A DNA stretch of 64,000 nucleotides from Cheilinus undulatus (Eukaryota > Chordata > Actinopteri > Labriformes > Labridae). The DNA is taken from positions 19,000,196-19,064,195 of the forward strand of contig NC_054873.1 of assembly GCF_018320785.1 (NCBI RefSeq), in the 5' to 3' direction. The notes beneath the pieces are model-generated. The model made no database searches, was not told the DNA's origin, and worked only from the letters and a program-made list of their open reading frames with translations. Each line of letters begins with the position of its first letter. Position 1 is the stretch's first letter. The position numbers and the translations under genes are program-made. Shown in pieces: positions 1 to 64,000 of this stretch.

Positions 1-1584
1 CTTAAAGATTAGTCTTTAAATGTAAGTTGGGAAAGGGTGCTTCATTAATTAAACACTATTAATAAAGTCATATTGAATTATATCACTGATATTAAAGAGA
101 AAATTATAATGACGGATTGTAAAAATGGTATGACAGAATTTCTATGACCCTTTCTGTCAAAATGACGGACATCAAAAAAGTCCAGCGCAACCTCTGGGTC
201 ATACCCCTGTTCATTAACAAAAGAAAATGTTCAAATAAGACGTCAAATCAGAACAGATTTTGACACTTGAGGACTCGATGACTGCTTTGGTAGTTTTTCT
301 TATGCTTACTCTGGACTTTTCCAACTACCCAACTATTACATGTGGAGCGAAGTTCAAACACGCATGGGAAAACGGGTAAGCAACCCTCAACATCCAGGCA
401 AACACACTACAACAGCACATGATAGCAACAGCAGAAATATTCCCTGGAAAAATGTGTCCCATTTGGTAACCCTTTGTTTCCCAGTGAAATACAACAGTGG
501 ACAAGGACAAGGAAGACACAACAGTAGAGCTGACATTATTCAGCACTATGAAAAGCAAACACTCAAGAAATCCAATGGACAGCTGACGGCATATCCACCA
601 GATCAAGTAAAGCATTTGAAACGGCACCACACAAACAGGAACGCCACTGCAACTAGGAGGAAAAGCAGTGGAAATGCAGCTCAGTTTGGAAGTTTAACAG
701 CTACTTTCCAGCAATATGTGAGAGAACAAAAGCAGCAAAAAATATTTTTAAGGCAGCCAATCAACAACCATAAAAGCAGCTGAGAAAACAGGGCTTCAAC
801 ACCTGTTAAAGTTAACTGAGGCAAAATAAAGAAATTCTAATCATCCGCCTTTCAACAAAGTCTCACCAGCCCTTTAAGATCTCTTTATCAAAACAGTGGT
901 CTTCTGGTTTTGTGACTCAAATTAAACCTTAATGTGGTACATTTGACTGTCAGCCTCAAAGGGGGAGGGGGAGGGGGGCTCTGTCATGTCTGCAGCTACG
1001 TCATAGCTTAAAGTGGGGGTATTATTCTGATACCTACGTAGTAGCTTTACATGGTTTACAGCTCAAAAAACTCCTCATGCTTCTCAGACTGGCATCCTGA
1101 AAAATCCTTATTTTAACCTCCGTCTGAAGCGCTTTGTTTTCACTGCTGTCTCTTTAGTGAGAGGGGTTTTAAGGGGTTTACATTTTTAAGGTTATTTCAT
1201 CCAAAGCATAGATAAGTAAAAACAATTTTATGTTTCTTTGATAAGAGTGGTTGTTATTCAGGTTAAAATAAAATATGCTTCTCACATCTTAACTTAACAA
1301 TCAACCATTATTTTGCTGCCCTCTATCAGCCCCCAGTTTGGCTAGGCCTCAGAAAGCTCTCCCCTTTTTCTTTCTTTATGGGCGACCTTGTCTCTGGGAA
1401 AACAGTTTTGTTGAATTAGGTATGAAAAGTGAACAATCAAGGAATCCTGAACTAACGACAATGTGAAGAGCTGATATCCTTTGTCCTTGTCTCTATGCAG
1501 TATCACTGATGCATGATATGGACTTGCTTTGAGTGTTTTTAACAGTTTTAATTACTTTTAATATTTTTAAACAGGAAAAAAACA
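1..1584. other. intergenic, no gene recognised
   Basis: There is no supported gene here. A 147-codon open frame at 340-783 (+) is the longest; it has no recognisable domain, is rich in Lys, Gln, Asn and Thr as expected from AT-rich non-coding DNA, and has no flanking exon signals. A G-rich run (three runs of five to six G) lies at about 961-979. Confidence 0.6.
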
Positions 1585-1624
1585 ATGATCATATTTTTTT
1601 CCATCCTCACAGTCCTCCTGCCAG
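1585..1624 (+). other. possible signal-peptide first exon (orphan)
   Basis: An ATG at 1585 opens 13 codons of strongly hydrophobic sequence (MIIFFSILTVLLP) followed by a single G and a consensus donor, G|gtaaac, at 1625. A short hydrophobic first coding exon ending in phase 1 is typical of secreted or immune receptor genes in vertebrates. I could not find a convincing second exon within the next several kb on this strand, so this may be coincidence or a relic. Confidence 0.18.
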
Positions 1625-3329
1625 GTAAACAGCTACTGACATGTTGTGCACATAAGGACAGTCTTATTGACCGGGATGGCAGAAAACGTTTGTGTTTCTG
1701 TAAAGATCCTCAGCATATGTGACAGACACACAGACAAAGGTGCTGATCTTTATGCCACAGCTGCTTGAGGCAGCCATTAATGAAGAGGTAGCAGCTGAGG
1801 GAAAAGTGTTACCTGGGCTGTCAGAACCAAGGCGGTGGCCCATTAGCGGGAGACCATCACAAGAGAGGCTTCGCTGACAAGGTGTGACTGGGGACAGGCT
1901 CAAGATGTCAGCCAGCACCGGCCAATTATTGTTAGGTGTTAGTAAGGAAAGTGAAAGGGAAGGGAGCAGGCGGAGGCACAAGACAGTGGCTGGAAAAAAT
2001 TGGCTATTTGATGGAGAGAAGAATAAAAAGAAGGCTTGAATCCAGCTGTCTGTGTCTACAAGGTGTAATACAGGAACCGTTCCCCATTCATTTAAAATAG
2101 GACAGTTGTCAAGAGCCAAATAAATCACTGTAGAGGGGCGTTGCTCTCATGTGGAAATAACATGGGAGGAATCCTCTTGTTAGCTTCTTCCAGTTTTAAA
2201 GATTAGTAAAGCTTCCTATTGGTTACCAGGATGCTCTGTAAACTCTCAGCACTAACACCAACAACAGCCACAGTTCAGTTCTGTGTTTGATTCCAGTCTA
2301 GGCTTAGGCCTTTGCTGTATGTCCCAACTCCGTGCCATATTTCCCAGTGCCTCCAGGAAGCTTTAACGTCACCATGGCAAATACAAACTAATGATTTCTG
2401 TGTCTGCACGACGCTGTCCAATCACCTTATATCCCTGAAAAATTACAGACCCTTAACCCTACAACATTTTTTACAGCTTCATTTAAAGTCTGCTGAAAAT
2501 CATGCATTTTAAGCTGTAACAACACAAATAAAGCAAAAAATTGACTGATTTCCTGTCAATTCTTAGCCAGTACTTTTAATTTATGGATAAAATACCAGAA
2601 AAAAACAAAGAAATCCAAGTTTGTACTCATGATTGGCTTGTTTTCGTGTGTCCTTGAGTGAACACATGCGTACGTGTCATAAGAAAAGCAATACTTTCTT
2701 ATTGATGGGCCTCCTGTTGTTGTTCACAGGCACATCTATTTAAGGTTAATCCCTTCATTTCCCCAAAGAGTTCAAATCAAAGCAGACACTTGAGAGAAAA
2801 CACGCATTGTTTGATGCCTGTAACATCAGGGCCAAAGGGTACAAGCATCAAAGTCCTCTTTGCATTAGTGTGAGGACTGATCACATGTGCTGTGCATCAG
2901 CAGGCCTTAAACATCATCTCTTTCTGGGGCAAACTTTAGACACACTGGTGGTGTTTAAAATAGGTTTTTCCACAAAACTTTAAGACGCAAAAGTTGACAA
3001 TTCTTCTTTAAAACACAGGCAGAAAATAACTGATGCATACTGATGCATAGATTTTCCCCATGCAGCTGGACCTACCTAGCTACTTTAGTGCCTCAAAAGC
3101 AGTGAAATATTCCACCCCTGTCTGAAACGTGGATAAACGGCTCCTGCTAGCATGGTCCATTTCCCAGGTTTGGCGGGGCTCAGGGCAGTTTTGCCATATT
3201 TTAGCACGTAAACTCTAATCTACCTGGAGTTTCCGCAGCTGATGTATATCTCACCAACCTCCAGCCTCGCTCATTGTGACAGGAAATCTGTCTCACTTTA
3301 GAGATCCAGGTATGTCTGGCTAAGCTCAG
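1625..3329. other. intergenic, no gene recognised
   Basis: Only short open frames occur here, without domain features, coding composition or paired splice sites. No repeat was recognised with confidence. Confidence 0.5.
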
Positions 3330-3785
3330 TAGAACAGGTTGTTTGGCTCTCAAACGGCTCCTCATTTGGTAAGAGTTTGGCTTTTTGAATGTGGATTCAA
3401 CAATGACAAAGGATGGAGGAAAGGAGAGTGGCACTCAAATGAGATCTAGCTACCACAGCTGACATAAAAGAGCCGTTTCGTAGCACATCATTCCTCGCCA
3501 CTCACCCCACAAGGTTTAGTCCATTAATAGTACATCACTGTTTTCATTAAAAGTATGGTTGTGACAAATGAGGATTTTTTTTTATATGTTAAAGGGGCTC
3601 AACAAGCCTCTTAGCTAAGTACTCCTCAAGTCTCTTATCTCCCTTCATCTTGATAGATGATGCTAGATGCTAGGAGGTCTGCAGGTCTGAGTAATTTGTG
3701 ATATTGCTTGCCATGATGCCAAGTAAATATTTCAAACTGTGAAAAAAATCTCTGTTATGTAAAGAGCCGGGATCATAATCAAAGG
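3330..3785 (+). repeat. dispersed repeat family 1, copy A
   Basis: This segment aligns by eye with 22540-22975 in the same orientation. Shared landmarks include 'ggatggaggaaagga', 'tggcactcaaatg', 'aagagccgtt', 'gatgctagatgctaggaggt' and 'ctgcagg'. Copy B has about 28 bases after 'aagagccgtt' that are absent here. No coding capacity or clear terminal inverted repeat was seen, so the class is unknown; it is probably an old non-autonomous element. Confidence 0.65.
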
Positions 3786-4628
3786 ATGAAGAAATTTTCC
3801 TGATGATTATTGCAGCGTAGGGGTTCATTTAGAAGCAGTTAAGTACTAACTCTCCTCTGTTCCCTAACTATTCCCTAACTAGAACTAACTATTCACGACG
3901 AACAACAACATGACTGAGCCAGCAAAGTATTTTTATGATGATGTGTGCTGTGAAACTGTGATTCCCCCTTACAAAAATTACTACTAATAGTAATGATGAT
4001 AATAGAAATAATAATAATAAATATCAGTGTAGTTTGTTTAGGAACTATAGCAGGACGAAAAACTATCAGCGGGCGTTAGTGAGAAATTACAAAATAAAAA
4101 AGAAGCTGAAATGTGGCGGTGTAGATTGATGTTTTGACTTTCTATCAATCTGACTTGATAATTAATTAGCTAATAGATATATTGATGGTTGTTACATCCC
4201 TAGGATGCTACCACTCTTGGTGAATCAAGATGCACCATGATACCTAATTAAAATCAAATCATGGCATTATAATTGTTATCATTTTTGAGGCCTGTCAATT
4301 TGCACAGTTCTAACACACATCAGTGTTTTAATTGAACATTTTAAGGTGACACTTATGGTTATAGTGCTTGTATTCACTCAGCTCCTGAGCTCACTGTATC
4401 TTCATGAACATTTTGGTGAACAGGTCTCTCTTGAAATAAGATTTCTGCTTTGTAAACAGTGTGCTTTATCTTTAAATTAGGTTTCAAAGATAGGAGAAAA
4501 TCCTATCTTCTGATAGTTGAAGCAATCCCCAAGCTTGCTGCTGTTCCAAATAATCATATCCAGAATTGTAAACATGATTGTTCAATCTCAGTTGTCCTGT
4601 CATCCCTTTTAGAATAACCAGGAGAATT

Positions 4629-5757
4629 TCTAATCTGACACGGCGGATGGATTGTTTCACACATCCATCTGGAAAACCTCCCATAGACAGTGTTTGGGAA
4701 ATGGCAGAGGCTTTGAAAAAGAACTCGGTGGGTGATTGGATGAATGTTCTGTCTGTCACATCTTTACGGGCCAATCAGAGCGACAAAAGTTGGCTGTAGA
4801 CATGTCAGTACACCACTTCTGTTGTTTTTGAATAGAAAAGAACTCAATGATGTTCTTTGTTCTTCTTAACAAAGAAATGTCGTCAAGTTCTGATAAAACT
4901 GATGCTTAGTGTTACAGTACTCGAGAACAGTCTTGACCACATTTTGAATGTCTTGGTCCTGTCTGGGTTTCGGACTGGCCTAACTTGGGATTTTCCATCA
5001 AGACCAGTTAAGACCGCTACTGATCTGCTATTCTTCGAGTTCATTAATGCGATAATAAGGAGCAGCACTTGCCAAAAACAACAAATAGCTACACCTGCAA
5101 AAATTCGGACATCAGTTCATCTTATTTCTAGTCAGAAATACCTCTGAACACTTATATTAGGCTTCATTCACCTGACAAATCCAGATAAACATCTCATTTT
5201 CAATATTTAAAATAATTCCGACTTTGTCAGTGGCTTTTAAATACATACAAGGATTTATTTTTTACAAAAAATTAGTTGAATAAATTTGTTAAGATTTGAG
5301 ATTTTTGTATGTTGTGCTTGAAAGAGTTGTAGACACCTTGTTTTTATCAGTCAAATTTATTTAATATAAAATAAAACTAAAATTAATGAGAGAATGCTTG
5401 ATAACTGTTCAACCTTGTCATGTTTTTTTAAAATAGATTTTTATGGTCTTGGTCTTGTCTCGGTCTCGACCCCCAAAAGTCTTGGTCTTGTCTTGGTCTC
5501 AGGTAGTGTTGTCTTGAGTACAACACTACTGACGCTATAGCAGCATCCACGCTAATCTCTTCCGCCATAATTGCACCAGCCTCTTGTCACTGCTTGCTTA
5601 TGTCACCACTCTGCCACGCCCTAAAGTACTGCCTCTTACTCCTGATTGGTCCTGTCACTTTCTTACAGGGCCCAATCTATTCAGATGGAAGCTTTGCAAG
5701 ATGGATCGCCAGTTAGAAACACGGAAACGGGCGAATCCATCTGCTTTGCAAGGTTAG
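4629..5757 (+). mobile_element. TIR element family 2, copy 1 (interrupted by a second element)
   Basis: The outer parts, 4629-4898 and 5537-5757, match 42668-43222 closely (shared 'acagtgtttggga', 'ctgtctgtcacatctttac', 'gattggtcctgtcact' and 'aaacgggcgaatccatctgc'). The two ends of the better copy form an inverted repeat based on 'ataacct-gca-gc-agatggatt'. The element is non-autonomous, with no transposase frame. At 4907-5528 it carries another insertion that copy 2 lacks. The superfamily is not certain; the length of the direct repeat at copy 2 suits hAT-like elements. Confidence 0.7.
4907..5528 (+). mobile_element. nested hAT-like MITE with 8-bp target duplication
   Basis: The insert begins TAGTGTTACAGTACTCGAG and ends, read in reverse complement, TAGTGTTGTACTCAAGAC, a terminal inverted repeat. 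It is flanked by ctgatgct (4899-4906) and ctgacgct (5529-5536), which differ at one base. The uninterrupted homologous site at about 43012-43019 reads ctggcgct. An 8-bp duplication is characteristic of hAT elements. The interior is rich in repeated 'cttggtc' and 'gtctcg' motifs near the right end and has no transposase frame. Confidence 0.7.
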
Positions 5758-7249
5758 AGAAGTCCAATATCCTTCAAAATGACAGTTTCAACGTCTCTTT
5801 GCACTGGCACGCTTCCTTCTGTAACAGCCAAAATTGACAGTGTTCAATTTTATCTCTCAACCATCATCTTTTTAATAATATCCATAAATACATGGCTCAG
5901 AAAAGTTAAAAGAATATGATTTGAAAAGTCTGTAAATGGGCGTTTTGTAATGTTATTTCACATCTTCAATGTCATTGCCATGTAGCGTCAACAACAGTGG
6001 TTCTGCCTTTTTTTGTCGTTACCTCAATTTAAGAACAAGGTCCATGTCATCCTCATTTAGGATATCTTTTTTCTTAATGTCACTCTGTGTACCCTATTTA
6101 AAAAAGACAAAAACCCTTAGAGGATTTTCCTGCTACATAAGAAATATGGTTGAATAAAAGCAGTGCCAGATTTGATTACTTTGTGTTTTTTAACATGATG
6201 GATAAGATCCATCTCTAAAGGAAGGCTTTTTTTCAGCCTTTCTTATAATGGACTTTCCCAACATGGACAAATTACTTTCGGGGAAATGCCAACCATGACT
6301 CCATAATGGCACTCTACTCTATGACAATAGCATAAAATGGCAGTAAATGTCATTGTGCTCCATTAAGAAGTTCTTTGTCTGAGTTGCTGTAGCCCTCACA
6401 GCTTAATGGTTTTTGTAGCCTTAAACATGTCACGTCTTTCAGAAGGGGAATGTCCTCTCTGTTTGGTCCTATGTGGCCAACGAACACTGGAATAAGGTAT
6501 TATATTATATTAGCAGACAGTCTACCAGGAGAGCCAGTGGGGCTGACAGGATTAGACCAAAGACAGCACGGCAGTCTTAGATCTCAATAACACACACACA
6601 AAGACAGTAAGAAACGCACACACAGATTTACAGCTTCAGGGGCGTAAATGTCCTTTACTCAGGTCATGCATGGAAATAATCAGTTTTTTTAAGATACTGA
6701 AAAGTCAGAATCTGCTGCCCAGGTATGGAATAAGTATCACTGACAACAATCTGGTTACTGGACTCCTGAGATTGGCGGTTAAAGTCAATGCAGCTTTCAG
6801 AGATCTCCACATTTTCCAGAAACATGTCCCCAGAGGTAGCAGTATGACCAGACCTAATGAGATGACAAACACTGAGTGCTCTGATGGCTGACTGCCTGTA
6901 GGGAGAAGCATTAATGTGTGTTTATCTGCAGAGTGTGTGTGCGTGTCCTCTACGTGCTTCCCTCCTAAGATTCATCCACCCTCTGCACTCACACCTCCCA
7001 ATGGGTGAACACGGGGTCCCCCATGCGCTCCCTTGCGTTCCCACGCCTTGGCCACCGCTCTTTGACATGGCTAACGTAAACAGATGTTTTCGCTGTGACA
7101 GGAAATGGCCCGACTTCTGAGGGGCTGATGGAAAAGAAGCTGTTCGTCTCCATGACAGAGAGCAGTGAGGAGGTCACAGTACAGCAGGAAACGGCCTGTT
7201 TGTAGCGGGTGTTTGGGACTGAAGAGGCTGCAGGGACTGTCTGTTTAAC
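5758..7249. other. intergenic, no gene recognised
   Basis: There are no supported genes. Short CA-rich patches occur near 6590-6625, and open frames under 75 codons lack family features. Confidence 0.5.
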
Positions 7250-7299
7250 GTATGCTTGGGGTTAACCAGCTAGTTCAAATTTATTCAGTTTGGAAACCA

Positions 7300-8345
7300 C
7301 TGGCTTATATAACCTCAGAAGTGGCCATCCTTGGCAACAACTGCAAGCAAGCTTTTGCAGTGACTGGCAATATGTCTTTCCTGTCACTTTGGAGGAATTT
7401 TGGCCCACTCTTCTTTGCAGAATTGTTTTTATTCAGCCACATTAGAGGCTCTTCCAACATTAACTCCCTTTTCAAGGACATGCCAAAGCATCTACATCAA
7501 ATTCCAGTCTGGACTTTTACTCCAAAACCTTCATTTTGGTTTTTTTTTTCTAAGCTGTTCAGAGGTGGATTTGCTGGTTTGTTTCAGATCACTGTCCTGT
7601 TGCATAACCCAAATGCGCTTAAGCTCAAGGACAAGAACTGATGGTTGGACATTCTCCTTCAGGACTTTCCGCTAGAGAGCAGGGTTAATTATTCCATCAA
7701 TTACGAGAAGTTGTTCAGGTCTTGAGGTAGCAAAGCAGCCCCAGAGCATCACTGCCACCACCATGTTTGACTGTTGCTATGATGTTCTTTGTATGGCATG
7801 CTGTGTTAGTTTTACACCAGATGTAACAGCCTAAAAAAGTTGTACTTTTGTAATATCAGTCCACAGAATATTTTCCCAAAAGTCTTAGAGATCATCAAGA
7901 TATGTTTTTGGCAAATGTGAGACGAGCCCTTGTGTTCATGTTGGTCAGCAGTAGTTTTGATCTTGAAACTCTCCCATGATGCCATTTTTGCCCAATCTCT
8001 TTGTTATTGTTGAATCATGAACTCTGACCTTAACTGAGGCCAGTGAGGCCTGCAGGTCTTGAGATGTTGTTCTGGGTTCTTTTGTGACCTTCATGGTGGG
8101 TCATTGGTGCGCTCTTGGAGTCCTTTTGATAGGCTGGCCACTCCTGGGAAGGTTGACCACTGTTCCAAGTTCTCTCAATTTGTGGATAATGGCTCTCACC
8201 GTGGTTGGCTGGAATCTCAAAGCCTTAGAAATGGCTTTGTAACCTTTTCCAGACTGATGGATGTCAATGACTTTATTTCTTATCTGTTCTTGAATTTCCT
8301 TAGATGGATTTCCAGATTTTTTAGCCTAGTTGTCTTTAAAGATGG
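7300..8345 (-). pseudogene. degenerate Tc1/mariner-like transposase
   Basis: Read on the minus strand, 8130-8310 encodes a Tc1-type paired-like helix-turn-helix. Recognisable pieces are 'IHQSGKGYKAISKAL', 'TTVRAIIHK' and 'GTVVNLPRSGQP', which match the N-terminal DNA-binding domain of fish Tc1 transposases. The rest (about 7310-8050) is heavily mutated, with stops and frameshifts on both strands; a minus-strand trace of 'HHGGGSDALGLLC' is visible near 7730-7765. No intact frame remains, so this is an old inactive copy. Terminal repeats were not resolved. Confidence 0.75.
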
Positions 8346-8370
8346 GTTCTACTGTTTTCAATAGGGAGAA

Positions 8371-10625
8371 ATGAATGATTTATGACCCTATGTGAAACAA
8401 TTTTGGGCAAACATCAGATTAAAGATACTGAATCTAGATAGTCCCCTTTTGACAACAGACATTTGACAGCATTTGTATGTAGTCTACTCATTTTTTCTTC
8501 AATATTTTCTTCCTTTGCCTGTAAAAACTGGAAGTTTTATATACTTAATACTGTCATGCATGCACAAAAATAAAAAAAAAATCCAGTAAAAGAAAAAACA
8601 ATACTGTAAACTGCTTTACAAGTGAACTGATAGAATATTTCAGCTATACCACTTATCATCCTTATGCTATATTGCACTAGTTGTCAGAGTAACAAAGCCA
8701 CTTCAGCACTAATGGACCAGTGTGAGGATAGAAGAGGGTACATTAACATTTCCTCAAGGACTGAGGTTATATTTCAGCTTCAGCTGCTGTTCACCAATCT
8801 GGTGTATTTAATGTAGGAGGGTGGCCTTCTTTTAATTTCCTCTCCCTACTCGATCCAGTCACTTTCATCTCGTACCAAACAGATCCAAAGGGATCCTGGG
8901 ACTGCGGCCAAAACAGACTACCCTGTGGTCAAACAGGAGGCAAAATCCAGAGGACTTTGTGATGTGTTTCTCCATTTTCTTTTCATCCTCTACTCAGTCT
9001 CCTTCTTGTTCAACATCCTTTCAAGAAAGTCCTCTGAGCTGCTCTGTGGATTATTTAGGCAGTGGATGGAAATGTTAAATATTGGAAGAAAAGTATACTT
9101 TCTACAAAAACTAGATTGAAGAAAAGCAGGGGCATCGCAAGAGACATCATTTTTCTGTTTCTTTTTCTATGTGAGTACTCAGGTTGGACGAGAAGCTCCC
9201 CACAGTTTACAAAAAGAACAATAAAAGAGATCTGATGAGAGTGGACGGAGCGCTGGGCTAGCTCTGTCCTGGAACAATCCGGAGAAAATCACAGTGGCAC
9301 TAAACAGAAGTGCAGGATGCCTGCTAGTGAGAGGAGATAAAAGTCTGCACACTGGGTCCTCTGGGCCTTCTCACTTCCATCATACCTCTGCATGACTGCC
9401 TGCTGATGTTTGGCATGCAAGGCAGGGATTTGAAACAAGACAACCTCTGACGGCCCATCTGCATCTCCTTTATCTGTTGAGCTCAGCCCACAGAGGTTGC
9501 TCTGCACAGACGGACCACACATCGAGACAAGGAAGGCATGAAAATGCAATAAGTGCGCACACGTGAGAATCAGCAGGCACATGTATACAGTATATCCATG
9601 GATAACTATGGCAAGTTAAGAGCTGCAGTGAATTTCAGTCAGTGGAGTCTGGGGATGGAGAGATAAAGCAGGGTGAAATATTAATGGCAATGAAATATTA
9701 ACATCATTCTTCTATTGAAGTCAGAAGTTTTTGGTACCACTGATTTTTTGCACTGGCATGTTTACCCCTCTGTAATACTTAGAGGATTTGAAAAGAGTGG
9801 TGAACAGGTTGTAGTCGGATCTGTCTTTTCCTATCCAATTTCCACTCCCTGCAGGTTTCTTTTAATACACAGGCAGCATTTTTAGCTGAAAGCTGGGGGG
9901 GGGGGGTTCTGACAGGAAGAGGTGTTGATGTAGAGCTGTAGACGGGTCCTTTCCAGGAAGCAGATACTTGACATTGGGCTCAAGCATGTAATCTTAAGAA
10001 CGCACTTGCACTTACAACCTTCCTGTTAATGCATACGTACAAACGACCTGCACAAACAAGCGTATATTTACAACAAGGGATAAAAGTTCTTTTTTCCCCC
10101 ACACATCTGTCACACTTCCCAGCTTTCAGTCATCCACACATCCTCTTCAGGCACGTGCTGAGCACCGTATCATGCAATCTGAAGATCAACTGAGAATTAG
10201 TGCTGGCTTTAAAACGTGCGAGTAGTTACTTTTTTTAATCCTTCAGTGACTTGTGTGTCAAGTTGAAAGGAATCATGTATGATGCCCTCAATAATACCAG
10301 ATTGTAACAGAGGTTTTCCCATTGACTGCCAATATGTTCTAGATTAAAGGGTTGCTGCTGGAGATTTCATCAAGGCACTCAGGAGGTTGCTACTGGAAAT
10401 CTGGAGATGCAAGATGTAAGGATCTAATTATGTTGTCTTTAACCATTGACCAGGGCAAGACAGCTCAGTGTCATTTGCTGTATTGTGTTAAAGGCATAGA
10501 CTGAAGGGGGGGCACAGCTGAGATAGAGCTGAATGCAAATCTGTGTAAATGACCGCTAGCAGGCAGGGATGGGACCGCTGAAATCACACCGACAAGCAAT
10601 TCACTCACCCTGATTGGATCTTAAT
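8371..10625. other. intergenic, no gene recognised
   Basis: No gene is supported. A run of ten G lies at about 9897-9906 and poly-A tracts lie near 8570. Open frames such as 9289-9582 (-) show no domain, signal or exon structure. Confidence 0.5.
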
Positions 10626-11000
10626 TTGAAGTATGGAATGCATGACATTGGATTTTTGCTGATACCCAATATGCAGATATTTCCACACTCATTTCAATCA
10701 ATACTAAGATGGGTGCTGATATATGCACAATGTTTGTGTAAAGAACATTAAGTCTTTCCTGGAGACTTGGCCTTTTTGTTTGAAGGCGTTTTCTCACATG
10801 AAAGTCCAGACTAAGGTCTGTGCTTTGTGATACTATCATTGTAATCATTTCAAATGGACTACCAGACTTTACTGGACTTTACATGTCAATCCTATGTGAC
10901 ATCGTCATCAACTATGGTGCATTTCTCTATAGTTTACATTGATTGGTTAATTTCCATCTGACATCAGCACATTGAATAATGCGCCCAGCTTGTAAGTAAA
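10626..11000. repeat. dispersed repeat family 3, fragment
   Basis: The start, 'ggaatgcatgacattggatttt' and the following bases with 'tatgcagatatttcc', resembles 11998-12050 ('ggaatgcatgattttggatt', 'tatgctgatatttac'). This is probably the end of a TIR element whose other end at 12914-12925 reads 'gtgcatccct'. Boundaries are approximate and no coding content was seen. Confidence 0.4.
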
Positions 11001-11997
11001 AATATAAAATGGAAACTGATATTTCCACCATCATATTATGTGGAGAAGGTGCGATTCGTGGAAGCATTGCCTTTTCACAGAGCATCACGCAGCTTCATAT
11101 ACTGCTGCTGTCATTTCTTTATCTTCAGGTGGCGCTAATTTCCCATCCTCCAGTATCCTCTCTCTTTCATCCCCTCAGAGAGTTTCTGGGTTTTTTTCCA
11201 ATTGGCTCCTAATAATGGCAATCTATGCATGGTTGGAGAACCTGGTGAAGTTTGAGAAATCTCATGGAGTTAATAACACCCTGGACACAGAGATCATCCC
11301 AAAGTCTGACACTTAAGAGAAGGAGACACATCCTTATTGTGGAAGGCTTTTTGCTTTACACCTACAGACCTTTGATTGACGTGCTGAACCAACAATACTT
11401 TACTTCCATGGAGGCACTGTCCATATTCTTCCGTGGGTCATTTTGTTTTGGGGTTTGATTTCCTTTTTCTGGTTCTTGTGCTGTAACTTTCTGTTACTGA
11501 TACCAAGTTCTGAACCTTTCAAAATAATGCTTTCACAGCTTTCATGGTTCAGAACTTGGTATGGACCCAGACCGCCTCTTTTGGTCGTTCTACTGTTTGG
11601 TCCGGACCATAGTCCAGAGGAGGATTCATACCTGTGCGGATCAAACTGAAAAACATGAAAGTCCAAACCAAATGATGTAGGTGTGAAAGCCTCAGAAACA
11701 TAAAGCAAGAAAGCAACATTTTATTCTTTAGTATTTAAAAATGTATTTATTTTTAATCAAATAAAGACATTAGGAAATGTAAAACTGAAAGCAATTTGTC
11801 TTGAATTCATGCACATTGTGTTTTAAATGTATTTTTTAACAGTAATAGTAAACCAAGCTCTGTGTGTCTTTTTGAGAGTTACAAACAGCACCTTAACAAC
11901 CTAGTGCCTCAAGCCAAGTCCACACCAAAGATTCATGTCAAGATGGAATGAAACTCCTAACTGTTTTTGACAGTCTGCTCTGCAACATTTTGAAATT

Positions 11998-12925
11998 AGG
12001 AATGCATGATTTTGGATTTTTGCAGATATCTAATATGCTGATATTTACAAATCAAGTCCAGTCAATTGGTGCTAGTAGTCTTACAGTTACTGAAATGGGG
12101 ATCACCTGAGTTCAGGGAATGTGTCTCAAGAGAATTTAGAATAAAGGCACCTGAGTCTGGAAGGTCCAGTCACTGGTTGATCAGTATTCCTGTTTACCAT
12201 TACACCATGAAGACAAAAGAACACTCCAAGCAACTCAGAGAAAATGTTATTAAAAAGCATGAATTAGGGGATGGATATAAAAAACTTTCCAAGGCACTAA
12301 ACTTCCTCTGGAGTTCAGTTAAATCCATCAACAACGAATGGAGGGAATATGGCACATGTGTAAATCTGCCTGGATCAGGCTGTCCTTTTTGGCCTCCAGA
12401 CAAGATGCTGTTTGGCAGACACCAAAGGCTGCACATCACCATTAACATTCCATCCCCACTGTGAAGCATGGTGGTGGCAGCACCATGCTGTGGGGATGCT
12501 TCTCAACAGCTGGCCCTGGAAGGCCCTGAAAGATTCATTTTTCAGCAAGACAATGTTACGAAGCCTACAGTAAAAGTTATATAGAAATGGTTTAGAGACA
12601 ACAAGGTGAATGTTCTGGAGTTTTTGATTCAAAGCCCAGACCTCAATCTGTTAGAGAATTTGTGGCTGGACTTGTAAAGACCTGTTCACACTTGATCCCC
12701 ATGCAACCTGAGAGAGCAAAGAGCAAAGAGGAATAGCGTAAAATTGTAGTGTCCAGATGTGCAAGCCTGATTGAGACCTATCCACACAGACTCAGTGCTG
12801 TGATTGCAGCCAAGGGTGCATTAACTAAACACTGACTTGAAGGTGTTGAACATTTTGAGTGACTTATTTTACATAACATATACCCCACATGGCCCCAAGG
12901 ACTTTATGCTGATAGTACTGTGCAT
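11998..12925 (+). mobile_element. TIR-bounded repeat carrying Tc1-like material
   Basis: The left end contains 'aggaatgcatgattttgg' and the right end reads 'tagggatgcac' in reverse complement, so the ends look like an imperfect inverted repeat of family 3. The interior from about 12180 is a decayed Tc1-like transposase. Either the Tc1 copy inserted into the family 3 element or the two are adjacent by chance. Confidence 0.4.
12180..12850 (+). pseudogene. degenerate Tc1/mariner-like transposase
   Basis: From an ATG at 12207 the translation begins 'MKTKEHSKQLRENVIKKHEL' and continues 'GDGYKKLSKALN', 'SVKSI' and 'EYGTCVNLPG', the Tc1 N-terminal helix-turn-helix. After a frameshift near 12370 the central part shows 'KHGGGSTMLWGCFS' (about 12466-12507), and 'QSPDLNLLENLW' follows at about 12630-12670, the region around the catalytic DDE domain. 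Stops and frame changes make it non-functional. It differs in sequence from the copy at 7300-8345, so it comes from another Tc1 lineage. Confidence 0.8.
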
Positions 12926-13900
12926 CCCTACTTAAACTCTCCAAGTGTTCCTGGTTTTAAACAAGATTTTCAATGGCACAGAACAAAAAGGGCTACCAGA
13001 CCTCACTTCTTGGAAGACCTCGTGGATAATTGGCATTTTTATTCCTAAAATGTTTTATTTCTCACGGTAATCACTTACAAGTTTCTCTAGGACTTTGGTA
13101 TTCCACCACAGCTTGTTAACTTTACATGCACTGAAATGTAACTGAAATGATTCATGTGTCACAATCCTTAAGGTTCTTAATTATCTGTTTAATCAGGTCG
13201 TCTAGCCCCAGCAACAGATGCCCGCTCCTCTTTACTGGAGGCTGTCAGGTATCAGGATGCCCTCGGGCAATAATTGCATCTGACAAATGAGTTTTGACAA
13301 AGGAATAGAGTGAAGGGTGGTCAATCTTGTGCTGATCTGACGGTGCAACTTAATTGAAACTATCAATCACTAGCACTATCCACAATCTCTTCTTTTCTGA
13401 CTTTCATTTTACTCCTGCAAAATCCATTTCTCCCACTCACAGCTGCAAGAATATCTCTCCTCTCTGTCAGTCTCGCTGCCTCTCATGCTCACTTGCACAC
13501 ACATATTAAGACCTATGTATGTGCGTGAAAAATCAATACAAAAATATTGCCTCTCTCTGCTGGCTCTCAATCCTCATCAGTCCCCCCCTGCGGTGCACAA
13601 ACACATTACTTGTTCATTACATTGTGACAGAGCTAATTAATATGTCATTACAGCGTTTTTCTGCAGTTTTTCCCCCAACAGTCTGCCTCTCCAACTCTGC
13701 AGCAGGTTTGTGTTTAGTGCAGTGCTATCTAAAGTCTGTGCATAAACATAGTAGTGGCTTTCCCCCGGCATCACTACAGTCCCACATGGGATGTCACAGT
13801 CACTGTCAGGGAAGAGAGGATAGAGTAAGAACAATAGGAAATACCTCCCTTCTCTGGAGAGGAAAGGGTTAAGCCTATTACAGGAGACCAATCAGGACTG
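12926..13900. other. intergenic, no gene recognised
   Basis: Nothing coding is supported. The segment becomes pyrimidine-rich around 13380-13510. Confidence 0.5.
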
Positions 13901-14384
13901 GGGGAGCACTGCAAACCTCCGCAGTAAGAGAGAGAGGGAACAAGAGAGAGGAGAGAGAGAGAGGAGGGAGCAGAGCAGAGCGGGAGATAGAGAGATACGA
14001 GGAGTGTGATGGTTTGCACTCAGAATCCACACAGCTAGGCAAGGAGGGAGCGCAACAGAGTTCTTTAAAATGAGGAGGAGCCGTTTTTTTGAATGGATGG
14101 GAAAAAAAGGGGAAGGAAAAGAAGAATCTCTGTCAGGACTAATCTCTGTGGACTTGTTTTTCTCTGTGCGGGACTCTGGGAGGAAAGAACATCTGTCAGT
14201 TGTGTGACCCCTTGTGTGGTCATCAATATTCAATCCCACTTCTTGGATTACAGCTGGAAGGAGTGGAAGATAAACCAGCAGGTTTTTTATCGGTCGACCT
14301 AGATTGTTGCAGAGCTGGAAAGAGGAGAGAAGACAGGGTTGTGTGTGGACCAGCTCCGGAGCATCTGTGTTTACCCTGCATGGT
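13901..14384 (+). other. possible 5' non-coding leader exon of gpr22
   Basis: A GA-rich tract (13925-14000) leads into sequence that ends at 'ctgcatg|gtgagc', a good donor near 14384. A strong acceptor preceded by a long polypyrimidine tract lies about 1 kb downstream (15366), and another directly before the gpr22 coding exon (18886). Mammalian GPR22 has untranslated exons upstream of a single coding exon, so this arrangement is plausible. The evidence is splice-site quality and position only. Confidence 0.25.
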
Positions 14385-15366
14385 GAGCTTAGCTTTGTTT
14401 TGATGGGGCACTCTACTTATTGGTTTGATTTACAGCAGAGCGCTGCTGAGGTGATGGGGGATAAAGATGATGCCAAACAAGGCAACTCATGCACCTGACT
14501 GGAGAGCATGAAAATGTTCCTAATAACTTCTGTTCCTAGATGACTGTCATTAAGAACATGTTATGTTGAAGTAATTTGAAGTAATTAAGTGGCTGCTCCT
14601 GCAAACATAACACTCTTATGCATTGAGATGTATGTGCATTCCCACACATCTTCCTCTTAGCCATCTGGTTCAGCGATAGTTTAAACTTAATATGCAAAAG
14701 CGCACTGTGAAACTGTGCATCTCTACTACATGTACTCTAATCCTCTCTCTTGCCCTGCACAGGAGCATTGCACTCATTGCTCATTTCTGACATGATTGCA
14801 TGGCAAAATCACTGCATCCCTAACTGAAACAACCTTGAAAGATGACCGACATGTTCCCCTAAAGTGATTACATGGATCACATATGGTGACACACGAGGGG
14901 GCATCCTTGTCTTTATGACAAGTTACCCTAGGAACCACACAGCGCTGAAGCTCTGAGGCAGTGTCTGATCATGAAAAATGTATGACCACTTTATCACCGC
15001 TGTGTCTGCAGAAGTCATACTTATTTTCCTGAAATGCTTTACAGTTTATATACAGAATATTACAACAGTGATAGTGAAAGAAAGAGGCTGAGATGTACAG
15101 TAGTCGCTTTTGTGCGCCCTTCATTAGTGCACATGTTATGTTAAAGAGAGCAACACTAAAGATGTAAAGTGCACCAGGCGATGAACAGGAACATGATAAG
15201 ACATCAGAGGCTTGTTGCTATGCTAATAAGAGTTTCCTTGTCGACTCTCAACTGAGGATATGTTTATTTTCACTAACGCATCCCCCACACCTCTCTCTCC
15301 TACTCCTCCTCCTACTCTTTCTCTCTCTTTCTACCATCCATTACCTCGTCCTTTCTCTTTCTTTAG

Positions 15367-15480
15367 GTCGCCGTGAAAGAAAAGATGCAAGACTTGAAGG
15401 ATGGGAAAATGATGTAGTGTGCAGCTCCTTCCTTCCAAAGTCCGATTGTTGTCTGGGATCTGATGTCTGATGAGCTCACT
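15367..15480 (+). other. possible second leader exon of gpr22
   Basis: A roughly 70-base C/T-rich tract (15290-15364) ends in 'ctttag' directly before 15367, a textbook acceptor. The following short frame stops within 20 codons, so any exon here would be untranslated. Its downstream donor could not be fixed, and the end given is arbitrary. Confidence 0.2.
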
Positions 15481-16629
15481 TGCACTACCTCAAGAGGATG
15501 ACCTTCTTCTGAATCACTTAATCAACCCCCCTCCCGCGCTGGTATAAATACTGGTGATCACAAATGTCACAGTGATCACACATGTCATGGTGATTGGACA
15601 CACAAGCAATCTAATAATCTGCTCTGCTCATGCCATAACCGGTGATTGAGGGCTCGACATGCCGGAGACCCGTGCTCGATTTAAAAGTCAATGGCGGCTG
15701 GAGCCAGGCGTACGGAGACCGATGGGAGAGGTGGAGAGTGAAGGCCTGTTCCATTAGAGCTCCCAGGGGGAAAAGCATGGGCCTGGACGCTGCCTGGATA
15801 CGCTGACCTCTCCTGGAAGGATTCTGTGTGTTATAATGGTGTAAACTGGGGGATCTACATGACTGGCAGGAGTACACGCTAATGGATTTTACTGTTTTGT
15901 TTTTTTTTTAACTTACAGATCTGACTGCTTTCTCTTTGAAGCAAGAATTTGGATTGCACTTTAAGCATCACATTCCAGTCCTACACATAAGAAGGAGTCT
16001 GTGTTTCTTTGTTTGCTCGGTTTGGCTTTCTCTTTCCTGCCTGGGAATATCATGAGAATATAAACAGGAGGCTGCTCTGACATCTTAGCCCTTTTCCCCT
16101 CATCCATCAGTGCTCCAACTATTACCAAAGCATACAGCCAAGAGATCTGGGGAAAAATTCAGAGAAAGACAAAAGCCTATATCCCACAAACGATGCAGGC
16201 AGCTTAACCTGAGTGTACTCTCAATTTGGGTTACCAAAAAGCCGGTTGACATTCTTTGGGGAGGTGGACAGGTGCTTTTCTGGCTGTCAGCTTCTCTGGG
16301 ACAGACAGGCAGTGAAAAGACAGCCTCACTGGGGGCTCTGCTGGAGCAGAAACACTTTCCACAGGCTATGTTTGGATGTGATGCTTGTCTCTGTGGATGT
16401 AACATGGACTCTATGGCCTGATTACACAGCCCTGGTATTCAGATAGTGTTGGAGGAAAGGTAAATAGTACAAAATACCATTTATGTTTTCCAGTGCCATT
16501 TTGAAACCCATTAAGATTGGATTTATTTCTCTTGGGGAGGTTGGATGACTTTAATATTCTATTCACTAATCAGTTTAATTTATTCTGGAGTGAAAGTGTC
16601 CCAGCATTTTCTCATCCTTCTTCTTCTAG
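15481..16629. other. gpr22 upstream region, no gene recognised
   Basis: No coding exon is supported. Open frames at 16100-16446 on both strands are mutually overlapping and have no family signature. Confidence 0.45.
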
Positions 16630-17860
16630 TAGTCAGGGCTGGCCATGGGGTCCATTGTAAATGTAAGCTGTTATAATACTCTAATAACCAATCTTACCAA
16701 AGATAACACAAATGTCAGGAAGCCAGAAAAACAGCAGAGAAAATGAAAAATTGAAATGGATAACAATAACAGAATTGTCAAAAACCACAACAATAGTTTA
16801 AAAGGGGCACCAAAGTAAAAAAAAAAAAAAAAAAAAGAAGGGCTGAAAACAGTTATAATGGGGAAGACGGGATAAAGTACCAAAAAGCAATGACACCCAA
16901 AAAATGGGTAAAAAAAAAAGACAGAAAGTGGCAAAAATTGTTTAAAATTGGTATAAAGTAGGAAAAATCAGATAAAACTCTGTAAAAGGAAGTGGCAGAG
17001 CATCAACAATTTGCCAAATAGTGGAGAAAATGGGCAAAAATGGTGAAAATGGGATAGAATTTCCCAGACAAAATTGGCATTAAGTGGCAAAATAGTGGCA
17101 TACATAGGTATGAATGAAAGAAAATTGGACAAATTTGCCAAAAAAGTGGCAAAATTGGGTGAAAAGTGGCAATGTTGTAGCAAATATGGCAAAAAAAGCA
17201 AATGTGGGATCAAGTGCCGAAAAGAAGGGATTAAAATGGGCAAAAAGTGGCAAAATGGACAGAAAGCCACAAAAATTGGTAAAAAGTGGTAACACAGTTT
17301 GACAGAAAGTGGGGAAAAGTGGTAAAAAGCAGCAAAATGGGATCAAATTACAGAAAAGAAAGTGGCATAATGCAGCAAAAATGGGCAAAATAGTGGAAAA
17401 AATGGCTGAAAGCGGCAAAAATGGGATAAAATTTCCAAAAACAGGTGACAAAATTTGCCTTAAGTGGCAAAATAGTGGCATGAGTAAGCGATAAAGGGGA
17501 AAAAAATTATTAAGGTGCTAAAAAGAATGGCACAAATGGGTGAAAAGTGGCAATCTAGTAGCAAATATGGCCAAAAAAACAGCAAATGTGGGTTCAAGTG
17601 CAAAAAGAAGTGATTAAAATGGGCAAAAGGTGGCAAATGAGTAGAAAAAGCAAAAAGGGGGTTAGAAGTGGTAAAAATAGATGAAAAAGGGTGTAGCTTG
17701 GATAAAAGTGGCATAAAAGGGATAAAAGTACCATAAAGAGAGGCAAAAAGTGGTGAAAAAGGGCAACAAACAGCAAAACTTGGTTAAAAGTGGCTAAAAG
17801 AAGTTCCAAAAATGGGCAGAAAAAGTGCTGACATAGGGTTAAAAAAAGTATGAATGAAAA
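16630..17860 (+). repeat. composite repeat family 4, copy 1 (purine-rich minisatellite core)
   Basis: A short 5' module (16640-16700, 'gtccattgtaaatgtaagct') resembles those at about 28340 and 61550. It is followed by over 1 kb of A/G-rich irregular tandem repeat built from units such as 'aaaagtggcaaaaatggg'. The plus strand is strongly purine-biased, which produces artefactual Lys-rich frames on the plus strand and Phe/Leu/Pro-rich frames on the minus strand. The 3' module seen in other copies was not found here. Confidence 0.7.
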
Positions 17861-18890
17861 ATTCTAAAATCAAAACTCAGTAATAGTTTGATGTACTTTT
17901 CACAACCAAAATGAGGCAACTGTTAGCTAGCATGCTAGCACCAATGCTACTGACCTAATGCTTGCATCGACATCATCAATCAGTCATAGTTGGGGAGGAC
18001 CTATTCTCCGGGGTTTATCAGGTGCCAAGCCAGTTCTGTGGGCTGCCCTGCCAGTGGTAGTTACATTTTCACATATACGACTGTTTTTGGTGCATTTGTT
18101 AGTCCTTCAGTTATTCACGCCTTGTCTGAAGTCTTGGATTCAAGGTGCATCTCTGAAAGTTGGAAACCTCCTGGCTGTAAAGTAAACCATTTTCTGCCAG
18201 AATATTTTTGTCACTAATGAAGACCCTCCTGCAAAATCCCAGTGATTCAATACTGCCACAAACTCTTCTTAAGGGACCTCACAGAGCAACAAGTCTTGAA
18301 ACAGTGCCCAGAAATATCAAGCCTGCCCAAATGAGCTTCAAATCTGCTTTTAATCCTTGCCTTCACCCTTAATCTTTGCCTGCTTCAAGACCTCTGGTCC
18401 ACATTAATATGTAAATGGTACAAACTAATATGTTATGACTGCGTCAGCTTAAACATGCTGCAAAAGCCTGATAACCAAACCGTAACAAAGCCACAACAAA
18501 TCAAGTCATAGCATCTTTGGGTCTATTAGAATTTAATTTGTCCCAAAGTGTTTCCATTATGTACCTCTGTGGTGGATAAATCTGTCTAGTCAAAGATACT
18601 GAACAAAAGTTGAAGCTGATTAAGGCGAGAAAGTTGGAAATTAGTGATGTCATGTGCAAAGCAAGCCAATCTTATGTGCAGGGCATAACAGAAAAAAAAA
18701 ACTTCAAGTGTTGTTTTAGTGTCTGATCTCAGCATTTCACATTGACTCTAAAGGCTCCTGAATCATCTCATTAATACCACTTTAACTTTTTGTGAGACTT
18801 CGTAGTCGTGGGTTAATTTCAGCATTGAAACGCTGACCTCTTCTTTTCCTTCATTTACTTTGTTTGTCTCCACTCTTTATTTCTAGGATA

Positions 18891-20207
18891 ATGCATATCC
18901 TTCCCTACCTGGAACAAGAAGCCACCATGAGCAACGTCACGGTCACTGACAACACTGAACCCATCAGCCGCACCATGAGTCCGGCAACTCCCACCCCTTA
19001 TGCCTATCCAGTTAGTTTCCAGGTCTCCCTGACTGGCTTCCTCATGCTGGAAATCCTCCTGGGCCTGAGCTCTAACCTCACTGTGCTTGCCCTTTACTGT
19101 ATGAAGTCAAACCTCATTAGTTCCGTCAGCAACATTGTCACTATGAACCTCCACGTGTTGGATGTGCTGGTCTGTGTCTGCTGCATCCCCCTCACCATCG
19201 TAGTGGTGCTGCTCTCTCTGGAGGGTGACACGGCCCTCGTCTGCTGCTTCCACGAAGCTTGCGTCTCCTTTGCTAGTGTTGCTACCGCTGCTAATGTGCT
19301 TGCCATCACCCTGGATCGTTATGACATCTCCGTCAAGCCAGCCAACCGTGTGCTGACCATGGGCCGTGCCCTGGCCCTGCTGTCTGCCATCTGGGTGCTA
19401 TCCTTTATTAGTTTCTTGGTACCTTTTATTGAGGTAGGTTTCTTTGCACAGGGCCACGCTGAGCTGAACCAGACTGTGGTAGAGAATGTGGTCCATACTA
19501 ACCAGTACTACACAGAACTTGGCCTCTATTACCACTTGCTTGCCCAGATTCCTATTTTCTTCTTTACTGCTGTTGTCATGCTGATCACCTATTCAAAGAT
19601 CCTGCAGGCGCTCAACATCCGCATCGGCACGCGTTTCCATGCCTCACAGAAGAAAAAGGCTCGCAGGAAAAAGCGTCCATCCATGACAGCCATGACACCC
19701 CAGACAGAGGCAACAGACGGATCCCAGAGCAGTGGCAGCCGCAACCCTACGCTGGGCATGCGTACATCTGTCTCCGTCATCATTGCATTGCGCAGGGCTG
19801 TTAAGCGCCACAGAGAAAGGCGTGAGCGCCAAAAGAGGGTTTTTAGGATGTCCCTACTGATCGTATCAACCTTCCTGCTCTGCTGGACGCCGATTACAGT
19901 CCTCAACACAGTCATCTTAAGCGTGGGTCCCAGTGACCTCATGGTCAAGTTGAGACTGGGCTTCCTGGTCATGGCTTATGGGACGACAATCTTTCATCCT
20001 CTTCTGTATGCCTTCACGAGGCAGAAGTTCCAGAAAGTCTTGAAAAGCAAGATGAAGAAGCGAGTGGTGTCGATCATTGAGGCAGATCCTACTCCCAATA
20101 ACGCCATCATTCACAACTCCTGGATCGACCCAAAGAGGAATAAAAAGGTGACATTTGAGGACAAAGAGGCCCAACAGAAATGTCTGTCTTCTGAGGATGT
20201 GGAGTGA
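18891..20207 (+). CDS. gpr22: probable G-protein coupled receptor 22
   Basis: This single coding exon gives 438 residues (human GPR22 is 433) and encodes an orphan class A receptor of the plasma membrane, studied mainly in heart and brain. Seven hydrophobic segments are visible, starting near residue 45. DRY is at 142-144 in 'LDRYDISVKP', CWTP at 331-334 in TM6, and HPLLY replaces NPxxY at 369-373, as in the family. The very basic third loop (residues about 250-318, 'RRAVKRHRERRERQKRVF') and the C-terminal 'HNSWIDPKRNKK' are family hallmarks. N-glycosylation sequons occur at N15 and N193. An acceptor, 'ttctag', ends at 18886, four bases before the first ATG; a second in-frame ATG at 18927 has a stronger context (gccaccatga) and may be the real start, giving 426 residues. 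The second extracellular loop has no cysteine. Which teleost duplicate (a or b) this is cannot be decided here. Confidence 0.95.
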   Translation: MHILPYLEQEATMSNVTVTDNTEPISRTMSPATPTPYAYPVSFQVSLTGFLMLEILLGLSSNLTVLALYCMKSNLISSVSNIVTMNLHVLDVLVCVCCIPLTIVVVLLSLEGDTALVCCFHEACVSFASVATAANVLAITLDRYDISVKPANRVLTMGRALALLSAIWVLSFISFLVPFIEVGFFAQGHAELNQTVVENVVHTNQYYTELGLYYHLLAQIPIFFFTAVVMLITYSKILQALNIRIGTRFHASQKKKARRKKRPSMTAMTPQTEATDGSQSSGSRNPTLGMRTSVSVIIALRRAVKRHRERRERQKRVFRMSLLIVSTFLLCWTPITVLNTVILSVGPSDLMVKLRLGFLVMAYGTTIFHPLLYAFTRQKFQKVLKSKMKKRVVSIIEADPTPNNAIIHNSWIDPKRNKKVTFEDKEAQQKCLSSEDVE

Positions 20208-20550
20208 AGGAACTTATTATCTTTAGGGTATACGGTCAATAAAAGCAGCTAACACTGACATCAGGTCAGGATGAAAAAGGGAACATGTTTATCCAAAGCA
20301 GAAATGTAAATAATATGTGCAATAGAATGTACAAAACAAGAAGTGGATAATTTATTACTATTTATTGAGAAGCAAAAGTAGGTTTCATAGATACAACATA
20401 TATTGTACTGTAGATATTGCATGGCCTTTTGTAATAGTAGTAACATAGCCTACGGTAAATTGTGTAAACATGTACAGCATAGGGTATACAAGGTATATAA
20501 ATAGAGACAGAGAAGTAGAAATTGTATTGTAAATGTATATTTATAATAAA
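20208..20550 (+). other. gpr22 3' untranslated region
   Basis: AT-rich sequence follows the stop. AATAAA signals occur at 20238-20243 and 20545-20550; the second is the likelier main polyadenylation signal because it is followed by a TG-rich stretch. The boundaries are inferred. Confidence 0.45.
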
Positions 20551-21366
20551 TCTTGTGTTCAATAACTCAGCAAAAGGCTTCCTTTCCTCCCCTCCCCCGC
20601 GTTGTTTGTGATTCTGTAACAGCCGTGAGATTACAGCCATTTATCATGACGCCACTTGTTCTGACACTAGACCCTGAACTCCCCAGTGACCACTGACCTT
20701 ACTGCCCCGGAGCCCTCCAAGGAGAGGACCTTAGACTCAAATGAGACTGTAGGTGTAAATGCAGACAGATAAAATGGTGGGAAAATGCAACAGTATCCCA
20801 GGGTATTTATAAATAGCCACAGTGTTGCGTTAAGTACCATCATAAAAATGGTTCTATGTAATAAGCGCATGTTTATGATGAACGCCTCAAGAATGTGTGT
20901 CTGTTTCTAGCACAGCACCACTGCCTGTGTGCTAAGATGTTATAAAAGTGATGACAATGCTCATGCCAAAGTCAGGCCGATATGCTAAACAACAAACCAG
21001 GTATGTAAAGGGCTCGCCGTGGCACAATGGCACAGCGCTATGGTCTTCTTTAAAGTTGAACTCAAACGTGCACCACAGGTTGTAATATGGTTCACAGTGA
21101 TGTAAAAGTTTGAAAACAGATTGATTCCTCCTTCTAATCGGAATAGTTTATGTATAAGTCTACTGTTAGTACCCATGTCTGCTACGTTTTGCAACTGTAA
21201 CATCAGGCACAATGAAAGCGTGAAACATTATTTCTACATAGAGAAACTCCACCAATAAGCTATGTTTTCAACTGCTAACGACTATTTCAAGTGTTCAAAG
21301 TATAAAAACATAAACTTTCTTAATTCTTAAATTACTTTGTGTCGCTAAAGTAGTGACATACTTAGG
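20551..21366. other. intergenic, no gene recognised
   Basis: I see no supported gene or recognisable repeat. Confidence 0.5.

Positions 21367-21427
<61 letters not shown>
21367..21427. repeat. (TA)n microsatellite
   Basis: About 60 bases of almost pure TA dinucleotide are interrupted once by TG and once by AC. The tract directly abuts the left end of a Tc1-like TIR element. Confidence 0.95.
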
Positions 21428-21962
21428 CAGGGCTTAACAAATTTACTAGACCACCCCCCAAAGTAAGGTTTATGCCACAGCTGCCCTAAATTAACAGCAT
21501 TGGTAATTACCAAAATCATTTTTTATGTTTCTGCAATGTTTAATACACCAATATGTAGAAGCTCATAAACTGAAATGATATTTTTAATGCTAAAATATAA
21601 GTATTATTGTTATCCATGGATTTTCATATGTACTGATTTACAAAAAAACTGAAAAAAATAGTAAAGCACATTATTATTTCTTGATTAATATGTCAAATTA
21701 TAGTTATTTACTTGCATTCCTGAAAAGAAAAATGAGTTTTAGTGGTTGAATGTTATGCTTGATTAATTTCTGACTTCTCAGAGAGCTGGCTCAAATTTTG
21801 GTATAAAAGGTGAAATCAGTTTGAAATTCCCCATTCCTGTTCAAAATAGTAAAATGTGGAGAGCTCACTGTAAATGAAAGAGTCCGCATTAAAGCACTTC
21901 ATGATGCTGGATGGTCTCTGAGACAAATATGACAGGTGGTCTAATAAATTTGTTAAGCACTG
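21428..21962 (+). mobile_element. Tc1/mariner-like MITE with transposase N-terminal relic
   Basis: The left end, CAGGGCTTAACAAATTTACT, and the reverse complement of the right end, CAGTGCTTAACAAATTTATT, form a terminal inverted repeat of about 28 bases including 'AGACCACC'. At 21861-21932 the plus strand encodes 'ELTVNERVRIKALHDAGWSL' and then hits a stop; this resembles the start of a Tc1-type helix-turn-helix. The element is an internally deleted derivative. The left flank ends in TA; the right flank begins with 'ca' then TATATA, so the expected TA duplication is imperfect. Confidence 0.8.
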
Positions 21963-22539
21963 CATATATACACTACATATAAAAATAAAATATAAAGCTT
22001 AAAATTATTTTGAGTAAGGCCATAACTTACACTCATACACTAATCTTTATGAACTGTGGCAAAAACAAAAATAAAATGAAATTGCACTCAATTTGCAGAA
22101 AGACAGCATCTTTTAAAAAAATAAACTATTTACAATAGTGAAATCAAATCTCTAAGAGTGCCAGATATTTTTGAGCATACATGTTTGCAGAAGACCATGT
22201 TGAAACAACAATAAGTGGGACTTATGAATTTGCAAGAAAACAACACAATTATAGCCCAGATTATATAATATTATATTGTTTTGATTTGTGCGTTTTATAC
22301 TACATTTCTGCAAAAGAAGGAAGGATATTTCTATAAGAAAACAGAACTCTGGAACACACTGAATGTGATATGTTAGTGTTACTCCTCTGATTTTATATGC
22401 AAAAGGAATTTTTGCTCTATTTTACAATTTTGGTAACAATTCTACCTTTGTTAAAAAAAGGATATACAAAATGGAGCGCTGGTGATCCCGTAGGTTTTAA
22501 AGCGTTAAGGGATCTAGATAATTTGACTCAGCTCAGTAG
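21963..22539. other. AT-rich spacer, no gene recognised
   Basis: Nothing recognisable was seen in this stretch. Confidence 0.5.
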
Positions 22540-22975
22540 CGCTGCTTGTTTGGCTTTTTAAATGTGGATTAAATAATGATAAAGGATGGAGGAAAGGAAA
22601 CTGGCACTCAAATGGGAGCTAGCTACGGTGGTAAACATTGAAGAGCCGTTTTGTTAAACAGGCTCGTTCTTGAACGGCACATCATCACTCGGCTACTTCC
22701 CTTACAAGGTTAATTTGGCTGGCAATACATCAGTTTCAATTAAAAGCATGTATGTGACAAGATGAAGATTTTTTTTATTAGTACTGGCTGCAGCTAGCCT
22801 CTTAGCTCAATACAAGACTCCTCAAGATGTCTCCTTTCATTTGGCTAGACAATGCTAGATGCTAGGAGGTCTGCAGGACTGAGTAAATTGCAAAATTGAT
22901 CACCTCCACGCCAAATGAACTGGTTAAACTGAAAACAAAAAAAAATCTGTTATATCGGGGTCATACTCATGGGTC
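22540..22975 (+). repeat. dispersed repeat family 1, copy B
   Basis: This is the direct-orientation counterpart of 3330-3785. It keeps an extra segment with 'ggctcgttcttgaacggcac' next to 'agagccgttttg', which together form a small inverted repeat (agccgtt / aacggc). The class is unknown. Confidence 0.65.
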
Positions 22976-25302
22976 GTACAGGTCAATTTAAGCTTTAAAG
23001 TCCGAACTTTCCTCTGTCCTATTCGTTCCCAATGGCTGTCCCTCACTTCCTGACCCCCAATGGACATTCACAAGTCATCAAAATCATGTCACTGCAAAGA
23101 ACCTGTAAAATCCTTCCAACGCCCCTATAATAAACTTGCATGTACACGCCGGCAGGTGCTCGGTGGACCTGTATGATGTGGTCTTGGTGGTAATACTGTA
23201 TACTGTAGGAAATTTCTGGCAAGCTTTAACAATATTCCAAAAAAAGAATGCTGCCTAATCCTAGGGACTGAAAAAGAGGGAAAGCAGTAAAGTAGCAGCA
23301 TTGAATTGATGCTACTGAGCAGCTGTAGGGTGTCTGTTCATAGTCACCGCTTCTGGTGTTAAATAACACCTGTGCACACAGCAGAAAACCAACTTTTTCG
23401 ACATAAACCAGGTGTAATCAAAGTTTAGTCTGTTTTGCTCTAACAGTCACCTCTTTGAGCCAAAAGGAAAATCTACTGTCCCCTTATTTTGGTTTGATGA
23501 ATTAGGAATGACTTTATAGTGTTGACAAAAGGAGCAAATATTAACACAAGATAAAAATAAGTATTGTTCTCACACTCAAAGAGAATAAAGTCCTTGGGTT
23601 AACAGATGTAATTTAATCAAACAAAAGGAATATGGAGAAAACGGTTGTTATCAAATGGTCTGTTTTTAATAAAACTAGTACAACAAGCTCTCCAAATGAG
23701 CAAATCCATAACCTAATAAAAGAACTTACTCCTAGAGTCTAATAAAAGATTGTGTCTACACAGCGTAACAGATAATGAAGTTCTTCTTTCTGGCCTGTGT
23801 ATATGAACCAACAGTGCGTGTAATTCTTTGTTTGTGAAGGAATAAGACAGAGAAATTGTATTGCACAAATGGCTGCTGCTGGAAGATTATAACGCAGTCA
23901 GCCTTGTATATTTGGCTCAACTTTTCTATGAAACAAGTTTGCCCTGAATAAGTTGGAATAATCTTTTTAAACAGCTGCAGAAAAAGCACCCGAGTATGAA
24001 TCCACTACAACCAAAAAAAGCTGTCAGCTTATTACATTCAGCCTGGGCTCTAATGCCAAATCTAGATGCAGAGTTACAATATCCATTAGCATATAAAACT
24101 GTGCTCAGCTAGCCTGCCAGCTCCCTTCATTACTATCCCCGGGTCAAGGATTACATTCTGTCTAAGATTAGGATATATACAGTGCATTCATATGCATGCA
24201 TTAAGGTGCATACACACATATGAATATAATGTACTTCACAGTAGATCTCAGTAATGAGCTTATTACACTGCTGCTGTCTCAGGTACAGCAGAAAATTGAA
24301 GAGCCCTTTAGAACCTGAAAGCACAGGGCTGTTGGCTAGCAGAGTGATTACACAACCTCGATCAGATGCTTCCCCGTCTGCCAGTGTGTTGGATGTAGCA
24401 CAACGAAGAGGGCAGAAATGGGAATATTGATGCAGGCGAGGTTCTTTATGACCCTGCTGTAAACAGGTTTGTGGATGTCCCACTACCTTAAGGGCATGTC
24501 TGTGATTGAGAGTGAAGATGGGATCACAGCCAGTGACAGATTAGCCGACAGGGGGAGGGAAAAATAACCTACGAGATAAAACACAGTGCCAGAGGAGAGA
24601 TATAACACAAATATGCAAATGAGCCCAACTTTCAGAAGGAAAACTTCAAAGGTGGGGATTCAAATATGAATGCCTGCACTTTTTCTCCTGCTTCCACCAT
24701 AACAATGATACATACCCAGGATCTATTTTGCAGTTAATACATAATTTAGACCCTTCTTCAAATGTCAGGTATTACTCTAAACTTTATCACCACTGCTGAA
24801 AAATCATTCATATTGATTAAACTATAAGATTCCCCCTTTAAGAGCAGTTCTTTTTACACACAGAGGTCTGTAGTGCAGTCTCATAGGCTGAGCCAAAAAA
24901 GGCTTTTCAAGTACAACCAACATGCATGATGTTCTCACTTAATCGCCATTTAGTTAACACTCCATTATTCAGTCTGACATTCACTTCTTGTTAGTCAGTT
25001 CATGTTTGGGGAGGGGAGGGGCGTTGTTTTGCTCTCACTAATCACTAAGACTGATGTATCTGTTCTCCTGATGTAATTTTCATCTCACACTGAAGCTGAG
25101 GATGGGAGCTTCATTTCATCATGTTCACTGATGTGAAATGACATCTTAATAAACGTATAGCAAAGTCTATATTACTATTAACTATTTAGTGCCCACACTG
25201 AGACTATGCAATAATGAGAAAACAGCAGACACGACAGCAGCATGGGGAAGAATGAAAAAGATAACAGAGCTGATGGAGAAACACGTTTCTTTTTTTAATC
25301 TA
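22976..25302. other. intergenic, no gene recognised
   Basis: Open frames are short and isolated, without family features. No RNA gene was recognised. Confidence 0.5.
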
Positions 25303-25915
25303 AGGCCAGCCACACACTTCAGGATTTTAAGCCCGATTTGAGGCAAGATTTGTCTCCTCTGACGATTGTGGGGGCGTATCCCTGGTGGCACCTGTCGCAA
25401 ACAATTATTTGTCTAAATAATCTGCATGTGTGTGGTGTCAACACGATTATTTTACTGCTCCAAATTGCGTAGTACCTCCCAGACACATTTCATATTTACG
25501 TCAGTGAGCAGACGGGGTTGCATCACTAGCCGGATCATACGTATTGTCATAAACCATAAACACAACTGTAACTTATTTTCAGCCAGGATTTCATTCTTAG
25601 TCTTTCCCTTGTTTTATGATTTTTGCTACATCTGTATTGCATGCCAGGACAGCCTGTTGTGGAGGGACAGCAAGAGGGTATATCGACAGTCATCTGTGTT
25701 TGTTTCTTTCTGAAGTCATGTGATCACGCGAGGTCACTGGCAGGTTGGCAGGTGTGTGTTCTCCAGTGATCTGACAGTCGGGTTGAGTTGTCTAGTGTGT
25801 ATGTTCAGAGGATTAAAGATGAAAAATTGTTTAAAATTGTCCTAATGAACGTGATCTCCCATGTTTTTAAAATCATTTTAGATTTAAAAATCATCCAGTG
25901 TGTGGCCGACTGGCC
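25303..25915. mobile_element. MITE-like element with terminal inverted repeats
   Basis: The left end 'ggccagccacacacttcagg' is matched by the reverse complement of the right end, 'gtcggccacacactggatga', with similar A/T-rich sequence continuing inward on both sides ('gattttaag' and 'gatttttaaa'). The 600-base interior has no transposase. A superfamily cannot be assigned because the target duplication was not resolved. Confidence 0.6.
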
Positions 25916-26301
25916 AGCCTAAATGAACTTTTGGCTCTCACGTATACTTAGGCCTGTGTGTCATCACATTCTCCCTATATTGTTTAGTAGGGACAATGAA
26001 GGGATATAATAAACTTAATTAGGGATACACACGGTTAGCCAGATAAATGTTTAGATTCAGATATCAAATTAGCCAATGCAAGATTTCTGTGTTGGTTAAA
26101 CTAATTCATTTTCATCATTTTTCATAAAGAGAACTGAAATCCTGACAAATGCTTAGCAGTTAGCATGTCGTATGAACAGTGTGGTATGGCAGTGTTTTGA
26201 GCCAGAAAATGGTAAGAAAATCATTTTCTGTTGAGGGTTATACTCAACCAAAGTGAGAATTAACCACATTAAGCAGGGTATTACTCTGCAAAGAGGAACG
26301 A

Positions 26302-26893
26302 AGGCAGGCTGATCTAGCTGCTATTGTTAACTGCGCTCTACAGAATATAAGGCCCACAGCCCTGTTGCAGATTTTGGGTGAAAAATCAACCATTTTTTAA
26401 ATGAGTCAAAATTTGTCCCAAAACTGGCACCCACGGCCCTGTTTCAGTTTTTTGGGGGAAAAATTGACCATTTTTGAAATGAGTCAAAATTTGAACAAAA
26501 ACAAGCACGCGCAGCCCTGTTGCCGATTTTTAGGTGAAAAATCAACCATTTTCTAAACGAATCAAAGTTTGACCAAAACATGTCAAAATTTGACCCAAAA
26601 TGCAGCATCATGGCCCTGTTGCAGATTTTAGGTGAAAAATTGACTATTTTTGAAAAGAGTCAAAATCAAAACAAAAACGACCATGCTGTTGCAAATTTAT
26701 GGCAAAAAATTAACTATTACTTAAATCAACAATTATTTAAATTATTTAATTTTTTTCAGTGTTTGGGGTAAAAATTAACTATTTTTGAAAAGTCCAAATT
26801 TAACCAAAAATGTGGCACCCATGACCTTGTTGCAGATTTAGGGCAGGCTGAGCTGGCTGCTATTGTTAGCTGCGCTCTACACAGTATATCAGG
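26302..26893. repeat. minisatellite of about 85-105 bp units flanked by direct repeats
   Basis: About five to six diverged tandem units share 'gccctgttgcagatttt', 'gtgaaaaat', 'accatttt' and 'gagtcaaaatttg'. The array lies between two direct repeats of about 45-50 bases, 26302-26351 and 26842-26893, containing 'ggcaggctga' and 'gctgctattgtta'. No coding frame was seen. Confidence 0.75.
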
Positions 26894-28289
26894 CTGGGGA
26901 ATAGATGCCAGGAAGCATCTTTATGTTGCCTCTAAAAAAACAGAATGTTAGTGTCTGAAACTGCCTGGAAGGAATCATAGGGTAACTCACAACATGACTA
27001 GGGATGTTCCCTGGTGAACTACTTCACTTTTTATTACAGCAAATTACAAGTGTATTAAGCTGACGAGACCCTAATGTCAAGTAACCATATTCTGTACACC
27101 AACTTTACATCATTACACGCAAAGTTGGTTTACAGAATGTGGCAAAAGCCGTGTACATATTTCTATGCAAAGAACTACCTATCCCACAATGGAAACAAAT
27201 GGAATCAATTTTATTCATTTTTAAGGTAGTGTTTCAATCTTTAAAGTCACATATCTTTCTTCTTTTTTATATCTTTATTGTGTGTTTACAGTTTGAATGA
27301 TAATGTTATAATATAAAATTCAAGATATGGTTATGAAATAATAAAGCTGTGCTAATGAGGAGTTCTTACCCTCACATACATCATGAACTCCACCACAAGG
27401 ATTCATGGAGGAATTTACTCTTTTGGTCTATTGGTAGAGAAATCTTATAAGAGAAAAATGGCATCACATCATTAATATATCAGTACTTGGCAGTATCAAT
27501 GCCATTTCTAAATCATGAGTCAGGACAGCTTTTTGTGTTCTTGTGATATTTTGTCCTTCTCTTAAATTGCTCTGTGGGTGAGGCCTCTAAAAGGAAACAC
27601 TGCAGTTCAGTGCAGTCAGACGGACTTTTTCCTTTGAAAGGCTATGAAAAACATACTGGTAAGTTTTTAAATTTGCATCAAACAACAAAAAGTGGCAGCA
27701 TGATGCCTTCAAGGTTATTTGCCTGGCATTTCACAGCCTGTGTGAAATGCAAATATTCCGAGAGTAATGGTTAAACAGCATATAGTTCTGCCCTAGTCCA
27801 CAATGTGTGTGACTTTTAAGTCAAGGCTCTTGGCATCTTTAATTTTGTTCTCATTAAGGCTGTCGAGGTAGAAGTATTGAAAAAGCCTTACATTTTATCA
27901 CAGTCCAAAAGGGCCTTTTTTAATCAACTAAACTTTTCTCACTCTATTCCAGAGAGAAAAAGGGAAATGGAAAAAAACTCTTTCTTTCAGAGAAATACCT
28001 TCAAATGCTGAGCTGTTTCTGACTCACTCTCTCCACCTGTTTTATTGTTGCTATATTTATTTTGATTCTGGCTTGGCACAGTAAGATGACGTTCTTAACC
28101 TTGGGCCCATCTATAAAGGCACTGACTGGTTCAGTAGCTTCTCCATCAGGTGGAGAAGACACTCAGGCGAAAAACAACAGACCTTCAAAACACTTTGTAA
28201 AACTTTAAATGTGGCGATCCAGAAGCCTGGTGAAACTCCACACCTGACACTGGCTCACTTCGGCAAAGATGCTCTTTACTTGTGAACAA
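26894..28289. other. intergenic, no gene recognised
   Basis: I see no supported gene or clear repeat in this stretch. Confidence 0.5.
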
Positions 28290-29480
28290 GGCCCATCAAG
28301 GGGGATAAAGGGGGGCCTAGCCGGGGGGGGGGGGCATGGAGGTCAGCAGAATCATGATTGTATGTTTAAACTGTGATATCCATAGTTTATGTTCTCACTG
28401 AAAAAAATAACCACTCTTTTAAAAGCAAGAAAAAAAAGTTTGATTTAAAATGCTGTAGTATAGTATTTCCTTTGTCAAAGTGTAAACCCCTTTTCTGTCA
28501 TTGTGCTGTCCCTAATGTTTGTGGGTTGAGAATTGAAGGATCCTAAAAGTTGAAAACAAAAATCAAAAAGTGTCAAAATATGACAGAAGCAAAAATGGGC
28601 AATAGGAGTGTAAAACAGGCAAAAATGGGCCAAAACAGGAAAACAGGGGTTAAAAGAGGCATAAATGGGCTAAAAGTGCAAAAATGGGTCAAAAGTGGAA
28701 AAATACGATTTGAAAAAGGTCCAGAAAAAAGAAATGGACAGTAACAGGCTAAAAGATGTTAAAAGAGGCAATAATGGGTTAGAGTGACAGAAGCTAAAAT
28801 GTTCAAAAGGGGTTTAACTGGCAAAATGGGTTAAAATTGGGAAAGAGAGGTGAAAGGAGGCTAAAATTGGCAAAAATAATGGTTACAAGAGGATAAAATG
28901 GACTGAAAATATGTTCAAAGGAGTGGAAAGGGGTTAAAAGCAGCTAGTATGTGGAAATAGAGGTCAAAATGGGTTAAAAGCTGAGAAAATTGGGGTTTAA
29001 GGGACAAAAATGCAAAAAAAAAAATGCAAAAAGATGCATATTGGCAAAAATGGGTTAAAATAGGCAAAAATGGGCAAAAGGGGTTGAAACTGGCAAAATG
29101 GGTGAAAATTGGAAAATAGGGTTTAAAAGGCAAAGAATAGGCTAAAAGTGGAAAATGGGTTAAATGGTAAATAGAGGTAAAAACAAAATTGGCAAAAATG
29201 GGCCAATAGAGACAAAAGTGGACAAAACAGACGGACTCAAAAATGGGCAAAAGGGGTTTTAACTGGGAGAAATGAGTTAAAATAGGAAAACGGGTTAAAA
29301 CGAGGCTCAAATTCATCTAAACGGGGAAAAAGTTGTTTTAAGTGGAAAATATGGGGTAATAGAGGCAAAATTTTTCAAATTTGTGATAAAATTAGGCAAA
29401 CATTGTGCAGATTGGGGCCCTGAAAATTTAGTTTTTCCTGGCCCAGCTAGTTCTTTGGGCAGGCCTACTTGTGTAGGCAT
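28290..29480 (+). repeat. composite repeat family 4, copy 2
   Basis: The 5' module (28300-28430) shares 'aggtcagcagaatcatg' and 'aataaccact' with 61540-61620. The core (28540-29390) is purine-rich tandem sequence of 'ggcaaaaatgggttaaaag' type. The 3' module (29400-29465) contains 'ttctttgggcaggcct', matching 54085-54100. A poly-G run of eleven sits in the 5' module. There is no protein-coding capacity. Confidence 0.75.
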
Positions 29481-31397
29481 TTAAGTAGCAATGCAATGTC
29501 CTCTAGTGAAATATTTGAGCTCAGATTTTTGCCTTGCACCCAAATACAAGCTTTATGGCATAAGTTAAAGTTTTATGAAAGAAGCAAAATCTTGAAACAT
29601 AATTACATTTTGAAGCAACACTAAGCACTTTTTCAGCTCCAAGGACAAATAAAGAGCATTAAATCCTTGACATTCCCTTCCTTATCAGCTCCGTAACCCT
29701 GCCTAACACATTACAAAACACAAATCAATCAAGTGTTCAGTCAGACCTCAAGGTTACAGCTCCTTCTTAGTTAACATATTGTTTAGGTTAGCAGGTCACT
29801 ATTAAACCCCTCTAACCTGGTGTGACCTGCAGATAACAAAGGGGTCAATACACTCCCATAGTCAATAGCAGGGGTGTAATGATGCCACAGCGTGAGCCTT
29901 GTTACAATCACTTGACCCTGGCGCGTCCTTCTCCCTCTCTCATATAATCCACATGAAGGCTGGAGCTAGCTGCTGTTGCCCATATCTCATACATTATGTC
30001 CCTCCATCCCCGCTCAGAAAGCCGTCCCCTCAAATTCAGATGCCATCTCTTCTGGGCCCCTCTCTTTCCAGCTACAGACACAGAATAAAAGCCTGGGAAA
30101 ATCACATTACTTTGTCCGTATGGAGCCTCTATTGGATTAGGTCAGCGAACACTCAACTGTAATTCTGCTATCGGAGAGAAAGAAGAAAGTGAATTGAGCA
30201 CACCAGTCAGCACAGCTTGACAAATTGTGGCTTGTGGTCATTTTCCAAATGTTACTCTCGCTGAGCCACATTTAGAGAGACGGTGGGACACTTCATGGAG
30301 TTGGAAGATAAATGACTGTGATATACAGCCTATAATCTGTGTACAAGAAAATCTATGGCAGGAATCAGAAGGAGACAGATACAACGGGGTATGACCTCCC
30401 CTTTCTTTGACCTTAACGCCACTGTTGTGAAGCATTACAGAAAAATGATACAACAGTCTACCTTTAAATCAGTGCTCTGTAGATCACCGCTCCCTGACAC
30501 TATCAGCACAGAGCAGCGATTAATGACACAACAAGATGCCTCCTTCATTATCCAATCGGCATCACAGAACAAATAAATCCTGGGGCGTAAACAAGGAAAG
30601 CAACCTAACATGCATGCTTAAGTAGACAATATGGCGCCATGCAATGTTATAATTTGGGAAAACAATATAATTAAGAGTTTTTAATGAAGATAAATTGCCC
30701 GTAAAAGAAGGAACTCAACTGCTCAGCATAGAAGATCTTCTATTTTGATGAAATGTGCCATTATGCTGCAAAATCTTAATCATCCTTTAGGGAAAGTGGT
30801 TCAGACAAAAGGACAGACAAGCACATTCTTATCGCACTCAACCAAGTACACCAAGGACAAAAAGAAGACAGAAGTTTTGTTGCCGGTATGGCTTCATGCC
30901 TGGTGTGTATGCACCTTTCACTCAGTGTGCATGCGATTTGTTTGTGGTGTATGTGTACACCATGTGCTGCTTCTCCCATATGTGTCAGTGCAATTGTTTT
31001 ATCAGGCCCTGACAGAGTGTCAACCACTGTGGGTGAGAGGAGAGACAGCAGAGAGAAGATTGCTGCCCTCCAGCTCTCCTCACAGTGATGATGACTATAC
31101 TGTCTGGTGATTATACCGCCACTCTTCTCTCCACATGGAAGGAATATGAATGGGAACGCCACAACAGAGCTCACTCCCTCGCTCCCACAGTCAGGCAGCT
31201 TGAGTCTGACACTAAAGTTCGACTGTTACACTTTAAATGGAGTTCATTTTCCTCTGAGTGTACTCGTCACAATAGAAAAGCAAAGTGGTGAAAGTTATTT
31301 TACAATTATCAGGACACCTGAAATCAAAGTTCAATTTATTTTCTGCAGAGAAAGTGTTTGGTTTGAATGGACCTGAAACTCATGATGGTTTTAGGTT
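29481..31397. other. intergenic, no gene recognised
   Basis: There are overlapping open frames on both strands (for example 30745-31174) but no domain, signal peptide or exon structure that I recognise. Confidence 0.45.
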
Positions 31398-31950
31398 GTC
31401 CAAATGTTCATGACAGGTATGGCTGCAGCTCAGAGACCTCTTGGATACAGACCTCTCCCGTACAGACTTCTTGCATCCAACCAATGTGCATCATGCCATC
31501 TCAGTGCATGTGCAGGCATTCACAACAGCCAGCCTACTGGAGCAGAAGTGATCTGGGATGATTTTTTAGTACTTTATACCTACGTCAGGAAGGCAGAAGC
31601 TGAGATTCAGCATGGTAAAGGCGGGAGCCGTCTTCAAGAGCCTAATAGTCTTATCATACAGATAAATAACAAAATCAGCAGTATGTTAACAATAGACTAC
31701 ATCATTTATCTGAATTATAAATATGAACAGAAATAAACATGTTTTACTTTGAAAATTAGAAGTATTTCCTCTTCATTAAATATGAAATAGAGATATAAAC
31801 AAACTAGACGTGATCAGATGTGATCTTTTATTTTGAAAATTAGACCACGGGGAGAGGGCATCCCTGCAGCCTCCTGGAGGTCTGTATGGGAGAGGTCTGT
31901 ATCCAAGAGGTGTCCTAGCTGCAGTCAAACACTCATGAAATGTTCTGTAC
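31398..31950. repeat. inverted repeat with 72-73 base arms and a 408-base spacer
   Basis: The left arm, 31398-31470, and the reverse complement of the right arm, 31879-31950, share 'cctcttggatacagacctct' and the neighbouring 'gctgcagct' and 'tacagac'. The core 45 bases differ at only a few positions; the outer parts are less similar. The spacer is non-coding. It could be a MITE-like element or a hairpin-forming inverted duplication. Confidence 0.8.
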
Positions 31951-33099
31951 TTTTTGAATTCAGATCATATATCTGATATGATATCTGATAGAGTGGGGGA
32001 TATGGCCTAAAATTTATATCTGCATTTTTTATTTTGCTCTTTGTTGTAATGGTACTGAATTACGGTTTTACAAACTTAAAAGAGATTGCACATTTTAATG
32101 CAGTTCACCTGCTACTATCCCCTAGTACTCCTCAAACAAGCCTGTCACAGCATGCTCAACTCATGTTTGTGCGTAAGATCACAGAAATCTGTCTTTATAT
32201 TTACTTCTTCATAACCACACCTGTCATTTTAAGTTTCATTTCTCTCCTGTTAAAATGTGACGCAAAACACGTACATTATTATCCTCTCCCCAATAACTAC
32301 AGGTACTGTATCAGCCTTAAGTCCATCCGTAAAAAGTGCACTTCCTTGCATTGGACACTAGGAGGCATGTCATATATTTACAGATATACAGATATCAGTC
32401 ACATGCGTATGAGGAAACTAGATGTCAGACTTGCTTTACCTGTTCACATGGGAAAGTGTCTGTTCTTCATCAGTAGTATCAACACATCTGCTGCCTGTCA
32501 GCGTAATATCGTGTCCTAACAGGATGCAAACACCAGCACTGTGCAGCATTGCACATTTGAATCCATTAAAAATTGCATCCTCTGTGCTGTGAATTTCAGG
32601 CTCCACTCATAAAAAAAAAAAAATGACAGTAAGAATTGTTATTTTAATGGTAGGCACAAAGAGGCATGATGTTTTGAACTGAAAGCCTTTAATGGCTGTG
32701 AGCTGATAATTCTGCATTCATTTTTTTAGTTCAAGCGCAGCGTGTGATTCACAGATATGGATATTATTAATACAGTGCTGTCTCCCCTTTAACAAGCTTA
32801 AAGCTTGCTGTGGACCACTCCCATCATCTTTTAAATCACTATATCCCCTTGTTTTAACTTGAAAACTTAAGAATCAAAGCTTTAGGGGCACTCAGTACCT
32901 AAAGACATGGTGGCAGGTACCCACACATTTTCAAAAATCAAATGCAAGACTTTTTGAAGACCTGAACAAGGAAAATTTAACAACACTATTTGCATGGCAA
33001 ATGGTAAAAGTAAAAGGAATTGAGATACCTCAATACACGCAACAGGGCTAAATTTTCTGATGCAATCAGCTGTATATTAAAACCGTACAGGGCAAAGAC
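31951..33099. other. intergenic, no gene recognised
   Basis: AT-rich, no supported gene. The 161-codon open frame at 32034-32519 (+) has no recognisable family feature. Confidence 0.45.
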
Positions 33100-33565
33100 A
33101 AAACAGTTGTTGGTGAACGAGAGGGTCGCCCACTGCTACTGACAGTGGCAAGGGGTAAGACTCTGACTGTTGTTTGTGGTAATGCAGTGCAGAGCTAGTG
33201 CAAGAGGTGGAGCGATACTGACTCACCTCCACGCACAGCTCTGTCTCCAGAACCAAACTCCTGGAGAGGGGCTGAAATCCCCTTTTCCGGAGTTGCCCTA
33301 GGTGAGAGGTTCTAGGTGGTCGTAGGGATACTCACAAGCCCCCGGCTGAGCACCGCTATGTTGGAGTTCTCCCTGGTGAACAAGAGGGTAGGCAGGGGGT
33401 AAGACTCTGACTGTCCTTCTTGGAGTCTCTGGGTCAGGTCCTGGAGGGATCCTGCCTGGGGACTCCATGGTTCTGCTGGGAGACTTCAACGCTTACGAAA
33501 CCCAGAGGGGTATGACTGGGAGGACCAGCATGCCCAATCTGAACCTGAGTGGTGTTTCTCTTAAT
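33100..33565 (+). pseudogene. non-LTR retrotransposon endonuclease fragment
   Basis: The plus-strand translation around 33456-33560 reads 'GDSMVLLGDFNAYETQ' and then 'PNLNLSGV'. GDFNA is the catalytic motif of the apurinic-type endonuclease of LINE retrotransposons. Upstream sequence to about 33100 is more degraded and contains two related stretches ('aagactctgactgt' occurs twice). No complete frame exists; the fragment is 5'-truncated and broken. Confidence 0.65.
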
Positions 33566-33591
33566 TGATTGGATTTAATTTCATTATTGTG

Positions 33592-34150
33592 TCATGCATA
33601 AACAATATGCCCAGCCCAAATAGGCTTACAAGACACCTTTATCTTTACAGAAAGACCAGAAACCAAAAGTAGACGCTCAATAATATAGTAGACTAGTTCA
33701 ACAAACCATCCTGATGCTTCCAGGCTTTTGCGACAAGAGGCCAACTTATAAATATCAAAAGAAAACAACCATTCCATCCCGTCAACATCATTGCTCCAAA
33801 ATATTTTACAGACATTTCATTCATCAGAGGTAATCTTAACTCATCATAGAAAGGATAGTACAAAAACACTGAGATTCATTCTCGACTTCACCTAGATCAC
33901 AAAGTTCAAACAGTCTCTGCTCCTCTGGGATGTTTTTAAACCTGCCAACTTCGAGAGCCAGAGGAAGGATTCCTGTTCTTAACTGGACAACCAAAGATCT
34001 CTGACTTCTTGTCTGATTAGTTTTGACATAAAATTCACTACCATAATTATGCTTGATTTGAAAATATGTCCTCAATTTGGGTTTTACCAAGACATCGTTT
34101 AACCATTTATTTTCAAATCTAAAAAGTAACAAAAAAAAAAAAAAAAAAAA
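33592..34150 (-). pseudogene. LINE ORF2 C-terminal fragment
   Basis: The minus-strand frame over 33836-34132 contains 'KWLNDVLVKPKLRTYF', 'NQTRSQRSLVVQLRTGILPL' and 'EEQRLFELCDLGEVENE', the pattern of the region after the reverse transcriptase in fish LINE ORF2 proteins (short zinc-binding-like Cys motif preceded by 'RTGILPL'). The frame stops early and is isolated. A run of about 20 A lies at 34131-34150 on the plus strand, just outside it. Confidence 0.6.
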
Positions 34151-35269
34151 GAATGAAGTTTATTTCATTTCAAGCATGAAAAGAAAATCAGAGGAAATAC
34201 AAACTTTAACAAATGAAATCCAGTCACTATGTACTGATTCAATTACTAGAAAAAAACATTAAGAGGCTCTGCTGCTACTGTCCTTTTCAATGGTCTAAAA
34301 TTGGAATTTTAAATCTTTGGTTACAAGCTCATTTCAAATGATATGCAGGTAGATGAAAACTGAATACCATGTCTTAACAGCATGCAAGCATCAGATATGT
34401 CCCATCACACAGCATCACTCCCTTTTTGTCCACACTGCATCTGTTATAAATCACAGCCTTATCACTTCTAGTTTTATTTTGAAAGTGAAAAAAGCAAAAG
34501 TGTTCTTTGCATTGATATCTGCATGTTTTAACAAAGCCAACAAGCCCTGTTGAGTGAGGAAAGTGACAGAAAATCAAGAAAATAATTCAGTCAGACACTC
34601 CCAATCCCTCATCTCCCTCTTTCCTTGTTCACTAATCTCAGCATACACTGTAATAAGATGACAGGCTAAACCAGCATAAATACTATCTTATTCCAAAAGT
34701 AAAAAAAAAACATATGATCATCTTATTATTGGTTTCTTTGGTCACATAAGTTCATTAGTTTTAAATTTGATTTGAAGTTTGAACAAAGAAGTACATGCTC
34801 GTCCCCACTCACCTACATGATATTACATCTTTAAGAATATGACATCTTCAAAATGTGATACCTCAGCTAGAGCTCAGAATAAAACATTTTTACTGTTTTT
34901 CACTGGATAAGAAAATAAAACAATTTTTGTTTAACTGTCTACCTCAACCTAGATTAACCCTTGCATGAATTTGTCTGTTTTTGGTGTGATAAACAACAAC
35001 AAAAGTAACACAAATGAAGACCAAATCTTAAAGATTCAATGTATAGAAAAAGAAAGATGTTTATCTGGATTTGTTGGGGATAATATGGCTTAAAGTAAGT
35101 GTACTTGTTATTTTTTTGAATCTCACTGGGATTAAAGTACAGGGTAAATCAAATATTTTTCAAGTGTTTGCCTTTTATTTTTTAATTTAAATGTATTTAA
35201 ATAGTCTGTACTTCTATAGTGCATGGATCCACTTTGCTTCTCTACAGCAGGACACATTTTGAATTGAAA
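34151..35269. other. AT-rich spacer, no gene recognised
   Basis: No supported gene. The sequence may be further LINE debris, but I could not recognise it. Confidence 0.4.
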
Positions 35270-35740
35270 CATGTTTTTTCTTGTATTGTGTTTTTTCTTT
35301 TATTTCTTGTATCTAAATACATTGAATATCGGCAAAATGAAATAAAATCCTACAACAATTTTGAATGTTTTTGTCAACTGAGAAGAGAGTACTCTTTAGC
35401 TGAATATCTTATGAGTGTGAGAACAGACAAGACCCTTAACAATGTACAGACTCAGTAACCATAGACTAGAAATAGAAACCATAAAAGCTGGAAACCTAAA
35501 GAACAAAGAATTTGTAAACATTGTAAATTGGGAGAAACTGAAGATGAGGTCAACTTTTTTCTCATCTGCTTGCTGTATGAAGCTGTAAGAGAGAACATTT
35601 TGGGCCCAGTTACAGCAGCAGAATCACAGGAAGACTTAATGAGACTGTGTCTAGCTGAAGAATCACAACGTATACACCTAGCTGCACATTTTGTTGCTGA
35701 GTATAACTTTATTAGACATGCAGTTTGTTGACTGATATGA
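35270..35740 (+). pseudogene. LINE ORF2 C-terminal fragment, opposite orientation
   Basis: On the plus strand, 35360-35460 reads 'LRREYSLAEYLMSVRTDKTL', followed after stops by 'CKHCKLGETEDEVNFFL' and 'CLLYEAVRENI' (about 35508-35600). The Cys-x2-Cys pattern with a following 'E-E/V-F-L-CPLY' is the same LINE C-terminal zinc-binding-like region as at 33836-34132, but in the opposite direction and from another subfamily or copy. It is degenerate. Confidence 0.55.
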
Positions 35741-36091
35741 TTTCATTACAATCCTTGTTTTTTTTTATGTACTCTGCTTTGGCAACAAAGGTCTTAACCA
35801 TTCATACCATTAAAGCATTTTAAACTGAACTGAGAATATTCTTCAGCTCTAGAATAGAGCATAGGGCCCCATGATGTGACACAGACAGTTCTAGAGCATC
35901 TTGAACAGTTTAAATAAGACATTTTGGTTACTTTCTGTCAGACCCCTTCAAGCATCGAGAGAATAGAGACATATTTTTGGATAAGAGAGAGTTTAGTGTT
36001 GTTTATTTCTGGAGCAAGCAAACTTTCTGGAGGTCCCTCTGATTCAAACTTTTATTTCCAGCTTTGGAAAGTTCACAGAGTGTGAAAAAAA

Positions 36092-39000
36092 ATGTCATCT
36101 GGTAAGACTCAAAATTCAACTTTTTCATATTGTAACATGGATTTATGTTACCTAATTCTATTTTTACACTATACACTCAGAGGCTCAATTAGGGGCAAGA
36201 GTAAGATATGAAGAATTGTTTTAAACTCTGCAGCATATTAGGTTCATGCTCTGGATTAAAGATATGCTAATCTCCAACTTAATGGCTCTCAACTGATGAG
36301 TTGGAGCCAAAAACTGTGTTGTAAGGCTTTTTTCCAGTGGGTCACCACTGTGAAACTGGAAAAACTGTGGAAAATAATCCATGTAAGGAAGCCCTAAGCT
36401 GACATACATCATATTTTTCTCTGTTTTGCAATGAAATGAGAAGAGGCCTTTGTACAGGCCATTTTTGGTCAGAAATTGCAGCTAAAAAAGGATTATGATC
36501 TTACTTGTGTTTATCATGTTTGCACAATTTTGCCAGTATCTATTGTTTTATCATATCTGTCCATGTCATTCGAATTTGCTAAATAATAAAGATCAGAAAA
36601 ACAAAGTTCTGATGCCTTTCTTTTACTTGCTTCTCTTGAAAACTATACAGTGGTGTAAAAACAGCATTTAAGTGGTCAAAAGTATTCATCTATACACAAC
36701 CTGCCAAGTCATTTAGAGATCAGGCCAGTTTCAGGTTGGGCCATCATGGCTTGTACCTCCTAAAAAGTGGGTAATCATAAAAAAGTTTGGAAAACAGTGC
36801 TCTTGGTTATAAATGGGAAATAGAGTTAAATCAAATAAATGCATATTTTTATTAGGTTTCTGGAATGGTATGTTTTTAAAACATGGTTTTTGTCTGGTCT
36901 CTGTTAAATCTACCATCCAATAGATCCTCCTTAGAATAAACTGAATTTAAAAAAATCTTCTCTCCAATTTTTCCACAGTCAGTGTGTGTGAATCTGATAT
37001 CCAAGTAGGTCAAACCCTACTCAGCAGCTCCTTTGAGTACTCCATCCTGGAGTTTATTGGTGAAGGCTGTTTTGGCAAGGTGGCCAAGTGCCTGAACCTC
37101 CACACCAAAGAAACAGTAGCTGTGAAGATCCTCAAAAAGGACTCTGAATTCAGCGTGGACACCGAGAAAGAGGTTTGTACTTCAGCTCCTTTTATTATTA
37201 TGGCGTAACACATAAGACAGATTGGTTTTATTATCAGAGGACTCAGTGAAATAAACTGCGGTATGTCCTCTTTTCTCCCTAGGTGTCCATGTTGCAGGTT
37301 ATCTCTGCTCTCAATGCAGATGACACCCATCTGGTGAAATACTTTGAGCGGTTTGAGTACGAGGGACAAACCTGTCTGGTGTTCGAAATGCTGGACAGGA
37401 GTCTCTACGATCTGCTCGACGACAGAGACTGGAAACCCCTGTCTCTGAATGAGATCAGAGCCATTGCAAAGCAGCTCTTGCTTGCTCTAGATGCTCTAAG
37501 CAGCCTTGGTGTCCTGCACACGGACATAAAGCCTGACAACATTATGTTTGTCAGTTGGCAGGATCAGCCTTTCAAGATCAAACTGATAGACTTTGGAGAG
37601 GCCATCCATGTCTCAGAAATGCAGCCTGGTCTGGAGATTCAGCCAGCTGGATACAGGTACGTCTAGCCGGCTCAGTTCAGCAGTAAATACCCATTATGTT
37701 TCTATTTAACAGTCACTGTTCTTCTGTTACTTTAAGATTGGGAAAAATCTGTAAAATATACATTAATCATGAATGGGTGGAAGAATGTTTTTAATACTGT
37801 ACATTTCTATGTAAAACCTGCACTTTTGGTTCCTACTTTTTCTACAAATTGCAATTGGCTGCTTCGGCTTCTCTGCTTAGTACATGCTCATATACATAAG
37901 GACACAAACCAGACCAGCTAGGGTTGGTCCTTGTCCCCCTTGTTAGGTTAGGTCATAGATGTACATCCAGAGAAAGTGTGAAGTTTACCATTAAATGAAT
38001 AAACGATGTGGGGGCTGGTTTGACAGATGGGAACAAATATGCCATGGGGCACCAGATCAGCCAGGAGAAGTTTTTCAAAAAAAAGTTCCTGCAGCAGTAA
38101 GAGTGCAGCCTCTATGCACAATTTAACACAAAATGTAGAATTCAAATACTTTGTACTAAAACATCCAGATTTGGACCCTAACTGATGAACTGTTCTACTA
38201 AATCTACATGTATCGATTTAGATCTGGGGGCTTCATTACTCTTTAATGACATTTGTTTCTGTTTAAAATACACACAGTCACCAATCAGAAACCCAAAAAT
38301 ATCATCTGTTGAATCTCGTTCCTTCTCAGGGCTCCAGAAGTTGCTCTCGGTCTGCCTTTTAATGAACTGATCGATGTGTGGGGAGTTGGCTGCATCTTGG
38401 CCTTTCTCTTCCTGGCTGAGAACCTCTTTCCGGTCAACTGTGATTATCAAATGGTATGTTAGCGACCTCAGAAACAGTCTAGTTGTTAGTCTAGTCACAG
38501 AAACTCAGTTGATGGGATTTTTGTGTATTTTGTGTGCAGATGAAATGCATGGTGGAGGTTTTGGGTATGCCAGCAGAGCACCATCTCCATGAGGGAAAAT
38601 ACACCCGCTACTTCTTCACTGAAGAGGAGACTTCAGATGGGCCAACATGGAGGATGCTGGTACAGTAACCATGTTCTTTTATGACTTTAGTACTTACATC
38701 ACTTTAAATGAACCTGTTTTCAACATTTTCATGTGTTTTGTACTTTTAGACCTCTGACGAGTTTTCGTCTGTTAATGGCTACAAGGTACAGGACCGTAGT
38801 TACCCGGGCCTGCCGAGCTCACTGGACGCTCTAGTCAATGTATGTACTCTCTGCTGTTTGTAGACGCCTTCAGTACCAGGTATTTATCCGTCTTTATGAG
38901 GTTTAGAAGTTAGATGAACTGACATGAATCTGTTTCCAAATCCAGGTCCACCCAGAAGGGGACATGAACCAACAGGAGGACAGGAGGGTTTTTGTGGACC

Positions 39001-40099
39001 TCCTGAAGGGTCTGCTGCATCTTGATGGAAATCAGAGGCTCTCTGCTCGCCAAGCTCTGCAGCACCCTTTCATCACAATGAGCCACCTGGTGAATCCTAA
39101 AAGTGAAGCCTAGTAAGTGTAAATGCGTCTGTTCACAACTTCGACTATTTGAAACTGGCAATTACACACTACAGTTGAACAAAACATACAGTATGCACTG
39201 AATACTGCATTTGACAGTGGCATGTAGTATGACTGCCAGCTGGATGTAGTTTGGCAGTATGTTCACCCCAGCTTAGTTGGTTTCCAGTCTTAAAAAGACT
39301 GTGGATGTTGTCTGCAAACAAACTATTGGAAATGCTGTCTCAGCCTAGCTTTTGATTAAAAAAAGGTAAAGAGGTGGAACTGAGGTGGGCCTTAAGCCTC
39401 CTGGCAAAAAGGTAAAACCTGTCATTCAACTGAGTAATACCCAAACTACACTCTTTTATATACACTTTTAAGACTTAATAAAATCAAATATCTTCTGAGT
39501 TTGTAAACAGGCTGTAAACATGTTTATTCAGCTTTAAAAATGGGCATTCTAACATGAAACATGTGGATTTCATGGCTTTTAGAGACAGCCCTGAGTAGCT
39601 ATTTAAGGAATTGCAATTATATTTTCAAATAGGCTTCATCTTAAAGTGCCAAATGTTTCTGCTTGGTTCACACTTGTAGTGGACAACACGAGATAAAAAG
39701 GAGTGCTTGTTTTACTGAATGACTGATTTACTAACTTATTCTTATTCTCCACTTAGCCTGACAGCTGCCAAGAACCTCATGGCCTACCGCCAAGAGCCTG
39801 GCTCCAGTAACTTTGGCTCCCCCACTGCATCATGGGACGGAGCACTTGTCGATGACTCCTGGGAGGAAGATTCACTCTCATCCCATTCTGCCAAAGAAGA
39901 GCAAAGTTTCTATCATGAGACAGGCTCCTCTTCCTGGAGTGGAGATCCAACACATCTCTGGAATGAGGAAAGAACATCATCTGATGATGAGGACTGGGAT
40001 GAGAGCAATTCTTGTGTCTCCAAAGGAAAAGAGACCAATAATGCAGCTATTTTCGCTGTTAAAGAACATTTATCTTCTTGGGCGGGCGTTCAAGACTGA
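36092..40099 (+). CDS. HIPK-like protein kinase, eight coding exons
   Basis: Coding exons with consistent phases and GT-AG junctions: 36092-36101, 36979-37172, 37283-37656, 38330-38453, 38540-38659, 38750-38839, 38946-39112 and 39757-40099. They join into 473 residues. The first exon is only ten coding bases (MSS plus one base). Features: glycine loop 'IGEGCFGKV' (30-38), lysine K53 in 'VAVKIL', catalytic loop 'LHTDIKPDN' (146-154, base D149), DFG 171-173 in 'LIDFGEAIHVSE', APE 194-196 in 'GYRAPEVALGLPF', and a C-lobe ending 'ARQALQHPFI'. 'LIDFG', 'HVS' and 'YRAPE--LGLP' are hallmarks of homeodomain-interacting protein kinases, Ser/Thr/Tyr kinases of the CMGC group. HTD replaces the canonical HRD (HIPKs have HAD). 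It is much shorter than HIPK1-3 (about 1,200) and lacks their long C-terminal region, as in the short HIPK-like genes expanded in fish. The tail after residue 360 is acidic with repeated Trp-Ser motifs. The TGA at 40097-40099 is unusual; see the next entry. Confidence 0.88.
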
Positions 40100-40468
40100 A
40101 CTTGTCTCTTTAAAGAGGACAGCCCGGCTTTCAGTGATGAGAATAGTGCAGATGAGGTTCCTCCTCTTATTGATTGGGAGAATGAAGACTCCTGGTCCTC
40201 TGAAGACTCTCATACTCTGATCACCGATGGTAATGGAGTTCAACAGAGAGACACAGTTTCAACTGAGGGAGAAAAACCTTCCTGGTCAGTTAATGAAGAA
40301 CAGGAGGGTTGGTCTTGTGAGGAAGCAGAACCAGAAAAACCAGAACCCTCTGCCTCTGGATTCACAGCCTCCACTGGTGGCATGATAAACCGCCTAAAGC
40401 AGATAAGGAACTTCTTTAAGAGAGTTGCACTCAGCCTCTGCTGCTGCTGCTGCCATGGCGAGGATTGA
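40100..40468 (+). other. in-frame coding extension beyond the kinase TGA
   Basis: Directly after the TGA, in the same frame and same exon, 122 sense codons run without a stop to a TGA at 40466-40468. The composition continues the preceding tail: acidic, with Trp in Ser/acid context ('IDWENEDSWSSEDS', 'KPSWSVNEE', 'EGWSCEE'). It ends with a basic amphipathic stretch ('NRLKQIRNFFKRVALS') and five consecutive cysteines ('LCCCCCHGED'). No splice donor/acceptor pair that removes only the TGA is obvious. This is a formerly or actually translated C-terminus: either a recent Trp (TGG) to stop change, a sequence error, or stop-codon readthrough. The residue at the TGA is unknown. Confidence 0.75.
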
Positions 40469-40756
40469 TATGTTGTATTTTTCCATGTCAATTCTTGTAA
40501 ATTTTCAAATAAACTTTGCATTATTACCCTCAGAGGTAAAACTTTAAATGTTGTATTTTCCATGTCAATTTTGCTGTAAATTTTACATTATTACCCTTAG
40601 AGGTAAACTTTTAAATGTATTTTCCATGTCAATTTTCACATAAACTTTGCATTATTACCCTCAGAGGTAAACCTTGAAATGTTGTATTTTCCATGTCTAT
40701 TTTCACATAAACTGTGCTGTAAACTTTGCATTATTACCCTCAGAGGTAAACTAAAA
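40469..40756 (+). repeat. tandem repeat in the kinase 3' region with polyadenylation signals
   Basis: About four diverged units of roughly 65-85 bases share 'gcattattaccctcagaggt', 'aaatgttgtattttccatgt' and 'cacataaactttg'. The first unit contains AATAAA at 40508-40513, and further AATAAA-type signals follow near 40760. The array starts immediately after the downstream stop codon, so it forms most of the likely 3' untranslated region. Confidence 0.85.
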
Positions 40757-41339
40757 GAAAATAAAATATTCAATAAAAACTTAAATATGTTGTCACAGAC
40801 CTTTCTGCTTAACAAACAATAAGCTTTCGTGTCAAAAGAAAGAAGTTTCAGACTATAATCAATAACACACAATGTTCCAGCACCATTCAAAGTTCAAATC
40901 TGATTTTAAAGTGTCAGAAAGTGCTGCACATTAACACTGCCACTGGTGGATGACGTTCAGTCAGTTCCCCGATGGCTCCTCAAGTGTCAGAGTGAAACAT
41001 GCTGATGATGAGACTGTCATGCAAATATCACTGCAGACAATGAAAATTTCGAGCTACTGCTATCATTTTAAGCATGTAAGACCTAGGGAGCTCCTTACTG
41101 ACCTGGGACCCTGAGCAGTTGCCTGCTTGCCTTACCTGTTGACATGCAACATGTCTGTGTGAAAGTTAGGCATAATATCATCATTTGGTTTCATGAAGAT
41201 CATTGTGACTAGCTGCAAAGAGTAGTTTTTACTGTGCAGAACTTTTAGGTATGTTTGGGCTAAAAATTGAGGATGAAGTAAGGCGTGTAATGGTGAGCAA
41301 GCCCACCTGAGGCACCACTGGGTGGGAAGGAGGAGAAAC
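40757..41339. other. intergenic, no gene recognised
   Basis: Nothing recognisable was seen beyond polyadenylation-like signals near 40760 and 40775. Confidence 0.5.
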
Positions 41340-41490
41340 ACAACCCTGTGTGTGCTCTGGTTGTCCTTGCATTTTACCAGGGACTTGAGAAAATAACCTG
41401 TTGAAAAACTTACAAAGTCCACACCTTTAGGGCGAGGTAAGGGGTGGATGTGGAGCGTAAGCACGGTCTAAGATACCATCCAACGCAATA
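41340..41490 (+). repeat. dispersed repeat family 5, copy A
   Basis: It matches 53045-53185 in the same orientation: 'ggttgtccttgca'-like start, 'accaggga', 'gaaaataa-ctgtt', then 'taaggggtggatgt' and 'gtaagcacgg-ctaag'. The segment between these blocks differs in length. It is non-coding and of unknown class. Confidence 0.65.
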
Positions 41491-42349
41491 GTAGGAATGC
41501 CACAAGCCCTTGATCATGCTTTGGATGCCCCAGAGGGCCCAAAAAACGCTGGTGGTCGTTAGGCATATCACCAGGGGTGAAAAGGCTGGAGAAAAGAAAT
41601 GCCATCGAGCTTGACCTTGGATAATGAACAACACATGTCAACATGGGTTGAGCTTTATTTACCCTTCCTTTCTTCCCCCAGGCCTTGTGTTGAAAAAATG
41701 TTTATACCAAAGGCTGGTACCTACAATACTTGAGTCTATGATTCAGAGATGAGATACACAAATAGAGGCATTATTTCATTTATCGTTTTGAAAATTAACT
41801 GTGGTATTAAATCTAGGTCATATTTTTTAGCCAGTATCCTCAGTTTTTATGGTTACTGTGCATGCCCTGTTTACACAGCTGATACACCCACTTTAACTAA
41901 GGTGTCATGAAGTGATTCATCCTCTAAGTTCTCATTCTGCCTCCTCTTCTTAACCTAAAATACTTCCTGCTGTACATGAATCAGCAAATCATGGATCAAT
42001 GACCTGCTCTTGTATTTTAGTTTGGCCTAAATATGAATACAGTGTTGCTCTACATAAACCAGGTGTTGTTCTGACATTATCTTATGGTCCATTATTATAC
42101 ACTTCACTAATATACATGTAAATATAAAGTTTTTAAAGCATAAAACCATACATGCTGTGCTGATAAGAACATTAGCCTCTTGACAACTACATTTAAATTC
42201 TCATAACTTTTTTTTAAATTCAAAATGTTAACAACAACACCCCCTCACCTCGTCTTTCTGGAGCTCTCTGTGAAACTCAGCCCTCTATATTCATGCATCC
42301 TAAAATAGCGTTGCTGGGAAACAGTCTATAAAGCTATGATACTGCAAAT
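41491..42349. other. intergenic, no gene recognised
   Basis: I see no supported gene. Confidence 0.5.
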
Positions 42350-43340
42350 ATTTGAATTCACGATGAGGTCTTATTGTCATATTCAACAAGGTTTTATTAA
42401 GTTTGGACTCAGAAAAAGTCCCAGTGTGAAAGCCTCACGTACTCTTATTAGGCTTACCACTAAAAGATGACATATTACCCAAGTTTTAACATCTTTATGT
42501 TGGCTTCCTTTGTTTAATAATTGATTTTAAGATTTTACTTATCATTCTTAAGGCAGGTATGGGTCTGGCTCCAAGCTTTAAAACAGAATTATTGATCCCT
42601 GATGAGCTAGCCCAAACCCTCAAGTGGGGGCCCCATGGTTGTTCCAAAGTTGAGGGTTAAAACTATAACCTGGCACGCCAGATGGATTTGTTTCACACAT
42701 CCTTCTGGTAAACCACTCACAGACAGTGTTTGGGAAAGGGCAGTGCCTGTGAAAAAAACTTGGAGGGTTATGGGATGAACATTCTGTCTGTCACATCTTT
42801 ACAGGCCAATCAGAGCAACAAAACACATGACGTAGCCGCTACCAAGCTGAACCCCTACCAAAGGAGTAAACTCCATACAGAACTGCATAACACGAACCAT
42901 GGCGACTGTAGACATGTCAGTACACAACTTCTGTCGTTTTTGAAAAGAAAACAACTCAGTGCTGTTCTTTATTCTTCTTTTAATGAAAAAATGTCATCAA
43001 GTTCTGTTAAAACTGGCGCTTTAGCAGCATCCATACTTATGTCTTCTGCCATTATTGCACTGGCCTCTTGTTGCTGTTTGCTTACGTCACGACTCCACTG
43101 CACCCAAAAGTACTGCCCCTCGACACTGATTGGTCCTGTCACTTTTTAACCGGTACCAATCGCCAGTGGATTTGCCAGTGAGAAACAAGGAAACGGGCGA
43201 ATCCATCTGCTTTGCAAGGTTATCAAAACTAAAGGTGACAGAAGAACAGAGGAGGACTTTGGAACAACCTACCTGAGGAGATAAGGCGTGCAGGATCAGT
43301 AACATCTTTTAAGTCACTGCAAAACACTCATTTTTACTGA
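42350..43340 (+). pseudogene. L2/CR1-like LINE 3' fragment split by a TIR element
   Basis: The part left of 42667 carries decayed reverse-transcriptase C-terminal sequence ('HITQVLTSLCWLPL' near 42468-42510, then 'GSGSKL'). The part right of 43222 continues it ('KTKGDRRTEE', 'LWNNLPEEIRR'-like reading across frames at 43250-43285, then 'TSFKSL'). These are characteristic of the end of L2/CR1-type ORF2. The two halves join precisely if the 42668-43222 insertion and one copy of its target duplication are removed. The LINE is broken by stops and cannot be active. Confidence 0.65.
42668..43222 (+). mobile_element. TIR element family 2, copy 2
   Basis: The ends are inverted repeats: left 'taacctggcacgccagatgg' and right, in reverse complement, 'taaccttgcaaagcagatgg'. 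Both sides are flanked by aaaacta (42661-42667 and about 43225-43231), a likely target duplication of 7-8 bases. It is homologous to 4629-5757 without that copy's nested insertion. It is non-autonomous; the 139-codon open frame inside (42730-43149) is not transposase-like. Confidence 0.8.
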
Positions 43341-44640
43341 CTTGCTTTTATGTGATGTCATCTTCTTATTTGTTTTTTGTCTTCTGTATATTATTCAAAA
43401 TATTAGAATTCAATTTTCTCTTTAACTTGATTTTATTCCCTATTAACTTCAATGTATTTTATTGCACTTTTGGCTCATTTTAATTTCTACTGCCTTCCTC
43501 TCTTCAATGCTTGTATCTCTTCTAATGGTTTTATTTTTGTATACTTTTGCCATTTAATTATTAATTTTAACTGTTTATATTTACAGAGCTATTTTAATCT
43601 TAGTTTTACCTTTTATTTTGAATATTTTCACTGGCTCTTGTTCTGTTTCTCTTATCACATTTTACCCTCCTTTTATTTATTTTTTTAATCTCTGATAATA
43701 TTCATACCTTTTTGTTTTCTCTTTTGATCGTTCACATCTTCTTAAATCAAAAATTGTAACTTTTAACTTTTTTTAACTTTTAAATTTTTCTTTTTTACAG
43801 ATTTAAAAAGTGATTGGATGAATCAAGCACAGATGTTTATTAATTACTAGAGGTGGAAAAAGTAGAGGACTATCATACTAAAGAAAAAGTAGAATTACTT
43901 TGGTTAAAATTCACTTACTTTGAGAAAATACATTGCTCAAAAATTCCCTTACCAATGTGAGCATGACTGTTTGTAGCTCCATTAGTGACATGAATCAGCA
44001 AACACACATGAGACCAACGGAGCGCTCAGTGGTCCCACATGGACATGATGACACACCTGCTCACAAAAGAAGATAATACAGAGCATCAAGTAGATGGACT
44101 GACAGCAGATAGGTTTTGGATGCCCGGCCATTATATTAAAAAAGAACATGAGCCTGAAGGCAAAGCTTTCCGTTTACGAGTCAATTTATGTGCTAATTTT
44201 CAGCCATGATCATAAGCTTGGTTAGCGGCTGAAATGATAAGATTGTGTGTCCAGGCAGATGAAATGAATTTCGCTCGCAGGTCTTGTGTGCAGTCCCTCA
44301 GGGACAGACTGAGGAGCTGATGTATGTACATGAAAAATTCAAGTTTATAAACATCTCACTGTGGAGGTATTCTGCACACAAACAGACACGAGTAGAGCAT
44401 TTCTGCAAGAAAACTTAAAAGAGACTGTGCTGCCTTGTTTTCCTTGCAACATGAAGAAACTGGAAATACGTGTCAACTCCCAGCGGCCTACTTTAACTGT
44501 GCATTTGTTGGTGATACAGCATTTAAGGCATATAGAGAGTTTCATGTTCAAGATAGGATTTTTGCAGTGTTCAGCATGCTCACATTTTATGTCTGTCATG
44601 CAGCAACCCTTCTGTTATACACAAACCTCCTTGATTTTTA
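43341..44640. other. AT-rich intergenic, no gene recognised
   Basis: T-rich sequence (43330-43800) then unremarkable DNA. Open frames at 44361-44678 overlap others and have no family signature I can defend. Confidence 0.45.
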
Positions 44641-44654
44641 CAGATTTCAAAAAT

Positions 44655-44870
44655 TCCAGAGATGCACAAAAGGTTTAGAGATTTGTTTCTATTCCAGCAT
44701 GACTGTACCCCAGTGTGCAAAGCAAGGACTATACAGACATGGTTTGATGAGTTATGTGAGGAAGAACTTGACTTGCCTGCACAAATCCCTGACCTCAACA
44801 CAACTGAGCACCTTTGGGCTGAAATGGAACGGAGATTGCGAGCCAGACCTTCTCTCCAACATTAGTGCCT
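44655..44870 (+). pseudogene. Tc1/mariner-like transposase C-terminal fragment
   Basis: The plus-strand translation includes 'LFQHDCTPVCKARTIQTWFD', 'LPAQIPDLNTTEHLWAEMER' and 'RLRARPS'. 'FQHD-P', 'PDLN--EHLW' and the following basic helix are the last third of the Tc1 DDE domain. Only the C-terminal part survives; an N-terminal half was not recognised upstream. It is a third Tc1 lineage distinct from the copies at 7.3-8.3 and 12.2-12.9 kb. Confidence 0.8.
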
Positions 44871-44883
44871 GATTTCGGCTCTA

Positions 44884-45330
44884 CAGCAGTGGCTCTTTAC
44901 TGGTCTAGCCTTAGGACCCACCGATATCTTTGATGACAAATCGTGACCCACATTTCCAAAAAATTTCAACCATGCAAATTTAGTGATTTAAAATGTTTCA
45001 CTTAGGATCTTGGATGGAACATCTCTCTCCCCATGATAATATGTAGATTTTAGCCAGTTTTCCAGAGATCTTGAGAAATTACTTCATTGACATGCTAAAA
45101 GCAGCTCTTTTATTGCAAGAAAATGGGATAAAAAAGTTGAAATATTGATAAAACATTTAAATTCACCCATCATCACAATAAAACAGAGTAAAATAAACAG
45201 TATAGATGCATGTTCTTTATAGACTTTTGCCACCATTTTTTTCCAGACACACATTCGCAACCCACTGAAAACTGCTCCGTGACCCACTTTTGGGTCCTGA
45301 CCCGCAAGTTGAAGATGCCAAAGGGGGACC
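44884..45330. mobile_element. hAT-like non-autonomous element (putative)
   Basis: The left end 'cagtggctctttactggtct' with 'aggacccac' nearby is mirrored by the reverse complement of the right end, 'catcttcaacttgcgggtca' with 'ggacccaaa'. The phrases 'gacccac' and 'gtgacccac' recur inside. The layout resembles common fish hAT MITEs that start CAGTGGTTCT, but the duplication was not resolved. Confidence 0.45.
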
Positions 45331-47199
45331 AACTCCATATCAAAATGCATCACAGCCCCTGATGGTGAAACTTTTAGGCTTTTGACCCTATAATGTATTT
45401 CAATTTAATCAGTTTGGCCATCAACAACCAAATACTTCAAGAGTTGTTTTCCTCTCCAGTTGAGGATAGAGCTGGCAGTGTGCCACCTTCAACTTTGTAC
45501 AATTCTGCATCTGGATGTTATTTTGGCAAAATTAATGCAGGTAAATCAAAAAGAGAAATGGTTTGATTTTCATGCTCATGCTGCTGAGGTGAACCAGAGT
45601 GAAGATGCTGTATACATTGTACTCTATTGATGCTCTGGGACTCAACAGACTGCACTACTCCAGGATATTATGAACCAAAAAAAGATGGAGTTTACATCTG
45701 CGATCTAAACATTGCTCTGAAAAGGAGGCTGTTCCAGGGAAACGTTTAACACTAACCGCTGGCTTTATTGGAATCGCTGCAAAGTTCACATCTGTTCCCA
45801 GAGGTATTTATCGCTTATCAGGCAATGCTAAAAGATGATGGCTGATGGTTCCTGAGATTGGTGCTGCCTTCAAAAAGAACAACCCAGGGACCCAATGGAA
45901 GAAGAGGCTATAAATCATTCCCACTTTCCTCCCAATAACAAGGCCCATCCTGCCACATCAAGCAGTTGTATTGACAGTCAGTAAATAAAACGACAGAGCT
46001 CTTTGGTAAAAGCTTCCCACTGAGCGCACAGTCATTCTAGTCTGACCATCTGTGTTTTTTTTTGTTTTTTTTTTGCAGCCGTTTTGCTGTAATGACTCTC
46101 CAGTCTCCTGAGCTGCGACCTCTGAGATGCTGCGGAGAGGAGAGCAATCAGCGCCCATTCACTTGTGTTACAGTCATTTTACCCACACTCCAAAAAGCTA
46201 TCACTGTGCAGCTGTAAACATTTTTGCTCCTCAGCAATCCTGAGACTGGCAGTCAAAGAGGATAGCAGCTATCAGTTTCTTTCACAGAGGAAGCTCGTGT
46301 GAATACTCTGCAAGCTGAATTCAGTGGAGAGGGCGCGCAGGATACACACAACGGTCCTTGGAGCTGAAATGGAGCCTAAAAACATCATCTTTCAGGAGGC
46401 AGAGGAGTGTAATGTTGGCTGAAGATTTCCCTACCCTCTGCTGTTGAGATGCAATACCCCTCTTGCAATTTATTTGTGTATGAGCAGACTAAGCTGTTTG
46501 TGTTCGCCTCTAAAAGGCAAAAAACTGCAATCCTTTTGAGCCCTTTATGTAATGATAGAGCTTTTTGGAATAAGCCTTTTAAAACAAGACTATTTATATT
46601 CATCTGGTGTGTAAGCTGAGATCTTGATCCTGACTGCTGTCTGTCTGTATAAGAGCTCCTTTGCACACTCAGAATACCTGGATTAAATATACAGCAGTGC
46701 TAGAAAACCCTGCAAGACTTTCTTCTTCCTTCTCCTATGTGCAAAGCAGTATTGTATCATTGGTGAACACTGCCCTCTTGTGGGCATTTGTTTGGATTTT
46801 TGTGCATAAAATGTCCAATCAGAAAAGTTAACATATTCAAGATATTACAAGGGTGTGATCTATTTTATTTTACTGTAGGTGTGCATGTCTTTTAAGAGAA
46901 ATAAAAGACACCAAGTTAGCATTATTGTGAAAATACAGGGACTTCCCTTCTCCTTACATGACTATTTTTGTACCATGACATGTAATCTGAGAAGACAGCA
47001 GCAATCACACTCAGTCTCTCTCTCTTACATATATTATGGGAGGATAAGTGATCCTGGAGATTCCAGGACAAATATTGCTCTGATTCAGACCCAAAAGCAT
47101 TTGCTGTGTCTTTTCCTGAGCTGTGATGGATCAAAAGGGGTCTGACCAGGGGTTTTAGTTGAGTTTTTTTTAGGGCTGTAGCTCCTCAGATGCTCACTA
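45331..47199. other. intergenic, no gene recognised
   Basis: There is no supported gene. Poly-T tracts lie at about 46056-46074. The DUS4L gene that adjoins BCAP29 in mammals is not visible here. Confidence 0.5.
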
Positions 47200-47271
47200 G
47201 CAGCTGTTGTGAATGTTTAGGACTGCGCATGTCTGGACTTCCCCATTCGTCTGATCACACAACTTTCTCTG
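47200..47271 (+). other. probable 5' untranslated exon of bcap29
   Basis: Sequence ending 'actttctctg|gtaagc' has a consensus donor at 47272, and a good acceptor ('atcctcacag') ends at 47550, 15 bases before the bcap29 ATG. A short non-coding first exon followed by an exon holding the start codon is usual for this gene family. The transcription start is not known. Confidence 0.5.
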
Positions 47272-47565
47272 GTAAGCAAACAACTCTGTATTATTTTGAA
47301 TGGATTGACAACAAACAAAACAAGAAAATAGGGCCTAAATAGTAAAGCAAACATTTGTGTCTTCCATGATTGAATCGTGTTCTTTACTTTGCATTAATGT
47401 AGGTTAAAGGGAAAAAAAGCTGTGATCTTCAGCTTGTTTGGTAGGAAATGTCGTCATGATAATTTATTGTAACAGTGATTATCATTCGATGGAGAATTCT
47501 TTGTCAGTGGTGCTGTATGTGGAGCTCATCAAAGCTGTTAATCCTCACAGGAAATCACTGCCAAA

Positions 47566-50222
47566 ATGACTCTTCAGTGGACGGCTGTGGCTTTCTTCCT
47601 CTACGCAGAGATAGCAGTCAACCTCATCTTGTGTATACCCTTCATTTCTGCAAGGAGGTATTGCAATTTCCTGCACAACACTAAAACATAAAGTAAGTGA
47701 CACAGTGTGGGGTCAGACCATAGCTTAATGAACCTGGCTGTTGGATAGTAAGTTTTTTACAACAGCATTCTTTAAATAATTGCTATTGCAAACACACATT
47801 GCTTCACATCTATTAAACTATTACATGTACCTTCCACTGTGACAGAACTTCTTTTACAGATTTGTCTGTTTTAATTCAGTGTAGGAGCTGGTGTGTCATC
47901 TGGCTCCTTCTTTATTACCTCCACCAAGGAGGTTATGTGATCGGCAGGGTTTGTTAGTTAGTTAGTTAGTTTGTTTGTTAGCAATATAACTCAAAAAGTT
48001 GTGGATCGATTTTGATGAAATTTTCAGGAAATGTCAGAAATGGCATAAGGAAAAACTGATTAGATTTTGGGAGTGATCCAGATCACTGTCTGGTTTCAGG
48101 AATTTTTTTAACGGATTCTGTACTATTGGGAGATAGGGCTAATGGCGGAGGTCTGCGCTCTCCGAGTGCTTTTCTAGTTTGATATGTGGTCTTAATGTGT
48201 TATTATACCTGTAGTTTATGAGTTGTCTGACTGCATCATTAGCATCATCTGACAGGGTCTTTAGTTTAGTTGTGGCATGACTGTATCATAAAACTTGTAG
48301 TTGATGTGTCCTGTAATGGCATCATTGTTTATATAGTTTATGAGCAGGCTGACTCCATCATTAGCTGTTGATAGTGATACAATATAAGGACAAAAGTATT
48401 TGGACCCCTGGCCATTATACCAACAAAGACAGTAATGACATTGTATTAGGATAAATGTATTTATATTTATATTGGCTTAAAAGTGGCAAAAAAACAGCCC
48501 CATACCATATCATACCATAGGCTATAGCTCTGTTTAAGTCCAGCCACAAATTCTCTATTAGATTGACATCTGGGCTTTCACTGGGCCCGTCCAGAACATT
48601 CACCTTTTTGTCCTTAAGCCATTTCTGTGTGGCTCTCGCTGTGTGTTTTGGGTCATTATCTTGCTGGAAAATAAATTTCCCAGAGCCATAGTTCTCTTGC
48701 AGACTGAATAAGAGTTTCCTTCAGCATTTCTCTATATTTTGCCAAATTCATTTTACCCTCTGCCTGAATAAGCCATCGATGGGCCGGCTGCCAAGAAGCA
48801 TCCCCACAGCATGATGCTGCCACAGTGTCACAGTGGGGATGGTGGGTTTGTGGTGATGTGTGGTGTTTGGTGTCTGCCAAACATAGTGACTTGGATGATG
48901 GGCATAAAGCACTGTTTTGGTCTCTTCAGACTAAAGAACTTTTTCCACTTGGCCATGGAGTCTCCCACATGCCTTTTTTCAAACTCTGGTTGAGATTTAT
49001 TATGAGTTTTCTTAAACAGTGGCTTTCTCTCCCATAAAGCTTTGACTGGTGAAGAACCCAGGCAACAGTTGTTGTATGCAGAGTCTCCATCTCAGCTGCT
49101 AAAGCTTGTAACTCTTTCAAAGTGGTCATTTCACATAAGCGTTGTTCTTGGATTTTGTCTAAGCTAAGATTAACATGAACAAACTCTAGTGACTGTCAGA
49201 ATCTTATTCAAAAACTGCACAAGCAAATTTAAAAGACAAATTTCCCCCTAAGAATGGGTGGCAAATTAGCCTCAATGTCTATTCTCTCACATTTTTAAAA
49301 ATCCATTTCTACTTTTTGGACTTTTCCTGTTGACATGTACTGTTTTTGCCTTCCATAAATAGGTAGTGTTTTGTATTTGTCAGAAAAAATTGTCACAATA
49401 AACATCATTAAAAAAGACCTATGTAAAGTTGGCTGTAAATAAGAGACCTGAAACTGGCAGTTCACACAAGCAACCAGCAGAGTACACTCATGCCTATCTA
49501 TGTAGATCTTGTCTGCATGCTGACTGTTCAACTCGCTGTGCCCTTATGACCTACTTTTTAGATGGCGTTCTGTCTTCAACTTGAGAATCTGGAATTGGTT
49601 ATCTCCATATTGGAACAAGTGCTTCTTCACAATGATCATGGTTCTGATTGTTCTCTTCCTTGGTAAGCAGTCTGCTGACTCATAGACACTGTCAGACACC
49701 GAATAACACAGAATAGACTGACAGCATGTTCCTGGCATCCTGTCAACCCTCAGATGCTGTCCGTGAGGTGCAGAAGTACTCTGGACCTGAGCCCATGAAG
49801 GACGCCAAGGTGAACCCAAATGTGTACGACCACGTCCACATGAAGCTGTTCAGATCCCAGAGGAACCTCTACATATCTGGCTTCTCTCTCTTCCTCTGGC
49901 TGTCAGTCTCTTTTTTTTCATGTTTACTCACATTAGTAACTCTGTGACCCTTTTCTTCTGTATACTTTCACTTTCTTCAATCTTTGCTTACCCTGTCCTG
50001 TGTTTCCTTTCCATCTCCTGGTGCTCCTCTCTCTTTGTCCTGTGATCACAGTATAATGCGGCGGATTGTCACCTTGCTAAACCAGGTTGCTGTCACTTTG
50101 GAGGACAGTGCAGGTCTTCAGGTGCAGATGGACAGTGCTGTCATAGCAGCCAAGCAACACCAGGAGGACAACCTGACACTCAAACAGGTCACACTTAACC
50201 AGAGTTGGTTGACAGAACTTGA

Positions 50223-50271
<49 letters not shown>

Positions 50272-52836
50272 ACATTGTAGTCTTCTTTGGTATGTTTTAT
50301 AATTGACCATTTTAACATGGCGGCCATTTTTCAAACATAATCAGGGTAGGAGACCAAAATGCTGTTTAATTATTATACAGCTGCTGAGTTCGGGAAGGAA
50401 AAGCTACACCAAAACCACAAATTTTGATAATTTGTCAGCAACCACCAGACAGTTGCTAATGTTAGCATCTTCCCACCCTCTAGCTAATATTACTGTTAGC
50501 TAAGAAGGAGATGCTTACATCGTTTTTTTCATTCTTATGAAAAAAAAAATGTCAATAACAACCTTTTAGGTTTTGATAAATCATTAGCTAACATCAGTCA
50601 GCTAATGTCAGACCTATATGACCAAATCTTGGCAAGTATTAGCTAGATTGGAATTAGCTACTTCCTAGCTAGCAGTAATTGACAGAGGCTTAATGTTTGC
50701 TGTTGCCTGCTAGCTAACAGGTTGTCTAATGTGTGTCCCAAATAGCATACCACTGTACTAAATGTTACATATTTTGAGTGCATAAGTGCATGTGGTTCAT
50801 TGACACTGCTGGGTATACTTCTCTATTAGTAGCGACTTCCTGTTAGCACAAAACAGAGCGCAAACTGGGAGAATGCTAACCTGTTATGGTTTAGTGCTCT
50901 GTACTGTATTTAAGTGTACTGTATTACAGTCGACTAATAGAAGTAAGTGATTTGAGACACTCTACGCCTCTTTCGTAGCCTATAATATGGTAACGATTAA
51001 AAGGTTATGCTAGCTAACTGGTTATGCAGTATGTTATTTTAGCTAAAACTTTAGCCCAATACCAGCTGCAATGTTTTCATTTGGAGATCATTTAAAAAAA
51101 AAAAAATAGAAATATGATAATGATGGTTGGATTCCCCATTGTTCATTGAAATTACCACCTGAAGACACAGCAACGCAACCAAGCAGCATTGAAACTCCCA
51201 CTGTGAATGTAATGTCAGGAAAAATTGACTCTATTTGATCATAGCATATGAGTACAGTGTAAGACCAAACAGTAAAAAGCCTTAGTCACTTTTGCCCCAT
51301 GAGTGAAGTTACCCTCTAAGAGTTCCAGTTGGCTTGTAGGGGCCAACATTAACACAATAAGGATGATGTACTGAACTACTCTCCTGAGTGATGAGTGGTC
51401 AAAAGTGTTTTGTGTCTATCATCAAATCTATTAAATCTAGTGTGTATAACTTGAAAAATGTTTTTTAAAAAATAATTAATAAATTTGGGTTGATGGGACA
51501 GAGAGTTAAAAAGAAAACAACTGATTAAACCGAAACGATATATTTCAACTTGAGTCATACATAGGCTACTCTTATTTATTTCCACTAAAACATTTATGTA
51601 ATCAGTTATGACACATACAGTGTTTGGAGTGTTTTCATATTGTTTGGTTATGCAGTGTGGTTCAAAGTGCACCATTCAGTCTTTGTTTCATGTAATACTG
51701 TAGTACTGAATATTGCCACTGCTGTGATTCAGTCATAGGTAAACAGCCACATGCTTAGTAACAAGCTGAAAATAGTAGTAAAAGTTGAAAGTCACAGCAT
51801 ACAGCACTTTCAACTCCCCTAACTAGTTCCACTTTTTGACAAAAAGACTGGCAAAGCAACCCAAACATTCTCCTGCACTCCATTATTCTGTCTCTATAGT
51901 TACCACGGAGCAGCTAATGTGAAGCATGAATATTTAGTTATATGTTGAAATTTATCATAAAACCAGTGAAATAAAGAGTATGCTGTGTAGTTCTGAGGAA
52001 TGTCAGTGGTTCATAAAGCCTGCACTAAAGTATTTTAGAACTCCTGGCACATACAGAGTTATAAATATTAAGTAAAGTCCTGGCGATGCTCTCCTTGGAA
52101 AGATTGTCGTCCAGTCAGATGGCTTGGTTCAGAACAAGCTGCTGTATAAGTTTGCATTAATACGTAAAATTATTACAGTAATATGTATTTAGTATGTGCT
52201 CACATGCTGGCTGATGGTAATTAAAGGGACCCCTCTGTCCTCAGGCTCTCCTTGATGAGGACAGAGCCATGTCAGCAAAAAACCAGCAGCTGAAGCTGGA
52301 GGCTGAGAGGCTGGCAGGTCAAGTGAAGGTTGCAGAAGAAGGTGAGTAACAATCTCAACTTTCATACAAGATAATGTGACACTTTACACCTTAGAACAAC
52401 TCATAAAGCATTCGTGAAATTGACAATGTTTGAATGAAATTTGACAATGACAATATGTTTCAGTGATACTGTTAGACATTAGCAGATCTTAGACCACATT
52501 ACTACTTTGAAACATCATCTGTTTAATTACAGACAGGCATAACTTTCAGAGACATTGATGCTATTAAGTATAGATCGGAGCATGGATATAATTCTCTTTG
52601 TATAGCTGTGCGAAAGTCCCAGGCTGAAGTTGAGGCCATGAAGAGGCAGGCTAAAGGTTTGGCACAGGAGTATGACAGACTATTGAGGGAACACCATCAA
52701 CTACAGGTAAAATCACAGGAAGATACAAAACCACAAAATACTTCTGCTAATCCCGCTTACCTCTGAATGGTTATTTTTTAATTTCTTCTCTTGTCCACAG
52801 AATCCACAGAGCAGTGCAGACAAAAAGGATCAGTAA
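47566..52836 (+). CDS. bcap29: B-cell receptor-associated protein 29
   Basis: Coding exons 47566-47657, 49562-49662, 49754-49901, 50052-50187, 52245-52341, 52606-52706 and 52801-52836 join in phase to 236 residues (human BCAP29 is 241). The protein is an ER membrane chaperone and sorting factor of the BAP29/BAP31 family that helps export membrane proteins. Seen: start 'MTLQWTAVAFFLYAEI', three hydrophobic segments (about 7-27, 44-64, 103-123), the signature 'HMKLFRSQRNLYISGFSLFL' (92-111), a long charged coiled-coil region from about 125 to 226, and a C-terminal KKDQ that fits the KKxx ER-retrieval signal. 'MTLQW', 'WNK-F-T' and 'RSQRNLYISGF' fit BCAP29 better than BCAP31, which has 'RAQRNLYIAGF'. 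The BCAP31-type caspase site (AAVD) is not seen. Intron 4 (50188-52244) contains a (TA)n tract. AATAAA at 52969-52974 is the likely polyadenylation signal. Confidence 0.93.
47920..48180 (+). repeat. common interspersed repeat in bcap29 intron 1
   Basis: It begins 'tacctccaccaaggaggtta', has a (GTTA)n stretch, then 'gttgtggatcgattttgatg' and 'gtgatccagatcactgtctg', and ends 'tggcggaggtctgcgctctc' with 'gagtgcttttctagtt'. I recognise this as a sequence found at high copy in many fish genomes. I do not assign a superfamily with confidence. Confidence 0.75.
48400..49150 (-). pseudogene. degenerate Tc1/mariner-like transposase in bcap29 intron 1
   Basis: On the minus strand the order is: 'NLNQSLKKGMWETPWPSGKS' (about 48970-49060), 'HHPHCDTVA' with 'MLWGCFL'-like sequence in a shifted frame (48790-48830), 'FQQDNDPKHTA' (about 48640-48670, shifted frame), 'KVNVLDGPSESPDVNLIENL' (48540-48600). 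These are the Tc1 DDE core motifs. Frames change several times, so it is dead. It is antisense to the host gene. Confidence 0.8.
50226..50269. repeat. (TA)n microsatellite in bcap29 intron 4
   Basis: About 44 bases of TA dinucleotide directly after the fourth intron's start region. It produces artefactual Ile-Tyr repeats in the open frames of both strands. Confidence 0.95.
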
Positions 52837-53044
52837 CCGACAGACAAAAGTCATACTGTTAGTTCCATGGATATCTTTTTCCATCTTAGTACTCTAAAGA
52901 TGTATATGTAGTATTTCATGACTTAGTGGAAACAGATGACTCTTTTTCATTGATTTTACCAAAGAGAAAATAAAGAAACAAAATCAAAGACAATGGTTGC
53001 TTATTGTCATGCAAAGAAGGGATACAGTCATCTTATAGGTGGTT

Positions 53045-53185
53045 TTGTGGTTGTGTTCTGGATGTCCTTGCATATAACCAGGGATATGGGAAAATAATCT
53101 GTTAAAAAAAATAACAACAGAACAGAAAAGAGTAAGGGGTGGATGTAGCGGGTAAGCACGGCCTAAGTACTGTCCAGGTTAACGA
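53045..53185 (+). repeat. dispersed repeat family 5, copy B
   Basis: It is homologous to 41340-41490 (shared 'gatgtccttgca'-like, 'accagggat', 'taaggggtggatgt' and 'ggtaagcacggcctaagt'). It abuts the purine-rich array that starts at about 53185, so it may be the 5' module of that composite element. Confidence 0.65.
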
Positions 53186-54110
53186 AATTGGGCATGTAAA
53201 GTGGTGAAAAGAAGTAAACACTGGCAAAATGGGTTAACAGAGGCAACAACACAAGTGGCAAAACAGGTTCAAGTGGCAAAAATAGGCAGAAAAAGCAGTG
53301 AAATAGGATAATAAAGCAGCAAAATGTGTTAAAAGTGGCAAAATGGGTTAACAGAGGCAACAGCACAAGTGGCAAAACAGGTTAAAGTGGCAAAAATGGG
53401 CAGAATAAGCAGTGAAATAGGATAATAAAGCAGCAAAATGGGTTAAAAGTAGCAAAAACGGGCAGAAACGGTTGTGAAAAGGGGTTACTTTAAAAAGAGA
53501 TGTAATTAAGGTGGAAAATGGGCACACACATTTATGAAATTCAGTTAAAGTGGGTAAAAATGAGCAGAAGGTTGTGAGTAGGGTTTATTAGAGACAAAAA
53601 TAGATTGAAAGTGGCAAAAATGTACAGAAAAGGGGGTGGAATAGGATTAAAAGTAGCAAAATGAGTTATAGTGGCAAAAAACAAGCAGGAAAAGTGGTGA
53701 AAAGGGTTAACAACTGAAAATGAATTTAAAGGAGCAAATGGAATAATTAGTAATGTGGTTAAAAATGTAAACAGTTTGCTTAAAAGTGGCAAAAACTAGC
53801 AGAAAATGTTGTGGAAAAAATATTTGAGATAAAACTGGACTGAAATTGGCAAAACCTGCCAGAAAATTGATTAAAAATATTGGCAAAAATAGGTTGAAAG
53901 TGGCAAAAATTGGTAAACAGAGGCAATAAAAATCAGCAGAAGGTTAAAAAAAAACTGGGTCAAAAGTGGCAAAATGGGCAGAAAAATGTGTACAATTGAT
54001 GAAAAGTGGCGCCAAAACTAGAACAATGCTACTGATGCAACACAAATACATTAATTTTATAAAATATCGCAACTTTGAGGCCCATTCTTTGGGCAGGGTG
54101 TCTAGTCTCT
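53186..54110 (+). repeat. composite repeat family 4, copy 3
   Basis: Purine-rich tandem sequence (53200-54010) of 'aaaagtggcaaaatgggtta' type includes a near-exact duplication of about 120 bases (53220-53340 and 53335-53460 share 'acagaggcaacaacacaagt'-like units). The 3' module 'gaggcccattctttgggcag' at 54077-54096 matches 29440-29465 and resembles 62193-62230. Its left neighbour is repeat family 5, not the 5' module of copies 2 and 4. Confidence 0.7.
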
Positions 54111-54290
54111 GGTCATTTATTAGTACTGAGAGCCCTCTGCTTGTGGAACAGTTTTCCCATTCTGATGCTGAGTCTGAACTTCAGCACATCATCTCAGTCA
54201 GGTCTACATGTCTTATTACCGCCACATTAGTTGCTGCCATTACAGCAGTTGAACAGGTGTACCTAATAAAGGTGATTGTATGAAGTCAGG
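54111..54290 (+). repeat. fragment of a fish repeat ending in 'acctaataaag'
   Basis: The end 'gaacaggtgtacctaataaa' is a frequent terminus of a dispersed element in fish genomes. The start is unclear and may overlap the neighbouring composite repeat. Confidence 0.45.
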
Positions 54291-54540
54291 GTCAGCTTAA
54301 GAATTTTTATATTGATGTTGAAAGAAGTATCATCAAGTAATAACCTTTAGAATAATGGAATTACTGAGGATGTTCCTGCCTATTTGGATCTGCATGTTGC
54401 CCACGCTTGTTGCAAGGAAATTTAATTAATGCTGCCTTCATAATCCTCCTCTTGTTGTGTTATAACCTGGAGAAATACGATCAAGCCATGAACAAAAGAC
54501 TGACACAATGCATTTGAATTCTGTCATTTGAAATATCAAA

Positions 54541-54798
54541 TTTATTCATAAAAATGAAGACAACCATTATAAAATACGGCACAATTAATTTTTTTCATTT
54601 TCTACAAAAGGTTGCAATTAATGAAAAAAACACAACAATATGAATGTATACATTCCAGAAATTAAAAAAAAACATATGTCTCCACAAATCCTGTACAAAT
54701 ATTTACTTTGTGTGCTACGAAAAGTGTCCACAGTGATTCTCTGTACATGCGATGTGCTCTATGGAGCTTGGCCGTAAGAGACCAGATTGTGCTGAGGC
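54541..54798 (-). other. slco1c1-like 3' untranslated region
   Basis: Minus-strand sequence after the stop codon; an AATAAA signal on that strand (tttatt at 54541-54546) marks a probable end. Bounds are inferred. Confidence 0.45.
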
Positions 54799-57700
54799 TC
54801 ATAAACGTGTCTCTCTGTCAGGATTGCGGTCTGACGCGGGTATGAAGTGCTCACAGTGCGTGAAGCTGTTGTCTTCCTTCTGTAGTGTCTCTAACTCTGA
54901 GCTCCCATTGGTCAGGGCGTTTTTCTCCTCTCTCCTGATGTGTCTTTTGAGAAGAGCAAAGCCAGGGATACAGAGGAAGAAAGAGACCGTCCTCAAGCCA
55001 AGCGTCAGGCCCAGGTATACGATCCTGGAAAAGAAAAAAAAAAAAAAAAAAAACAGAGAAAGGAAAAATGAAAACTGTTATGGTAAAAACCGAGGGAAAC
55101 CTTTAACTCAACAGTCTTTACTAAAGTTCCTGTAAAGTGAAATCCAAAATTTGTGTCTAAAAAAACTTGATAGATGGAATAAACCTGTTGTTAACATGTG
55201 AAAACACTGAGATCTATGTGTGACTGAATTTTGGATTCAGACCATGAGAAAGTCTTTCACCTCTTTCATGGCTTGGCTTTATTTGGGCCTTTGGTTTGTT
55301 CATTGTGAGGTTAATTTGCCAACTCTATCAGCCACATTGGCCTACAGCTTGTTCAAAAAAAGCATAATAACATAGAAATTTGTGACAGAAAACAGACCTA
55401 TGTCTGTGGCAACTCAGGCAACTGCGCTCTGGTCAGAATTCACTGTAAGGTCAGGGGGCAGGCTAATTGCTTAAGTATGTGTCTATCTTTTACTTGAACC
55501 AGATGCAGCAAGAACAAACATCTTACCTGCTGAAAGTGTGTTTTAATCTATATCAATCCTATATTTAGGCCCTGTCCACAAGGCAACGAGTTCAGGAGTA
55601 TATGCCATGGTGTTTCATCCACAGGGAAATTGCATTTTGGGAGGCCGTAAACACTACTTTTCTAAACCGGGTCCCAGAGTGTACAAATCTCTAAACTCTT
55701 GACGTTTTGTCTCCGTGTGGACAGCCAACTGCATCTTTCTTGAAACCATTACATCACACATATCATAGCCCACTTAGGCCGCATGCCAAACCAAAACAAC
55801 TATAGCAGATTACAGGGCTGTGTTCATACTGCAGAATCTACTGAGCTTATTACGGCTTTTACAGCAAAATCTGATTCTCCTTGACCACCACCATGAACAG
55901 CACATACCAGTAGTTCTTAAATCTACCACGGTAAACATCCAGAAGGCAACCAAGAGAAAGTTTTGGCAGTTTTCTGTAATCTTGTTCTCTCTTTTGGTGC
56001 ATTTCTGTGGCAGTGTTACAGTGCCACTTACAGGCTTGGCATATATACTAAAGCATTTTCAGTCATTTTCAGTGGTTCAATGCTTACGCAGGCATTTCCT
56101 GAAACAATACAGTGTTTATGGAAAACTTTTTCAAAACCAAACGGAAATATTTCGTTTTCATCTCAGTGTGGACAAAGCCTTAGTCCTGGATGATTTAAAG
56201 AAGCAGACTGTGGCTTTGTCTCTCTCAAAGCAGCAAGAGTTCAAGCCTCCTGTCTGTCAGTATTATGATGCTAAAGTTCAGTAGAGTATCTGATGGTATG
56301 TTCCTGGCACAACAGAAGCCTCAATGCTAATTATCATTGAAGATTTTTATTTTGAAGAGCAACATCAGGAAATGGTGTTTTTAGCAGCAATTTAACAACG
56401 ACGATGTCTCATAAACGGGAGAGAGAAACATACAACCAAAAAAAAAAGAAATAAGAAAATTCAGTGGCTCTGTACAAAGTGTTATTCTTCAAAGCCTTTT
56501 ACTGAATGATTATCAGAGTACAGTGTATAGTTAGTAGAACCGGTGTGCATTACTTTTCTGTAAGACATTTGCATTTCACTGCTGCTACTACTACAGTAGT
56601 AAATAACTCATTCTAATTTCTAATATCTTTACTTGTGTTCAGGCGGCTTCTGGGTCACTACCTTTTTAAGTAAGCGATACTGTAAACTAACACCAAACTA
56701 AGCAAAAGGTATAGGTCATCTTCATGAACTGTGCCCTTTAAAAGTGGTAAATTTGGATACAGCAAACATGGCACTGACACCGGTACCATGCTTGTGCTAA
56801 AGCTACATGTCATTTTTTAACATGCTACCATTAGCAAAGGTTCTATTCATAGAATTAAGTATCTCCAGTTTTCATCAGTTGAATAATTTATCTTCCAAAA
56901 AGCACATGCAGGAATCTTACAGGACAGCTATGATGTAAAAGATATATTATTTCAAAGTGAACCCTAGTGTTTACCAGACAACCCTGTGAATAATGCATAG
57001 AGTTTATAGACAAGGCCATATGGATCATATTACCTGTAGGATGAGGTGTTGTATATTCTGCACGCTCCTCTTCCTGCACACATTTTGTATCCCCACTTGA
57101 GGCACGTTTTGTCAATTATTGCTCCAAAATATATTGGGGCAGGAATTCCAGCTGTTGAGGGATTTATACAAGTTGTTAATTAAAGGAAAGACCAAAGACA
57201 AGATAGAAAAAAGAGAGTAATAATAAATATTGTTTGACTTATAATGCTGATATGTCAAAAACAGGCCACTTAAAACTTCATTTTCACAAATATATAATGA
57301 TGTACCAAATGTAAAGATTTTCCCCCATACACACAAATTTCAGTACTAGACATAGAGTAATCCCAGCGTCAGGAGGAGCAGTGCCAGCTCTGAGGAGGCT
57401 TCTAAGATCTTGACATTCACTCTAATGGTACATTTCTACCAAGCAGTCCAGTTTGGTATGGTTTGATACAGTAAATCCTGATTTTGCTTTCCTTTACAGC
57501 TAACTGAACTGTATCTTGGTAGGTGGGAGTGTAAGCCTTATCAGCTATGTAATAGCGTGGCATCATAGCAGCACAAAAGAGTGTAACCTAGCAATTACTT
57601 GGTTTAGACGAATGGCACAAAGCAATAGACAGAGGTAAACAATAGAGGAAATACTCTTTTGTTTTCTTTTAGCATATAGTGGTTTATTTCAAAAAAAAAT

Positions 57701-60700
57701 ACAAGAAGTGATTATTCTATTGACTAATTAATGGACTGCAGTGTGTCTAGCACCCTTTAAGCCTGGTTAATATGACGGATAGACATTGTTCCAACACCGT
57801 GGTGACCCACACTGTTATGAGTCCTACATACTTGTGCACTGGTGTGTCTGCATCATACTGCAAGCCACATTTCCTGCTTGGTTGTGTACAGAAAACCAAG
57901 GTAACAGCAGCTGGCCTCAACATGTAGTTAGATTTTTTTTAAGAGATGCTACATGAGCTACAGTACATGTCTAGGCCTCTGGTATGGTTTGGGCTAAGTG
58001 GACCTACAGCATATTGATAAGAACAATCCATCTGGGTACTTTGACATAACAATGACGATCCATCCAAAACAAACGGCACTAAATGGGGAAAACTGGGACT
58101 TAAGTAACTTGAAAGCTTAAAATACAAAAAACTGTACAATTTAACAGTTACAGAAGACCCAAGTGAGGCAAGTGAGTTGCGCATAAAGTTCTTACTTCTC
58201 TGAAAAAAGACTGGCATAATATTATAAAATAAACAGAGTTATGTGTATATACACTTGACTGTCAGAAGAAACTGGAAGCCTGACCATAACTAAGGATGTT
58301 TCCAAGCGTCTACCCTATTTGACTAAATGCTCATTTAAATTTCTTTTGACTAGTTTAAAGTTGAAAAAACCCCTAGAAAACAGTCAAATTCGTCCCAGGG
58401 TCATTGTGTCAGCAGGTGTGATGTTAGCCTGATATACTCTCTACAGCATGGCTAACAATATAGCGCCACCTGCCTTCGTTCTTCTTTGTAGATTAATATT
58501 GTGCTTTGATGTGTGGCTTCTTTTCACTTCAGGTGAGTATTTATGTGTGAGTTCAACTCTTGACAGCCTACATACCACTTTATTTCCATTTACTACTTAA
58601 AACTGTCATACTGCGCTATTCCTGCTTACACGCTAACCTCTTAGTCACTGCCGGGCTTCTCATATTTAAATCCGGTGAAGTGCCAGACAGGAAAGCAGCG
58701 GCCTCTAGTGGCGGGAGGTTCATTACAGTTTAAAAGTGCATTATAGACCTGGATTTCAAGCCTGTGATTATAAAAAATTATAAAGTTATTAGTTTAAACA
58801 ACTCGTAAATCCCATGCTGGCTAATTCGATAAACTAATTTAACCGTTTTACCGATTAACTGCGCACATCCCAAACCATAACACCAACAGGAACATCCTGG
58901 AAGGCTCTCCACAAGATTGGTGGGCTTGTTTTTCTTCAAAATGGTGATTTTGTACTGCTTTTATCAACACTACAGTGTAGATTTGACACAGAGAACAAAT
59001 CAATCTTTAGGGTGGGATAGGTAATACCCTTACAGAGGGGTGCAGAAAAATAGGATTGTGTAGATCGTTATTTTGGTACCTCTCCCATCTTTTGACAGTG
59101 AAAACTGGACTGTTTGATGGAAAGGCAGCTTAAGTGGATCATGTGCACAGAATACTGAAAATGGTTCTCACCAAGGGTGCGAGTAGCTAAGGTGTGAATT
59201 CCAAGAGCAAGGGATTTTAGCTCCGGCTTAATACACCTACAAGCACAAGACAGAGAGGTTAAAAAAGACTCAACTTTTACTCTGGAACATAGACATTTAT
59301 TGATTTTGTACTGGAAAAAGTAATAAAAAGTCTTAGAAATAACACTCCACTGATGATATGTTTGAAGGTAAAATTGCTTATGAAAGCTTCAAGGCAAACT
59401 TCAGATTGTTCTCTTTTCAATTACTCATGACGCATTTTATCAGATGATACTGTATCCTGTGAAAGTGCAAGAAAAATATAACAGCAGGAATTTCAATCTG
59501 TCCAAGAATGAGCAGATGATATATTGCTTTAAGAAAGGAACGAGTCAACTGATGCCATTGTTTTTCACACAGGTCCACACAAATTTTTTTCCCAACAAAC
59601 CTGACTAGCAGAACAAAGCCAGGTGTTCCCCCCAGAGAGATGATGAAGGAGCTGACCACAGACAGAGCCAGGAAGTATGGAAATATTTTGTCACAGCTGT
59701 CTCTGCGTGGACACTGGCCCAGAGTGGCTGTCAGGTTGCCGGTAGGGTTTTCAGCCAGCGATATACAAGTGCAATTATTAAAAACCTGCAAAGAGTCAGT
59801 AATAAGTAATAAGTCATTGATAAAAGGCAGATCTACATAGGTAAATAATTCTGCAACACACCCTGAGCACCATGTGCTACATTGCAGATATCAGCAGATG
59901 TCGTGTCCATAAAGTTTGCATGATAAAACAAATGTTTGCTGGACCCCACTGGCTGGAAATAAAATCAGTCATATTTATATTATTTTCTCTCAGTTACCAG
60001 TTATCACTTAATAAATTATTTTATCATCTACCCTGTAAATTTTAGTTTCCCCTTGTAAATAGTATCACATTTTGTGCTTTTATTTTGAATGCCGAGAAAC
60101 AGAAGTGCAGAACAGGCGAGCATTTGATGCAATATAGAACTCCAAATGTTGTATTCACTCAACTCCCTCAACAGTAAAATAAGTAATCAAGCCCCTTATG
60201 TATGTCTGACCGTGTTTCTGCCAGATCCAATGGACGAGGTGCATCCGGCCCAACAAGGAGACATGTACGTGATCCCATTCTCTCCGCACACTGGATCCCA
60301 TTCTCTCTTTGAGCACAAGCATCCTGAGTTACAGTTGGAGAGGAGAGACTGCTCCTGATAAGACAGGCCTTCCAATCTGTGTGCGACAACACGAAGAAAA
60401 TGCATATTTTATCGACAGCTCAAATGAAAAATGCATCAAATAGGAAGCCACTATCATTACCGTGCATGGAATATCAAAGCAAATGTTACTGAGAAAAAAG
60501 GCAGTATTCACAAAACCTATTACCTATTCCACTTAGATTCAAGAATAAAGTGTCTAGACTTTACAAACCCAGTGTATGAAACTGTGATGCCCGCCACCTT
60601 GGAGTTCTCACAGCCCATAGCTAAGAAGAAAAGTGAAAAGAAGTAGCCCAGTAAGGAGGTCCCAAATGCAAATTTGGCTGCTTCCATGATGCCAAGCTTA

Positions 60701-63075
60701 TACTTCTTCATGACAACTCCTCCAGAGAACATCCCAAGGGCCACCGCAGGGATGTTTATCATCCCTGCCAAAAAAATGCACAAGACAGCAAATCATTTAG
60801 AAGAACAATAATCAGGGAACAAAGCGGACAGGATCAACCATTTATAGAGATAAAAAGCAGAAGCTGTATTAATATGAAAGCCAAACAAATAATGTTGCTT
60901 GTTGTGATTCATCACTGACCTAAAGGTTAATTAAAATTAATGACAGTTTTAATGGCACTTAAATGCAATCATTTTTTCAATCTAGTGCTGCACTGACTTT
61001 GAAACGTATTAAAAGTGTAAAATTATACATTAAGAAATATGCAGGAGAACATGTTCAAAATGACTCCCTGACATCCATGCTTATCCTGAGCATTTGCTCT
61101 ATTCTAAGGGTTCTGGGCCAAGTGCACCACCAAGGCATAAAAAAATCAGTCTTATCTACTACGCCTGAAATAACTACAACTGACTTCTAGACTCAACTTT
61201 ACACTGAGTGCAGCAAGCCTCACTCAGATTGGTCATGGCTGCATCTGCTCTTACCATGCATGTTCACATTAATCTTAGCCAAGAAGTGAATGACCCCTCA
61301 CATTCTAACCTCTACAAACTACCAAACAAAGACTTGGATAACACAAACCGAAAGCAAAGAAATTATAATTTATTTTTAAGGCCAAAGAAATATCTCTTAT
61401 AGCCTGGCATGCTTTTGTCTGATAAATATTAATGGGTCTCTCACTGTGTTTAAAAGAGCCTCTCATGCTCCCCTGTCTGGAATTTTGGAATAAAAGGGGG
61501 AGCTTTCTGGGGCCCAGTCAAATTGGGGGCCCATCTAGGTCAGCAAAATCATGGTCTATTGTAAAGTTTAGTTGTGATAACCATTTTTATTTTTTGACTT
61601 AAATAATAACCACTTTTATCAAAGCAACAAAAGTGAATTATATTTATTCATGCTGTATATAACTACAGCATAAAATGTACAGTATTGTGGATGTGGATGG
61701 TGAAATTGAACTTAATCATTTGGAAAGTAATGTTGAACTTGATATCATGATGGGCACAAGCATCAGAATACCTGAAAATGAAAGAGATGATAATGAGGTG
61801 ACTATAAAGGAAACATGCATGAATAATTGCAAAAATAATTTACTTGTGGAAGAAATGGCAAGAAAAGGTGGTAAAAAGATTAAAAGTGTCAATAATGTAC
61901 TATAAGAGACGAAAAGCTATAAAGTGTCAAAAATGGATTGAAGGGGCCAAAAATGAATAAAAAGTGGCCAAAAGTGTCCAAATTGGCTGGAGAAAGTGGT
62001 AAAACGGTGGCAACAATTAGCTTAAATGACAGATACGGGTAGAAAAAGCTGAAATGTTGATCTCTTGTCTCATATTCATCTTTTTGTGTCAAACCCAAAT
62101 GTTTTTAGTCTACAGTAAAAAATAAAGGAATTGGCCTCACCGTTCCAATACTTGTGGAGGGGAATGTATATTGATATCAATAAAACACAACTGAGGCCCA
62201 CTGACTGAGTTTTCAGGGGCAAATTCTGTGGGTAAGCCTGTTAACATGTATAGACTTCTTTAGACATGTCCATGGAGCCATCTGGAATATCCTGAAAGTT
62301 AAATCAGACATTCAGTGATGAAATGGTCTCTTTGTTTTCCATCACTGTAGGAGCAGGGAGGTGCTGAGGTTAGTGGAGTCCAGATGTAGCCTTGCTAGAG
62401 TAGCTTAACTAAGTGCACAAGATATCAAGCGGTTAATGCTGATAGTAATTCAGTGCTTTATTTTTGGACTTTTGTTTGACTGCGACTACCATGTTAAAGC
62501 TGACTGCCCTAATTATTTTCAAAGGAGATCGTTTTAAATCTCATTTTAACTTCATAGCTGATAGCATTTGGATGCATTTCTCATCCTTGGACAGCCGTCA
62601 CTGTCTAAATTCCCATTAGACTGACCTTATTACAAGTGCCATTATTCTTTTAAACCAATGTTTTTTGAAGCTGTAGCATTTACTAGAGACTGATTCGTGA
62701 CTCAGAGCATAAAAAATTCATCAAAAGCTTGCTCATGAAACACTTATGATGACCATCCAGCTTACATCATTTTGCATCCTTAAATACGGTCCTCTCAGTG
62801 AAGCAGCACAGGTTTCAAACATGCCTGTGATTCATTTGTATAATGAAATGACCATACAAGGAACATGAGAACAAGCCAAACATCATGAATTATCAAAGTA
62901 GTCTGCTTACCCATGAGAAAATTAGCCTTGGATGCTGACTGGCCATAGTGCTGCTCGATGTATTTGGGTTTGTAGGTGACCATACCGATGAGAGAGTTGA
63001 ACTGGATGATGGTCACACATAAATAGATGATGTAAACGGGGTTTCCAAGGAGACACTTCAGTGTGGGCACAAAGT
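54799..63075 (-). CDS. slco1c1: solute carrier organic anion transporter, SLCO1C1-like (3' part)
   Basis: Seven in-phase minus-strand exons, in transcript order: 62911-63075, 60569-60764, 60211-60376, 59601-59785, 59172-59236, 57034-57151 and 54799-55024. They give about 372 residues, the C-terminal half of an OATP of the plasma membrane (family about 700). The 5' exons must lie beyond 64000. Seen: '[11 protein letters not shown]' and '[20 protein letters not shown]' (TM7 area), '[14 protein letters not shown]' (TM8), a large extracellular loop with ten cysteines including the Kazal-like '[17 protein letters not shown]', then '[20 protein letters not shown]', '[16 protein letters not shown]' and a C-terminus of ETRL, a class I PDZ ligand. 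The wording matches the thyroid-hormone and organic-anion carrier OATP1C1 best, but a fish-specific OATP1 paralogue is possible. Three TIR/composite repeats lie in its introns. Confidence 0.88.
55568..56180. mobile_element. hAT-like MITE in the last slco1c1 intron
   Basis: The left end 'taggccctgtccacaaggca' is mirrored by the reverse complement of the right end, 'aggctttgtccacactgaga', with 'gttttgt/acggaaat' sequence inside. The 154-codon open frame at 55820-56284 (+) spans it and has no transposase features. The target duplication was not resolved. Confidence 0.6.
58288..58878. mobile_element. hAT-like MITE in an slco1c1 intron
   Basis: The ends read 'aaggatgtttccaagcgtct' on the left and, in reverse complement, 'gggatgtgcgcagttaatcg' on the right, with 'cgattaactg' near the right end. 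The 'GGATGTGCGC-GTTAATCG' end is one I associate with fish hAT elements; the left end is eroded. It has no transposase. Confidence 0.5.
61480..62250 (+). repeat. composite repeat family 4, copy 4 (in an slco1c1 intron)
   Basis: The 5' module (61500-61630) shares 'aggtcagcaaaatcatgg' and 'aataataaccactttta' with copy 2. A short purine-rich core (61860-62040) with 'aaaagtggccaaaagtgtcc' follows. The 3' module (62190-62245) contains 'ctgaggcccactgactgagt' and 'gtgggtaagcct'. With a short core, this copy shows the two end modules most clearly. It is antisense to the host gene. Confidence 0.7.
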
Positions 63076-64000
63076 CTGTGTGGGAAATTATGAATATCAT
63101 TAAAACACAAACTGTATTTCAACAAATTCAAGCATTTCTTCTGTTTATAGGAGGACTTTAGATGAATTTACAGTATAAGCAAGCAGTACATACTGTTAAA
63201 AACTTAACCTTCAATGATCATTAAACTAAATTCAGATTTGAGTTGCCATGGCAATACAAGATAAAGGTGACATATCATACCAGTTTTCACCTTTGAACAC
63301 AGTCCCCTGTGGTCTAAATGAAACATCTGTGCTGTGCTGTGCTTTGATAAAAATACAAAACAGATCAAACACCAGAGGTGATTTCTGACCCTGTATAAAC
63401 CAACTTGTAACAGTATGTGTCTATTTAACCATAAATGAGCTCCTTCTCATTCTGGCCCTCTCTTCTGCAGGGTGTGCCAACAAGCTGCTCAGCTGTGTGC
63501 TTCCATGGCTGTGGGTAGAGACGCCGGGTAAAGGGGCAGGCACTATTAAAATGTCCAAGTGCGATGTCACAAGGATCACAAATTCGAAACAACCAAAAAT
63601 AAACATTACTCTGAAAGTCATACCCTCCTACCTCTACAACAACCTCTTTAACGACAAAGTGAAAAACAGTTTTTCAACAAAGTTATGTCCATTAAAAAAA
63701 GTATGGAAAAAACAATTATTACATAAATATTCACCCCCTATAAAGTAGCTGACCTAGTTCAACAGAGGTCCAGCCAACTGGTACTGTTAGTCTCATAATT
63801 AGTGTAATGGGAATCACAGTGCAGTGAAAGTGTATCAAGTGGGAGTGTAATGGGTTTTTTATTGGTCCCAGTTCAGTGCACATAATCCACGACAAATATG
63901 TCCAAACCATTAAAATAAGGTGGGGGAAATAATACAAATATCACCAAATTTACTGTTGATCCCAGTGACAGTAATGCTGACGAGTGTTTGCTAACTGCTA
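63076..64000 (-). other. slco1c1 intron, no further exon seen before the window edge
   Basis: I searched for the upstream exon that should complete the codon whose last two bases begin 63075. No acceptor-flanked frame with OATP motifs is visible, so the remaining exons lie past 64000. Confidence 0.6.

Follow-up and report, generated by a model that had tools for sequence, protein, structure and literature searches.

The last exon of a HIPK-like kinase gene in the wrasse Cheilinus undulatus is cut by an in-frame TGA that is probably a nonsense mutation of recent origin, either fixed or segregating; the kinase that it strikes is otherwise intact and has no close copy in the genome. The 122 sense codons that stay open behind this TGA are, judging from the homology of their translation, the ancestral C-terminus of the protein and no new extension. 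The window analysed here is a stretch of 64,000 nucleotides (contig NC_054873.1, positions 19,000,196 to 19,064,195 of the forward strand), and all positions below refer to it unless another locus is named. GAC TGA ACT stands at 40094-40102, with the premature stop, placed by sequence and reading frame, at 40097..40099 on the forward strand; the next stop in that frame, a TGA at 40466-40468 (forward strand) taken to be the ancestral stop codon, is followed by AATAAA at 40508, 40760 and 40772. The 122 codons of the ancestral tail thus occupy 40100..40465 on the forward strand. The initial annotation had reported an in-frame TGA and the 122 open codons behind it in the final exon of a HIPK-like kinase, and both its positions and its frame were confirmed.

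The reading frame at the TGA is fixed by the upstream kinase exons. The rebuilt gene, a predicted model, has eight exons over 36092-40468 of the forward strand, with GT/AG boundaries throughout and all exons joining in one frame. Exon 1 (36092..36101) comprises 10 bases, ATG TCA TCT G followed by GTAAGA, in frame with exon 2 and with a predicted start; exon 2 (36979..37172), which has a canonical acceptor and donor and HIPK2 homology, encodes the glycine-rich loop and the VAVK lysine. The HTD catalytic loop and DFG lie in exon 3 (37283..37656; Pfam PF00069, E 4.5e-18) and the APE motif in exon 4 (38330..38453), the latter being delimited by canonical splice sites and the HIPK2 alignment. Exons 5 (38540..38659), 6 (38750..38839) and 7 (38946..39112) follow from the gene model and the HIPK2 alignment, with the kinase domain ending in exon 7, and the part of exon 8 before the TGA (39757..40096) encodes a Ser/acidic/Trp tail of 113 whole codons. 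Counted from the predicted start codon, the product up to the TGA has 473 residues. Among solved kinases its kinase domain is nearest to HIPK: HIPK2 takes the first two places among the structure matches and HIPK3 the third (E 2.4e-83 to 4.9e-79), followed by DYRK3 (5.1e-44), and the VAVK, HTD, DFG and APE motifs are all there. Up to the TGA the kinase is intact in reading frame, catalytic motifs and its seven canonical introns, and no second lesion, be it a stop, a frameshift or splice-site decay, was found in the eight exons, including the 122 codons after the TGA.

The length of the open stretch had been presented in the initial annotation as improbable in random DNA, and this holds for one given place, where the chance of 122 open codons is 0.0003 with the window composition and 0.0012 with the local composition. 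Nevertheless, at least 122 open codons follow 25 of the 6,948 stop codons on both strands of the window, a count that includes real coding DNA; because real genes enter that count, open length alone proves little, and the claim stands as suggestive rather than as proof. The similar Trp-Ser/acidic style noted on the two sides of the TGA holds roughly, in that Ser, Glu and Trp are all common in both, with percentages that differ: Ser 18.6%, Glu 10.6% and Trp 5.3% in the 113 residues before the TGA, as against 12.3%, 13.9% and 3.3% in the 122 residues after it. Codon usage was set aside as coding evidence, since it did not single out the post-TGA frame (0.049) among the frames, the pre-TGA tail scoring 0.063, the +1 frame of the post-TGA stretch 0.14 and two of its antisense frames 0.13 and 0.14. 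The real evidence for coding past the TGA is the homology of the downstream peptide, not the open length.

When the tail alone (residues 361-596) was searched against 5.8 billion proteins, 440 candidates were returned, none at E<=0.001; homology surfaced only in direct comparison with homologues selected by the kinase part, a search which gave 550 proteins, the best 120 of which were compared (those with names are all from fish). In this comparison the post-TGA peptide matched P0001 of Notolabrus celidotus (phmmer E 3e-11), P0026 of Siniperca chuatsi (4.4e-9) and P0068 of Notolabrus (5.7e-8), and 11 proteins among the best 25 of 70 rows reached E<0.01, a level that no match attained in any of 50 shuffles of the peptide. 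The tail before the TGA gave no match at E<0.01 among 25 of 28 rows against the same 120 homologues (best 0.47), so conservation is stronger behind the TGA than ahead of it. What is conserved is the end, a basic stretch, a Cys cluster and an acidic end, as in fish HIPK1/2-like proteins. This C-terminal module, a basic stretch with CCCCC at 40364..40453 on the forward strand (residues 89-118 of the post-TGA peptide), aligns in the window as INRLKQIRNFFKRVALSLCCCCCHGED, in P0001 as NRAMKRIRRFFKRVKTTFCCCCPVEDD and in P0026 as KYMLKRIRRFFSQITANFCCCWCPAVED, in an alignment made from 25 homologues chosen from the 120, of which P0003 entered with its first 485 residues only.

Of the 120 homologues, 22 conform to a strict text pattern for the module. 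A profile drawn from 19 homologues of the full set, picked by eye and with the window left out, ranked the post-TGA frame first of 2,854 open stretches in the window (E 5.6e-10, the next being 0.04) and recovered the module in 52 of the 120 homologues and at the very end in 49, the 19 source proteins being counted in both figures. Across 61 other loci, mostly short pieces of kinase genes and so of little weight as a comparison, the profile found nothing convincing, the best being a single 18-codon match at E 0.071; two further matches among these loci were the window's own sequence. The basic and Cys module stands at the end of the frame in the window as in the teleost HIPK1/2-like expansion, though beyond the TGA, and homologues read on past the point of the TGA and share the downstream sequence. 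Since the post-TGA peptide is homologous to the C-termini of the family, the TGA is premature. Fish HIPK-like kinases seem to have a conserved C-terminal module that resembles a membrane tether; in its composition, the basic, Cys-rich end looks like a polybasic and palmitoylation tether.

The genome itself holds a paralogue with an unbroken tail. A genome search with the post-TGA peptide returned the peptide itself and one weak match on C21 (E 0.84). HIPK-like kinase exons lie upstream of this match, which closes an uninterrupted stop-to-stop stretch of 255 codons, or some 245 if the count begins at the likely acceptor site. This stretch ends KMLKRLRSFFSRIAAPFCCCLRGEED, and its end matches the window with E 7.9e-5 in a search within the C21 locus. 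At 113 codons, the TGA and 122 codons, the last exon in the window is about equal in length to that of the C21 paralogue, and the similar length and module of the latter's unbroken tail argue that the window TGA is a premature stop in an old coding exon. DNA copies of the last exon were not found elsewhere in the genome, where the only two matches besides the window were to the repeat in the 3' UTR, and no gene-conversion donor or recent duplicate of the exon was seen in that search. Nor was a close copy of exon 3 found among the best candidates, the only ones scored, the next best reaching 54% identity over 123 residues, or 65% over 63. With no close paralogue found, nothing points to a recent duplicate that could stand in for the window gene.

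The repeat just mentioned is a tandem array at 40496..40717 on the forward strand (67 bases x 3.4) in the presumed 3' UTR, and a stretch 92.5% identical to it over about 160 bases is carried at C4:31219970-31220080. No convincing kinase match was found in 3.1 kb around this copy (best E 0.017), and the repeat may therefore be part of a dispersed element. The same genome also has HIPK-like kinase domains in tandem within single open frames of 945 to 1,807 codons, three per frame at C19:12306263-12309778 and C7:10668716-10672234 and two per frame at C2:17560481-17562682 and C10:43861000-43863222, apparently with no introns between the domains. P0001 of Notolabrus, with two kinase domains, looks like these frames.

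In a kinase tree built from the window and 60 homologues, the most identical among the 117 that had over 230 residues aligned, the window kinase groups with that of Notolabrus, also a wrasse (support 97/96, the bootstrap not being fully settled). Its branch length is 0.28, as compared with 0.25 plus 0.03-0.05 for the sister pair, and this similarity gives no sign of released constraint on the kinase. P0014 and P0020 of Notolabrus celidotus, the nearest proteins in the tree, have a basic C-terminus without the Cys cluster, which suggests that the putative tether has undergone change in further lineages as well.

Several other accounts of the TGA have to be weighed against a nonsense mutation. 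It is unlikely that the assembly is at fault, through a base error or a haplotype artefact, and that the real gene has a sense codon there and makes a normal full-length HIPK-like kinase: a gene otherwise faultless, with its ancestral C-terminus and stop preserved, is what such an error would leave, yet the site lies outside any homopolymer and the Cheilinus undulatus assembly is chromosome-scale, its 24 chromosomes and contig N50 of 16.5 Mb being given in Table 3 of PMC12223197. There is likewise little probability that the whole gene is a pseudogene with the TGA as its first visible lesion. The gene's own protein is absent among the best 120 of the 550 homologues, where the best identity is 76% and partial, even though another Cheilinus undulatus protein, P0079, is in the database, and this absence suggests, for this gene, either a pseudogene annotation or none. 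The GPR22-like gene of the window was taken as a control for whether proteins annotated in this species are in the database, but it is no guide to this, because the clusters are at 90% identity and its best representative comes from another fish. Against a pseudogene stand the 473 intact codons, the seven canonical introns, the presence of every catalytic motif that was sought and a kinase branch of ordinary length; no further disabling change or splice-site decay was found in the eight exons. The GPR22-like receptor itself is encoded in one open frame at 18837-20204 of the window and is 97% identical to a fish GPR22-like cluster representative, P0121; a probable organic anion transporter (OATP) exon lies at 59420-59890 on the reverse strand (Pfam E 2e-11). 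The TGA might also belong to an in-frame intron within the last exon, such as the 309 bases at 39807-40115, which alternative splicing would remove from the main transcript. By weight matrices, the donor of this GT-AG pair scores -0.7 and beats the gene's weakest real donor (-1.2), and its acceptor scores 2.7, just under the weakest real acceptor (2.8); but when the codons of the exon were shuffled 1,000 times, 654 shuffles held an equal or better pair, so the splice pair over the TGA is no better than chance, and we consider such an intron highly improbable. The stretch GACTGAACTTGTCTCTTTAAAG at 40094-40115, which holds the TGA, resembles a branch point, a pyrimidine tract and an AG.

Translation through the TGA would require recoding of one kind or another. 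In regulated readthrough, the TGA would be decoded part of the time and a fraction of the kinase would gain a probable membrane-tethering tail, an account that the 122 open codons and the intact module would fit. A targeting signal in the extension is a pattern known for LDHB, for which PMC4359377 describes a readthrough extension carrying such a signal; the same paper gives UGA CUA as the readthrough consensus. A fold spanning the TGA (40040-40140) was also more stable than most shuffled versions (z -1.81; 9 of 200 did as well). The stop context, however, is UGA ACU and not the leaky UGA CUA, as had been correctly read in the initial annotation, and three stretches immediately behind the TGA do not fold more stably than shuffled sequence (z 0.83, -0.21 and 0.03), which leaves readthrough, raised there as an alternative, with neither the leaky context nor a stimulatory structure just downstream as positive evidence. 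Moreover, the tail of the C21 paralogue is free of stops and the annotated homologous proteins run on to the module, so no conserved leaky stop is visible at this distance. We therefore regard regulated readthrough as very unlikely, and give scarcely more than a slim chance to its variant in which a lineage-specific stop acts as a switch, most of the kinase ending at the TGA as a soluble protein and a small readthrough share being membrane-tethered; if that were true, readthrough would set where the kinase acts. Selenocysteine at the TGA has next to no probability, its sole support being that the codon is TGA. The SECIS search that the initial annotation had recommended returned nothing: SECIS was not among nine Rfam matches at E<=10 over 39700-46000, no Rfam match reached the gathering score over the whole window, and a custom scan of 40100-43500 found no SECIS-like helices, a looser first pattern having given 19 unvetted matches. 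Cys stands opposite the TGA in none of the six homologues with a letter there.

A young nonsense mutation, then, is the explanation that we favour, and the slight lean towards a recent mutation in the initial annotation is borne out by the ancestral nature of the region behind the TGA. In a neutral-decay simulation, the 5% point for 122 intact codons lay at 0.05-0.08 substitutions per site if 0.15 indels were allowed per substitution, and at 0.08-0.12 for 0.05, so that on an unselected tail the TGA would be young. Other observations count against the nonsense reading: many homologues have no such module (it is at the end in 49 of 120), the nearest relatives P0014 and P0020 have the basic end but no Cys cluster, codon usage does not favour the post-TGA frame, and continued translation would leave an intact post-TGA frame as well. 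As to the codon that was replaced, the suggestion of a TGG-to-TGA change found no backing, as Trp stands opposite the TGA in 0 of 6 homologues in a loose alignment. The residues there are E, V, G, P, S and T in six of eight homologues, the exact residue being uncertain in so loose an alignment (P0020 has a gap at the TGA, and P0033 was trimmed to almost nothing); around the site the window reads X-TCLFKED, P0026 V-TCSYDED and P0053 G-TCSYDKD. TGA can also arise in an ordinary way from CGA, through a CpG change.

The nonsense mutation would hit the last exon and leave an mRNA with no exon junction past the TGA. Junction-dependent decay needs an exon junction past the stop and a stop in the last exon should escape it, so that this decay (NMD) should not act on the transcript. 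The likely product would be a 473-residue kinase with its catalytic domain intact and 122 C-terminal residues lost, including the basic, Cys-rich end by which the full-length protein is probably tethered to the membrane through lipidation. The case also carries a caution, for a long open frame past an in-frame TGA mimics recoding, while the simplest test, comparison of the post-stop peptide with the ends of related proteins, here reveals an old protein end. It offers one natural truncation for asking what the C-terminal module does.

The wrasse kinase can be set beside several known systems. With HIPK2 and HIPK3, for which there are solved structures (6p5s, 7ncf, 7o7i), it has the kinase domain in common (phmmer E 2.4e-83 for HIPK2), whereas in comparison with full-length mammalian HIPKs, given their length, the wrasse protein is much shorter and has almost no part ahead of the kinase on its N-terminal side. 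Teleost HIPK1/2-like kinases, such as P0014 and P0020 of Notolabrus celidotus, P0026 of Siniperca chuatsi and P0008 of Dicentrarchus labrax, are at most 71% identical to it in the kinase over 295 residues and share its Ser/acidic/Trp repeat-like tail and, in many cases, the basic and Cys C-terminal module; the annotated proteins run to their C-terminus, whereas the window frame is cut by the TGA 122 codons short. Last-exon nonsense alleles that escape nonsense-mediated decay form a known class, and they have the same arrangement as the wrasse gene, with a premature stop that has no later junction and an intact catalytic domain ahead of it.
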